The translations under genes were made by a program, and so were the position numbers. Under the pieces are notes generated by a model, which was given only the letters and a program-made list of their open reading frames with translations, did no database searches and was not told where the DNA came from. From Heliocidaris erythrogramma (Eukaryota > Echinodermata > Echinoidea > Camarodonta > Echinometridae), in contig CM046859.1 in assembly GCA_025617745.1 (NCBI GenBank), positions 26,277,371-26,341,370 of the forward strand: 64,000 nt of DNA. Direction: 5' to 3'. Positions 1 through 64,000 of this stretch are shown here, piece by piece. Position 1 is the first letter of the stretch; each line of letters starts with the position of its first letter.

Positions 1-383
1 ATTAGTTTTATCTTTCTTTTTATAAAGGGGTGTTACTTTTGCAATTTTCATTTCATCAGGGAAGGTGGAGGTTGAGATAGATAAGTTAATAATGTAAGTT
101 AAAGGTTTATACAAATATTTAGCTCCATCCTTCAAAAATCTGGCAGGTACCAAGTCAAGCCCGGTACTTTTTTATATTTTCAACTTATTTAATTCATCTA
201 AAACAAACTTTTCTTTGACAGGAGAAAAAAGAAAACACCTTTCGACACACCCTTAGTATCGTATAATTTTTGTAATTTAACACTGACCGTTCCAAATTCA
301 TTTGCGTTGCTATCTGGCAGATTACTAGCTAATTTTTCTGCCACAGTTGTGAAATAATTGTTAAATTCGTTCGCTGTCTTCAT
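1..383 (-). pseudogene. LINE reverse transcriptase fragment, cut by window edge
   Basis: On the minus strand the segment reads as the linker and start of a non-LTR reverse transcriptase. Residues like ANEFNNYFTTVAEKL (the usual 'FN.YF..' linker) are followed, after a frame break near position 197, by a stretch with GLDLVPARFLKDG and then KIAKVTPLYKKKDK, the RT0/RT1 signature of CR1/Rex/L2-type LINEs. The rest of the polymerase would lie left of the window. The frame break and lack of a long open frame mark it as a dead copy. The exact clade is not resolved. Confidence 0.7.
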
Positions 384-638
384 ACTATCATGACATAACT
401 CCCCTTGGATATAAATCTTTTAATATCGTTTTTGGTATCCCAAGTGGGGATTTTTATTGAACCAAGATCATCTCTTTACTTTGTCTATGAGCTTTCATAA
501 TATTACTATAATTTGAGGGATGTCAAAGTATTTGATGACCTATCATCTCATTGAACGTAAATATGACAATACTTTTAGAAGTATGCACCAATATTTTTTT
601 GAAAATGTTCATTATTACAAGGATACCAGATAATATAT
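384..638. other. AT-rich non-coding stretch
   Basis: No coding signal, tandem array or inverted repeat that I can support. It separates two unrelated LINE remnants. Confidence 0.5.
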
Positions 639-854
639 TTAACTATCTTCTGTATTTTGTTTTGTTACTCTAATGAATTTATATTTAACTTTCCTGTAAT
701 TTGTTCTCAATGCCTGGTCTTGGCCGGCAACTAACAGACTTTCCGTCTCTCTTTTCAAACCGTTCCTCATTTCAACCACTGCACCCCCTGGTCTAGCAAA
801 CTCCTCTGTCTGTCTTAGATGTTGTTCGTGCATCAACTTATTTTCTTTGATCAA
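639..854 (-). pseudogene. LINE polyprotein C-terminal remnant
   Basis: A short open stretch contains LKRETESLLVAGQDQALRT. This resembles the segment just upstream of the zinc-binding C-terminus found in a group of invertebrate reverse-transcriptase proteins ('L..ETE.LI.AAQDQAL.T'). The expected following cysteines are not visible. It is a small decayed fragment and the family assignment rests on this one motif. Confidence 0.4.
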
Positions 855-942
855 TCTTGAGCTGACAATTGTTTTCCATTCTTCATAGATTCTTTGACCG
901 CCGTCATTATTTCATCCATTTTGCCAATATAGCAGTACAAGC

Positions 943-988
<46 letters not shown>

Positions 989-1051
989 TATTATTATTAT
1001 TATTACTATTATTATTTAGCTGTAGTAGTAGTAGTAGTAGTAGTAGTATTA
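943..1051. repeat. (ATT)n / (GTA)n microsatellite
   Basis: About 70 bp of nearly perfect ATT/TTA trinucleotides with a few interruptions, followed by about 30 bp of GTA/TAG repeats. The open frames over it (poly-Tyr and poly-Val) are artefacts of the repeat. Confidence 0.95.
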
Positions 1052-1149
1052 TGATGAATATTATTATACAGTATGTTTACTTCACTGCTATCTATGAAAG
1101 ATATTACACAACTTACCATTTAAAAAATTGAGAGGTCAAAGGAGAAAGA

Positions 1150-2085
1150 AAAAGTGTATTTCTGGAAGTATTGTGGGCTGTATAGAGAAAAGAGATGTGC
1201 ATGTGAATTGGGCATACCGTTTACTAGAATACTTAATATATCTTTTAGACGTGGAATTGTACCAATTCAGTGGAAATCTGCTCAAGTAACACCAATTCCG
1301 AGGCTCATCCTGTATGTATTAACAATTTACGTTCTATTGCCTTGATATATACTGAATCTTTCATCGCTAAATGGTTATTACAAGATATTGAGAAACATAT
1401 TGATATTCATTAGTTTGGAAATAGACCTGGATTGTCTACTACACATTATCTTGTTAGTCTTTTACATAATCTTTATCAAAAGGCAGAAAACCATAGGTCT
1501 GTCTCAACTATTGTCTGTACCAATTTTTAAAAAGCTTTTGACCGCTTAGATCATAATATTCCGATTCTAAAAGAGGTTCTTATGCATGTACGCAAGTTTT
1601 TAAGAAGATCGTAAACAAAATACAAAATATGATGGAATTTTATCTGATACTAAAGTTAATCATGCTGGTGTTCCCGAAGGTTCACTCCTTGGGCAAATCC
1701 TTTTTCTGATTATGTGGTTGATTTAAGTAAACAATCTCCCATACCTTATTTTTAAATATGTTGATGGCCTTACGTTAGTACAATATCGTAAAGCAATGGA
1801 CGTTCCACAATTACAGTCTATACTCAATTCTATACAGTATTGGTCTCAAGTAAACAATCTAAGTCTAAGTGTATTGCTCTACATGGTACTTTTATTCAAA
1901 ACCCTCCCCAGCCCGAGGTTCTCTTCATAAACAATTCTATGTTGTGTAATGTACAGAGCGCTAAAATACTTGGAGTCATTGTACAATTTGATTTGAAATG
2001 GAATTTATATTATGTGACAATCTAGTGAAAAGGTGCAATAGAAAACTATATGGCCCGAATTGGTTTAAACCATGGTTTAAACCCC
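1150..2085 (+). pseudogene. Decayed LINE reverse transcriptase (+ strand)
   Basis: The pieces fall in the correct order of a LINE polymerase but in different frames with several stops. They are: an RT1-like IPIQWKSAQVTPIP; a fingers segment ending in QFGNRPGLSTTHYLV; a palm segment with KAFDRLDHNI; and a thumb segment with KILGVIVQFDLKWN followed by LVKRCNRKLY. Order and spacing are right for one element of about 300 retained codons. The catalytic 'ADD' region near 1750-1790 is damaged (only a 'VDGLT'-like echo remains). No endonuclease part is seen, so it is probably a 5'-truncated and old copy. Confidence 0.65.
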
Positions 2086-2328
2086 CTCCTGCGTTTTTAA
2101 CAGTACTACATGCAATACAATATCATTATAATAAATGCAACTGTTTTTATTACTGTAAATGCGTATTATTGCTGTCATTTTACCATTTTCAGCAGTTTTT
2201 GAATAAGTGTCAATATTTATAATGATATTCGATTTTTATATTTCTTATGCGAACTATTCGTGTAAACATGACATATGCAGCCCTGATGCCCTTCATTTGA
2301 AATGACTTTGTACATGAATTGCGCCCAT

Positions 2329-2631
2329 ATAATTTTTTTTGTTTTGTTTTGAATAATATTTTATTGCTTCCTCTCAAGAACAATATTACATTTCAAGAAA
2401 CTCTCATGATAAGTCACATATAAAATAATTTGCATATACAAGGAAACTTAATGAAATACATTAATACCAGTAAAAATTATAATTTTTTTTTTGTTTTGAA
2501 TAATATTTTTTATTGCTTCCTCTCAAGAACATATTACATTTCAAGAAACAATCATGATAAGTCACATATAAAATAATTTGCATATACAAAAGAAACTTAA
2601 TGAAATACATTAATACCAGTAAAAATTATAA
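2329..2631. repeat. 150-bp tandem duplication in LINE 3' UTR
   Basis: Two adjacent copies (about 2329-2480 and 2481-2631) share a T-rich start, TTGCTTCCTCTCAAGAAC, and the end ATTAATACCAGTAAAAATTAT, with only a few differences. On the minus strand each begins its A-rich end with an AATAAA-like signal. The unit therefore looks like a duplicated LINE 3' end downstream of the coding remnant at 3338-3945. Confidence 0.85.
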
Positions 2632-3337
2632 AATTCTCTGAAATTATCCATAATTATTTTTCGATGAAAAGAAAATACAATGCATCAATCGTTGGACATA
2701 GATATATAACTATTTTCTTTCATATAATATAGTATAGTAATAATAAAGAGCTTTTTCTTTCAAGTAATATATTATTCCTTCGTCATTAATATCACATTAA
2801 ATCATAATACAGTGTATATAATATTCAGACAAAAAGGAACTAAAGAATAGAGTTTACATAGACCAATTATACTTTTAAACAATATAAGGTCTTCTTAAAA
2901 TCGGAATAACAGAACAAAAGCTCCTTTTTTTTTTTTTTAGAAAGAAAACAAATACAATGTATCGATCATTGAACATGCATTTAGAAAAAAAAAATATCAA
3001 TTATACATGATTTCTTGAAACGATTCTTTATTTAAAAAAGATTTTAAAAACTTAGAGGAAGATATACATGGCCCACCCAAACTCACCCTTACACACTGAT
3101 CTCATCCACCCAACCCTTCCCCCTCACCATTCTCCTACCAATCACACACACACTCATTCTCACTCCCACTTCTCGCACCCCCCCCCCCCTTCTCCCTCCC
3201 CCAACATACGAACACCCATGCATGCATCCAGTTCCGGTTTGCCTGTCCGTAATGAGTACATAAGAAAAGCAAATAAACAAAACAAAACATAACCAACAAA
3301 CAAAAAAACAACAACACAAAAGCAAACGAAAACAAAA
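2632..3337 (-). other. 3' UTR of L1-like LINE fragment
   Basis: AT-rich DNA with A/T homopolymers and, at 3068-3220, a C-rich stretch with (CA)n. Its position directly downstream (minus strand) of the LINE C-terminal fragment matches the layout of the related copies at 6014-7082 and 13488-14586. Those also carry CA/CT-rich tracts just after the stop codon. No gene is seen. Confidence 0.55.
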
Positions 3338-3945
3338 TCAAAGAAACGCATCAATCTGTTCCCATTTCCTTAAGTGCACCCCCAATTTCCCCTTTTTGTT
3401 GGCTATCTTATATTCTTCGTCTCTGTGATCTTTTATCCAAGTAACTGTTTTCCGTAGAGATGGCAGCTCGCCTTGTTTTCTTGAAGAAAAAATTATGTAT
3501 TTGACAAGAAAAATTACACAATTTATTAAATATATTCGTACCGTTTTACCCGATAGTCCCGTAAAAATGGATTTCCAATCATTTATATTAATTTCTCTTA
3601 GATGCAGCTTTTTACTAATGTCCTGCCATAATTGTTTCACTTTAGGGCATTCTAAAAACAAATGTTGGTATTTTTCAACTTGATTTTTACAAAAGGAACA
3701 TAGATTATCCAACTCAAAACCAAATTGAAAGTCTTTGTTTCGTATATATAGCCCCATGCAATAATTTGTATTGAAACTCCCTTTGTTTATTAATAACAAA
3801 TGCATTTTTCAGTCTTGTAAATATTTCTTTTAACATCCCAGTTCCAAAATCATGTTGAACATTTCCATCCGTAACCTTTAATGTATACTCTCTTTGAAAT
3901 TGTTCAATAAAGTGATTATATAATGTATGGTGATTTAATGTGATG
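3338..3945 (-). pseudogene. L1/Tx1-like LINE ORF2, C-terminal fragment
   Basis: This encodes the C-terminal end of an L1-like ORF2: a conserved 'Q.KLLHG'-type region (broken by a frameshift near 3780), then NLCSFCKNQVEKYQHLFLEC. The latter is the CxxC...HxxxxC zinc-knuckle-like motif of the zf-RVT type. Next come VKQLWQDISKKL and VIFLVKYIIFSSR. It is diverged but collinear with the copies at 7083-7535 and 14587-15037, so all three belong to one wider family. It is cut at about 3945, where an unrelated plus-strand repeat end begins. Confidence 0.75.
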
Positions 3946-4125
3946 TTCGCCCTCTACGGGCAGTGATGTAAATCGGCCTCTTTGAGCCGCGATCATGGAA
4001 GCCAAGTACAGTAATAAAGTGAATTTACTCGCTATGTGACTGGCATTCTTTAGTGTATTGTCCTAATTAATGGCGTTGGGAATACAAATAAACCATTACT
4101 GAATTGAATTGAATTGAATGAAACG
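3946..4125 (+). repeat. LINE/SINE 3' end with (GAATT)n tail
   Basis: About 150 bp ending in an AATAAA-like motif and then (GAATT)n. The CR1-like element at 21229-22560 has the same kind of pentanucleotide tail in the opposite orientation. This is therefore probably the 3' end of a CR1/L2-type LINE or of a SINE that borrows that end. Body and clade are not resolvable. Confidence 0.5.
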
Positions 4126-4454
4126 AATCAAACAAAGCAATCATAAACCATTTTGCAATATTTAACAGCAGCATTATCAATTACTCAATTCGGAAAGTGT
4201 ATGGAGTGAAAATTCCTTTCTGCTGTTTCAGAGTACACACCAGGCACAATAACAGTCCTTCATCGCACATGTTAAATCAGATTATTGTTCCCATGTAAGT
4301 ATTTGCTTGAGCTTTAGCTTGTTTTTATGGATAGGATACCAGAGACATGTTCAAATGAAATAGATATAGTGTGTGAGGGAACTACAGATAAGGAGCAAGA
4401 AAGGTAGAAAGAAATTAAGAGAATTTGGGCAACAAAGTATGCACATGGGTCATC
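4126..4454. other. Non-coding, nothing specific seen
   Basis: AT-rich DNA without a supportable gene, inverted repeat or array. Confidence 0.5.
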
Positions 4455-4780
4455 CCTATAGCTAGAAGGTCCGATAGTTAGCGGGTCCGATAGACCGACA
4501 CCCAATAGATAGAAGGTTCGATAGACCGAATGTACGAGAGGGCCCAGTAGACAGAAGGTTCTATAGACCTAATCGGCAGGAGGGTCCAATAGTCCGAAGG
4601 TTCTATAGATCGAATGACCAATGGGTCTGATAGTCAGAAGGTCTGATAGATAGAAGGTTCGATAGTCCGAATGTACATGAGGGTCCAATAGACAGAAGGT
4701 TCTACCGAATCGGCAAAAGGGTCCGATAGTCCGAAGGTTCAGTAGGGGTCCGAAAGTTAGAAGGTCCGATAGACCGTCAA
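4455..4780. repeat. Degenerate minisatellite, AGAAGGTYCGATAGACCGA type
   Basis: More than a dozen imperfect units built from 'AGAAGGTCCGATAG' and 'GGTCCAATAGACAGAAGGTT' alternate over about 325 bp. Spacing is irregular and the units are diverged, pointing to an old array. Confidence 0.8.
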
Positions 4781-4854
4781 TAAATACGTAAAAAGGGTAA
4801 AATAGTGGATAAAAATGATAATTGGCTAAAAAATAAGTGGTTAAAATAAGTGGG

Positions 4855-5520
4855 GGCGTTATGTTTTCAGATCGTCAGTCCGTACCGTCCGTCCGTCCGT
4901 CCGTCCCGTATTTGCGTTCTCGGGATAACTTCTTTTGGGAAACATTCGACGGATCAACTTTAAACTTGGCTCATCTAGAGGAATGACTATTATTTGATTT
5001 ATACTTTGGGGTCACAGGGTCAAAGGTAACAAAGGTCTTTGTGTTAAAAACTTCATAATGCCATGAGAAGCTTCGGAGATCACTTTAAACACAGCCCATG
5101 TACGTGTATGCACAGAGAAGTGACAATGCTTTTATTAATTTAATAGGACCCGGACCATCAGTAATTTCAGATAATAATTGCAGTGACAAAAGTATTATTT
5201 TAGCTCATTACATAGAGTGATATAAATTGTAAAATATGAATGTGCGATTTGTTTCTTATCCTTTATAATGTATAAACTTATTTTGTTATTGCCCATTGGT
5301 CTCGTTGTCTGCCCATCTGGGGCCTGGTGGCCTTAAGTGCTAGAGCTCCTGCGAGTGATGTGCTGACTGGGCTTGTCCCTTAAATTGTCGGTGAAAGTTA
5401 CGGAGCAGCAAAAGCACGTTGTTGATACAGAGATGATAAATTACATACATAAAGTAACGTAAAATTTATGTAAAACAACGATACACAATATTCAAGAGAA
5501 TTAAGAGAAACTCAAACACA
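4855..5520 (+). repeat. Dispersed repeat with (CCGT)n and GACGGATCAAC motif, copy A
   Basis: Begins with GTCCGTCCGTCCGTCC and continues with a conserved block around 4948-5200 (GACGGATCAACTTTAAACTTGG ... GGTCACAGGGTCAAAGGT). This block recurs at 9648-9900 almost base for base. Such blocks are typical of nonautonomous repeats seen in many marine invertebrate genomes. No coding capacity is seen. It is the left end of the block that appears twice around the assembly gap. Confidence 0.7.
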
Positions 5521-6013
5521 TCTACAACAAAGCAATGAAAATATGAAATGAGCACATTATGTTAAAGAAAAGGAAAATAAATATTGCAATAACTTCAAAA
5601 TTATAATGATAAAAAATTGTTTGAATATCAATTTAATTGCATATTTAAAAACATGAAATTGATTTAAGAATAATGTGCCTACCAAATAGAATTGCTCCGC
5701 CGACATATGTTCCGGCGACAATTGCTCCGCCGAAAATTGCTCCGCCGATAATTGGTCTTCGAGAATTGTTCCAGCGACAATTGCTCCGCCAACAATTGCT
5801 CTGCCGACAATTGCTATTCGACAATTGTTCCAGCGACAACACATCTAAAACAAAGCAATGAAAATATGAAATGAGCACATTATGTTAAAGAAAAGGAAAA
5901 TAAATATTGCGATAACTTCAAAATTATGATGATAAAAAATTGTTTGAATATCAATTTAATTGCATATTTAAAAACATGAAATTGATTTAAGAGTAATGTG
6001 CCTACCAAATAGA
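5521..6013. repeat. 170-bp repeat pair around CAATTG minisatellite (copy A)
   Basis: Two direct copies of a ~170-bp AT-rich unit (5521-5689 and 5840-6010) start near ACAAAGCAATGAAAATATGA and end near TGCCTACCAAATAGAA. They flank a ~150-bp minisatellite (5690-5838) made of ~15-20-bp units with the palindromic core CAATTG (e.g. TTGCTCCGCCGACAATTG). The same arrangement occurs at 10210-10540 and 13029-13487. Confidence 0.85.
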
Positions 6014-7082
6014 AAATGAATATTGCGTACGAAAACAATTAAATTTCAACTAAAATTAATGTATTATATTGCAATGGAAGATGCAAGTAATATAACGTCA
6101 AGTAAAATAAGTATTTATTTACATGGGAAACAAATCCGACACTAGTCAAATTAAAAAAAGTTAAATATAAAAGGATTGATTAAAAAAGATTTTTCCGGTA
6201 CAAGGCTATTTCAATTGACATATACGAAAACAATACTTTTTTTTTTCAATGATCTTTATTAACGATTCCATGAAACAAATTATACAATCAACATATTCTC
6301 TTTGAATGTTTTAACAATATAAAGAAATAAAATATTTTATCATCACTTATATAATTTTCATGCAAAATATTCTTCCTCTGGAAGGAAAAATTAAAACTAA
6401 TAAATGTGCGTTTCTAATGCTGTAACTGAATTGAAATTATTCCATACATGATTATATAAGAATTAAACATAAGTGTGATGATGTATATCCAAACAAAGTG
6501 AACATATCATAAATTTTCGGAATCTATTATTAAAAAAAAAAAACACAAACAAACAAACAAGGACCCCTCCCTACCCCATTCCCCCCGGAACTACCACTGC
6601 GTAGAAACCTTCCATCCCTCCCACCCACACTTTTTTTCCAGTGATCTTTATTTTGATTTCACTCAATAATACATGGATTTTTTTCCTTTTTACAAAATTA
6701 TTTTCATTGAATTACATAACAGAAATACAATAAAAATCACAACTGAAATATTTCAGTGACTTACATGATCTTATGAACAATAGAAGATAAGGCTTGACAC
6801 ACTGAAATACATTACCAGAAATACAATTAATCATCACTAAAACTATTTCAATGAATTGAACATGTTAAACATCAAAGGAAAGAAAAAAAAGAACCTTAAA
6901 CAATTTTTATAAGAAAAAAAAAATTGAGTGATATCTTTCTTCTTTACCAAAAACCTACCCCTTTGACCTCCCCTAACCCCCAACCTCATTAAAAAAAAAA
7001 AAAACAAACAGCCGCAACACACACACACAGACACACAACGCTACACACATTCACAAATCCTCTTTCAACTCTCTCTCTCTCC
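6014..7082 (-). other. Two tandem LINE 3' ends (copy A)
   Basis: On the minus strand this is 3' UTR of the L1-like element ending at 7083. Two points look like polyadenylated 3' ends: AATAAAGATCACTGG followed by A7 near 6630-6650, and AATAAAGATCATTG followed by A9 near 6237-6255. The similar wording of both ends suggests two related LINE 3' ends lying head to tail. No gene is present. It matches 13488-14586 in the second block. Confidence 0.6.
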
Positions 7083-9147
7083 TTACCCCTGGATATCGCC
7101 CCCAGTCCTGCCATGTCGGTGCAATCTCTCCCATTTTAACCAATGCTTATCTAACTTATTCCTTTTAATAGCTATTGCTTTTTCTTCATTTTGATATTCT
7201 AACAAGATTTGAAAACATCTTTCTTGAGTAGGAACTCTTCCCTCTGACCTTGTTTTAAAAATAATATATTTCATTAAGAAAATCACAGTATTGCAAAATT
7301 TAATTTCAGGGTCGGATCCAGTAATTCCCACGTGTATTTCTTTCCACTCTGCCTTCCGAAGATTTGCTAAACCTAGCTTTTCAATAACTATTTGCCATAA
7401 GGCCTTTACATCACGACAAGCCCAAAATAGGTGTTCGTATGATTCCGATTTATGCTTGCAGCATGAACAGTAATTGTTATCAACAAACCCAAATTTGAAA
7501 AGATGTTCATTTGTGTATACACTATATTGCACCATGGAGTAATTTATACTGTAATTCCCTGACTTTCGGTAAAATTGTTGTAGTTCTAAGTCTTATGAAT
7601 ATTTGTGAAATTTCTTTTTCTGAAAAATAAAAATGGTTGTGATCATCTTTTATCCGTAAAGTATGCAGGTGCTGGAGATTTGTTACAAAGTTTTCGTAAA
7701 CCTTTCTAGATGGTACATCTTTCAAAAAAATAAATTTTCCAAAAATCTTCAAAGAAATATTATAATTGTCTACGTCATTTGAGCATAAGTCCTGGAAGTT
7801 CCCTTTATATTTTTCGCTTTTCAAAACGACATCACTTATCAAGTCAAAGGTATTGAATTAATCCGTCGGGTGATATAATGTCATAAATAAATTTATTCAA
7901 TTTGTCTCCAACGGCCCACAAGGGGGTGACACACGCTACTGCTGTGTGATATGTTGCCCGGTGCTGTGAAAAAAATCACAGGCGGAACCGGGCGGGATTC
8001 GAACCCGCGACCTCTGGATTACTAGACCAGTGTCATAACCACCATGAATAAATTTATTTATGACATTATATCACCCGACGGATTAATTCAATACCTTTGA
8101 CTTGATAGTCCCCATATTGGGATAGTTTGAACCTGATCACTCAGGGCACTCCGGTGGTCTAGTGGTTATGACACTGGTCTAGTAATCCAGAGGTCGCGGG
8201 TTCGAATCCCGCCCGGTTCCGCCTGTGATTTTTTTTCACAGCACCCGGGCAACATATCACACAGCAGTAGCGTGTGTCACCCCCTTGTGGGCCGTTGGAG
8301 ACAAATTGAATAAATTTATTTATGACATGACATCACTTATCTTCCAAATTTCCATAATATTTTCAGCACTCAAGCCCAGTCTATGAAAATAATTTGTTTT
8401 CACCTGTTCTCTCTCAAGAATGTGATCGACTAGGTAAATATTCTTTTTAAACAACTCTTCATCAAAATCATTTTACCTCTCAAAAGGTAGTTTTTATTAT
8501 TAAAAATAATTGGATTGATTTTTCCTGCAAAGTTCCTGTTTTCCTCAATATCTTGCCAAGCCTTTAAAATCTCTAAATAAAACTGCGGGGCTTTCAGATT
8601 CAATAACTTAATATCATAATTACAAAGCGAGATAAACCTTCCACCCACTTTTCTAAAGATGTAATCAAAATAAAGTTTCCAGCCCATATTTGTTTCCCCA
8701 TAAAGTAATTGTTTTAACCACATTACCCTTTGGGTTTTCACAAATAAATCAAAATCTATCATCCTTAAGCCACCATCCCTGTAGTCTTGATAACAAATAT
8801 CTCTTTTAATTCTATCTTTTCCATTCCATATGAAATCAAAGCTAATTTTCTTAATTTCGATTCCTACCCCCTTGGAACAACTAATGACGACGAAACGTAG
8901 TTTAATTTTGACAAGGCATATGTTTTGAGCAAATGTACTTTCCCCATCACTGTTAAATCTCTCTGTTTCCACCACCCCAAAAGTCTTTTAATTCTACTCA
9001 AAATTTCTTTATAATTCAAGTCTTCCATTCTCATTGCATCGAGGTAAAAATATACGCCTAAAATCTTCATTTCCGTTACAATATTACCGAAAGGTAATGT
9101 TCCAGACTCTTTTTCTATTTTACCTATTCTCATTACATTGTTTTTTT
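7083..9147 (-). pseudogene. L1/Tx1-like LINE ORF2, C-terminal half (copy A)
   Basis: The minus strand carries the region after the polymerase active site: thumb (EMKILGVYFYLDA, GWWKQRDLTVMGKVHLLKTY), a connecting region with WNGKDRIKRDICYQDYRDGG, and the zinc-knuckle-like C-terminus YCSCCKHKSESYEHLFWAC. The last 150 codons (7083-7535) are intact. Upstream parts have frameshifts, and a 489-bp foldback SINE interrupts the frame at 7840-8328. The copy stops at the N gap (9148), not at a biological end. It is about 97% identical by eye to 14587-16143, which I take to be its allele. Confidence 0.85.
7840..8328. mobile_element. Foldback tRNA-derived SINE dimer with 12-bp TSD
   Basis: The insertion into LINE copy A is flanked by the 12-bp direct repeat GACATCACTTAT (7828-7839 and 8329-8340). 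The unoccupied site is visible in copy B near 15326-15345. It holds two tRNA-like heads in opposite orientation: about 7980-8043 on minus and 8148-8223 on plus. Each has an A-box-like TGGTCTAGTGG and a perfect B-box GGTTCGAATCC with a 5-bp T-stem. A GAATAAATTTATTTATGACA tail follows. The first 60 bp (7840-7899) return inverted at 8044-8103, so almost the whole insert can fold back. Pairing in the acceptor and anticodon arms is weak, so these are SINE heads and not working tRNA genes. Confidence 0.88.
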
Positions 9148-9647
9148 NNNNNNNNNNNNNNNNNNNNNNNNNNNNNNNNNNNNNNNNNNNNNNNNNNNNN
9201 NNNNNNNNNNNNNNNNNNNNNNNNNNNNNNNNNNNNNNNNNNNNNNNNNNNNNNNNNNNNNNNNNNNNNNNNNNNNNNNNNNNNNNNNNNNNNNNNNNNN
9301 NNNNNNNNNNNNNNNNNNNNNNNNNNNNNNNNNNNNNNNNNNNNNNNNNNNNNNNNNNNNNNNNNNNNNNNNNNNNNNNNNNNNNNNNNNNNNNNNNNNN
9401 NNNNNNNNNNNNNNNNNNNNNNNNNNNNNNNNNNNNNNNNNNNNNNNNNNNNNNNNNNNNNNNNNNNNNNNNNNNNNNNNNNNNNNNNNNNNNNNNNNNN
9501 NNNNNNNNNNNNNNNNNNNNNNNNNNNNNNNNNNNNNNNNNNNNNNNNNNNNNNNNNNNNNNNNNNNNNNNNNNNNNNNNNNNNNNNNNNNNNNNNNNNN
9601 NNNNNNNNNNNNNNNNNNNNNNNNNNNNNNNNNNNNNNNNNNNNNNN
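9148..9647. other. Assembly gap (500 N)
   Basis: Exactly 500 N, a conventional fixed scaffold gap length, so the real distance is unknown. The sequence right of the gap is homologous to sequence 4.7 kb left of it (4948), suggesting overlapping haplotype contigs. Confidence 0.98.
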
Positions 9648-10209
9648 TTCGACGGATCAACTTTAAACTTGGCTCATCTAGAGGAATGACTATTTTTTTG
9701 ATTTATACTTTGGGGTCACAGGGTCAAAGGTAACAAAGGTCTTTGTGTTAAAAACTTCATAATGTCATGAGAAGCTTCGGAGATCACTTTAAACACAGCC
9801 CATGTACGTGTATGCACAGAGAAGTGACAATGCTTTTATTAATTTAATAGGACCCGGACCATCAGTAATTTCAGATAATAATTGCAGTGACAAAAGTATT
9901 ATTTTAGCTCATTACATAGAGTGATATAAATTGTAAAATATGAATGTGCGATTTGTTTCTTATCCTTTATATGTATAAACTTATTTTGTTATATAGCCCA
10001 TTGGTCTCGTTGGCTGCCCATCTGGGGCCTGGTGGCCTTAAGTGCTAGAGCTTCTGCGAGTGATGTGCTGACTGGGCTTGTCCCTTAAATTGTCGGTGAA
10101 AGTTACGGAGCAGCAAAAGCACGTTGTTGATACAGAGATGATAAATTACATACATAAAGTAACGTAAAATTTATGTAAAACAACGATACACAATATTCAA
10201 GAGAATTAA
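9648..10209 (+). repeat. Dispersed repeat with GACGGATCAAC motif, copy B
   Basis: Nearly identical to 4948-5520, with small indels only. It begins directly at the gap edge, so its start is missing. Confidence 0.85.
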
Positions 10210-10540
10210 GAGAAACTCAAACACATCTAAAACAAAGCAATGAAAATAATGAGCACATTATGTTAAAGAAAAGGAAAATAAATATTGCGATACCTTCAAA
10301 ATTATAATGATAAAAAATTGTTTGAATATCAATTTAATTGCATATTTAAAAACATGAAATTGATTTAAGAATAATGTGCCTACCAAATAGAATTGCTCCG
10401 CCGACATATGCTCCGGCGACAATTGCTCCGCCGACAATTGCTCCGCCAACAATTGCTCCGCCGACAATTGCTATTAGACAATTGTTCCAGCGACAACACA
10501 TCTAAAACAAAGCAATGAAAATATGAAATGAGCACATTGC
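10210..10540. repeat. 170-bp repeat and CAATTG minisatellite, copy B1
   Basis: One ~170-bp AT-rich unit, a ~110-bp CAATTG minisatellite (10388-10497), and the first 40 bp of the next AT-rich unit. That unit is broken off after GAGCACATT at 10540 by the 2.5-kb insertion. The unit resumes with TTATGTTAAAG at about 13029. Confidence 0.85.
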
Positions 10541-13028
10541 GAGAATAAATACAGTTCACACATGAAATTGCCATTTTCTCAACTTTATTCCACTGGGGAC
10601 AATTCCCAGGTATTAAAACCAATTTCCATCATATTTTCATTAGCACAAGATTTGTAATAGTGCAATAAGTATTCAATTGACATCAAATGACGAAAGGGGG
10701 GAATCCGGGTCACATGACTTGCCGGGAGGAAGAGATCCAGCCGGGATGCCAGGACAGGAGTTTCCTGGGGCGCGGATTCCCCTCAAACAGTTATCATCTA
10801 TTCAATACAAACTTCTCAAATGTGTCAGAATATACACACATGTACATGTAGGAGTATGCCATGTTTTAGGTTTCCAAGCCCAGGCAACCAACCACAGAAT
10901 GAATGAAGAAATACAATATCCTCGCCAAAATACATGTATATGCATACAAAAATCAACTTAGGGTGAAAGTGCAAAGTGTAATTTGAACCTTTACTTATGT
11001 CACTTGAATAAACTTGATTCAAACTCCATGGAACAATATTCAAACTTTTGATTATCATACTTTGACCAAAATTACTATTTTCTGACCCATTAATGAAGGT
11101 TAACATTTTTACAGTAAAATATGGTCATCACATATTGAGCCATTTTCTGAAATTTCTGCTGTTATGATAAGTTAATCAAATCTGGTTAGGGCTAAGGTGA
11201 ATTTCGGATCTGTTTACAAAAAGTTCAAAATATGATAAATTTTTAGATTTAAAGGAGGTCAAAGGTCAGATAGATATTTGTTCCATCTGTCACGTTTTTA
11301 AAACTATTTTTAAAATAACTTTTACAATAAACTGGATCCATGATTTGGAATAAAATGTTGCACTCTTGCTCTTTTTAGGGGGAAGTTCATTTCTTCTGCT
11401 AAATTGGTGGAAACAATATTGTGAAGAAAATGATCAATCATAAACTGATGTCCCTTTGTCGCGTTTTTCATTTATAGCAAAAACTATATGCGTGGGATTA
11501 AAACAAAATATTTTCTGAAGGATGGAAATTAAAATCCTCTGACCTTTATTTTTCATCATATCAATGAAAAAACAAGTTAGCCCCTTTAGAACAGAAGAAT
11601 AGGCTATTAAATGCTGGAAATTTAGTCATCTTTAAGTATTAAATTTCGTGTACAATCTCAATGTGCCCGACTGTCACACTCACATTTTTGGCATTTTCCC
11701 CCTAAAAGCCTGGCGAAATTTTAAACGTATAATGAAAGGTTTCAAGAAGGCACAGACAAGTAATAATATGAATACACACATTTCCTATGAGCATAGATTT
11801 GTAATGAGTATCAGCGGGAAAGGCTTGATAAATTCATGTCCCGTCTGACACGCTGAACTTGTAGCCCCACCCATCAATTGTGGGTGGGGCTTCAAAAAAA
11901 ATATGATTTCTCTCTATGTGGACCAAATCCCATCGATCGCATTATACATGCATCATATTCAACTGAATTACAAAATATCAGTTAAAAGCATCAAACAGTG
12001 AGGGTTGGATGTCCCATTATCCAATTATTATTATTATTATTATTTTTTTTTTAAATTAATTTTTACATTATTTAGGTTTCCAAGCCTAACCCACCAACCA
12101 ATGAATGAATGACAAAATACAATATCCTCACCAAGAAATACACATACATTTGTCCAAAAAATGTTTAGGTTTCCAAGCCCAACCAACCAGCCAACGATTG
12201 AATGAAAGTTTCGTGGCTACCCAACTGATCTAGGTATTGAGATACAACGTATTTCAACTAAAAACATGAGGCCCACTCATTGTTGCGAGGGCCCTTTTAG
12301 GCACTCATCAATTCGTGTTTCGTTTATAAAAGGGAATCATGTCACCCTTTTATCATTCGTTCCTGCTGAATTTGCAAGTGCACCATGTTATGATTTCTTT
12401 TTTCTTTACACCTTTATTTCCAATTATTCATTTATTTGTTTATTTTATTTATTTATTATTTTTTTTTCAATTCCTTCCCTCTGACATTATTTGCCATATG
12501 ACTGACTATTTCCCTGAGATTTACATGTAACACTTTTTCCTCCACCTTAACCTTGTTTTGGTAATGCACTTATCCTATGCCCTACCAGTTACTCTATTTT
12601 ATACAGGGAGGGAGGGAGGGCAAAATAACATCCATTGTCCCCAGAGGTTGAGTTGAGACTAAAAGCATGATTCAGATTCGGAGAACCATGTGCGCGTTCC
12701 TTCTGTTGATTAGCGCCTTTGATTGGCTACTCTACGCGTAGGGGTGGTGCTAACCCGAGCCTGCGCACAAGTTGATTGGCCGTCTCCAAGGACGCCGTTA
12801 TACGGCGTTTAATGCGCAGTTGTCCACCAATCCCAGGCATGCGGTGGGGGGCGTGTTCTTTGCAGTGCGGTTTCCCGCGTTTGCCCAAAAGCGCGCGCTT
12901 TGACATTTGGTCGTCTGCAAAACCGTCGAAACCGAATACAGCAAGCTAATGCAGTGCACACCGCCCTAACCGTGTATTACCCTGTATTATCTCGCAAATG
13001 TAATTATTCGCTGATTCGAATAATCGTA
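10541..13028. other. 2.5-kb insertion present only in block B; no gene seen
   Basis: This segment interrupts the AT-rich repeat unit (…GAGCACATT | … | ATTATGTTAAAG…) and is absent from block A. It contains three copies of a short repeat beginning TTAGGTTTCCAAGCC (about 10866, 12071, 12164). It also holds a perfect GC-rich hairpin at 11863-11889 (GCCCCACCC ... GGGTGGGGC) and a GC-rich CpG-containing stretch at 12690-12940. A possible ATT duplication is at the junctions. No convincing terminal inverted repeat or coding region is seen. Confidence 0.55.
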
Positions 13029-13487
13029 TTATGTTAAAGAAAAGGAAAATAAATATTGCGATAACTTCAAAATTATAATGATAAAAAATTGTTTGAATAT
13101 TAATTTAATTGCATATTTAAAAACATGAAATTGATTTAAGAATAATGTGCCTACCAAATAGAATTGCTCAGCCGACATAATGTTCCGGCGACAATTGCTC
13201 CGCCGAAAATTGCTCCGCCGATAATTGGTCTTCGAGAATTGTTCCAGCGACAATTGCTCCGCCAACAATTGCTCCGCCGACAATTGCTATTCGACAATTG
13301 TTCCAGCGAGAAACACATCTAAAACAAAGCAATGAAAATATGAAATGAGCACATTATGTTAAAGAAAAGGAAAATAAATATTGCGATAACTTCAAAATTA
13401 TGATGATAAAAAATTGTTTGAATATCAATTTAATTGCATATTTAAAAACATGAAATTGATTTAAGAGTAATGTGCCTACCAAATAGA
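13029..13487. repeat. 170-bp repeat pair around CAATTG minisatellite, copy B2
   Basis: Same arrangement as 5521-6013: AT-rich unit (entered near its middle at 13029), CAATTG minisatellite 13163-13307, and a second AT-rich unit to 13487. It is followed by the same LINE 3' ends. Confidence 0.85.
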
Positions 13488-14466
13488 AAATGAATATTGC
13501 GTACGAAAACAATTAAATTTCAACTAAAATTAATGTATTATATTGCAATGGAAGATGCAAGTAATATAACGTCAAGTAAAATAAGTATTTATTTACATCG
13601 GAAACAAATCCGACACTAGTCAAATTAAAAAAAGTTAAATATAAAAGGATTGATTAAAAAAATTTTTCCGGTCACATGTACAAGGATATTTCAATTGACA
13701 TATACGAAAACAATACTTTTTTTTTCAATGATCTTTATTAACGATTCCATGAAACAAATTATACCATCAACATATTCTCTTTGAATGTTTTAACAATATA
13801 AACAAATAAAATATTTTATCAGCACTTATATAATTATCATGCAAAATATTCTTCCTCTGGAAGGAAAAATTAAAACTAATAAATGTGCGTTTCTAATGCT
13901 GTAACTGAATTGAAATTATTCCATACATGATTATATAAGAATTAAACATAAGTGTGATGATGTATATCCAAACAAAGTGAACATATCATAAATTTTCGGA
14001 ATCTATTATTTAAAAAACAAAAACAAACAAACAAACAAGGACCCCTCCCTACCCCATTCCCCCCGGAACTACCACTGCGTAGGAACCTTCCATCCCTCCC
14101 ACCCACACTTTTTTTCCAGTGATCTTTATTTTGATTTCACTCAATAATACATGGATTTTTTTCCTTTTTACAAAATTATTTTCATTGAATTACATAACAG
14201 AAATACAATAAAAATCACAACTGAAATATTTCAGTGACTTACATGATCATATGAACAATAGAAGATAAGGCTTGACACACTGAAATACATTACCAGAAAT
14301 ACAATTAATCATCACTAAAACTATTTCAATGAATTGAACATGTTAAACATCAAAGGAAAGAAAAAAAAAAGAACCTTAAACAATTTTTATAAGAAAAAAA
14401 AATTGAGTGATATCTTTCTTCTTTACCAAAAACCTACCCCTTTGACCTCCCCTAAACCCCACCCTC

Positions 14467-14513
<47 letters not shown>

Positions 14514-14586
14514 AGCCGCAACACACACACACAGACACACAACGCTACACACATTCACAAATCCTCTTTCAACTCTCTCTCTCTCC
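13488..14586 (-). other. Two tandem LINE 3' ends (copy B)
   Basis: Homologous to 6014-7082. It contains a 41-bp A run near 14471-14511 (shorter in block A), (CA)n and (CT)n tracts, and two AATAAAGATCA...A(n) 3' ends near 14105-14130 and 13718-13740 on the minus strand. Confidence 0.6.
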
Positions 14587-17500
14587 TTACCCCTGCATAT
14601 CGCCCCCAGTCCTGCCATGTCGGTGCAATCTCTCCCATTTTAACGAATGCTTATCTAACTTATTCCTTTTAATAGCTATTGCTTTTTCTTCATTTTGATA
14701 TTCTAACAAGATTTGAAAACATCTTTCTTGAGTAGGAAATCTTCCCTCTGACCTTGTTTTAAAAATAATATATTTCATTAAGAAAATCACAGTATTGCAA
14801 AATTTAATTTCAGGGTCGGATCCAGTAATTCCCACGTGTATTTCTTTCCACTCTGCCTTCCGAAGATTTGCTAAACCTAGTTTTTTCAATAACTATTTGC
14901 CAGAAGGCCTTTACATCACGACAAGCCCAAAATAGGTGTTCGTGTGATTCCGATTTATGCTTGCAGCAGGAACAGTAATTGTTATCAACAAACCCAAATT
15001 TGAAAAGATGTTCATTTGTGTATATATATTGCACCATGGAGTAATTTATACTGAAATTCCCTGACTTTCGGTAAAATTGTTGTAGTTCTAAGTCTTATGA
15101 ATATTTGTGAAATTTCTTTTTCTGAAAAATAAAAATGGTTGTGATCATCTTTTATTCGTAAAGTATGCAGGTGCTGGAGATTTGTTACAAAGTTTTCGTA
15201 AACCTTTCTAGATGGTAATCTTTCAGAAAAATAAATTTTCCAAAAATCTTCAAAGAAATATTATAATTGTCTACGTCATTTGAGCATAAGTCCTGGAAGT
15301 TCCCTTTATATTTTTCGCTTTTCAAAACGACATCACTTATCTTCCAAATTTCCATAATATTTTCAGCACTCAAGCCCAGTCTATGAAAATAATTTATTGT
15401 TTTCACCTGTTCTCTCTCAAGAATGTGATCGACTAGGTAAATATTCTTTTTAAACAACTCTTCATCAAAAATCATGTTACCTCTCAAAAGGTAGTTTTTA
15501 TTATTAAAAATAATTGGATTGATTTTTCCTGCAAAGTTCCTGTTTTCCTCAATATCTTGCCAAGCCTTTAAAATCTCTAAATAAAACTGCGTGGCTTTCA
15601 GATTCAATAACTTAATATCATAATTTCAAAGCGAGATAAACCTTCCACCCACTTTTCTAAAGATGTAATCAAAATAAAGTTTCCAGCCCATATTTGTTTC
15701 CCCATAAAGTAATCGTTTTAACCACATTACCCTTTGGGTTTTCACAAATAAATCAAAATCTATCATCCTTAAGCCACCATCCCTGTAGTCTTGATAACAA
15801 ATATCTCTTTTAATTCTATCTTTTCCATTCCATATGAAATCAAAGCTAATTTTCTTAATTTCTATTCCTACCCCCTTGGAACAACTAATGACGACGAAAC
15901 GTAGTTTAATTTTGACAAGGCATATGTTTTGAGCAAATGTACTTTCCCCATCACTGTTAAATCTCTCTGTTTCCACCACCCCAAAAGTCTTTTAATTCGA
16001 CTCAAAATTTCTTTATAATTCAAGTCTTCCATTGTCATTGCATCGAGGCAAAAATATACGCCTAAAATCTTCATTTCCGTTACAATATTACCGAAAGGTA
16101 ATGTTCCCGACTCTCTTCTATTTTTACCTATTCTCATTACATTGGTTTTTTCAATGTTAACCTTTAAACCACTTAATTTATAGAAAGCTCGGAATATATC
16201 TTGTATTCTTTTAATTGATGATTCATTCCTTACAAACATTGTCATGTCATCGGCATACAGAATTTGTCGAATTTCAGAATTATCGAATTCCACTCCTTTA
16301 ATAGCACTATCATTTCTAAGGGCGTGAGCCATAGTTTCTATAACTAGCAAAAACAAATACGGTGAAAGCGGGTCCCCCTGCCTTACCCGTCCCTCTCTTA
16401 ATATAAAAATAACCTGTAGAGAAGCCTCCATTCATAACGCAACTACTAATTCTATTATACATGGTTTTAACCCAAGAACAAAAATACTGTCCAAACCCAA
16501 ATAATTCCAATACTTTGAAAAGAAATTTGTGTGAGACAGAGTCAAAAGCCTTTTGAAAATCGACTGCTATAAGGAAAACATCTTCCTCACAATGGTTATT
16601 ACAGTGAAAAATTACATCCTCTATCAAACGTATAGCTTCACCAATATATCTACCATTTATATAGCCTACTTGATCAGCAGAAATCATTCAGGACGTCCTT
16701 TATTCGTTTTGCCATTACTTTTGATATTATCTTATAGTCGGTGTTCAACAGCGTAATTGGTCTATAATTTTTAGCATATAAAGGATCCTTACCGTCTTTT
16801 TCAATTAATGTTATGACACCTTTTTTCTGAGAAGTCGATAAACAACCTTTTTCAAATGCTTCATTGAAAACATCAACCAGTAACCCTCCTAACTGCGGCC
16901 AAAATGTGAGATAAAATTCTGCTGTAAACCCATCATTACCAGGGGATTTATTAATTTTCATACTTGTTAGTGCTTTATAACATTCTTCTCTGGTAATTTT
17001 TCATTCACATGTGTTCTTACTTTCGACGCTTAGGCGCGGTAAATATTTACAAAACATGCCATCATCTTTTAAATCAGCCTCCACATCTAACTTTTCTGAA
17101 TACAAATTTTTATAAAAGCCTCTCAGTGTTTGCAATATTTGTTTCCTGTCTGTCACAACCTCCCCATTATCACTGACCAGTTCCCTTATTTGAGTTTTCT
17201 TTTTATTAGAACGAAGTAACTGCTCAAAGTACTCTTTATTATGTTCACCATCTTCGTACCAAACAGCTCTTGACCCGACCTTGAGTCCATCTACGGACAT
17301 ATTATATAATTTCTTTAGCTGACTTTTTTTAGCTTCTATATTTTTGATAACTGAGGAACTATTGGGAGAGAGGACTAGATCTTCCTCTAGTGATATTTCT
17401 TTTTCAAGTTTTTGTATATTGTGTCTCCTTTCTTTCGATTTCTTCCTAGCGTAATTCGAAGCATAATTTCTCATTTTCATTTTAAGAAAGTCCCAAAATG

Positions 17501-18360
17501 AAGATATATTATTGAATTCTTTCAACCACTTTATTTCCACCACTCTGATTTCCTCACACATCCCCTGTACAAAGTCTTTATCTAAACAAACTATTATTAA
17601 ATTTCCAATATGATTTTCCATGCATTTCATTACCTCGTAATGGTTTCAGTTCTAAAAGGATTCCCGAATGGTCAGGGGCAATTGAAGTTATAATATCACA
17701 TGTATTTATTTTACTTTCCAAATTTTTTGAAATAAACCAGTAGTCAAGACGACTTTGCACAAGTGGAGTATTCTGTCTAAAAGTAAATTTCTTTGTCGTT
17801 GGGTTTTGTTTCCTCCATATATCAATTAATTCAAGTTTACTTAAAAGCATTTCTAATTTGTTCACAAAATTCGTTTTAACCTTCACACTAGTTCCGATGT
17901 AATCCAGTTCTCTGTTTAATATTACGTTAAAATCTCCCCCTAAAACAATTGAGTAATTTTGAGAATACAAGTTTGAAATACACTTGTCCAAATGTTCTAA
18001 AAAGGTTATTTGTTGCTGTACCTTTTCCCTAGTTGGAAGATAAACATTTCCCAACAGCAGTTTATACCCTAATAAATCCCCTTTCAAAAGCACGAAACGC
18101 CCATCGTCATCTTTAACTACTTGATCAAGCTTAAAATTCAGGCCTGGTTTTAACACACCTTTACTATGATTAGAACCATGGCTGTAAAAAACCTGCCCTC
18201 CCCATTCATTTCTCCACTCTTCATCAATGTCGTACGTACAATAAGTTTCCTGTAGCATAACTACATCCCCTTTTCTTTTGACCCATCCTAAAATTGTTTC
18301 CCTTTTACTTCTATCCCTCAAGCCCCTCACATTTAGTGAAATAAAGTTTAAGCCCTCCAT
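14587..18360 (-). pseudogene. L1/Tx1-like LINE ORF2 (endonuclease-RT), frameshifted
   Basis: An almost full-length ORF2, with its ATG at 18358-18360. The APE-type endonuclease (18360-17578) shows FISLNVRGLRD, VVMLQETYC, LGGDFNVILNRELDYIG, RLDYWFIS and APDHSGI. The linker lies at 17630-17001. The reverse transcriptase (16961-15868) shows NKSPGNDGFTAEFY, LIAVDFQKAFDSVSHKFL, VRQGDPLSPYLFLLVIETM and the catalytic ILYADDMTMF. The C-terminal domain (15979-14587) shows WNGKDRIKRD and the zinc-knuckle-like YCSCCKHKSESHEHLFWAC. At least six frameshifts or stops (near 17630, 16980, 16430, 15960, 15620, 15180 and 14880) break it. All domains are in order and about 1,250 codons are represented, so decay is recent. 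The matching ORF1 is not next to it. Confidence 0.9.
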
Positions 18361-18618
18361 AGCAAATGGGTATTGCTAAAACAACTTTTCCAGCGCTTGC
18401 AATGCATATACACCCGCAGAGAAATAAGAAATGCAGAAATGAGAACTACTACATGTTTAATGGTAACCGATGACCCGTATAATCACAACTGCTATAGCTA
18501 CGAAACAATCTATGAATAAACATGAGGATGGTTAAAGAACAGCAGGAATGAAGGCGGTAACCAACACACTTCACACATCCACACACACACACCCTCACAC
18601 ACACACACACACACACAC
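18361..18618. other. Short leader region and (CA)n tract
   Basis: About 190 bp of unremarkable DNA upstream of the ORF2 start, then a CA-rich tract (18560-18618). An ORF1 would be expected here in an L1-like element but none is present. Confidence 0.6.
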
Positions 18619-18807
18619 GTTTACATGGCTTTACTTCCGAGGACAACTATTGTTCCTCTATTGTTACTCGTCCTCGGACAGTCGACGGAATAAGGCATAA
18701 ATTCATTGTTCGACGTTCGAGGACTATTGTCCGGCTTCCGAGGACCATTGTTGTCATGATTCTTTTTTGTTCTCTGTCCGAAAATGTCCTCGGACATTAT
18801 GCTAAAC
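18619..18807. mobile_element. Foldback element rich in CCGAGGAC, copy 1
   Basis: A 189-bp element bounded by GTTTACATGG and its partial inverse ...GCTAAAC. It contains at least five forward or inverted copies of TCCGAGGAC/GTCCTCGGA. Both sides are (CA)n. A copy at 23914-24103 differs by only a few bases and also sits inside (CA)n. It is small, non-coding and self-complementary: a MITE or foldback, or possibly a shared LINE 5' leader module. Confidence 0.7.
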
Positions 18808-21100
18808 AAACGCACACACACACACCACACACACACACACCCACACACCCACACACTCATTCTCCCATACACTACCCTTACAATAAAACCCAAAGAAGAA
18901 GAGGCAAAATATGTAGCCTATACACCTTCCAATAATTTAATAGTAGTAAGAATTCAAAATATAGAGGCTTAAATATGAGAGAATAAGCCAGTTCGGGGTT
19001 AGCGCATGGTACAAATGACCCCAAATATCCACAGATATTTTAGACATGGAGGGTCCCTTTATGTGCACTTCAGAAAAATAACTCTGGGAGTGATAGAGGT
19101 GCCTCATGAATAGCTTTTGTTTCCCCCTTTAAAAAGAATACTTCCACCTGGATATCATGGAATGCACCATTAGTGCATAATTGAATAATGATTACATGAC
19201 ATTCATGAGCACATATCGAATATTAGTGTCAGTGGGTTTTAGAATTTGGTACAGATGACCTTTATCTGCTCATGCTCAGATTGCATCTCCGAAGTGGCTT
19301 ATTACGTTGATTTTGGTTGCATATAATATGAATAACTATATGAATGCAATTTCCTTTTTAAAGCATTCCTAAAACTAATTTTAAAAAAATAGAAATAAAT
19401 AAATAAAGTCTTTGCAATGTCCTTATGCTTAAAATACTTCGATATCTCCTCGTGAAAGGAAGTAAATCTTCTCATCTGCGTTTGTGCAGAAGAGAAGGGG
19501 AACCCTATATGTTATATGATTTAAATACAATTTCCCTATGTTCTCGATCCTCTGAAGATGGCCGAAGACCAGCTGGGGACGAGTCCTGTTTAAAAGCACG
19601 GCTCGCCCTCCTGCCGTCGCCAGACCATTCAACCCACCCCCGCATTGACCAGCTACGTTGGTGACCACAAGAAGCCGGTGACGAGGTCTCAAACAATATA
19701 CTCTCGCCTCCCAGCTATCCCGGGCCAATCAGAGCCAAGAAAAAGTGCAGCGTCGTGACAACAGAAGAAATAATTACGTCATCCCAATTCAAAGCTCTGG
19801 TGACCACGAGAAGCCAGTGACGAGGTCATCAAAACAAAACATGAACTCTCGCCACCCAGCCTCCGCGGACCAATCATAGCTGATGAAAACAGCCACATCA
19901 TGACTAATGAATAGCTAATTACCTTGCCCAATCCAGGGTCTTACATCATATAAATTTGAAAAACTATTTTCCTTCTCTTATCTTGGCAAAATGGTCTTTA
20001 CATTCATTTCGTAGATATTCCAGCCCTTTAAATATTTCTCGTCCCCTGACAACACTTAGGAATCCTAAAACTATTGGGGAAGAAGAATCTTGCCCCCTGA
20101 AATAAAAACATCTGTTCATGACGATACTCTGTATAATGCTATTCATTTGCAGGGTGTCAGACAAGGGCCCCTTATAAATATGAATGGTGCATATTTTCAG
20201 TTACGTAATTCAATCGGGATAACCATTCTGTGCATCACACTAGTGTACACTATTGCCTAATTCGTAAAAGTGCATTCTTTCTCTTAATATTTCGTAGACA
20301 AAAGGGCTAAGTTTTAAAAGAATACCTCAAAGCTATCCTCCTTCTCCCATCCTTTCAACATTTGTAAAGGTACATCTTTACTTTTTTTTCGTAGACTGTG
20401 AACCTCTTAAATACTTATCATCGATTGACGGCATTGACAGTCATGAAACTCGTGGAAAATGTCTCTTGTCGCGTCAAGTAAAATGACTGCCCCTGACGGT
20501 GCTTTGTATATGCTATTCACATGCATGGTGTCAGACAAAAACCCTTATAAACATGAGTGAGCGCATATTTTCAGTTACATAGTTTCACCGATGACCATTC
20601 TGTGGAATGTCATTAGGAATACAATCTTTAGATATACATACAATAGATTATAATGTGACTTAAACATTTTCATTTTACCTCCCTGACCTCCCAAATTTTT
20701 GAATAATAATCTTTCATGGGAGCAGAGAGTACTGATCTCTTCCCAGGATTTAATAGCTCTTCCTTCTAAAAAAACAAAAACAAAAGTAAGGCATTCCTGT
20801 ATAAGATTAGTTATGTGAACAAAGAGAATACCGACCTCTCCCTACGTTTAAGCGTTCTTCATTCAGGAACATTTTCCTCATTATTTAGAGAGGCATTTCT
20901 ATTCTACATTTTTATAACTCCGTTATCGTTTTCAAGTTCACAACTTTATTCACCAGTTCAATTATTTATTGTTTCTCTCAGCATGGCTAAACAGATTAAA
21001 GGACAAATCAACGCCAATTTCTTAATTGCAAATCATTTGCGTGAAGAAGAAAGAAAAGAAAAAAAAGAAAGCACTAAATCATTTCACGTTAATATGATTT
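18808..21100. other. Non-coding region with diverged local duplications
   Basis: A (CA)n tract lies at 18811-18860. Two adjacent copies of an ~80-bp sequence (GGTGACCACRAGAAGCCRGTGACGAGG) lie at 19659-19735 and 19799-19880. A ~230-bp diverged duplication lies at about 20010-20250 and 20390-20610, sharing GGTGTCAGACAA and GCATATTTTCAGTTAC. No gene could be supported in any frame. Confidence 0.6.
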
Positions 21101-21228
21101 GAGCATCCCGGATCCAACAGACGAAACAAAATTCAACAAAACACTTGTCACTTCCATGGTTGATAACTTCTGACAAAATTTCCAAATTTCATTATGAGCA
21201 TCCCGGATCCAATAGACGAAACAAAATT
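21101..21228. repeat. ~90-bp tandem duplication, host of LINE insertion
   Basis: GAGCATCCCGGATCCAAYAG occurs at about 21102 and 21192. The first copy runs on into ACACTTGTCACTTCCATGG (21140-21160). The second is interrupted by the CR1-like element, and ACACTTGTCACTTCCATGG reappears at 22572-22590, beyond the element. The LINE therefore landed inside the second unit. Confidence 0.75.
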
Positions 21229-22560
21229 CAATTCAATTCAATTCAATTCAATTCAATTCAGCTTTATTCAATTCCATAAAAACATTAACATCAACATGCA
21301 AGAAATATGCAATATAATAATTGTATACTAAGACATAATCATTACAATTTGCATGCAATTATTAAAATATTAAAAGATTGACAATAAAAATAGGAATTTG
21401 GTTGCTGTATAAAAACCCTAGTGGGTTTGTCTTGACAGCCCCCATGACAAGAAATTCACATAAACAATAAAATCACGAATGGAATCATACAAAATGATTT
21501 ATGATGAATAAAAAATAAGACAAAAATGTTTACCGCACAACCCTTAAACAAAATTGCATCGTGGAATAATATTGGTTTTGTTTACATCGCGAGATCATTG
21601 GAAATAAGATATAATTTAAGCTTTCTTTTAAATAAATTCAAACTTTGAACTGAAGTTATGTCTGATGGGATAGAATTCCATACAGAAGGAGCTTTATGTC
21701 TGAAAGAGTGTAATTCATATTGTTTGGTAATAACAGATAAATAATATTTCATTCTATTTCTAGTATTATATCTATGAACTGAACAATTTAATGTTAACAT
21801 ATCGCATAAATTTGGGGGTAATAGACCAAGTCTGTGTTTAAATAGTAGTATTGCATTAAAATAATTATTCAATTTATAAATATTCAGTATGAATAACTTC
21901 TTGAACAAAGGTTTTGTATGTGCCAAATATGTAGATGATGAAGCTATTCTTACAAATCTCTTTTGCAATATAAAGAGTGCTTCCAACTTGGAAGAATATG
22001 TATTAGCCCATACAATATTACAGTAAGATAAAAACGGTAGGACTAGAGTATTATACAATGTAATAAGAATGTATTTCGGTAGGATATGGCATAACTTGCT
22101 GATGACACCAATGTTCTGTGATAACTTTTTTCTAACATAAGAGATGTGAGTATTCCATGATAAATCATGATCAATGTATACACCCAGAAATTTAGTACAA
22201 TATACACGTTCAAGTGACGTATTGTTGATTTTCACTATTAAGTTTTGCAAAGAACTATTTTTTTGTTTCTGTTTCGCAGTATGGAATAATATATAATTTG
22301 ATTTATCTATATTTAATGTAAGTTTATTGGCCTTAAACCATTTAGAGACCTTTTGCAGTTCATTATTTAAAATAGTTGACAATGATAACTGATCATCTGT
22401 CGAATACAAAATATTGGTGTCATCAGCAAATAATATAAATTTCAATTTTTTAGAACAATTTGGGAGATCATTAATAAACAAGAGAAATAATAAAGGACCT
22501 AGGATCGATCCTTGAGGAACACCAAATGAAATATTAAGAGAGTCTGAAATGACATCGTTG
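21229..22560 (-). pseudogene. CR1/L2-like LINE, 5'-truncated 3' half
   Basis: The minus strand holds about 325 open codons of a reverse transcriptase from the palm to the C-terminus: FGVPQGSILGPLLFLLFIND (22560-22470), the catalytic FILFADDTNILYST, KWFKANKLTLNIDKSNYILF, and KFLGVYIDHDLSWNTHI. The C-terminal region has SYCNIVWANTY, YNTRNRMKYYLS and APSVWNSIPSDI, then the stop at 21582. About 300 bp of 3' UTR follow, ending in a (GAATT)n tail (plus-strand CAATT, 21229-21262). The frame is unbroken, so this is a young, typically 5'-truncated insertion. It lacks the endonuclease and the first RT motifs and so cannot move by itself. Confidence 0.88.
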
Positions 22561-22753
22561 TATGAGACAACTCAGCAAACACTTGTCACTTCCATGGATG
22601 ATGATAACTTGTGACGAAACTTCATACAGATACTTTCTCCAACCATACTTTCTCCAACCCTGCTTAATTTCTCCAATCTGTACGCTTAAATCAAGATGCG
22701 AAAAAAAAACCTGCTCTGAAATCAACTATTATACATTATGATTTTGTTATTAT
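22561..22753. other. Short spacer between LINE fragments
   Basis: Contains the second half of the duplicated flank (ACACTTGTCACTTCC) and AT-rich DNA; no gene. Confidence 0.5.
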
Positions 22754-23767
22754 TCACAATACCATTAAATTTTGCTCTGCAGCTCCAGCTGTATCTCCCA
22801 CCACCTCTCCACCAGTGGCAACCACTGCTGCCCCCTCCGTAAAACTCGGTATGGCCACCGTGACTGTCGCCGTGGCTCCCGCTATGGTTGCCGGAGTCGC
22901 TCCTCCTGTGTTTGCTGGAGCAGCTCCTGCCACCGTTGTCGGGATCCTCGTGTTAGGTGATTTCCTTCTCGCTTCTTCGCCCTTTCCTCGTTGGTTTTCG
23001 AAGTTTCGAACAAATGCTTCCTGTTGATTTGGGGGCATGTAGACATTATTTATGAAGAGCTTTGCTGTGTCTGCCCGTGAGAAGAAAGCCAACTTTCCCA
23101 TGCGTGTAGCAACTTTTAAAGCTGCGATTTGGGGTTGCCGCGCCTCTCTAATTCTCTTCGGCAAATCTTCCGATACGTATATAGTTGTCCCTTTTAAATT
23201 CTTGGCATGTTTTTGCACCAACACTCTGTCCGTGTATTTAACAAAGCGGGCCTTAATAGCTCGTGGTCTTCCTCTAAGTGCTTCAGCATTCCCTGAAAGG
23301 CGATGTACTCGCTGATATTCAAAACTGTCCGCCAGCGCGGGAGGAATTTTAAGCAAGTTTACGTGTAAGTCCCGAAGAACTTGCCCAACATCTTCACCTG
23401 GCTTCTCTTGAATCCCACTGTGGATCAAATTTTCCCTTGCAACGTAGGTGCTTAGCTTGTCAATTTCATCCTGTAGCAGCTTTTCCTTTGATCTTAAGTT
23501 CTTTTCTATAACTTCCACCTTCGCCTTCACATCCTGAGCATCATGACTTTGGAATTCAACACTGTCCTTTACATCATCTATCGTCTCTTCTATTTTCTTC
23601 AATCGCTGGCCAAAAGTCTCTTGCAAAGTGTTCAATCTCCCATCAAATTTCTCCCATTGATTGTCGAGGAGTGTCCTAATCGATGGTAACAGACTAGTGT
23701 CCGGGCTGGGCGGCGTAGCCGCTCTAGCTCGTTTCGCTGTGTTCGCTCGTTTCGCTGTGTTTGACAT
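22754..23767 (-). CDS. L1/Tx1-like LINE ORF1 protein (coiled coil + RRM-like)
   Basis: A complete 337-codon frame starting at ATG 23767. Residues 1-25 are basic (AKRANTAKRARA). About 35-120 is a long heptad-rich coiled coil (LLDNQWEKFDGRLNTLQETF, KIEETIDDVKDSV). About 110-215 matches the L1 ORF1 RNA-binding core: ENLIHSGIQEKPGED is the 'RNN(I/L)..GIPE' equivalent, followed by FEYQRVHRLSG, RPRAIKARFVKYTDRVLVQK and IYVSEDLP. About 270-337 is a low-complexity Ala/Thr/Gly/Pro tail. ORF1p of this type trimerises and coats LINE RNA in the cytoplasm. The frame is open, but the ORF2 expected downstream is absent and a CR1-like element lies there instead. It is therefore the orphan 5' part of an element, probably from the family of the 14587-18360 ORF2 (both have the same foldback sequence upstream). 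Confidence 0.85.
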   Translation of the reverse strand: MSNTAKRANTAKRARAATPPSPDTSLLPSIRTLLDNQWEKFDGRLNTLQETFGQRLKKIEETIDDVKDSVEFQSHDAQDVKAKVEVIEKNLRSKEKLLQDEIDKLSTYVARENLIHSGIQEKPGEDVGQVLRDLHVNLLKIPPALADSFEYQRVHRLSGNAEALRGRPRAIKARFVKYTDRVLVQKHAKNLKGTTIYVSEDLPKRIREARQPQIAALKVATRMGKLAFFSRADTAKLFINNVYMPPNQQEAFVRNFENQRGKGEEARRKSPNTRIPTTVAGAAPANTGGATPATIAGATATVTVAIPSFTEGAAVVATGGEVVGDTAGAAEQNLMVL

Positions 23768-23913
23768 GCTTCTACGTGTTACGTAATAAGGATGAGAGAG
23801 GCCTCAAAACACGTCTTACTCCTTCGAGCACATACATACAAACACAGCGCACCCATGCATAACACACACACACACACACACCCTCACACACACACACACA
23901 CGCACACACACAC
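23768..23913. other. ORF1 leader and (CA)n tract
   Basis: About 90 bp of leader upstream of the ORF1 start, then (CA)n at 23865-23913. Confidence 0.6.
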
Positions 23914-24103
23914 GTTTACATGGCTTTACTTCCGAGGACAACTATTGTTCCTCTATTGTTACTCGTCCTCGGACAGTCGACGGAATAAGGCATAAATTCA
24001 TTGTTCGACGTTCGAGGACTATTGTCCGGCTTCCGAGGACCATTGTTGTCATGATTTTTTTTTTGTTCTCTGTCCGAAAATGTCCTCGGACATAATGCTA
24101 AAC
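23914..24103. mobile_element. Foldback element rich in CCGAGGAC, copy 2
   Basis: Almost identical to 18619-18807, in the same orientation, and again flanked on both sides by CA repeats. It lies about 150 bp upstream of the ORF1 start on the minus strand. Confidence 0.7.
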
Positions 24104-24213
24104 AAACGCACACACACAGGTGCGCGCCCGTGCGCTGGAGCGATGTAGTTCATAATGTGGTTCATTTTGTTCTTGGATTTAAATTTTAATCGAGTGAATA
24201 ATTAAGTGAATAT

Positions 24214-24632
24214 CAATTGTCGGTGGAGCAATTTATTGTAGCGGAGCAATTGTCCGCGGGGAATTTGCTGGCGGAGTAATTGTCAGCAGAGCAATTGTCG
24301 CTTGAACATTATTGTCGAAGAACAGTTGTCGGCGGAGCAATTGTCGCTGGAACAATTGTCGAAGAGCAATTGTTGGCGGAGCAATTGTTGGCGGAGCAAT
24401 TGTCGCTGGAATAATTCTCGAAGACCAATTATCGGCGGAGCAATTGTCGGAGGAGCAATTTTCGCTGGAAAAATTCTCGAAGAGCAATTGCCGGCGGAGC
24501 AATAGTCGTATCTTCGGAGCAATTGTCGGCGGAGCAAATGTCTGTGGAGCAATTATCGCCGGAGCAATTGTCGGCGGAGCAATTGTCGGCGGAGCAATTG
24601 TCGGCGGAGCACATGTCGGCGGAGCAAATGTC
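24214..24632. repeat. CAATTG minisatellite, largest array
   Basis: About 25 units of 15-20 bp, such as GGAGCAATTGTCGGC and GGAACAATTGTCGAAG, in the orientation opposite to the arrays at 5690, 10388 and 13163. Each unit contains the palindrome CAATTG. Long open frames cross it on both strands (Ala/Ile/Val or Pro/Ala-rich). They reflect a period largely divisible by three and are not genes. Confidence 0.9.
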
Positions 24633-24639
24633 ATGGAAC

Positions 24640-25127
24640 CGGTCTAACTAGGGTGAAATACAGCTTTTCCTTGACAGAAGATGAGCAATGATGGAAGTTC
24701 CGACGTAGGAAACTCAAGACTCCTGCAGCATTGGAGGTTATATGTGGTGAGTATATGGCAATTCCAGCGTAGGTCGTTTTGGATTTTGACGCCCAGATAC
24801 TTGATTTCTCGAGCTTCTTGAAGAGCAACACCAAGGATGTCGTAAGATGATCTGCCCGGAGACCTCTTCCTCGTAACACGCATGGATTCACATTTGGCTG
24901 GGTTAAACTGCATTCCCCATCTGTGAGACCATTTGACCAGTGTCAAGGTCTTTTTGAAGGTCCGTTATGTCGTCTGGTTATTTAATTTGGCGGTATAACA
25001 AGCAATCATCACCGAAGAGCCTAGTGGTACTAGTGACATCTTCCTGGATATCGTTGATGAGGAGTAAAAACAAGTGTTGACCCAGCACTGTACCTTGTGG
25101 TGTACCACTCAAAGCAGATCCCTTTTT
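24640..25127 (-). pseudogene. LINE reverse transcriptase palm fragment
   Basis: The minus strand reads [20 protein letters not shown], then [13 protein letters not shown] (catalytic box with Gly where most relatives have Ala), then LVKWSHRWGMQFNPAKCESM, EIKYLGVKIQNDLRWN and, in another frame, VLSFLRRNFHHCSSSVKEK. This is a Jockey/CR1-group palm and thumb with a stop after RQIK and two frame changes. It is cut at 25128 by the next repeat. Confidence 0.75.
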
Positions 25128-26386
25128 AGCTCACCTGAGCCTATGGCTCGAGTGAGCTATTGCGATGGAAATTTGTCCGTCGTCCGTCGTCCGTCGTGCG
25201 TCGTGCGTCGTCCGTTAACTTTTTACATTTTCATCTTCTTCTGCAAAACCCATGATCAGAATTCAACCAAACTTGGTAGGAATCATCCTTAGGGGTAGGG
25301 GACCCAAAGTTGCTAAAATGGTACATGTGGCCCCCAGGGGGGCCCAGGGGGAGGCCCCCCCCCCCCCAATTGTAAAAGCTATGTAAATTTCAAACATCTT
25401 CTTCTCCAGAACAAGGCATAGCTCAGACTTGGTATTTTGTATGGAGATACCTCTATAGATGAAGAATGAATGTTGTTCATGAAATTTCTCTGAGTGGCCC
25501 TATAGGGGCCCTGTGGGGGTAACATACTGGAGGGGGGGGGGGGGGCGCTGCCAGGCAAAATGTACATTCTGATCTTCTTCTCCAAAACACATGATCGGAA
25601 TTCAACCAAACTTGGTAGGAATCATCCTTAGGGGTAGGGGACCCAAAGTTGCTAAAATGGTACATGTGGCCCCCAGGGGGGCCCAGGGGGAGGGCCCCCA
25701 ATTGTAAAAGCTATGTAAATTTCAAACATCTTCTTCTCCAGAACCAGGCATAGCTCATTGGTATTTTGTATGGAGATACCTCTATAGATGAAGAATGAAT
25801 GTTGTTCATGAAATTTCTCTGAGTGGCCCTATAGGGGCCCTGTGGGGGTAACATACTGGAGGGGGGGGGGCGCTGCCAGGCAAAATGTACATTCTGATCT
25901 TCTCCAAAACACATGATCGGAATTCAACCAAACTTGGTAGGAATCATCCTTAGGGGTAGGGGACCCAAAGTTGCTAAAATGGTACATGTGGCCCCCAGGG
26001 GGGCCCAGGGGGAGGGCCCCCAAGTGTAAAAGCTATGTAAATTTCAAACATCTTCTCCAGAACCAGGAATAGCTCAGACTTGGTATTGTGTATGGAGATT
26101 TTTTTCTGGGTGGCACTATAGGGGGTCTGTGGGGTTAACATACTGGAGGGGGGGGGGGGGGTGGGGCAAGTTGTCCGCCATCCATAAACTTTTTACATTT
26201 TCAGCTTCTTCTCCAAAACCTATGATTGGAATTTAACCGAACTTGGTAGGAAGCTCAGACTTGGTATTGTGTATAGAGATACCTCTATAGATGAAGAATG
26301 AAAGTTGTTCATGTGCTAGAGAGAACATGCACCAGATGTGAATTGATGCACCTCAGGTGAGCGTCGTGCCCCCTGGGGCTCTTGTT
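25128..26386 (+). mobile_element. Nonautonomous element AGCTCACCTGAGC...GGGGCTCTTGTT with tandem monomers
   Basis: The left end AGCTCACCTGAGCC is followed by a (CGTCC/GTCGT)n tract, and the right end is CTCAGGTGAGCGTCGTGCC...GGGGCTCTTGTT. Inside are about 3.5 tandem units of 305-340 bp starting near 25245, 25584, 25906 and 26213 (key words CATGATCRGAATTCAACC, CCTTAGGGGTAGGGG, poly-G/C runs). There is no coding capacity. An inverted, shorter copy is at 57068-57870. Repeats of this design are common in marine invertebrates; the mobilising enzyme is not evident here. Confidence 0.75.
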
Positions 26387-26843
26387 GAAAAGAGGGGCGA
26401 TGCTAGCGCTTCTCCAATCAAGCTTCAAGGAATAAATTTCTACCGGTCACCGTTTTACTTCACCTGGGTCGAAAATGCCAAATGTAGATTAATGTCTTGC
26501 CAAAGGGGCTGGCTGAGTACCACGGCGTATAAATAAGAGAGAGAGAGAGAGAGAGAGAGTGGGGGGGGGGGTAGGGGACAATACCCCTTGGACAACCTCC
26601 TCCGGAGACTATTTTACGCCTTGGCAACCACTAGAACCACCCCTGTACTGTAGCCAATGAAAATATATCATCTATATAAATAACATTTTTACTACAGTTT
26701 TCATAGCCATAATTAGATCTAAAAAAAAAATCACGTGAAAAAGGAGAAGGTAAAAGGAATAGTAAAAAATAATCACAGTTTCATAAAGTTCTGTCCCTAT
26801 GGAACGTTTGTGGGTTTTTTTTTTTCACACAAATTGTCTCCAG
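26387..26843. other. Intergenic or intronic DNA upstream of GGT exon
   Basis: Contains a (GA)n run at about 26528-26558 and a G run. Any further upstream GGT exon would have to lie here or farther left; none was recognised. Confidence 0.5.
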
Positions 26844-26995
26844 GATACGGGTTTAATTCTAAGACGGTACAAGCGGAAGAGGGAAGAATTTTGACGTATC
26901 ATCGCATTATCGAAGCCTTCAAATTTGCCTATGCCAAGCGGAGCGCTTTGGGAAATGGGAGTTATGTGGATGTACGTAGCAGGTGTAAGTATACC

Positions 26996-27035
<40 letters not shown>

Positions 27036-30000
27036 GGAGGGAGAGAGAGAGATAGAGAGAGAGGTAGCGAGAGGGAGAGGGGGAGAGAGAAGGGGGAATG
27101 AGAGAGAGAAAGAAGATGTTTACGCGGTTGGTATATCATTCTTTTGTGTGTCAAGAGATTATGTTTGGCAATTCCAGGTCATTCCAATCATTCCAGTGAT
27201 TTCTACTGTAACTGTATTTATCCATAATGATTATCTTATTTCCCCTTCTTACTTCAAGAACCTTTTGTGTTCATGAATATTACTGTTCTGTATTGTAAAA
27301 TTGAGTTAATCTTTTGTTTAGCTCTTGCATTCAATTTATTTTAATTCCACATGCTCTTCTCTTCAAAGGAATATTCATCCACATAAATTATGTTTTTTTT
27401 GACAAAAAAATATGATTAATCCCATTCTACCAAAACAGCTGGTGGCAAGCATGACTGAGCAATCCTACGCCGACGCTCTCCGCGGGAGAATCGACGATGA
27501 TCAGACGCATAACTACACGTACTACGAACCCGAGTTCCAACTCGTAGAAGACAGCGGTACCTCTCATATCTCCATCGTCGACCAATACGGCAATGCTGCG
27601 GCGATAACGAGTACCATCAATACTTCGTAAGATGGATTTAGGCCTCTCTCATTATTTTCTACCATCCATGGCGTACTGGCTGGGGGGGGGGGGGGGGGGG
27701 GGGGGCTTCCACGCCCCCCAAAAAAGAATGGGGGAATCAAATTACCTACCAGATATATGACAAAATTACATTTTCATCTTAAAAAGGTCAAACGTTTTGC
27801 TCGCTCACAGGTATTCATAAATTGGGCCCCGTATGCCTATGCTCAGCCCCCTCAAATTTTTGGCTCATTACACCACTGCTACCATCAAATCGATATGTAT
27901 AACGATACAGCAAATAATAATACTATATTCCCTTGCACAGATAAAGTTATATATCACCCCAAGGAGAGAAAAAAAAAAAGATCGAAGGAAAGGTACAAAA
28001 AAGGTGACTCTTCTATGTTATAATAATTGTTTACATTATTTGAATTTTTCATCCCCTTTTTTTATTTACTGGCAATGATATTCATGTTTAGGCATAGCCT
28101 GCTCATCGCATCAGAATAAAAATCAAGATGTGGATTTCAGTATTGTAGTATGCTGCCCTCAATCTCCAAACACATGTTTGAATCGGCTCATTTCGAACCA
28201 TCGTGTGATCACGTTCACGTCACGTCGTCACGTAGTTACACGACCTTTCGTGAATACTTATAAGCTCTAAATTTACGAAGGGTAGGGTATAACGTTTACC
28301 CCTCTTATTGACAAAGGGTCGGGTTCGAGACGTGAGTATTCGTAGAGTTACAATACATTGTTTATACTTCCCCAATAAGAGGGGGTATGGGGGGTATTTC
28401 ACAAATGTTACACAACACTGTAACACAACACTTCGTGAATTTAGTGCTAGTATACACGAAAGGTCGTGTACGTGACGTGAACTTGATCAGACGATGGGTC
28501 GAAGTAAGCCGTTTGAATCAATCTTAAACTGCTTGAAAAGAAAAAAAAAACCCACCAAAATATAAGTGTATTGAAAGAGATTTTTACCTCGTTAGCATGT
28601 TGTTCGGTGAGTGTGTTACTCTCTAACCCCTCTTCCCTCCTCTCTCAATTTCCCTCCCTCCTCTGTCTACCCCCTCTGTACCCCTCCTCTCCCTATCTCT
28701 CATTTCGCCTTCCCTCTCTTCATCATGCACGCATCTTTCCATCCCCCCAATGTCCGGTCCAGTGTTCATCCCCCTGTTTCCCCTCCCGTCTCTCCATCCT
28801 TGCTCTCCTCTCTTCATTACTCCTCTGTTTATCTATCCTCTCCCTGCTCCTCTCCCTGCTCCCGCTCCTCCTCCATCTCTCTCCTGACCCCTCTCTTCAC
28901 GTCATCTTGATCATGTTTATCGTAGCTTTGGGTCCAAAGTACGCGGGGAAAAGACAGGGATCATATACAACAATGAAATGGACGACTTTTCTCAGCCCGG
29001 AGTTAACAATGTGTATGGTGTTCCTCCCTCGCCATCGAATTTCATCGAACCCGGAAAGCGACCGATGTCGTCAATGACGCCCGTCATCGTGGTCGACGCG
29101 AAAGGCGACGTTGGGTTGGTAACAGGCGCGTCAGGTGGAACGAGAATTACCCTGTCTGCAAGTTTGGTACGTAATTTTTGCCTGGGATGTTCACCACACA
29201 TAATACATGACTGTTCTAAGAGCCGCAGTATTTTCTTGACCCCTATATAGAGGCAAATTTGAAATTTTGGGGACCTCTTTCATTATCATTGGTAACCCTT
29301 GATAATTGTCGGCAAATGAAAAGAACTTACAGGAGTAGATAATTTAGTTTTTCATAAAAAGTTGTTAAAACCTTATTGGCAAAGTTGGCCCGTTATCGCC
29401 ACTCCAAAGTGATGTCCCTGTTTGAGCCTTTCATCAGGTTTGGTGAAACCAACATCGCAATACTTCCCGTTAGAAATTAATGCATTGTAATTTGTAGGGG
29501 CAGCTGAAATATCAAAATTGGGAATCATAACTTCGGCTCAATTATTATGCCTGCCAGGTGAGCATTGAAAACCTGTGGTTCGGTTCGAGTATCCGTGATG
29601 CTATAGAGCGAAAACGAATATATCATCAGTTGGCTCCCGAGTATCCGTACTACGAGGAAGGCTTCCCTGAGGTGAGTTTCATAACTACGACATTGATCTC
29701 GACAGGCCTCATTATTATTAATTTTTCACTGGCAACCAAGTGGTTAACTTGTAACAGATAGGTACCCGTGAAAGATTACATTTCGAGAGAAAATCGCATA
29801 CATTTTAATAATCATCCACAAAATCACTAAAAATATCATTAGAGTAGACCTTGTACATTACTGCACAGTATGTTGACGAGGACTCGGCTCTTTTCCCTAA
29901 GTAATCTTTATTTTAATACTCTCCTCTCATTTATTGTACAAATTCGTTTCGCATGTAGAATTTATATGTATTGCTTGTTCATTATAAATTTTTGTTAATA

Positions 30001-30870
30001 GATTTTGTGAACACGGTATTTTCATTACCACCCAACGATATAAAAAAAAGTTGAATGGTAAATCTTAACAGCGGTCATTTTGTCAGCTGGACTTTGTCAG
30101 CTGGTAGAAACTTTTAAAGAAAGTGTTTATACCGTAATTCATGCTATAATATATTATCAGCAATGTCAATTATTTACCTTGCAATAATTACCCCAGTTAT
30201 AGTTGAAGAGTCAGTTATTATTCTTTTTGGGTTAGAAATCTGTCGGGGTGGGGGGGGGGGGGTAATTACGCTATTGGATTTCACTGTAATGTTTGAAATT
30301 GGAGTAAATAGAAAGAATGAGAGAGGGTTGGGGCAGAATGGAGAGGGAGGAGAGAGACAGAGACAGAGACAGAGATAAAGAGAGATGGAGAGAGGGAAAT
30401 ATAATCCTGATAACTGAGAATGGAAAAAAGGCTCTGAGCATGATGAGAAAGAAACGATGCAATCTAATTACAAATATAACAGGCGTCTAGCACGGATAAG
30501 GCATTAATGATATCAAATACTTGGAATATGACAATTATCATGGTAGACGATTCTCTCATAATGTTCATGATAATTTGAAAGATAATATAACGCACAAAAA
30601 AGTTTATCGTACAGAATATGAACATGAACAATGTTAGAGGGGTCGTAAAAAGGAATGAAGAAAAAAGAACAAAAGACGACTGAAGCTGTTATTTGTTAAT
30701 TCTCCATCATAATAATCGTGCAGGATATTATAGCAGGTTTGGAGAAGAAAGGACACCGTCCTCAAAACTCCAGTCGCACAGCGGTGGTGCAGGGGATCGA
30801 ACGCCTGGACGATGGCTGGTTACGTGCACACTGTGATAGCAGGAAAGATGGACGCCCTTCTGGTTTCTAA
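26844..30870 (+). CDS. Gamma-glutamyltransferase, last five exons (5'-partial)
   Basis: Exons: 26844-26971 (or to 26982/26984), 27439-27626, 28926-29166, 29558-29671, 30724-30870 (TAA). They encode the C-terminal part of the heavy chain (LTYHRIIEAFKFAYAKRS) and the entire light chain. Light-chain hallmarks: the autoprocessing/catalytic Thr in DSGTSHISIV, TSTINTSFGSK, NNEMDDFSQPG, GVPPSPSNFIEPGKRPMSSM (the Ser-Ser pair), GASGGTRIT, ENLWFG, and the C-terminal DSRKDGRPSGF ending. GGT is a membrane-anchored ectoenzyme that removes the gamma-glutamyl group from glutathione. The signal anchor and the substrate-binding Arg of the heavy chain would be in upstream exons not seen here. Introns 2-4 are in consistent phase with GT-AG borders. 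For intron 1, only donor GTACGT at 26972 keeps the frame; the stronger-looking GTGTAAGT at 26983 does not. Introns carry (GA)n, poly-G and a Merlin-like element. Confidence 0.85.
28185..28511. mobile_element. Merlin-like MITE in GGT intron, TSD TTTGAATC
   Basis: Starts GGCTCATTTCGAACC and ends GGTCGAAGTAAGCC(G). The ends are imperfect inverted repeats of about 90 bp (CGTTCACGTCACGT on both sides). Direct copies of (G)TTTGAATC flank it at 28177-28184 and 28512-28519. The GG...CC ends with 8-9-bp duplication fit Merlin best; hAT is the alternative. No coding capacity. A relative is at 39270-39603. Confidence 0.8.
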
Positions 30871-31244
30871 TGACCACGCCCTTGACCGACCACACCCATG
30901 ATCAGCCCCGCTCATGGTCAGCAACACCCATGATTAGGAGGGGCGAACTTGGACTAAAAATCTTTGCGATCGATCGGTCCTCTCTGCCTTCATCAAATGG
31001 CCCTCCGACCGCAAATCGGTCAACCATCTACCCAGATACTGACCAGCCTTTGCGAGGACCCCACCCCTCCCCCCCCCCAAAAAAAAATAAAAAAATAAAA
31101 AAATAAAAAAATGCAATGTACCGGTCTGCATCACTGTGACTTCACCAAAGTTTTGTATTGTATCTTTCTTTGTGTTTTTAAATTTCTTTCCCGTCTTCTG
31201 AAATCTAGAAGGGCGTTAATCCATTGCCAACGGAAACCGGGTGG
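30871..31244. other. GGT 3' flank
   Basis: Repeated CACGACC/CACACCCATGATC words, then an A-rich tract with AATAAAAAAATAAA at 31085-31110 that could serve as polyadenylation signal for the GGT transcript. Confidence 0.45.
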
Positions 31245-31248
31245 TTAA

Positions 31249-31827
31249 AGGAGAATGAAACCCTGGGGAAATATCCATTTTAATGAAAAGATAGTAAAGA
31301 GAGAAGCAATTTAAAAAATGTTCCATCAAAATCGGTTAAGAAATGAAAAAGTTGTGAAAGTTTGAAAAGTCTCGATTTACTTTCTATGGCGATCCTCAAA
31401 TTGGCTATTTGCTTCAATGTGGCAGGTTTTTGTGGAGAACTCTCCATATGTTTTGTACACAAAATTTCATATTTTCTCCATTATCTCTAAAGATGCTACT
31501 TGTCTCTTTGTGACCTCAACATATGTTGTGTAAAATACATTTTACCATGATATACATAGAGCTAAAAAAGAGACAAGCTGTACCTTGAGAGATAATGGAG
31601 AAAATCTGAAATTTTGTGTACAAAACATATGGAGAGTTCTCCACAAAAACCTGCCACATTGAAGCAAATAGCCAATTTGAGGATCGCCATAGAAAGTAAA
31701 TCGAGACTTTTCAAACTTTCACAACTTTTTCATTTCTTAACCGATTTTGATGGAACTTTTTTTAAATTGCTTCTCTCTTTACTATCTTTTCATTAAAATG
31801 GATATTTCCCCAGGGTTTCATTCTCCT
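31249..31827. mobile_element. TTAA-flanked MITE (Kolobok-like), long inverted arms
   Basis: Starts AGGAGAATGAAACCCTGG and ends with its exact inverse. Target duplications are TTAA at 31245-31248 and 31828-31831. The arms are about 225 bp and nearly identical; each carries the same 60-codon open frame, which is a by-product of the inverted repeat. TTAA with AG...CT ends points to Kolobok rather than piggyBac. Confidence 0.85.
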
Positions 31828-31854
31828 TTAACTGATTTACTTTAACCCTTTCAA

Positions 31855-32230
31855 GACAATCGACCACATTTTGTGGTTTGGCTCAATAACTTTTGATTCA
31901 GAGCTCTAAAAATATACCATATGCACGAGTAGAAAGAACAAAAAATTCTGCACACACTGTATCAATTTTTGTTGCATTACCACATTGCGTTCGACGCCAG
32001 GAATTTTAAAAAAGAAAATAAGCTTTAAAATCCTTAATTGGCAACATATTGAGAGGTTCAAAATCATTTTTTTTAATTTTTTCAACTTTTCATAACCATG
32101 TATATTATTTTCAAGACATTACATCTTATTAGAACCATGTAGCACTAAAAGAAATATATTATTGTTGCCAATTTGAAGAAGAAAATGTGATAAATTTAGC
32201 CCTTAAATAATTCCTGTCCTAAAAAGGTTA
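31855..32230 (+). repeat. Dispersed ~370-bp repeat, inverse of 38675-39052
   Basis: Starts CAAGACAATCGACCAC; shared words include GAGCTCTRAA, TTAATTGGCAACA and TTGCCAATTTGAAGAA. The copy at 38675-39052 is in opposite orientation and similar over the whole length. Non-coding. Confidence 0.7.
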
Positions 32231-33189
32231 ACACTCCCTTCTTCTCAACAGATGTTTAATCATTATTTTGTACTTAATGAAGCCTGTATTTTCATGGTTT
32301 GAATTTTAAAGTTTATCTTTAATGTACATCTTTGCAGAAAGTGAATTATGTTGTCCATGTAAACGTGTGCATTACCCTTTCCATACACTCATTTTGTAAC
32401 AAGTCCATCGATGCAACATTTATTCTAAATCATTGTGCAAAAGATGATAAATAAACGACGTATAGTTGAAAACAGTAGCCAATTAATGACATATCTGATA
32501 TTAAAGACATGACTAATAGAAAACCTGATAGCTAATCGTTCTTATATATACATATATATACAGTTTATCATGCAAAAATTTTGAACGCAATATTTTCCCT
32601 TATATGTGACAGATTTGAACGCAATATTGATTTTTTTTTCATGTGAAAAAGATTTGAACGCAATGTTGAATTTTTTAATGTGATTTACATGCCATGAATA
32701 AATTATTGGAATGAAAAGTTTTAAACATCGTACGTAATTTGTTTCCCATTTGTTTCGTGATATGAACTCACTGAATTGTAATTCTCGAAGTCTCTTGCTC
32801 GAGTATCAAATTTCCAGTTTCGAAAATTCGCGAGCGAGCAAGAGAGAGCAAAAGATTTTGACACTTGTGCAGTGAAAATATGATTTATTCATAAATAAGG
32901 TATGAAAATTGCATAAAGACCAATTCGCTGCTCGAATATGTGGTGACGGTTTTCCAAAAAATGAAGTAACAATTGCCCGAATATGGTTGACAATGATTAG
33001 GGGTCGTTTAGCATGTAGGCGTGACTTGGGGGGGGGGGGGGCATTAAAAGTGCCACTTCCAGTTCGAAATTTCGGCGTCATTCCTCAAATTTTCGATTTA
33101 AATTTATTTTACATATTTTAGGACAGTCACATCCTACATACACGATAATCACATTTAGCTACTCTTTTTTTATTCCAAAGAGTATAGGC
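32231..33189. other. AT-rich non-coding DNA with short GAACGCAATATT repeat
   Basis: Three spaced copies of TTTGAACGCAATRTT lie at about 32580, 32612 and 32652. Otherwise no gene, array or inverted repeat that I can support, except a poly-G run at 33030. Confidence 0.5.
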
Positions 33190-34325
33190 CAGGAGCCTGT
33201 CCCGAAATAGTCACCTCATTTTACATATGAAATTTGACCCCTTAAAGGCCAAGTCCACCCTAATATCAAGTTGATTTGAATAAATAGAGTAAAATTAAAC
33301 AAGCGTAACCGTGAAAATTGCACTGAAATCAGATGTAAAATAAGAAAGTTACGGCATTTTGAAGTTTTGCATTATTTCATGAAACAGTGATATGCATAGC
33401 ATGGGCGGTATGCAAATGAGTGAACCGATGATGTCACACACTCACTTTTCTTTATGTATTTTATTAAATGAAATTTCAAATATTTCAATTTTTATAGATG
33501 TGATAATAAAGAATCCCTTCCTCGTATGAAAATAAGTTACAATAATGATGATTTTACATGTTCCATATGGAGTCAAACCATGTTTTACATAGAAGCAAAA
33601 AAAATGAAACATATGATATTTCATATAATAAAATACATAAGGAAAAGTGAGTGCATGACATCATCGGTTCACTCATTTGCATACCGCCCATGTTATCTGT
33701 TTCATGAAATAATGCAAAACTTCAAAATGCCGTAACTTTCTCATTTTACATGCGATTTCAGTGAAATTTTCACTGTTACGCTTGTTTAATTTTACTCTAT
33801 TTATTCAAATCAACTTGATATTAGGGTGGACTTGGCCTTTAAAGTTACTTAGACCATCCATGTGATTCATAAAAAGCTTGTCAGCTCGAACGAAGCGGCC
33901 GGGTTTGGCCCCCAGAGCCCCCCCCCCCCCCAAAAAAAGGGGGCCCAAAGGTCAGGTCGATTTGTCAGTTTTAATATTTGTAATGTACTCTTCCATCTGA
34001 CAAAATTTAGTCCATGGGCCTTCAGGGGAAAAATATTTCACTAATTTTTAGGGGCGGTCTGACAACCCATCCCATGCACGGAAAATTTTGTTAGTTTTTG
34101 TTTTTGTATTGTATAGTCATACACCTTTCTTCCGACAAAGTTTGATGCATATGTTAGATGGGTTGAAATCGACCCGACTTTTGGGCCCTATAACAAATTA
34201 TATTGGGGGCTCTGGTGGCCAATCCCAGCTGACAAACTTTTTGTGAATGACATGGATGGTCAAAGTTAACTTTAAGGGGTCAATTCTCATATAAATGGGG
34301 TGACTATTTCGGGACAGGCTCCCAG
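33190..34325. mobile_element. Inverted-repeat element GGAGCCTGTCCCGAAATAG, interrupted
   Basis: The outer arms begin GGAGCCTGTCCCGAAATAGT (33192) and its inverse ends near 34322. Arm homology continues through GACCCCTTAAAG and GACCATCCATG to CTTGTCAGCT. The left arm is split at its TTAA by the element 33246-33838. Removing that insert restores the match to the right arm. The outer element's target duplication is not clear. Confidence 0.75.
33246..33838. mobile_element. TTAA-flanked MITE nested in 33190-34325
   Basis: Starts AGGCCAAGTCCACCCT and ends with its inverse. Arms are about 230 bp. The TTAA duplications are at 33242-33245 and 33839-33842. It splits a TTAA of the outer element, giving the order of insertion. 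Confidence 0.87.
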
Positions 34326-34557
34326 ACTGTAAGGTGCAATCCCGATGTTTAGTGTGCCTGTTAATTCACAGAACTGATACTCTACATGTACATACATATC
34401 TTCGTGTTGAACGGCATAGTCCTTTGAAGATTTATACAAGTAGAAGAAGAAGAAGAAGAATACATGAATGTCTCAATGTAAGTAATAGGAATTAAAACAG
34501 GACCGGCAACATATCCAATTTATTTCAGCCTCACGCTTGTCTATTTACATATCTTAA

Positions 34558-35325
34558 AGGGGTAGTCCGGGCCAAAAAATACTTGGTTTTTATAGAAGCA
34601 GAAAAATCAGACCAACAGATCAAAGAAGGTTTGAGGAACATCGACAACTAATAAGAACGTAATGAATCTTTAAGTGGCATGAAAAACAAACTGGGGAAAC
34701 AATGAAAATCACTAGACAAATTGCTCAGTCATGCGTGTGTGATTTCATAGCTACACAACTCACCAACTATTTTGCTTATATTCATAATACAAATTTTTAA
34801 TTTTTTGTCCAACAGTATGATTTCCTCATGACTTGAACCATCTTATATTCAAGATATGTTTTTGCATGTGTACACAATTCAGAGTAAATATTTTTCTGTA
34901 AAAATCACGAAAATATGAATATTTTACAGAATATTCACAAAAATGAGTGATTAAGGAAATGTAATATTTTGAAAACAATATATTTGGAAGTTCATGAAAT
35001 ATTTTGTAAAGGTTTACACATGTACATGCAAAAACATACTACTATAGATGTAACTATAAATGTTCAAGTTATGTGAAAACTCATATTCTTGGACAAAAAT
35101 TGAGAATTTGTATTATGAATACAAACAAAATAATTGGTGAAATGTGTACCAATGACATCACAAACTCATGACTGAGTTGTCAATTTGTCTAGTGATTTTC
35201 GGTGTTTCTCAAGTGTTTCATAACTTTCTTATTAGTTGTCCGATTTTCCTCAAACCTTTTCTTATCTCTAGGCTGACTTTTTTGCTTTTATTAAAACCAA
35301 GTTATTTTGGGACTGGACTTCCCCT
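34558..35325. mobile_element. TTAA-flanked MITE AGGGGTAGTCC
   Basis: Starts AGGGGTAGTCCGGGCC and ends GGACTGGACTTCCCCT. Arms of about 200 bp share ACTTGGTTTT, GGTTTGAGGAA and AATCACTAGACAAATTG. TTAA lies at 34554-34557 and 35326-35329. A fragment of a related right end is at 37208-37272, followed by the same flank. Confidence 0.82.
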
Positions 35326-35655
35326 TTAAATTCATTGGTGCAAATTACAACAATGCAATATCGAAATACACTCGAGTAAAGTGTACACAAACTGAGCAAA
35401 GAAGAAAATACATGTACAGTGTATATTACAAATGCAATTCTCGTCCTATTTCGCCAATGGAACACGACACATAGAATACTGCATGTAGCTCCTATATTGG
35501 TGATACAACAGGCTTACAAATTAAGTTAATGCTATGCCATAATTTGTAATCTTGGTGATAAAACTGAACAATAGTACGGCTATCGACGTCAAGGTGACAT
35601 TACATGTACCAACCAGATGGATGATGTGGGCAGGTAAAAGTGGACTTCCAGTAAC
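35267..35655 (+). repeat. Segment duplicated at 37208-37585
   Basis: From the right end of the TTAA element through TGGTGCAAATTACAACAATG and the TGACATTACATGTACCAACC region. It recurs in the same orientation 1.9 kb downstream, with small indels. The duplicated tract includes both MITE end and flank, so it is a segmental duplication and not two insertions. Confidence 0.75.
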
Positions 35656-35840
35656 ACACTACCAAAGTTCTTTGCACAAAAGGGCAATAAAATTGTGTCA
35701 CAAGAATTGATTTTGATCAGTTTCTCCTCCTGCCAAAAAAACTATTTTGTAAAATATGCCTAGGTAAGCCAAATACTTCAGCTATTTCTCGTCATATTTT
35801 GCATACAAAGGCATTTGAAATTTTGAAGAGCAATCCTTTT

Positions 35841-35982
35841 CAGGGGAGCGTTTCATCAAGCGTTGTGTCAGTGATTTTTACCAACATCTGTTATAAGCTA
35901 CTGAAATCCTTGCATCTGCTTGGCTGAGAGCAAATATGTCAGTAAAAATCACTGACAAAATGCTTGATGAAACGCTCCCCTG
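35841..35982. mobile_element. 142-bp palindromic MITE CAGGGGAGCGTTTCATCAAG
   Basis: The left end CAGGGGAGCGTTTCATCAAG is exactly mirrored by the right end except one base. Further inside, CAGTGATTTTTAC pairs with GTAAAAATCACTG. Target duplication is unclear. Confidence 0.8.
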
Positions 35983-36059
35983 GGCACATTTCGGGTACAT
36001 GTACATGTACATGTACAATACATGTGTGATGTTCTGTTCAAATTGACAAAAGGAAATGA

Positions 36060-36321
36060 CACTATGAACACCATGACAAAGAAAGCGGACAAAATATACA
36101 GCTCCTCATTGTACCCTCCACAATTGTTCTGGTAGACAAAAGAACATCCCTTTATTGCTATTATGTAAAATAAGAAGAACAGGTGAATATGCATGTGACA
36201 CCTGTTCTACATATTTTTACGTTTAGCAATGAAGGGATGTTCTTTTGTTAACCAGTGCAATTGTGATGGGTACAATGAGGAGCAGCATAAATTGTTCGCT
36301 TCTTTGTTCGTCATGTTCATA
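36060..36321. mobile_element. Palindromic element CACTATGAACACCATG, copy 1
   Basis: The two halves (…GAACATCCCTTTATTGC… and …GCAATGAAGGGATGTTC…) are inverted copies around a short centre near 36190. Related to copy 2 at 36414-36685. Confidence 0.75.
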
Positions 36322-36413
36322 CACATGTAGTGTGAGAAAGTTCACAAATTATTTTTGACCCTTCCCAGAACTTTTTAAGAAAGCAAAATGTAATATATTG
36401 GCAGGTGTATTAT

Positions 36414-36685
36414 CACTATGAACATGGCGAACAAAGAAGCGGACAAAATATACAGCTCCTCATTGTACCTTCCACACTTGCTCTGGTAGAAAAAAAAGAA
36501 CATCCCTTCATTGCTATTATGCAAAAATATGTAGAACTAACAGGTGTCACATGAATATTCACCTGTTCTTCTTATTTTACATAATAGCAATGAAGGGATG
36601 TTCTTTTGTCTACCAGAACAATTGTGGAGGGTACAATGAGGAGCTGTATATTTTGTCCGCTTTCTTTGTCATGGTGTTCATAGTG
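36414..36685. mobile_element. Palindromic element CACTATGAACATGG, copy 2
   Basis: 272 bp that folds back over its whole length (GAAGCGGACAAAATATACAGC at one end, its inverse at the other; centre near 36550). Same family as 36060-36321. Confidence 0.75.
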
Positions 36686-36729
36686 TATTATTCTACTACA
36701 TGTACCTCTGTATAAGGGCCACACTTAAT

Positions 36730-36957
36730 AGACCTGTTTACTATTGTATTTCAATTTATGCATGTTTCTCTCCAGAATCCTTAGTTACCAACTATTTAGT
36801 GCACCTGGTATGCGTAATGGCATCTCTATGGATGGAACCATTTTGCATACATTAGTAATTGCTATGTCGGGCAAGCCTCTGGCAAGTTTTTGAGTCGTCA
36901 AGAGCAACTTTTGTCCAGGAAGTATGCATAAAATTAGTAAACAGGTCTATTGTTCAC
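36730..36957. mobile_element. MITE with AATAGACCTGTTTACTA ends
   Basis: AATAGACCTGTTTACTA at the left end and its exact inverse TAGTAAACAGGTCTATT at the right end bound about 228 bp of non-coding DNA. Confidence 0.75.
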
Positions 36958-37207
36958 AGGAGCATTTTTAAAACATAATTTTCAACATGAAACAGGGGAG
37001 ATTTCTGTAGGGTAATCTATCTCCTTCCTTTTTTTGCCACGGCCTTTTCTAGACATTTAAGATTTAAATTACCCCTACTACGGTGTATTTCTTCCCTGCT
37101 CGTTACGACTAATATAAGAAGATATTACAGATTGAACACCACTGGAATGTACATACATGTAATAGACCGCTTCGGTAATGTATGCAAATATTATACATAC
37201 CTTTCCA

Positions 37208-37585
37208 AGAAAGGCCCGACTTTTTTGCTTCTATTAAAACCAATTTATTTTTGGACTGGACTTCCCCTTTAGATTCATACAACATTGGTGCAAATTACAA
37301 CAATGCAATATCGAAATACACTCGAGTAAAGTGTACACAAATTGAGCAAAGAACAAAATACATGTACAGTGTCTATTACAAATGCAATTCTCTTCCTCTT
37401 TTGCCAATGGAATACATCACATAGAATACTGTAGCTCCTATATTGGTGATATCCCATCCACAATAATGTGCAATCTTGGTGATAAAAACTGAACAATAGT
37501 ACGGCTATCGACCTCAAGGTGACATTACATGTACCAACCAGATGGATGATGTGGACAGGTAAGAGTGGACTTCCAATAACACACT
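37208..37585 (+). repeat. Second copy of segment 35267-35655
   Basis: Direct copy containing the last ~65 bp of the TTAA element right end and its flank. Confidence 0.75.
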
Positions 37586-38674
37586 GCCAGAGAGTACAAA
37601 AATGTGTCAATTTTTCTGCTTATAAAAAAATAAACATTAAAATCCTTAAATTGGCAATAGGTCCACATGTCATTCCAAATTACATGTAATGTCACTTTTC
37701 CTGTTTTGTCCATGTAAAGTGTATATTTTTAAAGATAAATGATTTCTGATTTGAATTATTTTGGAAAAAACAAACAAAACCTGTGTCTTTGATCAATTAA
37801 CCCCCCTGAAAATTCTTATCCTGAATGAGTAATCAAATTTATGATTATTTTATACATGAAGTATATCCAGTAAAAAATCAGATACTTCAACTGTCAATAC
37901 CTAACAAACTTAAGTGTAAATTAATTGAAAAATTGCAAAATATTGTAACTAATAGTAATAATAATATGAATACTTATTAGTGGGTTCTTGCATACTTTAC
38001 TGTAAATGTGGAATAATTTGCGGTATGGAAATTTTCACGCATTTCACATTTGCGCGAAAATAAGCACAGCTTCTTTTTTTTTTACGGTGCTCCAGCATCT
38101 ACATGTATAATTCATTGTACATGTTGTAAAACATCTCAATTTTATGAATATATTATATTACAATATTAAGCTACATGTATGGCACACTGTTTTGATTCAC
38201 AGCAATTTATAATTCAATTAATCTCTTGGAGTTGCAGGGTTGGCAACAGTTAAAATGAACATTTAAATTGCTATTTACATATAAATTGGCTTGATTTTTT
38301 TTTTAAATCAACAATCTAAATCACACACAAAGTAATTTTGTTGTTGATTAGGGATCAAGAGTTGGTCTAGCGGTAAAGTCTGTGGGTAGCTCTCTGCATT
38401 CACCTATAAACCGACTCTGATCGGACCTAGGTTTCGAATGTCAATCATGTCTTTCTTTTGGACGTTAAAGGTCTGTACAAGTCTGTCAAAACTCAATTAA
38501 ACGCACACACGTACATTTGTTGATGCGACAACAAATATCAGTTTGATTAAAAAAAAAATTTGGTACCAAATTCATCTAAGTGAGAGTTTTTCTACACTCC
38601 AAATAATGTCTGATATAACAAACCAAAAAAAAAAATCAAATAAATCTGAATTTTTTTTTCTTATATTTTTTCAG
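37586..38674. other. Non-coding DNA; possible weak tRNA-like SINE head
   Basis: At about 38358-38440 GAGTTGGTCTAGCGGTAAA resembles a Pol III A box, and GGTTTCGAATGTC resembles a decayed B box, so a very old tRNA-type SINE is possible. The rest shows nothing specific. Confidence 0.35.
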
Positions 38675-39052
38675 AACTGGAATTATTTAAGGGCTAATTT
38701 GATCAAATTTTGTTCTTCAAATTGGCAACAATAATATTTTCCTTTTAGTGCTACAAATTTCTAATAAGGTGTACTGTCTTTGAAGTCAATATACATGGTT
38801 AAAAAATTTGTGGAAAAGTTGAAAAATTGCCAATTTTGATAAAAAACCCAATGATTTGAACCTCACAATGTGTTGCCAATTGGAGGATTTTAAAGATTAT
38901 CCTGATTTTTAAAATTCCTGTCATCAAACGTAATATGGTCATGCAACGAAAATGGACATGGTTTGTGCAAAGATTTAGCTCTTTCTGCTCGTGCATCTTT
39001 TATATTTTTCAGAGCTCTGAATCAAGCTACGTGGTCAATTGTCTCAAAAGGG
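38675..39052 (-). repeat. Inverted copy of 31855-32230
   Basis: Read on the minus strand it follows 31855-32230 from CAATTGACCACGTAGC-like start to the AATAATTCCAGT end. Confidence 0.7.
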
Positions 39053-39269
39053 TCAGAAGAAAAAAATAATAAATTCCAACCCTGTGGAGATGACATGGGG
39101 GGGGGGGGGGGGGGAAGAAGAAAGAAACAGAATACCAGCATACAGCTACACCTACAAATAGCAAGTAAATTCATGAGCATGCAAATGTATCAATTGCAGT
39201 GTAAAGGCAAAACTGCACAATTTCACAAAGGCAAAACTAAGTCATGAAAGAAGTAAACCGTAATGACAT

Positions 39270-39603
39270 GGCTTGCTACGAACCATCATGTAATCACGTT
39301 CACCTCACTTTCTCAAATTACACAACATATTGTGAATACAAGCCCTGATCTCAAGAAGGGTAGGGTGTAACACTCGTGAAATACCCCGCTCTTATTGGCG
39401 AAGTGTCAGGTCCAGTTTACCAGACACTTTATAAAAAAGTACTGCAAATCTACGAATACTCACGTCTCTAACCCGACACTTCGTCAATAAAGAGGGGGGT
39501 ATTTCACAAACATAATACCCTACCCTTCGTTAATATTCACGAAAGGTCGTGTAATGTGACGACGTGACATGAACTTAATCACACAGTGGTTTGTATCAAG
39601 CCC
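39270..39603. mobile_element. Merlin-like MITE, TSD AATGACAT
   Basis: Starts GGCTTGCTACGAACCA and ends TGGTTTGTATCAAGCC(C). The 8-bp duplication AATGACAT lies at 39262-39269 and 39604-39611. Internal sequence resembles 28185-28511 (AAGGGTAGGGTGTAAC, CTCTTATTGRCRAAGKGTC). Confidence 0.82.
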
Positions 39604-39655
39604 AATGACATCAGACATTACACATGTACATGTATGTGTAGAATAATGTAGTCTT

Positions 39656-40552
39656 TTAGTCATCAATCTCAAAATGTTCAATACCTCGTAAAACTAGATC
39701 CAAACAAGTATCCACATATTCCTCGTGATGTTTAACAAGATGCTCCAAATGATCGGTGTCATCCCAAAAAGCCTCACTAATGTCGCAGCCCTGCTTCCGT
39801 CGCTTGGCAACAATGTCCTGAATGTCCTTGTACCAAGTGATGCAATCCGCTTTGGAATATATGTAGAGCTGTGGGCAGGACATCTTGTCATTGGCGATGG
39901 CCTCCATGTAGGAATTCATGAGGCTGTTGGCTTCCCAGAAGCTCGGGAACACCATGTGCTTGAGCATCAGCCACAGCCAAGAGGGCGCCAACTGAGGTAG
40001 GAGACATACCAGGGCTGCGAATGCCCGTCTGGTGAGAAGTGACAGTAGGCTCGGATTCCTGACATGAAGGTGGGCCTGCACGGAGCGCTGTCCCAGATCA
40101 CACCACAGATCTTCAGAGCTGCGAACACACCAGGATCACGTCCATTCACCAGCTCTGTAAATGCACGGTAGATGTATCCCCCACCATTGCTGAACAAATG
40201 GAAGAAGATGGGGTTTTCCTCCAGGCCCAAATCGAAGAACGCTTCCAAAACTTTCACGGCAATAAAATTCACTCCTCCGAGCTTTCCCTCGAACAAGTAC
40301 TCCCTAGGAAGAACGTATCGGACGGTGACATAGCCCTCCGACTGGTAAATTGCGCTGTACTTGGCAAGGTCTTTATCGTCTGCACTATACCATCCTAAGA
40401 GAAAGACGACTGGTTCTTTGTCAGGACTTCTTCTTTCAGTCAATTCCACATCTCTTGTGGCTGCTTGCTGCTTCTGCTCCTGCACTTCGAACCCTCGGAT
40501 GGGTTGAAAATTTGGTTGGAAAAGTAACATGATATTCAAGTTCGTCATCCAT
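39656..40552 (-). CDS. TMEM53: TMEM53-like (DUF829) alpha/beta-hydrolase, two frame breaks
   Basis: About 290 codons resemble TMEM53 along the whole length. The N-terminus MDDELEYHVTFP (ATG 40550-40552) corresponds to the family's 'ELDYTIEIP' start. It is followed in another frame by PVVFLLGWYSADDKDLAKYS, VLEAFFDLGLEENPIFFHLFSNGGGYIYR (Ser of the FSNGG elbow as nucleophile) and GVIWDSAPC. Then, in a third frame, come RRAFAALV, QLYIYSKADCI (acid) and DDTDHLEH (His), with the stop at 39656. TMEM53 family members sit in the nuclear envelope/ER. Breaks are needed at roughly 40440-40500 (GCA/CAG-rich, slip-prone) and 40040-40070. No introns are visible. Options: assembly errors in a working gene, or an intronless retrocopy that has decayed. 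Domain conservation on both sides favours recent origin of the breaks. Confidence 0.75.
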
Positions 40553-41194
40553 TACTTGAATACACAGGGGACAATCAGACTATGAAAAATTAAATGCTAT
40601 AAGTAGTATAAGTAATAATGATAATGGAAACCTTCAAATGTTGTAAAGTTAGTGGTGGGTCATGATGCTTAACATTCCTCATCTCATGAGGTAAAGGTCC
40701 AACTGTTACTTCAAAGTTCAAAGTTCAATCCTCTTCAGAAATTAGAGACCGAGTCTTCTTGGCCAGGTGACTCCAACTAAGTTAAAAATTCACTAGGGGG
40801 TAGGTCTAACTTGTTAGTCACTGACAGTGACACTGTTTATTCATTGTCTATTGACAATAATTAATATTGTTCACCACAATCAATATGAATAAGGTCACAG
40901 TTGTTGTTGTAGGCCTACTTGTAGATTGGTCAGTTGGTAGCAATCATCTCAGACTCAGACTCAGAGTCAGAGTCTCAGACTAACTAGTAGTACTAGGCCT
41001 ACTAAGTACTAACTTATCATTCTTTCGAAATAAGTGAGTGACGTTGATGTCAGCAACAATGATGTCATTCGGCCATGTTTATCTAGACTACAAATTGGAG
41101 TAGACCTAGGGCTAGGCTACTAGTACATACCACTACAAGTACGACGCTAGGCCAAGTCGTCCCGCGCCGGAGATCGCTAGTCGGAGTCAGGCTC
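40553..41194. other. Upstream region of TMEM53-like gene, non-coding
   Basis: Contains short tandem words (CAGACTCAGACTCAGAGTCAG near 40955) and frequent TAGGCCT motifs. No promoter element could be singled out. Confidence 0.4.
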
Positions 41195-43201
41195 AATCTG
41201 TCAGTATAGAGGAGGGGGCTCAAAACACTACCTTGAGGTAAACCGTTATGCATTTTGTATGTGCTTGATTCTGTATCTGAGATTCTTACTTGAAAAGTAC
41301 GTTCTGTTAGGTATTCACGCAAATAATTGTACATCTTTCCTTGTATACCACAATGAAAGAGTTTAAATAGCAAGCCTTCGACCCACAGGCTATCGTAGAC
41401 CTTTTCAACATCCAAAAAGACTACCAACATATGCTCACAACAATTAATACTCTTTTGAATGTCATTCTCCAAGAGAACAATATTGTCAATGGAACTACGC
41501 CCTTTTCTAAACCCACTCAAGAAATTAGGTAATAAATTATTCTTTTCTATGTACGATTGTAATCTGTCATTGATCATACGCTCAATAATTTTTGCAAAAC
41601 ATGACATGAGAGATATCGGTCTGTAAGAAGTTACATTTTTGGAATCCTTACCAGTTTTAAGAATTGGAACCAATATGGAATGTTTTAGAGGACGTGGAAT
41701 ATTTCCAGTTTCCCATATTTCATTAATAATATGTAACATAGTGTTTTTAGCTCTCTCGGACATATTTCCATAGACAATATATGGAATATTGTCCTTTCCT
41801 GGCACCGTGGTGCGTTTGGAGGTTTTAAAAGCCTGTTTTAGTTCAAACATCGAAAAATGTTCGTTAATCACATGGTCTGTTAAGAAAGGACAAATTTCCG
41901 TTCTTGTCAGGATTGTTTTAAGGGTGCTTCTTTATTTCTCAGTCCCAAGGATTGGACAAATTTACCAAGGGCTTCTGTTTTCTCTTGGGTTGATATAATG
42001 TCATGCCCGTTTTCAACCAATATAGACATATTTTTAGATTCCTTTGTTGATACTCCATTTAAGCGTTTTATGCAAGCCCAAATTTTTGACTCCGGCATAT
42101 ACCTGTCAAGTCTTTTGCAAAAAGCCTGCCAGTATTCCCTTTCCGCTAGACGGAGGACTCGCTGAGCTTCCGCTTTCTTCTTCTTAAACTCATCTATTGC
42201 TTCAAACGTGAATTCTCTTTTCAGTTTGTTACTGAATCTGTTTCATTCTTTTATTTTATTAGAACATTCTTTGTTCCACCATGGAACTGGATTCCTTTCT
42301 ATATTTCTTTTTTTTGGAATCACTTCCCTAATACATATTTTCAAGTAGTTAATAAATGATTCATAAGCTTTATTAACGTCTTCCTCTGTAAGGATTGAAC
42401 TTTCATCCAGGATATCATTGCATTTATCTGCGAATTTGGCCCAATTAAAATTCTTAAAAGAAAATCGTTCCTCATCTATATTTTTCACATTAATATTTTT
42501 ATAAAGTGCGTCTTTCTTTCCTGGTTGAATTTCAATATGTATGGGAAAATGATCACTACCAAAGGAATTATTCAAAACTTTCCATGAAGCCCTACCTGCC
42601 AAGATTGGTGAGGAGATAGTTAAGTCTAAATCTGAAAGTTTACCAGAGTAAGGGTCCATCCTTGTACCTGTTTTATCATTTAAGACAACCAGATTATATT
42701 TGTTTAAAAAGTGTTCCACTGCGTGGCCATTACTGTCCACTTTCTCGCTTCCCCACAATGGATTACGTGCATTAAAGTCCCCTGTGATTATTATCTTATC
42801 TCTTCATTTACAAACTTTAATAATTCTTTTAAAATAAATTCATTTAATTTCTTACATGGATTGTAAAAATTGATTATAGATATTTTTTCGTTACCTACAT
42901 AAACATTAACTTGTTGTAGTTCTAAACTTGGGTTGTCAAAAGGTCCTTCATAATGTACCCCTTGATGTATATAAATGGCACATCCCCCTCTACGCTGTCC
43001 ATCTCTATTTCTTGAGACACAAGTATATTCGGGAATGATAAAAGAACTATGGTCATGAAACCAAGTTTCCTGGATACATAGTAAATCATATTTTTCAATT
43101 TGATTAAGGTGATAAGAAAGCTCTTGGCCGTGCCCTAATAGCCCCTGGGCGTTCCATTGGAGTTTGGAAAAAAGGGCCATTATGGTAAGGTTAGAGGCCA
43201 T
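41195..43201 (-). pseudogene. I/Nimb-like LINE ORF2, 3'-truncated
   Basis: Starts at 43201 or the ATG a few codons on, overlapping the end of ORF1. The APE endonuclease shows LQWNAQGLLGHGQEL, LLCIQETWF, CAIYIHQGVHYEG, then after a frame break TGDFNARNPLWGSEKVDSNG, DLDLTISSP and GSDHFPIHIE (42758-42500). The reverse transcriptase starts with TTVPGKDNIPYIVYGNM, ILVPILKTGKDSKNVTSYRP, SGFRKGRSSIDNIVLLENDI and VVFLDVEKVYDSLW (Val for the usual Ala), and ends at GLPQGSVLSPLL. There the sequence changes at about 41195, before the YADD box. Four frame breaks or stops are seen. Losing the 3' end while keeping the 5' end is the reverse of the usual LINE truncation. Confidence 0.85.
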
Positions 43202-44590
43202 CTTCTTGTATTATTCTACATTTTTGTTGAAATCGTTCAAAAGCTGGCATAACGATGACCTTGGTTGCTTCCGGGGTTTTCCCTGTGAATGACTGGATAA
43301 GTTCAAATATAAATTCCAAAATTTGTTCGTAATTAGCTAAAGAAAGGAAATGAAATTTGGGTCTCTTGTTTGTTACTGCTTTGTTTCTGATTGGTTGGGT
43401 TGGGATATTAGTCGCCTGAGGAAGATCTGGGAGATAACTTGAGGTGGTAGGTTCTGTATTTTGATCAGATGCCATATCGACTTCAGTTTGTTGGGGGTGT
43501 TTTCCTTGAGTAATTTGACTAGGTATTTAACTAGGTATTTGGCTAATATTTTGTATCTTAGATTTTGGGTTGGCTTGTTTTGCTCTAGAATCTTCAATTA
43601 CCGGTTTTTTACTTTGCTGTGTCATCCAAATTTGAGACGCTTCTGCATATGTCATCTTTTGAGTGATTTTAATCTCCTGAACTTGTTTTGCCTTGATTGC
43701 TTGTTCGCAACCTTGAAACGCACCAGAGTGGTCCCCTCCACAATTGGGACATTTAGGTGATTCTTTGTTTGGGCATTCTGCAAAAGTGTGGTGCTCACCG
43801 CATCTAACGCATCTCATTTTTGATTTGCATATGTCGGCCGTGTGCCCATATCGTTGACATTTAAAACATCTCTTGATTTGGGGGACATACAGCTTAACCG
43901 GGAAGATCTGAAACATAGGTGTATATTGTCAGGAAGGTCTTTCCTATTGAATGTCAGTATAACGCTTCGCATAGGTATGTAGGTCGATTGACCTTCACCC
44001 ACTTCCTCTGCCTGGCCAATATTCCTCTTGTCTTTTTTCATGATTCTCCTAACTGCTGTAACATTCTGGAATTTTAGTTCTTGCAGTAACTCTTCTTCTG
44101 TAATTTCAAGAGGGACTCCGTATATGACTCCCTTGATCCCTATCCTACTTTCAGATTGGATCTGTAATATTGCCCTCTTTTGTTTGACATTCGTACATTT
44201 TACCAATAGTCCTGTACTAATAGGCTTTACCAATTCTGCCGGTTGATTGTTACATGCTTCTCTAATAACCTTCGAAATTTTCAGTGGGTTAAGGTTTTTC
44301 AAATTCTTCTTCCTGTCTATGGGTGCTATAAATAACTTATCAGTAGGCCTAGATCTATCCAGTGCTTGTCTAGGAGTACGATAAACAGTGGGGTTATCAG
44401 AGTCTGAACTTGAAGCCGAATCATTTTGACTAAGATTTTCTATCTGATATTCTAAGCTTTCTTGTCTTTTCCTTTTTTCAGGCTGATGGTAAGTGCCTTT
44501 TTTGCGTACGGATTTTTGTTTCACCGCCCACTGATGTTCTTCCCCATCACTTACAGTTGGCTCGGGTTCTGAGGCAGAACCCGGAGCCAT
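43191..44590 (-). pseudogene. I/Nimb-like LINE ORF1 (gag-like, CCHC knuckles)
   Basis: ATG at 44590 (MAPGSASEPEPTVSDG). The first ~230 codons are charged and hold an RRM-like stretch (TGLLVKCTNVKQKRAIL, GVIYGVPLEITEEELL). After a frameshift near 43910 come three zinc knuckles: CFKCQRYGHTADIC, CVRCGEHHTFAEC and CPNCGGDHSGAFQGC, the arrangement of I-group LINE ORF1 proteins. Further frameshifts near 43560 and 43470 precede the final segment ending at 43191, which overlaps the ORF2 start by about 10 bp. It would bind LINE RNA; as it stands it is broken. Confidence 0.85.
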
Positions 44591-45639
44591 GACTGGCTGT
44601 ACTGGTTGGCGGGAAATTTGAATTACAGGTGTGTCGTTAGTAGGGACCGTGCAAACTAAAAGTACATGAGTGCTGGGTGCTTAAAAGCCCACAAAATGTC
44701 TTCTTACTCAAATAATGTTCCAATTTGGTCTGCAATTGATGCTTCCTAGAATCAAAAGGAAAATCCAGACTTGTAGATACTGTAAAATTCTGGTAATTTC
44801 AAGTTAGATCCGAGGATTTGCCTTAAGAACGGTGTCTTTCATGGGGCAAATAGAAATTGGTTCCATATTTTTGCCCGAGAAATGAGTGATGATACTTTTT
44901 TGGTTACACCATACATGTTTATAAATTCAGAGGCGGCGCTAGAACATTTTGAATGAGGGTGGGGGGGGGGGGGTTACACCCAAATTTGCCGACTAATCTT
45001 TAGGGTGTGACACCCAAATTTGCCGACAAAAATGTTGCACACTAATCCTTCCACAAATAATATTTTTAAAAAATCGCAGATGTAGAGATCATGATCATAC
45101 AGACCCATTTCGCAAGGAGGGGGCTGAAGCCTTTTGCCCGAATATCAACAATTTCAATTTCTATAATTCTCAGCAAAGCAGGCTGGTCTAGCGAATGTAC
45201 TTTTTGGAAGTTCTATCACAAACCTCTTAACACTGAAACTAAACTGCTTCATGCAAGCAGTGTTAGGAGGGCAACTGAATTAAAAATCAGTGTCTTATTT
45301 AGACGGAACACTTATCACTCTTAAGAGTCTTCTCTATTAATATTAAGACTAGCCGTAGAGCAAGAACATTTGAACAGAAACTGTGTTAGTGCGGTAACTA
45401 TAGATTATGGGGGAATACATTCCTCCTTATTTTAGTTGCGGTGAACTTCTTCTGACTGAGTCAGGTTTGCATTATTTTGTGTACTTAACATATTTTATTT
45501 GTGGGTTTTCTCAAAGCGAATTGTTTTCATTACTTGTTGATTGTGACCAATGCAAATTTTTTAATGGGTGGAAAAAATGTACCTACAGAGCTACAAAATC
45601 TCATGTAATTTCTCACGGAAAACGTACATAGTAAAATAG
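44591..45639. other. Non-coding DNA
   Basis: Upstream of the LINE (minus strand) and beyond. Holds a poly-G run at 44960 and a short duplicated phrase ACACCCAAATTTGCCGAC (about 44977 and 45009). No supportable gene. Confidence 0.5.
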
Positions 45640-45919
45640 AAAGATTAAATGAGAACTTACCGTTTGAAATTTAATCGTTATTTTAAGAGTAATTTTGTGG
45701 GGAGAGATTACATGCCCGCCTCTCCCTCCCTTTAATACTCTTAATCTTCATTAAGTTCTCATTAACTAAATCTTTCTTCTTGCTTTGAACTGTAGGCACA
45801 TTATTTTGTGCTGCAAAGATTGACCGCGCATGCGTATTACGGGCTCTCATGTAATCTCTCCCTTCAAAATTATTCTTATAAAATTTCAAACGGTAAGTTC
45901 TCATTTAATCTTTCTAATG
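45640..45919. mobile_element. MITE with 35-bp inverted ends carrying splice-donor-like GGTAAGT
   Basis: AGAAAGATTAAATGAGAAC...CCGTTTGAAATTT at the left is mirrored exactly at the right end over about 35 bp. Each end contains ACTTACC or GGTAAGT, a perfect match to a 5' splice site in one orientation. The interior (about 210 bp) is non-coding. Confidence 0.78.
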
Positions 45920-45998
45920 TGTTAGCCTCCAGTCAAAGAGAATCCCGCTCCGGCAATGAGATTGTTGAACTTCATTGGAGTGTTTACCACGCAATGAT

Positions 45999-46888
45999 CA
46001 GGGGTGGTATTCTGAGCATCATTTTATCTCTAAAATTTTTAATTTTATTTTTGTGTATTCTGAGACCAAATTTTATCTCGGATTTATCTCACATTTCATT
46101 TCAGTCTCCTACCGCTTGCGTGCCTCATACTGTATGCATGATACGCACAGCTTTAAACGCTAACGCCAATCATAATTTGGAAAAGATAAAATTAAAATAT
46201 AAAATAGGCTATTTTATCTCAAGGATGCACGGTGAGTGCGATATATTTGGACAAGTATGGCGTTAGTCGTGCGATCAAGATAAAGAAAAAGATAGCTTTA
46301 AATGCTTACGCCATTCATAATTTGTGGGGAAGATAAAATAAAAATATAAAATAAGTTTGGGGCTATTTTATCTCAAGGATGCACGGTGAGTGCGATATAT
46401 TTGGACAAGTATGGCGCTAGTCGTGCGATCAAGATAAAGAAAAAGATACTGAGTAAGACTGTACTTTTCAAGCAACATTCTCATATGATTATCGAATTCT
46501 ATGTCAAGATATTTGCCAAGTAATATCACGCATGCAATAATGCTTATGATGGTCTTCTAAAACCTCGGAAAGTACCTTAGTCATTTTCAAGGAAATCCTA
46601 GCAAATGCGCGTTTGCTCTTTGAGGCACGCGTATTGAAAATTGTAAAAATAGCTCATTCGCGCTTTTTGCCCAGAGACTGCGGAGATACTGGCATGATGA
46701 CAGTAAAATCAAAGGACATTTCTTATTGGTTAATGCATCATAAATGGGCGTGTCTCAGATGAGATAAAATCTCGTTAAAACGGTTCTCAGAATACCGATT
46801 TAAGAAGATTTTGAAGGGTATTTTATTTCACTGAATTAACATCTCAGATTTTATCTGAGATAAAATTAATCTCAGCATACCACCCCTG
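45999..46888. mobile_element. Element AGGGGTGGTATTCTGAG...CCACCCCT with internal duplication
   Basis: Inverted ends AGGGGTGGTATTCTGAG and CTCAGCATACCACCCCT with TTTTATCTC words inward on both sides. Inside, a ~150-bp segment is present twice in tandem (about 46147-46288 and 46295-46446), sharing GGATGCACGGTGAGTGCGAT. Non-coding. Confidence 0.7.
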
Positions 46889-47065
46889 GGTGTTAATTAA
46901 CAGGCGCGTAGCCAGGGGCGGTCGCCAACAAAAAAGAATAGGGGGGGGGGTGAGAGAAAAAAAGCCTGAAAAGGTACTACGAGCCATTATCTTTCTCTTA
47001 AAATTTGCTAAAACGTCAAAGCTTGAACTCCCCTCACCCTGCAAACACCCCTGTTACATGTACAG
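46889..47065. repeat. Dispersed repeat fragment, direct copy at 48387-48500
   Basis: ACGAGCCATTATCTTTCTC ... AATTTGCTAAAACGTCAAAGCTT (46979-47025) recurs in the same orientation at about 48446-48490, on the other side of the 47066-48378 element. Confidence 0.65.
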
Positions 47066-48378
47066 GGCTTAGTCCGAAAGGGTGGGTAGCGTCGCGTCGC
47101 GTCGTGTTGACGCGAACGCAACCATTCGTCAAAAGCCCCCCCCCCCCCCGAATTGGCCGAAAGGGTGCGTTGGGAGCGTCGGGTCGCGTCGCGTTGACTG
47201 GAACGCCACCATTCGTTCAAAGCACCCCCGGTTTTGCCGAAAGGGTGTGTTGACTTTTTTTTTTCTAAATACAGTGTATTATTATTATTATTATTACTAT
47301 GACAAACCTGCATTTCCATGCCCCCCCCCCGTTTTTACAAAAACCCTGGATCCGTCCCTCATAACAAACCAGTTGTGTGCCCCCCCCCCCTTCAACAAAA
47401 TCCTGGATCCGCCCCTGATGACAAACCAGTTGTGTGCCCCCCCTCTTTCAACAAAATCCTGGATCCACCCCTGATGACAAACCTGCATTTCCATGCTCCC
47501 CCCTTTCTACAAAATCCTGGATCCGCCCCTGATGAAACCAGTTGTGTGCCCCCCTTTCTACAAAATCATGGATCAACCCCTGATGACAAACCTGCATTTC
47601 CATGCCCCCCCCTTCTACAAAATCCTGGTCCTTCCGTGATGACAATCCAGTTGTGTCCCCCCCTTTCAACAAAAATCCTGGATCCACCCCTGATGACAAA
47701 CCTGCATTTCCATGCCCCCCCCCCTTTCTACAAAATCCTGGAACCGTCCCTGATGACAAACCAGTTGTGTGCCCCCCTTTCAACAAATCCTGGATCCACC
47801 CCTAATGACAAACCTGCATTTCCATGCTCCCCCCTTTCTACAAAATCCTGGATCCGCCCCTGATGACAAAGCATTTCTGTGCCCCCCCCCATTTTTACAA
47901 AATCCTGGATCCGCCCCTGACAGACCTGCATTTCTGTGCCCCCCACCTTTCACAAAATCCTGGATCCGCCCCTGACAGACCTGCATTTCTGTGCCCCCCC
48001 TTTTCACAAAATCCTGGATTCGCCCCTGATGACAGCCCTGCATTTCTGTGCCCCCCCTTTTACAAAATCCTTGATCCGCCCCTGATGACAGCCCTGCATT
48101 TCTGCCCCCCCCCCCTCTCCCATTACAAAATCCTGGAACCGCTGATAATAATAATACACTGTACTTAGAAAAAAAAAAAAAAAAAAAAAAAAAAAGGTCA
48201 ACGCACCCTTTCGGCAAAACCGGGGGTGCTTTGGACGAATGGTGGCGTTCCAGTCAACGCGACGCGACCCGACGCTCCCAACGCACCCTTTCGGCCAAAC
48301 CGGAGGGGCTTTGGACGAATGGTTGCGTTCGCGTCAATGCGACGCGACGCGTCGCTACCCACCCTTTCGGACTCAGCC
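47066..48378. mobile_element. Inverted-repeat element with ~60-bp minisatellite core (Merlin-like)
   Basis: Arms of about 220 bp start GGCTTAGTCCGAAAGGGTGG and end with its inverse (one mismatch). Each arm holds two copies of an ~80-bp CpG-rich unit (CCGAAAGGGTGCGTTGG...). The core 47297-48140 is about 14 tandem units of 58-62 bp (GACAAACCWGYRTTTCYRTGC, C-run, ACAAAATCCTGGATCCGCCCCT). The 8-bp flanks ATGTACAG (47058-47065) and ATGTGCAG (48379-48386) differ at one base. GG...CC ends with 8-bp duplication suggest a Merlin-type element that has amplified an internal minisatellite. The open frames across it are repeat artefacts. Confidence 0.75.
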
Positions 48379-48386
48379 ATGTGCAG

Positions 48387-48916
48387 TGCAGTATTGACTC
48401 CAAATAACTGAAAAGCAGTCAACTTTCCGCCTAAAAAAGATGCCACGAGCCGTTATATTTCTCTCAAAATTTGCTAAAATGTCAAAGCTTTTGCGCTAGT
48501 TGAACTGTGCAGATGTAGATTAACATTCTTTTTATAACAAATATTTTTAAAGCAAAGTATATTTTTATGCCATAATTTAATTGGGGTTATTGGAAAAATC
48601 ACACTTTGTTAAACATCAAGAAAAATGTGGGCGTCCTATCTGGCACTTCATATTCAAGTCGTTCGTAAAGGCATGCGTAACTTTACGAACAGCTTTATGA
48701 AACACCCCACTTGTGTAGCCCGAACCCCGCGTTCAGACCATTAAAGTGGCATTGTTTAAACACTGATGTAGCCCAATATCGATACTGAGATAGTGTTGAT
48801 TGAACATCCTGGCTTTTTGCGATGTAGGCCTATTATCGTATAATTGTTTAACACTTTCTGAAATCTTTGCAATTAATTGCTCGACGTATATATTTCTGGG
48901 AAACACCTTAGATGCA
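48387..48916. other. Non-coding DNA left of the large element
   Basis: Includes the direct repeat noted at 46979 and AT-rich DNA, ending in the target duplication GATGCA (48911-48916). Confidence 0.5.
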
Positions 48917-49726
48917 TACGGAAGCGTTAAAGTGCCATTCGACTTGACGACTTGTCGAGATATTTTATCTCGACAAGTCGACTTAATATCCATATTTTGT
49001 CGACTTGTAAAGATATTTATCTAACCATGTCGACTTAATAACTTTCATAAGTCGACATGGCGATATAAATTATCTTGCCAAGTCAACTTCCCAAAAATTA
49101 TAAGTCGACATGGCGACATAAATTATCTTACTAAGTCGACTTAACAAAAATACATGTCGTCATGGCGAGATATATTATCTTGCCAAGTCGACTTCCCAAA
49201 TATAATAAGTCAACATGGCGACATAAATTATCTTACCAAGTCGACTTAACAAAAAAATTATGTCGTCATGGCGAGATATATTATCTTGCCAAGTCGACTT
49301 CCCAAAAATTATAAGTCGACATGGCGACATAAATTATCTTACCAAGTCGACTTAACAAAAATACATGTCGTCATGGCGAGATATATTATCTTGCCAAGTC
49401 GACTTCCCAAAAATTATAAGTCAACATGGCAACATAAATTATCTTAGCAAGTCGACTTAACAAAAAAACTATGTCGTCATGGCGAGATATATTATCTTGC
49501 CAAGTCGACTTCCCAAAAATTGTAAGTCAACATGGCGACATAAATTATCTTACCAAGTCGACTTAACAAAAAAATTATGTCGTCATGGCGAGATATATTA
49601 TCTTGCCAAGTCGCTTCCCAAAAATTATAAGTCGACATGGCGACATAAATTATCTTACCAAGTCGACTTAACAAAAATACAAGTCGTCATGGCGAGATAT
49701 ATTATCTTGCCAAGTCGACTTCTACA
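48917..49726 (+). repeat. Left terminal array, GTCGACTT minisatellite
   Basis: A ~165-bp unique-like end is followed by about six units of 105-107 bp. Each unit is two ~53-bp half units (AAGTCGACATGGCGACATAAATTATCTTACC and ATGTCGTCATGGCGAGATATATTATCTTGCC types) and contains GTCGAC palindromes. It lies in inverted orientation to 61873-62645. Confidence 0.9.
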
Positions 49727-49797
49727 AATATATCACTGACTACACAAATACGATCACGTGGAGTCGGCGTTAAGAATTACAGTCAAGTGCAGTCATC

Positions 49798-49827
49798 ATG
49801 GTCATGGATTTAGTCTTCGTTCTCTGG
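49798..49827 (+). other. Candidate first coding exon just inside left array
   Basis: ATGGTCATGGATTTAGTC... (10 codons) is followed directly by the consensus donor GTAAGA, about 70 bp inside the end of the array. It mirrors the position of the RING gene start at the other end. Its phase (0) does not by itself match the integrase body acceptor (phase 1), so another small exon would be needed. Weak evidence. Confidence 0.25.
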
Positions 49828-50380
49828 GTAAGAAATTATTTAAAATTTTGTACATTTTTTAATGCTAAAACAATATCCTCTTTGAAACAGTGATTTTAGA
49901 AAGTTGTGATTTATGGGTCGGGGGGCAGGGGGTTTGTCGGTTACTCGGATTTTGTTTGGAAGTGGCCGCGTGGGTCTAGAATAAACCCATCTTTAGAATC
50001 AAATTTCTAGTGATACTAACAGGTTTAGGGATTATTCGATTACCATTGAACACTAGAAAGTTAGAAATTAGTAAACAGTAATATACAGTAATTAGTTGAA
50101 ACTTTGGCATAATTGGTCACATGCATGCTTGCCATTATTTCAATGGGCACCGAAAGGCTAAATATAGACTGAGGTCATCGATTTCTATTTTCTTAGTATG
50201 TGCTATTAAAGTAGCCTACTGCATGTAAAATGTTGTCTATTGGTGCATCTATTTATATAAAAAAAACCTTTACAACTCCACAAAGTTACAGCACAAATTG
50301 AGGACCTTGGTCTTTTAATAACAGCAATGTGGATTGAAAACATTCGACAATCGTAAAAGTATTCTGCAGTGGAACAACGG

Positions 50381-50450
50381 CCACCGTGGCGGGTATCTGA
50401 AAGGGGTCGCACAGTGCCAGTGAGGTACCCGTCACGGTGGCCGCGTTGGT
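50381..50450. other. Imperfect 65-bp hairpin
   Basis: CGGCCACCGTGGCGGGTATC pairs with GGTACCCGTCACGGTGGCCG around a ~25-bp loop. It could be a short foldback or small-RNA-like hairpin. Confidence 0.5.
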
Positions 50451-50502
50451 TAGATTGAGGCCAAAGCGTACAAAATAGGTCTTGGGTCATTCAAAAAATT
50501 AA

Positions 50503-51286
50503 AGGACCTATGCAATGCTTATGCATATTGACTTGTGTTGATTCATAATACCCCGATCATCACTTATGTGGCCAAAAGAATATCTAAATGCATGTACGTC
50601 ACTGGCGGATCTAGCCAGATTAGACACAATACATTGGAGGGGCACACCATTGTGCACAAACAATTGTGCCCCCGAAATGGTATTGTATGATACCCGGCTA
50701 GATCCGCCACTGTACGTGCCTTATATTTTATAATAAGTTTTCTGCCATTTTTCTTCACAATGCTTGGAAACGCCCACAAAAAAGCTCCCAAACCAAGATT
50801 CTGTCAGTGACATCATCTGTCAACCACTGCCATCACTGCTTAATTGCCAATGCAATTGGCAAAAGTACTGGAATGCACCTTCCCCTAAACTGAACATAAC
50901 TTGCATGGTTTCCATACCATGACCACTTGGTGCCTTTCCATTGTTGTCCATGTATTAGAACTTTCCTAGCGAAAGTATTTGGGTTGGTGTTATGTACAAG
51001 CATGCAACGCTATTGTAGAAGGATGCCCATCTTTGGGGAAGGCGCATTCCAGTGTCTTTTGTCAATTGCATTAGTAAGTAAGCAGTGATTGACAGATGAT
51101 GTCACTGACAGAATCTTGGTTTGGGAGATTTTTATGGGCGTTTCCAAGCATTCTGACGAAAAATGGCAGAAAGATTATTATGAAATATATGGCACGTATT
51201 TATATATTCTTTTGGCCACATTAGAGTGATGATCAGGTTATTATAAATCAACACAAGTCAATATGCATATGCATTGCATAGGTCCT
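50503..51286. mobile_element. TTAA-flanked MITE AGGACCTATGCAATGC
   Basis: AGGACCTATGCAATGC at the left, its inverse at the right, TTAA at 50499-50502 and 51287-51290. Arms of about 330 bp share TGACTTGTGTTGATT, AAGATTCTGTCAGTGACATCA and the AATGGACAACAATGG centre. The left arm is interrupted by 50600-50712. It lies in the presumed intron or promoter space of the integrase gene. Confidence 0.87.
50600..50712. mobile_element. 113-bp MITE nested in the TTAA element
   Basis: CACTGGCGGATCTAGCC and inverted GGCTAGATCCGCCACTG ends, duplication TACGT at 50595-50599 and 50713-50717. The other arm of the host element preserves the empty site (…AAATACGTGCC…). hAT-like ends. Confidence 0.85.
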
Positions 51287-51741
51287 TTAATATTCAATAT
51301 TTTGGCGTTGACGGTCTATGAACAGGCCTGTTGCTTTCTATGCTTTAAAGTATACATAGAAGTATATTTTGGGAGGCGTTAAAGTGGGAATTTGTGTTAT
51401 TTTAAGCACATGTACATGTCTCATTCTTATTGTCATTGAGGCCTGCACATGATCCACGTACACGAAAACGGGGAAAATTGTATTTTTTTTTTCAGCGCCA
51501 GGCAGAGAACCCGCGTATCTCGGTAAGGGTATCAAATTCAGAGGCAATCCTTGGCTAAAATTTTTGTTAGGGGTATGAAAATCAGAGATAGTAACATGTT
51601 TTTATGTTCAGTGTATTAAAACTACTCCTACTTTAATCCCCGTTTATAGGGTGCTTTTCAGAAAGTGATTGTACGCGGATGATGTACAGGCACCACTGAG
51701 ACATAACCACCCCCACCCCCCCCCCCCCCCCCCCCCCGCAG

Positions 51742-52934
51742 CTGAACTGGGACGACATGCCGCTGTATTTACCAGAGACGAGTTAATAGAACATTATTTC
51801 CAGGATGGATACATTGCAGCAGAAATCATCGGGTTTTTGTATTTAAGGCATAGTATAATAATAAGTCTTCGTCAATTACGGCGTGTTTTGAGACGGTTGA
51901 GACTTCGACGTCGGGAGCAGTCACCGTTAGAAGATGTGGTTGATGCTGTACAACGTGTTATGAATGCTTCAGGTGGTTCGATGGGTTACCGTTTTATGTG
52001 GCGGGTGTTAACCACACGTTACCACTTACACGTATCACAAGAAACTGTGAGAATAATTCTTCGAGTTTTAGAGCCTGAAAGAGTGGATGCGAGATCTGTC
52101 AGAGCATTTCGACGTCGCCAATACTCCAATAAAGGTCCGAATTACTTGATTCATGTCGACGGATGGGACAAATTAAAACCTTACGGGGTATCAGTCCATG
52201 CTGCAATAGATGGATTCTCCAGAAGACTTTTGTGGATGAAAGTGGGTCGCAGCAATAAAAATCCCAGATACGTAGCGCAATTCTTTTTGGAGTACGTGCA
52301 GAAAATTAACGGAGTACCGAGAGTCATCCGTGCTGATAGGGGAACAGAGAACTCTGTGCTTAGAGTCATTCAAACAGCGTTAAGATTCAACGACCGTGAT
52401 GAAATGAGCGGCGAAAGAAGTTTCTTGTATGGCAGATCCGTGGCAAATCAGCGTATTGAGGCCTTTTGGTCATACTTCCAAAACCTTTGTTCTCGCTTTT
52501 GGGTCAATTATATGAAAGACCTTCGGGACAGTGGATTAGTGGATACATCTAACGACGTTCACATTGAATGTATTAGATTCTGTTTTACTGACTTAATTCA
52601 GAGAGACTTCACTCGTGCAGCCGAAATGTGGAATCAACATCGAATTCGCAGTCAAAGAAACCTTGAATGCCCAAGTGGAAAACCCGACGTACTCTATTTC
52701 CTACCAGAAGTATACGGATCAAAGGACTATAAATTTCCGTTGCGATTTTCTGATGACAATATTGAGGAGGTAAAACGCATCTATTGCGATGAGCCTCCCA
52801 AGTATGGATGCTCCCCAGCCTTAGCTGGTGGACTTTCGGAACTCATTGGAAACAATGTGGATCACTTTGCGATGCCAAATTCCCCCGAAGAAGCCACACA
52901 AATGCTACTTTGTCTGATCGACATTTTTGATTAA
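51742..52934 (+). CDS. rve/DDE integrase-type transposase (IS3EU-like)
   Basis: About 397 open codons to TAA (52932-52934). The N-terminus is helical (DELIEHYFQDGYIAAEIIG) with a helix-turn-helix-like SLRQLRRVLRRLRLRRR. Next is a conserved GYRFMWRVLTTRYHLHVS segment and the RNase-H-fold catalytic core: first Asp in YLIHVDGWDKLKPYG, second Asp in RVIRADRGTENS, Glu in NQRIEAFWSYFQNLC. The C-terminal part includes SGKPDVLYFLPEVYG. The triad is intact, so it could cut and join the TACGG ends. The open frame continues upstream to 51669 only through a Pro run encoded by poly-C, without an ATG. The poly-C tract plus CAG at 51739-51741 looks like an intron 3' end, so I start the exon at 51742 (phase 1) and expect an upstream exon. 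It resembles stand-alone rve-like proteins annotated in many animals and fungi. Confidence 0.8.
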
Positions 52935-53178
52935 AATGCTGTTGCTTTCTATTAAGAACGTATATTAAATTCACAATAGTAGAGAAATTTGGCATGGTTG
53001 AGAACTTGAGATCAGAGACTTCAGCCTGATTTTGAAAAACTGTCAATATGTTTAGTTCCTCAATAATTTACGATGTTCCACCTTACTGAATGTGGACGAG
53101 TCGACTTGTGTTGATTTTGAGTATTACATACATATCCAGAAGGGTGATTAAATATCAACATAATAATATTATATCGAA

Positions 53179-53184
53179 ATAAAT
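53179..53184 (+). promoter_or_regulatory. Polyadenylation signal AATAAA
   Basis: AATAAA lies about 245 bp after the integrase stop codon, giving a plausible 3' UTR. It is followed 50 bp later by a strong hairpin. Confidence 0.5.
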
Positions 53185-53236
53185 ATCATCTGATTTTACA
53201 GTAAGCTTGTTCTTTATTTGTTATAAACTTTTTGTT

Positions 53237-53273
53237 ATAAAGTGGCAATATGACCGTGATATTGCCACTTTAT
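53237..53273. other. Perfect 15-bp stem, 7-nt loop hairpin
   Basis: ATAAAGTGGCAATAT-GACCGTG-ATATTGCCACTTTAT, extended by a bulged GTTA/TAAC. It lies just after the presumed polyadenylation site of the integrase gene. Role unknown. Confidence 0.7.
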
Positions 53274-53428
53274 GTAACGAGATTATATCATTCAGAATGA
53301 AGATTGATACGTAAATTATACAAGAACTTTCGAATGATTGCCCTCTGGAGAAAAGTGTTTTTTTTTTAGTTTCCAAGTGTTCACTCAAAACGTTAGGCCT
53401 TTGTATTAAGCCGTTTTGTTTTTCTTAA

Positions 53429-54320
53429 AGGAGAATTAACCCCTGAGTACAAATTTACTTATATTGAAAGGTGTAATATATTCCTACTTATTGGCCTAAA
53501 TCATTTTCTAATAAGATATCAGAAAAGGGTATAAATAAAGATATTCCAACACCCGGTATCGTCTCCTACTCATTTACATGGGGGTTGCCATTTTCTTGCT
53601 GATTTGGATTTGTACATGAACCATTGAGAAATGTTCCGGTCAGGAAGATATTTTGAATCCAAGACCTAAATTGCTTTTCTTCATTACCTAAAATCCCATA
53701 TGTGACGAAAAATATAAAGTGGGTGTTTACATGATTTATAAAAATTAAATCTTTATAATGATACTTTTAAATTGTCTGGTTTTGCTTAACAAAAATCTAT
53801 TTTCTTGGGTTTGCCAAACAGAGCAGTATGCAGCATGCATTCTGACTTTTCAAGTCCCATTATCCGAAAGCAGGTGAATGCATAGTTTGCTGCTATAGAT
53901 GCTCAGGGAAGAAGCATCCATAAAATTTGAATTAATTTGCTCCGTCCATTGCGTCACAGTATCTAGAAAATAGATTTATATTAAGCGAATATCGATTTTC
54001 AACAGAAATATATAAGGAAATCTTCAGTTTAAAAATAAATTGACATATCTATTCTATATTTTTAATCTCAAATGGGTTTTTAATTTTGAAAAAGGCAATT
54101 GGGCATTTGGATTAAGAAAATCTTCTTGTACACATAAAAAAATGGCAGCCCCCATGTATTGGCAGACGATACATATTGCTAGCAGATGATAAATTTTGCT
54201 CAGAAAATCTTGATTCGTATCGATCTCGTATATTTTGACGCGAAGCCATATAGTCTAACAAGTAGGAATAAATAACACCTTTCAACACTATCGTCTTTAT
54301 TGTTTGAGGTTAATTCTCCT
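53429..54320. mobile_element. TTAA-flanked MITE AGGAGAATTAACCC
   Basis: Starts AGGAGAATTAACCCCTGAG and ends with inverted GGTTAATTCTCCT. TTAA is at 53425-53428 and 54321-54324. The arms also share GAAAGGTGTWATWTATTCCTACTT. The ends resemble those of 31249-31827 (AGGAGAAT), so both may use the same transposase. Confidence 0.82.
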
Positions 54321-54324
54321 TTAA

Positions 54325-57067
54325 GGTATTTGCTAATCTAGCTACCTATTAACTCAAGGGAGCTTCGCGGGGGAGCTCCCTGGAGTTAGCTACCTATATA
54401 CAATTCGAGTGTTAATAATTCTGAATTCTTCTTGTTTATACACGTTGCATTATTGGTCAAATTTGTAAAATTAGTATAAAAAACACAAAAACAAAACGGA
54501 AAAGCATAATGCCCATCATGCAACATGGTTTATATAATTGATACTTTTGTTAGGCCTTATCATTGGAAAGAAAATAATTCTCCTTGAGAAAATAGGCCAA
54601 TCATCATCAGAACCACTTTGAGCTTAACTTAATCAGGTTTGGATTAGAAACAAACAAACAAAACACATGGGACCTTAAAGTAGCCATGCAAAGATACTAA
54701 ACATGAATAATATTTCGTGATATTGCAAAAAGAGTTCATGCCAACCCCAGTAATTACATTTCCCGACCTCACGGAAAAGACTTGTGTAACATAAAGCGAG
54801 AAAAATACAATCCCCCTTTCCATTTGAAAAACCTACCGAAACTCGCCATTCGTGCATCTATGACGTCACTGTTTGCACATTCTTTTAGTCTATCTCGGTA
54901 ATTCGTGGTCGATTTTCTCCCCAATTTCAGTATGTTGTAAGCTGAGACGATTTTCTGTCGTAAGAGTGCCAACCATTTTTTTCAATTAAATGACGGGATC
55001 ATAGTTAAAAAATACGATTAAAGGCTACATCTCAGAAATTTTCGTTTTACGTGTTATGGCTATGGAAGGTCAATTCCTTTTAATTTGTGTCTTGACAATG
55101 TTCTTTTGGTTGTATCTCGGTTGTCCTCGCTCAATTTGCTCCCAAAGTTGAATATGATTTTTAATATTATTGTTCTTTCGCAAATTTGACAACCATTTTT
55201 TTTTTTCATTCAGGAGACGATCAAATCATACAACCCAATCTTGATTATGGTAATGGGAAATTAAATGTAAATTTAAATGTAAATTTAAAGGTGAAATTTT
55301 CCTTTCAAACGGCTCGGGTCATGGATTGAGTTTTATACCAACACGCAATTTTCTAAATATACAGTCATGATCAAGGATTCCCCAATTAAGAAGATGATGA
55401 TCATCATCATAAGATCGCTGTCGGATGCTGCGGATCACTGTATTCGTCTCCGTGAAGTCACGTCTAGCTATTTTTCGTTTTTTTTTTTTTTTTTTTTTTT
55501 TTTTTTGGGGGGGGGGGGAGGGGGAGAGGCAGGAGTGTGCCCTTTTCACCTGAGGAAGTTCCCCTTATTAATTGCCACCCCTACTTTCCTTTAAATAATA
55601 GGTGCCTGTTACAAAATTTTTTACTGCTTTTGATAATTACACAAGGACTACTAAAATTTGAGAGGTGCTTTTACTTTGACATACAGTACTTCCAGATACC
55701 AAATACCTCCATACCAGATAACAAAATTGCTTCATACCACAGGCAATGGAGATGAAAACTACTTTGAAACTTGTTTAAGATTCCACTCCTTTCACGTTAT
55801 CATTACTTGTATCTGGGTTTCACTGCAATAATACATGCAAATTTATTTAGTTTTGTGTACTCTCACACTGTACAGAAAGTATTATTTTCCCCCTCTTTCC
55901 CCTTTCCTCTTCCTTCTTTGATCCTATCACTGTGTGCTTAGTTCCAATTATGTTAATTGAGAGTACTTTATATTTGTATTGGGGTTTTTTTTCATTGTGC
56001 TTGAAAGTTACTCCCCTTCTCCCGAGCTCCTTTTCTCTCCTCCTCCCTTTCTTTCTCTCTCACCCCTTCTCTCATTTCCTTCTTTTTGTGCTATCTTTCT
56101 TCTCCTTAACTTTCAACCACTTAATTGGGATTCACTTGAGGAAATGAGGCCCTGGGGAGGAATCAGCTTTGGTGGTGGTGGTTCGGGGGGGGGGGGGGGG
56201 GGGTTTCCATCGGGATCAGTTGTGGTGGACCGGGAGAGCTGTGGGGTGGGGGGTCTTCCCCCTTTCTTTCCTTTTTTTTTTCTTTCTTTCTTCTCTCAAC
56301 GTTGATTATTCCCCAGGGTCTCATTCTCATTCTTGTGTAAAGTATTTTCTTTTTAAGTCTGCAACCCTAGTACAGTGTATTAGATTTCAAACAATAAGAC
56401 AAATAGACTCAAAAGGCATTTATCTGAAAAATTAAACAAGTTTGTTGGTAATATTCTCCTTAACAATTAGATATCTACGTATGAAACAACAGTTTGACAT
56501 AAGGACCTATAAGATCACAACTGGAGGAAGTGTATTTACACTGTAGAAACATTAACATCCACCTATTTGAACTTACTACATGAACCTGATTTGACATGAA
56601 TGACAGGAGTGTTGGCAAGATGAACAGCATATGTGTTGACTATAACAAAAACAACAACAAAAACCCAGAAATAAACAAAACCTCACAACAGGAAAATAAG
56701 TAATAACAAACAATACAATAAATCCAAGTACCCGAATTAACATCTTAGAGAATAAATGACAAAAAAAAATTGAAGTAGAATTAGTAGATACATCATTTTG
56801 GCAAAGTCAGCACACCCCATGATTATAAAAAAATGAAACATTTTGATTAGATTTGAAATTAGACTTGGGAACTTTACTGAAATTGTCTCATGAAAGATTC
56901 ACGAAAGAATTTTAAACTAGCAAAAAATTTGCGATTTTTTTTTGTTTTCGGTCTTCATAACAATGAAACTCACTTGTTCAAGTACTTTGAACTTAAAAAC
57001 AGCAAATAAAATATCTTAGACTTTCATAATAAATCGGACCAAATTTCGGCTTCAGATTCACAATGTA
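54325..57067. other. Non-coding interior of the large element
   Basis: Holds a short foldback near 54345-54405 (TAGCTACCTATTAACTCAAGGGAGC and inverse), a diverged repeat pair near 54890-55010 and 55110-55210, a T/G homopolymer tract at 55477-55520, a pyrimidine-rich stretch at 55880-56110, and a G run near 56187. No exon could be supported on either strand. Confidence 0.5.
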
Positions 57068-57870
57068 AACAAGAGCCCCCGGGGGCACGACGCTCACCTG
57101 AGGTCGATCAATTCTGATCTGTCGCATCTACAAACAAAATACCAAGACTGTGCTATTTCTGGATCTGTAGCAGAAGATGTTTGAAATTTACAGAGTTTTT
57201 ACCATTTTAGGCCCTCCCCTTGGGCCCCCCTGGGGGCCACATGTACCATGGACAATTTTCATTCTCCATATATAGAGGTAAATCTATAAACAAAATACAA
57301 AGACTGTGCTACTTCTGGATCTGGAAAGAAGATGTTTGAAATTTACACCATTTTTACCATTGGGGGCCCTCCCCCTGGGCCCCCCGTTGGACAACACGTA
57401 CCGTTTTAGCAACTTTGGATCGCCTAGCTGCTCCTAAGGATGATTTTAAGTATTTTATGATTAAGTACAATTAAAATCTGATCATGCCTTTTGAAGGATA
57501 ACAATAAAATGCATATTTCCCCTGGTAGTGCCCCCTCCAGCACGATATCCCCTACAGAGCCCCTATGGGGCCACCCAGAGATATGTCATGAACAACTTTT
57601 ATTCTTCATATATAGAGGTATATACAAACACAATACCAAGACTGTGCTACTTCTTGATCTGTAGAAGAAGATGTTTGAAATTTACATAGTTTTTACCATT
57701 TGGGGCCCTCCCCCTGGGGGCCACAGGTACCATTTTAGCAACTTTGGATCCCCTACTCCTAAGGATGATTCACACCAAGTTTGGTTAAAATCCGATCATG
57801 CGTTTTTGAGAAGAAGATGAAAATGTAAAAAGTTTACGGGACGACGGACAAATAGCGGTCGCAATAGCTA
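57068..57870 (-). mobile_element. Inverted copy of the AGCTCACC element
   Basis: Starts AACAAGAGCCCCCGGGGGCACGACG and ends near GCAATAGCTA. It contains about 2.5 monomers related to those at 25128-26386 (CCTAAGGATGATT, GGGCCCTCCCCCTGG). Confidence 0.75.
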
Positions 57871-58938
57871 AAAACAAAGAAATCCTTGATTTCGCCATCA
57901 CAAAGTTGTGAGGCATTCATACAGAGAGAACTATACATTTTGCAATGTCTGATTGTAAAAATGGGATTACCTATTGATATATGAAACAAATCTGTTCTAT
58001 GTAAATATACCAAGTTTACTCACTTTACTTGGATAACTTGAAAAGTTGGGTGCTTTTTTTTAAAGAGCTATTTTCAGATTTACCCAATTACTTATCTGCT
58101 GGATGAAGGCATATCAAACATAATGGGAATAAACTCTTCATTTTTAATGTTAAAACACTTTAAAACATGGTTGAAACAAGTGGAAGTAAAACAACTTTTA
58201 ACATCTTTTTCTAATGTTATTTCCACAACTTCTACTAACATGATGACAGCTACGAAGTCAAACGATAGTACAAAATGAATCTCTGCCTCCAAGAACACTA
58301 CATGTACTTTTGTTTTACAGAGCATAATGTATAATATATTAACCTCAATGCTGCTGTAGATATTTTCAAATTTCCATAATATATGGCAGCCATCTTAGAT
58401 CTTTAAAAAAAGGTCTGTCGAATGTGCTTTACATTACCATTGCCCACTAACATCAGCATTTACTGACACTGGGAACAGGATCAAGTGCCAGATGCATCTA
58501 TATCATGATCATAAATGTTCACTAGAACCATTAAACAGAAAGCTAAAATCTAAAGCATCATTGTGGGACTGCACAGAGATACATTTTTTAGGTACCTATC
58601 CAATACACTGCCAAAAAACATAAGTCAATGGCAGTAAACAACCTCAAACAGATAAATAACTTGACCTATTGGTAAAATTCCTCAGGAAGGAAGAACAATA
58701 GTTATGAATCTCAATCATGGAAAAAAGTTGAGAATATTATTTTTTCCGGGATGTTATTTGTTAAATCTTAATTTAATTAACTTAAGTCATTTTTTTCTGA
58801 TTGTAACGACACAAAAACTGTGAACTATAATTATGCCTTTACGTATGATTTCATCTTCACTTCCCTGTGGAGGAGAAAAGGCAAAATGTTGATTTGACTA
58901 AAAGAACATAAAAGTGGAAACTATTAAGCAGCATAGTT
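57871..58938. other. Non-coding; 3' side of the RING gene
   Basis: AT-rich DNA. A 77-codon frame on minus at 58092-58325 has no recognisable domain or splice context. Probably 3' UTR and intergenic sequence. Confidence 0.45.
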
Positions 58939-61812
58939 TCAGATAAACAAGCTGTGGACAGCAGTGATATCTTGTTTGCAAAATGGGCATTTATTCGTAG
59001 ATTCTTCGATGTATGTACTGCAAGGAAGGCACAGTGTATGCCCGCACGGAATGAAAAAGCTCTCCTTTGGACGGTCGCAGCATATGCCACATGTTCCTTG
59101 AGGCTGAGGCCCGGACTTGAAGAGAACCTGCAGAGATGGTGATGGAAGAAGGGGAAGAAATAATGAATATTCGGATTGATACCATTACAACAATTCAGTT
59201 CACAACAAAATCTTTTACCTTATTGCTCAATCTAAGAATTAAATGCATCTTCAAGATAGAATACTGCAAGTAAAAAGACCGAGCCTGAGTATTTTTCCAA
59301 AATGACAACTGAACGGTTTCAAATTGGTGAAAGGTACCCATGAGGTCATCCCACGAGCTCAACACCATATGGCCCATGAGCTAGACAAATGCAAAAGGCC
59401 CCACAAGTCATACAGCCCAAGAGCTAGACACTAAATAAAATACATGTAGGCCCACGAGTTCGTCAATAGGCAAATACGTGGGCCTAATCGACGTAGCATC
59501 GAGCTCATGGGCCATATTTGCCTAGTGTCGAGCTTGTGGGCCGCCTAACTAACAGTGTCCAGCCTAACTAACAGTGTCCAGCTCATGGGCCTTATTTGCC
59601 TAATGTGTACTCGTGGGCTATAGGACTCGTGGGTGTCGAGCTTGTATACCCACTGTATTACGCAGTTCATCTCCAGGCTGATCTCTCTGCTGGTGCAGTA
59701 ATATTTCTAATGCCTCATAATTATGTAAACGTGCATTCCATCAGATTAGAATGGGTGGATATCTTTTAATGTTCTTACCTTTCGTTTCATCCATTACTTG
59801 AATGACTGTCTTCTTGCTCACAATGTATGTGTCACACAAATCCAACCACTCGTCAAACTCCTCATCGAAGACTTGGAGGAAGTAGCTGGACTGTGCCTCA
59901 GGGAATAACTGAAATGAGTAAAGAAAAGATTAGTTATTAAGTTTATCTCATTTTGCAAATCAGAAAAAAATTCAATCTGCCGAACAAATATGCAGAGATT
60001 ATAAGCCTTACTTCCACTCAATTTTCTTAAGACCATAGCTAGCATTGGTGTAACGTTACTTTTTGAGTAGTCCATGAAGCCATCATACATGGCCCATAGA
60101 TCTAACGACCTCTATTGACTCTCAATTTTTCAACACTTATAGTACAAAACTTGGTTACACTTACATGTAGTTACAGCCTAATATTAAAAATAGCTAGAGA
60201 AGGACTAGACAAGTGATAAACAACAGCAAGTGCTAACTGTTACAGCCCCATCAGAGTACAAACAGAACAATTATACTGGAACTCATACTAGTAGGTCCAT
60301 TTCCCATTTCCCATCGAGTGGAACCCCTTGATGAGTGACGATGTCTTAAACTCACCGTCAACAAACACATTTCAGAAGGCCATCATTAGAGCCTTCTAAG
60401 TATGTAAGCACCCCCCCCCCCCCACACACACACACACACACTCTCTGTGTTTATGCCCAGCAGGGCCCTGCATCGTAGGCTACACATCCAGATCAAGATC
60501 ACCATGAATATTTGTGCTTTGTAATTAATACTGACAAGTATTTAATTAGATCACATTTAATTAGGCTCCCCAAGAAGAAAACACACAAGTGACAAAGGGA
60601 TGTAGGGTCTAGAGCAGAGAGAGAAGGAAGGAAGAGAGATGGGGCTATATTCATAATAAAAATTATAGAGAGAAATATAATAATCATTGGACATTGATTT
60701 AGTGTCCACAATATAAAAAAAAAATGAGTTCACATCAATTCTTCGTTCCCAGTCAGCAGCAAAGCCAAGGCCAAACTTAAACTTTAAAGCAAACATTTAA
60801 CAGCCTAATTAGATATAAATCTTCATTCCATGACATTGCAGAAATTCCCTGATCATATCAATCAACCACAGTCAAACTGAAAAAAAAAGATGAAGTTAAA
60901 AGAGCAGAAAAAAAAACACACGCACACACAATTAAGAATCCCGTCATGAATATGGATAGCGGTGTGCACGCAATAGACCCACCACATTACCCGTAATTAA
61001 TCTAGGCCGCTGGTGCAGGGGAAGAGCTCCTCCAATTCCTGCTGAGTCGAGAGTGAATTGCAGCAAGGATTATTCACGAGCTAATCTAACCCTAAAAATA
61101 GGCATTTTACCTCACCTGAATCGTAAATAATGGCGATGATATTCCATTTGGACTAATTTGTGATGGTTCTTGTCCCTTTTTGAAAGAAAAAACTCGCCAT
61201 TTGGGGCGCCCCAAATAAGAGGCTAGCGAAATAGGCCTAAGAGTAAGAGTAAGAGTTAGAGAATATTCGGTCTAGTCTGGACCGGTGCGAAAGCACATAC
61301 GTTAGCGCCCTAATATATAATGTCAATAGTCTATCATAAATGAGAAGCTTACCCCCGAGGCTAGGCCTAGGGCCTAGGCGCAGGCAGATCCTATCGCCTA
61401 TCAGTCTAGTCCAGCCCTATAACCTAACGAACTCGTTATGTTAGAGGTCCTATACTAACTTAGATGTTACTTTAATTTTTTTTTAAGTCTAAAATTTAGC
61501 TAGGCCCTATCTAACAGCTAACGTTAAAAGTAGATCTAACTTAACTAGGTCGAGATATATGACTCAGATTGCGGCATTACGTACCTCTTCACAGCTGGCT
61601 ACAAGTGTAGCCTTTGTTGCCCCTTTGGATATAAATTTCTTTTTTGCATGGGTCTGGTACTTGAAGAGTACCGCAACAAGTTCACTAGTGTCAGTGTCAC
61701 TAATGTCAGACGCCATGATTGGTAGATCTACTGGTGTAGTCTGTAACAAAGTTAGAGTCTGTACTGTGGGCTTTGTAGGCTTTTTAACTTCCAAGATCGT
61801 CGCATCTGCCAC
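58939..61812 (-). CDS. PB1-like N-terminus + C-terminal RING finger protein (spliced)
   Basis: Exons on minus: 61812-61585 (76 codons, donor GAG|GTACGT), 59908-59779 or to 59798, possibly a 45-nt exon 59263-59219, and 59127-58939 (TGA). Start is ATG 61812 or, in frame, ATG 61716 (MASDISDTDTS). Exons 1-2 give ELVAVLFKYQTHAKKKF ... FLQVFDEEFDEWLDL, the pattern of a PB1/ubiquitin-like fold. The last exon gives CGICCDRPKESFFIPCGHTL ... CLPC ... CPFCKQDI, a complete C3HC4 RING of the XIAP/Mindbomb C-terminal type, predicting an E3 ubiquitin ligase. The strong exon 2 donor at 59779 (AAAG|GTAAGA) leaves phase 1 while the RING exon starts in phase 0. So either CAA|GTAATG at 59797 is used or an exon is missing from my model. 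Transcription would start about 60 bp inside the right terminal array. Confidence 0.7.
59338..59650. repeat. Degenerate GGCCCAYGAGCTAGACACTA repeat in RING gene intron
   Basis: About eight short copies, in both orientations (GAGCTAGACACTA, TAGTGTCGAGCT, TCATGGGCCATATTTGCC), so the region can also fold back. Confidence 0.6.
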
Positions 61813-61872
61813 TCTTTCTACACATTAAGTGCATGCATGTATCCACGTGGTAGACAAAAAAAAAAAAGATCA

Positions 61873-62645
61873 CGACATAATTTTTTTTATAAGTCGACTT
61901 GGTAAGTTAATTTATGTCGCCATGTCGACTTATAATTTTTGGAAAGTCGACTTGGCAAGATAATATATCTCGCCATGACGACATAATTTTTGGGTTAAGT
62001 TGACTTGGTAAGATAATTTATGTCGCCATGTTGACTTATAATTTTTGGGAAGTCGACTTGGCAAGATAATATATCTCGCCATGACGACATAATTTTTGGG
62101 TTAAGTCGACTTGGTAAGATAATTTATGTCGCCATGTTGACTTATAATTTTTGGGAAGTCGACTTGGCAAGATAATATATCTCGCCATGACGACATAATT
62201 TTTTTGTAAAGTCGACTTGGTAAGATAATTTATGTCGCCATGTCGACTTATAATTTTTGGGAAGTCGACTTGGCAAGATAATATATCTCGCCATGACGAC
62301 ATAATTTTTTTGTTAAGTCGACTTGGTAAGATAATTTATGTCGCCATGTCGACTTATAATTTTTGGGAAGTCCACTTGTCAAGATAATATATCTCGCCAT
62401 GACGACATGCATTTTTGTTAAGTCGACTTGTCAAGATAATAGTGTCGCCATGACGACATAATTTGTTTTGTTAAGTCGACTTGGCAAGATAATTTATATC
62501 GCCATGTCGACTTATAAAAGTTATTAAGTCGACATGGTTAGATAAATATCTTTACAAGTCGACAAAATATGGATATTAAGTCGACTTGTCGAGATAAAAT
62601 ATCTCGACATGTCGTCAAGTCGAATGGCACTTTAACGCTTCCGTA
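61873..62645 (-). repeat. Right terminal array, GTCGACTT minisatellite
   Basis: About six units of the same ~105-bp repeat as 48917-49726 in inverted orientation, ending in the matching ~165-bp outer segment. One outer unit has diverged (ATAGTGTCGCC near 62440). Confidence 0.9.
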
Positions 62646-62651
62646 GATGCA

Positions 62652-62786
62652 CATATATTTTCAGTTGAAGTAGCAGATTACCATGAGTGTAGCATGCATA
62701 TACAGTATATATTCGAGCTCCCAAACAAAACATCATACCTTGGTATTTGGTATTTCTCCTTCTCTCCTTTTTTTCAAACCAAAGTA
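62652..62786. other. Short flank between two elements
   Basis: Flanking DNA after the GATGCA duplication; no gene. Confidence 0.5.
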
Positions 62787-63162
62787 CACACTAAGAAAAA
62801 AAGGTTCAAGTTGCACCCTAAATGCAACACTGGCAGAAGCTTTTTGGGTGTAGTCTTGCACCCGACATGACAAGGGTGCAAAAATGCACCTTTTTGTTCT
62901 TGTTTGCACCCTTTAATGCCCGTTTGCCCCCTTAAAGGTGCAACTTTGCACCTTTAAGGGTGCAGAAACGTTTGAATCCAAAGGGTGCAAATGTGTACCT
63001 TTTCTAAAGGTATACAACCCTGCACCCTTTAAGGGTACAAATATTGTAGCTAACCGCACCCTTAATGTTCAAACAGCTTCTAAGGGTGCAAAGTTGCACC
63101 CAAAAAGGTGCAACTTTTGTTGTATTTGAAGGGTGAAAAATTGTACCTTTTTTCTTAGTGTG
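62787..63162. mobile_element. TA-flanked MITE CACACTAAGAAAAAAGG with GGGTGCAA repeats
   Basis: CACACTAAGAAAAAAGGT at the left and its inverse at the right, TA at 62785-62786 and 63163-63164. The interior is packed with AAGGGTGCAA/TTGCACCCTT words in both orientations. Non-coding; TA duplication suggests a Tc1/mariner-type mobiliser. Confidence 0.75.
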
Positions 63163-63751
63163 TATAACTTTCATATAGTTTCATAATCTCAAGAATTATT
63201 GATCTTAGTATTATTTTTCACAAGGTCATGATCTTATTTTCTCCCTCCCCTCTTTCTCTCTCAATCCCCCCTTCTCTCTTTCATCCATTGTTTAACCTTT
63301 TAGATTCTAAACTTGATTTTCCTGGGTTTTTTTTTTCTTGTTGAGTAGAATCATTCATTCAGTGTCATTTAATTTATACACACGAATACCAACACCTTTT
63401 GAAACATTGCAATATAACAGAAAGAGCGAGAGAGAGAAAGAGGGGAGAGGATGGGGTATGTAAAATAACAATGGATAATCATCTCAGCGTAATTATATAT
63501 TTTGCATTCTGGCTTTCTGACATAAATGAAATCTGTAAAAAAGACAAATATCATCAGACTTCTTATTTTTTCCCAAATGATGTATTTAATGAAAATATAT
63601 TATTCGCTAATAAAGACAAAGTAGGCCTAACCGTAAGGGATACAGAGCAATACAATGATGGAAAATAGAGTAGGTAAAAATGGATTATGATAATTTTTAC
63701 GTACATTGCCGGAGATGAATTTTACATACATCAAATATTCCAATCTATTCC
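63163..63751. other. Non-coding DNA
   Basis: Pyrimidine-rich and AT-rich sequence with a short (GA)n at 63420-63450; no gene. Confidence 0.5.
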
Positions 63752-64000
63752 TGGGCCCGTATTCTATAAACTACTTAAGAATGATATTTAAGAACTTTTT
63801 CTCATCTTTTTTCTCCAGATAAAATCTTAATCAAAATGCATATTCCAAAAAGATATTTGCTAAGAACTTTTTCTTAACTCTTTTTCTTATTCGAATTTTC
63901 AGGGTTAGGTATAAAATCTTAGATTTTTTTTCCAAGTCAAAATTCTTAAATGGACATCCGTATTCTAATGCACAAAATAGAATTCTACCCTATATAATGG
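63752..64000. repeat. Start of a GGGCCCGTATTCTATAAA repeat, cut by window edge
   Basis: GGGCCCGTATTCTATAAACT resembles the end of a common dispersed inverted-repeat element. Internal words TTAAGAACTTTTTCTCA and CTAAGAACTTTTTCTTA, and a second TCCGTATTCTAATGC near 63957, suggest a foldback. The other end is outside the window. Confidence 0.4.

What the first reader, a model, noticed from the sequence alone, without database searches (positions are those of the whole stretch)
48917..62645. A 13.7-kb transposon with inverted minisatellite ends, integrase and a RING gene
The outermost bases of two distant repeat arrays are exact inverses (TACGG...CCGTA) and both are flanked by GATGCA. This turns two apparently unrelated arrays into the ends of one mobile element. 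Inside, each end has one gene reading inward: an intact DDE integrase type and a PB1-like/RING protein. The ends and 6-bp duplication fit IS3EU as I recall it, but this size, array-type termini and a ubiquitin-ligase cargo are not features I know for that group.
Basis: partly seen in the sequence, partly recalled or inferred. Interest (0 to 1): 0.92.

Follow-up and report, generated by a model that had tools for sequence, protein, structure and literature searches.

The report
Large animal transposon carrying ubiquitin ligase
This is a recently active jumping element of an animal genome, whose ends are arrays of small palindromes and which nearly always travels with a second gene that looks like a protein-tagging (ubiquitin ligase) enzyme, a combination I did not find described.

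Summary
The finding is real. Window 48917-62645 is one element: TIRs 94% alike over ~780 bp, TACGG...CCGTA tips, exact 6-bp duplication GATGCA. In the window's 1.06-Gb genome 17 loci carry this transposase (11 full length, 99-100% identical); 16 of them carry the RING gene in convergent orientation, and no other RING match exceeds 50% identity. Of 10 elements with both ends read, 7 have exact, different 6-bp duplications. Elements measured span 13.7-27.8 kb. Ends, duplication and DDE integrase fit IS3EU. Two things were missed. The window copy is probably a deletion derivative: 7 of 16 RING-bearing elements keep a further exon whose splice phases fit exons 2 and 3 (open 285-aa protein in copy C9); without it the strong splice sites frameshift before the RING. 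And that exon's domain recurs in genes convergent to other IS3EU-type integrases here, followed by a HECT ligase domain. The terminal arrays are palindromic repeats; a second family (42% identity, 7.2 kb, TSD TATACC) has the same layout with an unrelated 21-bp unit. PB1 was not confirmed, no selection on the ligase is visible, and its function is inferred. New variant of a known kind.

The parts
48911..48916 (.). left target-site duplication GATGCA
48917..49728 (+). left TIR: tip TACGGAAGCG, palindromic outer part, then 13 alternating 53-bp palindromic units
49799..49828 (+). candidate first exon of transposase (MVMDLVFVLW); its phase does not fit the next exon, so uncertain
   Evidence: read from sequence; 51-base stretch around it identical in 8 of 9 copies
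50495..51294 (.). nested inverted-repeat element, also in the 8 other copies compared (with further inserts in some)
51497..51523 (+). candidate second exon of transposase (APGREPAYL, like the homologues' AP..YTAAEL)
   Evidence: 51-base stretch around it identical in 9 of 9 copies
51742..52934 (+). transposase main exon: HTH, DDE core (D at 52158, D at 52335, E at 52458), open to the stop
53424..54325 (.). nested inverted-repeat element; copy C3a lacks this stretch, the other copies compared have it
58939..59127 (-). RING gene exon 3 with C3HC4 RING; strong acceptor at 59127 (phase 0), alternative acceptor at 59096
59197..59212 (.). AGTTCACAACAAAATC in intron 2: the point where 3 copies read in full (C4, C7a, C9) carry 5-8 kb more, including exon M
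59779..59908 (-). RING gene exon 2 (donor phase 1)
61585..61716 (-). RING gene exon 1 (ATG at 61716)
61870..62645 (-). right TIR: 12 palindromic units and tip CCGTA
62646..62651 (.). right target-site duplication GATGCA

Best explanation
A DNA transposon of the IS3EU/GingerRoot kind. SHOWN: it has moved as one unit with both genes, makes 6-bp duplications, is recent (0.26% substitutions in non-exon sequence between this copy and 8 others) and has short derivatives. INFERRED: the transposase's helix-turn-helix part binds the repeated palindromes of the long TIRs, pairs the ends, and the DDE core joins the TA ends to a target cut with a 6-base stagger, as related integrases do. INFERRED: the second gene encodes an accessory E3 ubiquitin ligase (N-terminal domain, a GWLH/QVR-GGG domain, RING) that helps the element by tagging a host silencing or repair factor, or by controlling the transposase. 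At four loci of other IS3EU-type families in this genome (C5 and C7 look like one family) a convergent gene has the same middle domain, at three of them followed by a HECT ligase domain, so a ligase partner looks like a standing part of such elements with an exchangeable catalytic domain. The window copy lost the middle exon and probably makes no normal ligase.
For: Ends and TSD; 7 of 10 exact 6-bp TSDs at different sites; 17 transposase loci, 16 with RING exon 2 and 15 with exon 3 at 88-100%; collinear copies; exon M at 99-100% only in 7 of the 16 RING-bearing elements and phase-matched to exons 2 and 3, open 285-aa product in C9; HECT above Pfam's cut-off at 3 of 4 partner loci; palindromic units; a second family with the same layout.
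Against: 3 of 10 elements (C3b, C4, C7a) lack a TSD. Exons are no more conserved than the rest among copies (0.32% v 0.26%, P=0.47), so no selection for the ligase is shown. The frame of exon M breaks at an A-run in 2 of the 3 long copies read (could also be an assembly error). 9 of 16 RING-bearing elements lack exon M, C19a lacks exon 3 and C11a has only part of it, so an intact ligase is not needed in cis. No TIR was found around the C5 and C21 integrase-HECT pairs in the DNA read. 7 of 12 weaker exon-M relatives have no IS3EU-type integrase nearby among the hits listed (105 of 249 integrase candidates were scored). The second family has no ligase that I noticed (no Pfam scan of it). No expression data.
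Confidence: 0.82

Rival explanations
1. The RING gene is inert passenger DNA, a host fragment trapped between the ends and carried because the element tolerates large inserts.
For: No conservation excess over non-coding sequence; 9 of 16 copies lack exon M; 5-8-kb length differences inside the gene.
Against: 16 of 17 transposase loci have it; an open 285-aa product with matching splice phases in C9; relatives of the same middle domain lie convergent to other IS3EU-type integrases; no host copy above 50% identity found.
Confidence: 0.2
2. Two unrelated arrays paired by chance.
For: None found.
Against: TIRs 94% alike and a shared TSD; 8 of 8 long end-to-end intervals hold both genes.
Confidence: 0.01
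3. Exon M and its surroundings are a later insertion into intron 2 (with a 15-16-bp duplication) and the short form in the window is the ancestral gene.
For: AGTTCACNACAAAATC bounds the segment on both sides, as a target duplication would.
Against: Exon M's phases (1 in, 0 out) match the strong sites of exons 2 and 3, which frameshift when joined directly; no Pfam TE domain in the segment of C9 in six frames; exon-M-like domains sit in HECT ligase genes elsewhere.
Confidence: 0.1
4. A foldback element of another superfamily (for example Mutator-like) that only resembles IS3EU.
For: Long TIRs built of tandem repeats are typical of foldback elements (PMC4079207, passages).
Against: 6-bp TSDs and TACGG..CCGTA ends (PMC12730594 gives TAYGG..CCRTA and 6 bp); integrase-type rva_4 protein inside 8 of 8 long intervals.
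Confidence: 0.04

Closest known systems
IS3EU / GingerRoot DNA transposons (PMC10045372 and PMC12730594, passages read)
   Same: TA..TA ends (TAYGG..CCRTA in the fungal TET-bearing families), 6-bp TSD, integrase-like DDE transposase without HHCC motif; in those fungal families a further gene (alpha-kinase) in the opposite orientation to the transposase.
   Different: Here the second gene looks like a ubiquitin ligase, the TIRs are ~0.8-kb palindromic minisatellites, and elements reach 13.7-27.8 kb. Alpha-kinase matches in this genome lie only at C5:4.27-4.38 Mb, near none of the integrases listed.
Styx of Zymoseptoria (PMC10853768, passages read)
   Same: Transposase related to IS3EU plus further genes, 6-bp TSDs, solo TIRs.
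   Different: Fungal, four ORFs; no ligase or palindromic array seen in the passages read.
Galileo and Tetris foldback elements of Drosophila (PMC3688188, abstract and outline; PMC4079207, passages)
   Same: Long TIRs with internal tandem repeats; in Galileo these hold multiple transposase binding sites.
   Different: Galileo is of the P superfamily with a THAP domain; Tetris is apparently non-autonomous with 8-10-bp TSDs.
G2/M-phase-specific HECT ligase-like proteins of animals (recalled, no call)
   Same: Recalled to combine a QVR..GGG..FFPNG-type domain with HECT.
   Different: In the window's family the catalytic domain is RING.

Membership tests
IS3EU | TA..TA termini (TAYGG..CCRTA) | tested here: met
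   TACGG..CCGTA in the window and in the 9 other elements with both ends read (the ends were sought by that motif)
IS3EU | 6-bp target-site duplication | tested here: met
   7 of 10 elements exact: GATGCA, GTTTAG, CTTCTG, AAAACT, TGTATT, GATTTC, GTCATG; 3 without
IS3EU | DDE integrase-like transposase without HHCC motif | tested here: met
   PF24764 E 1e-31, HTH_21 at its cut-off; D139, D198, E239 invariant in 29 aligned sequences; no cysteine before the DDE core in the main exon (read from the translation)
IS3EU | Transposase groups with Repbase IS3EU proteins in a tree | not testable with these tools
   Repbase is not held
Foldback-type element (structural class) | Long TIRs with internal tandem repeats | tested here: met
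   13 and 12 units of 53 bp; a 749-bp derivative that is almost pure array, TSD GATTAG
RING E3 ligase | Eight zinc ligands of C3HC4 | tested here: met
   read from the sequence
RING E3 ligase | Ubiquitin transfer | not testable with these tools
   needs biochemistry
PB1 domain | Pfam PB1 match in the N-terminal part | tested here: not met
   0 families up to E 10; one PDB hit, E 1.6, to an antibody chain

The most novel reading that the evidence does not exclude
In this animal lineage IS3EU transposons are two-gene systems: a transposase and a dedicated accessory ubiquitin ligase, with a shared middle domain and a catalytic end that is HECT in some families and RING in another, and with transposase binding sites multiplied as palindromic minisatellites that arise anew in each family.
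Probability: 0.55. Interest if true: 0.85.

Novelty: new variant of a known kind. Interest (0 to 1): 0.76.

Why it matters
It would make IS3EU a natural test case for how a DNA transposon uses the host's ubiquitin system, with near-identical copies, deletion variants and short derivatives side by side in one genome. HECT-to-RING exchange behind a shared domain would be a striking case of catalytic domain replacement. It also shows that palindromic minisatellites in an animal genome can be transposon ends.

Tried and rejected
Chance pairing and independent solo arrays: rejected. Homologues of the RING protein: none in two searches of the protein collection (12 candidates, none at E 1e-3; no candidate); the queries were the short models, before exon M was known, and no search was left for the long one. 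Viral contigs: no transposase relative; 26 stretches with an exact match to the 16-base end, one match each, taken as chance and not read. Prokaryote contigs: 2 loci, both in a sponge-symbiont MAG, probably host contamination (inference). Selection test between copies: uninformative. Likeness of units at the same place in the two arms: 0.935 against 0.919 at other places of the same kind, P 0.0025, a small effect. Alpha-kinase partner as in fungi: not near any integrase listed. TIRs of the C5 and C21 integrase-HECT pairs: not found in the DNA read. L072 (C19, 47% integrase) holds a masked stretch and was left. Start of the transposase gene: unresolved, as the likely exon 1 is out of phase. Papers: the searches listed none that joins IS3EU or another animal transposon with a ubiquitin ligase by title or abstract; the listed papers of those calls were not opened, and Repbase Reports and most subscription papers are not held.
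Full report
Observation. The two ends reported are there and belong together. The outer 180 bases are 97% complementary, with 5 mismatches and the first 35 bases exact. Over the whole arrays the two TIRs are 94% alike in 782 columns. Both flanks read GATGCA. The window has no third exact end; one 3-mismatch match lies at 51369. The arrays are made of 53-bp units of two alternating kinds, 13 on the left and 12 on the right, in the same order from the tip. Units are imperfect palindromes; the left tip region contains a hairpin with 15-base arms, and 6 of 7 stretches folded beat all 200 shuffles. In the arms 36 and 30 positions score as palindromic, against means of 0.08 and 0.03 in mononucleotide shuffles.

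Genes. The left gene ends in an open exon, 51742-52934, with an integrase core (PF24764, E 1e-31) and an HTH_21 match at its cut-off. Its D, D and E are invariant in 29 aligned sequences. The AlphaFold model (mean pLDDT 82) matches DDE enzymes (IS21 IstA, MuA, TnsB, retroviral integrases) at low TM-scores. The best homologue is 79% identical; among the best 120 of 629, named hits are from sea cucumber, corals and mussel. The start of the gene is uncertain: a 27-base exon at 51497 fits the homologues' AP..YTAAEL stretch, but the likely first exon is out of phase. The right gene has exons at 61716-61585, 59908-59779 and a RING exon ending at 58939. In six frames of 49741-61860 no other Pfam family passes its cut-off.

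Other copies. The window lies in a 1.06-Gb genome of 26 contigs (copies are named here by contig: C1, C2, C3a, C3b and so on). The 16-base end occurs 102 and 116 times on the two strands, the reversed control never. The transposase occurs full length at 11 loci with 99-100% identity and broken at 6 more (105 of 249 candidates were scored, so these are lower bounds). RING exon 2 occurs at 16 places, in 16 of those 17 loci; C13:36621040 has none. Exon 3 occurs at 15 of them, 14 at 98-100% and C11a at 88% over part; C19a lacks it. The other 16 matches to exon 3 are at most 50% identical. Of the 100 ends listed, 26 adjacent pairs converge within 30 kb; 8 span more than 13 kb and all 8 hold both genes, 18 are shorter than 5 kb. 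Both ends were read for 10 elements: 7 have exact 6-bp duplications, all different; C3b, C4 and C7a have none. For C10, C11a, C11b, C13a, C14 and C19b only one end was found in the DNA read. Against the shortest other copy (C2), aligned blocks are mostly 95.6-99.8% identical. Between the window copy and 8 others substitutions are 0.26% in non-exon sequence and 0.32% in exons, arrays and gaps left out, so the copies are young and no selection can be seen. The nested element at 50495-51294 is in all copies compared; the one at 53424-54325 is in all but C3a; a 2.2-kb segment is in six copies and missing from the window, C2 and C10.

The ligase gene is longer than the window shows. C4, C7a and C9 have 5-8 kb more in intron 2, bounded by a 15-16-bp direct repeat of which the short copies keep one. 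That segment has an exon (M) on the RING strand. Its acceptor is in phase 1, as is the strong donor of exon 2; its donor is in phase 0, as is the strong acceptor of exon 3. In C9 the four exons give an open 285-aa protein; in C7a and C4 the frame breaks at an A-run. Exon M occurs at 99-100% identity only in 7 of the 16 RING-bearing elements, twice in C9. Joining exons 2 and 3 of the window copy at the strong sites frameshifts and loses the RING; two weaker junctions would keep it. The window copy is therefore best read as a deletion derivative. No splice was checked with RNA.

Other families. Exon M has 12 weaker relatives: one is 64% identical, the other 11 are 31-38% identical, and 8 of these lie in open frames of 326-752 codons. 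Four lie convergent to an IS3EU-type integrase of 38-43% identity: on C5 9 kb apart, C21 8 kb, C11 18 kb, C7 31 kb. A fifth, on C15, has an integrase fragment 4 kb away on the same strand. Seven have none nearby among the hits listed. In the C5, C21 and C7 frames a HECT domain follows above Pfam's cut-off (25.4, 28.2 and 25.2 bits against 23.9); on C11 it is below (16.2). The C5 and C7 genes are nearly the same in the parts printed, so this pair occurs twice. TIRs bracketing the C5 and C21 pairs were not found in what I read, so their membership in one element is likely, not shown. A further family, C7:24167036-24174267, is bracketed: 7,232 bp, tips TACGGAGCCCC, TSD TATACC, palindromic 21-bp arrays of 23 and 14 copies at the two ends; no ligase noticed. 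Tandem arrays whose units look palindromic by eye also lie before the C5 and C21 integrases.

How it probably works. Shown: unit mobility, 6-bp duplications, co-travel of the two genes, short derivatives. Inferred: palindromic repeats as multiple transposase sites, as found for Galileo (PMC3688188, abstract and outline). Inferred: the second gene is an E3 ligase that helps the element against host control or tunes the transposase. By sequence the RING part is nearest, among solved structures, to RINGs of IAP, CBL and RNF168 proteins.

Known kinds. IS3EU ends and duplication length are as in PMC10045372 and PMC12730594 (passages); the latter describes transposase and alpha-kinase genes in opposite orientations, a similar layout with another second gene. 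Alpha-kinase matches here (6, at two places on C5) lie near none of the integrases listed. The searches listed no paper on a ubiquitin ligase in IS3EU by title or abstract.

Noticed in passing
homologues P0001-P0120 of the window transposase: Many IS3EU-type transposases start with a hydrophobic, signal-peptide-like leader. Of 63 cluster representatives (70% identity), 12 had no anchor and 15 a leader under 25 residues; of the remaining 36, 29 pass a hydropathy cut that 2.5% of 120 proteins pass in an internal control stretch. Odd for a nuclear enzyme; intron read-through in some gene calls may add to it.
   Followed up: partly
L071 and L073, C7:24167036-24174267 in G000: Second IS3EU-type family whose right side also carries an inverted piece of the transposase start.
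   Followed up: partly
C8:35524575-35619196 in G000: Six ends all on the + strand, 15-25 kb apart, with no opposite end listed: probably a tandem segmental array.
   Followed up: no
window 5690-5839, 10391-10472, 13162-13327, 24214-24632: 15-bp arrays AATTGCTCCGCCGAC in duplicated blocks, the last inverted. An array of a like unit (CGACAATTGCTCCGG) lies upstream of the HECT gene on C5, L074 3116-3564, so these may be ends of another such element.
   Followed up: partly
C20:3027181-3036744 and C7:8766925-8771636 in G000: Pairs of weak exon-M and RING relatives on one strand with no integrase listed nearby: possible host or old relatives of the ligase gene.
   Followed up: partly
window 57068-57851 and 25203-26386: A repeat family in inverted orientation, pieces 77-88% alike, one copy inside the element.
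   Followed up: no
C1:35556984-35557732 (L033) and C1:12323716-12324540 (L029): Short derivatives of 749 and 825 bp that are mostly array; the first has TSD GATTAG, the second none.
   Followed up: partly
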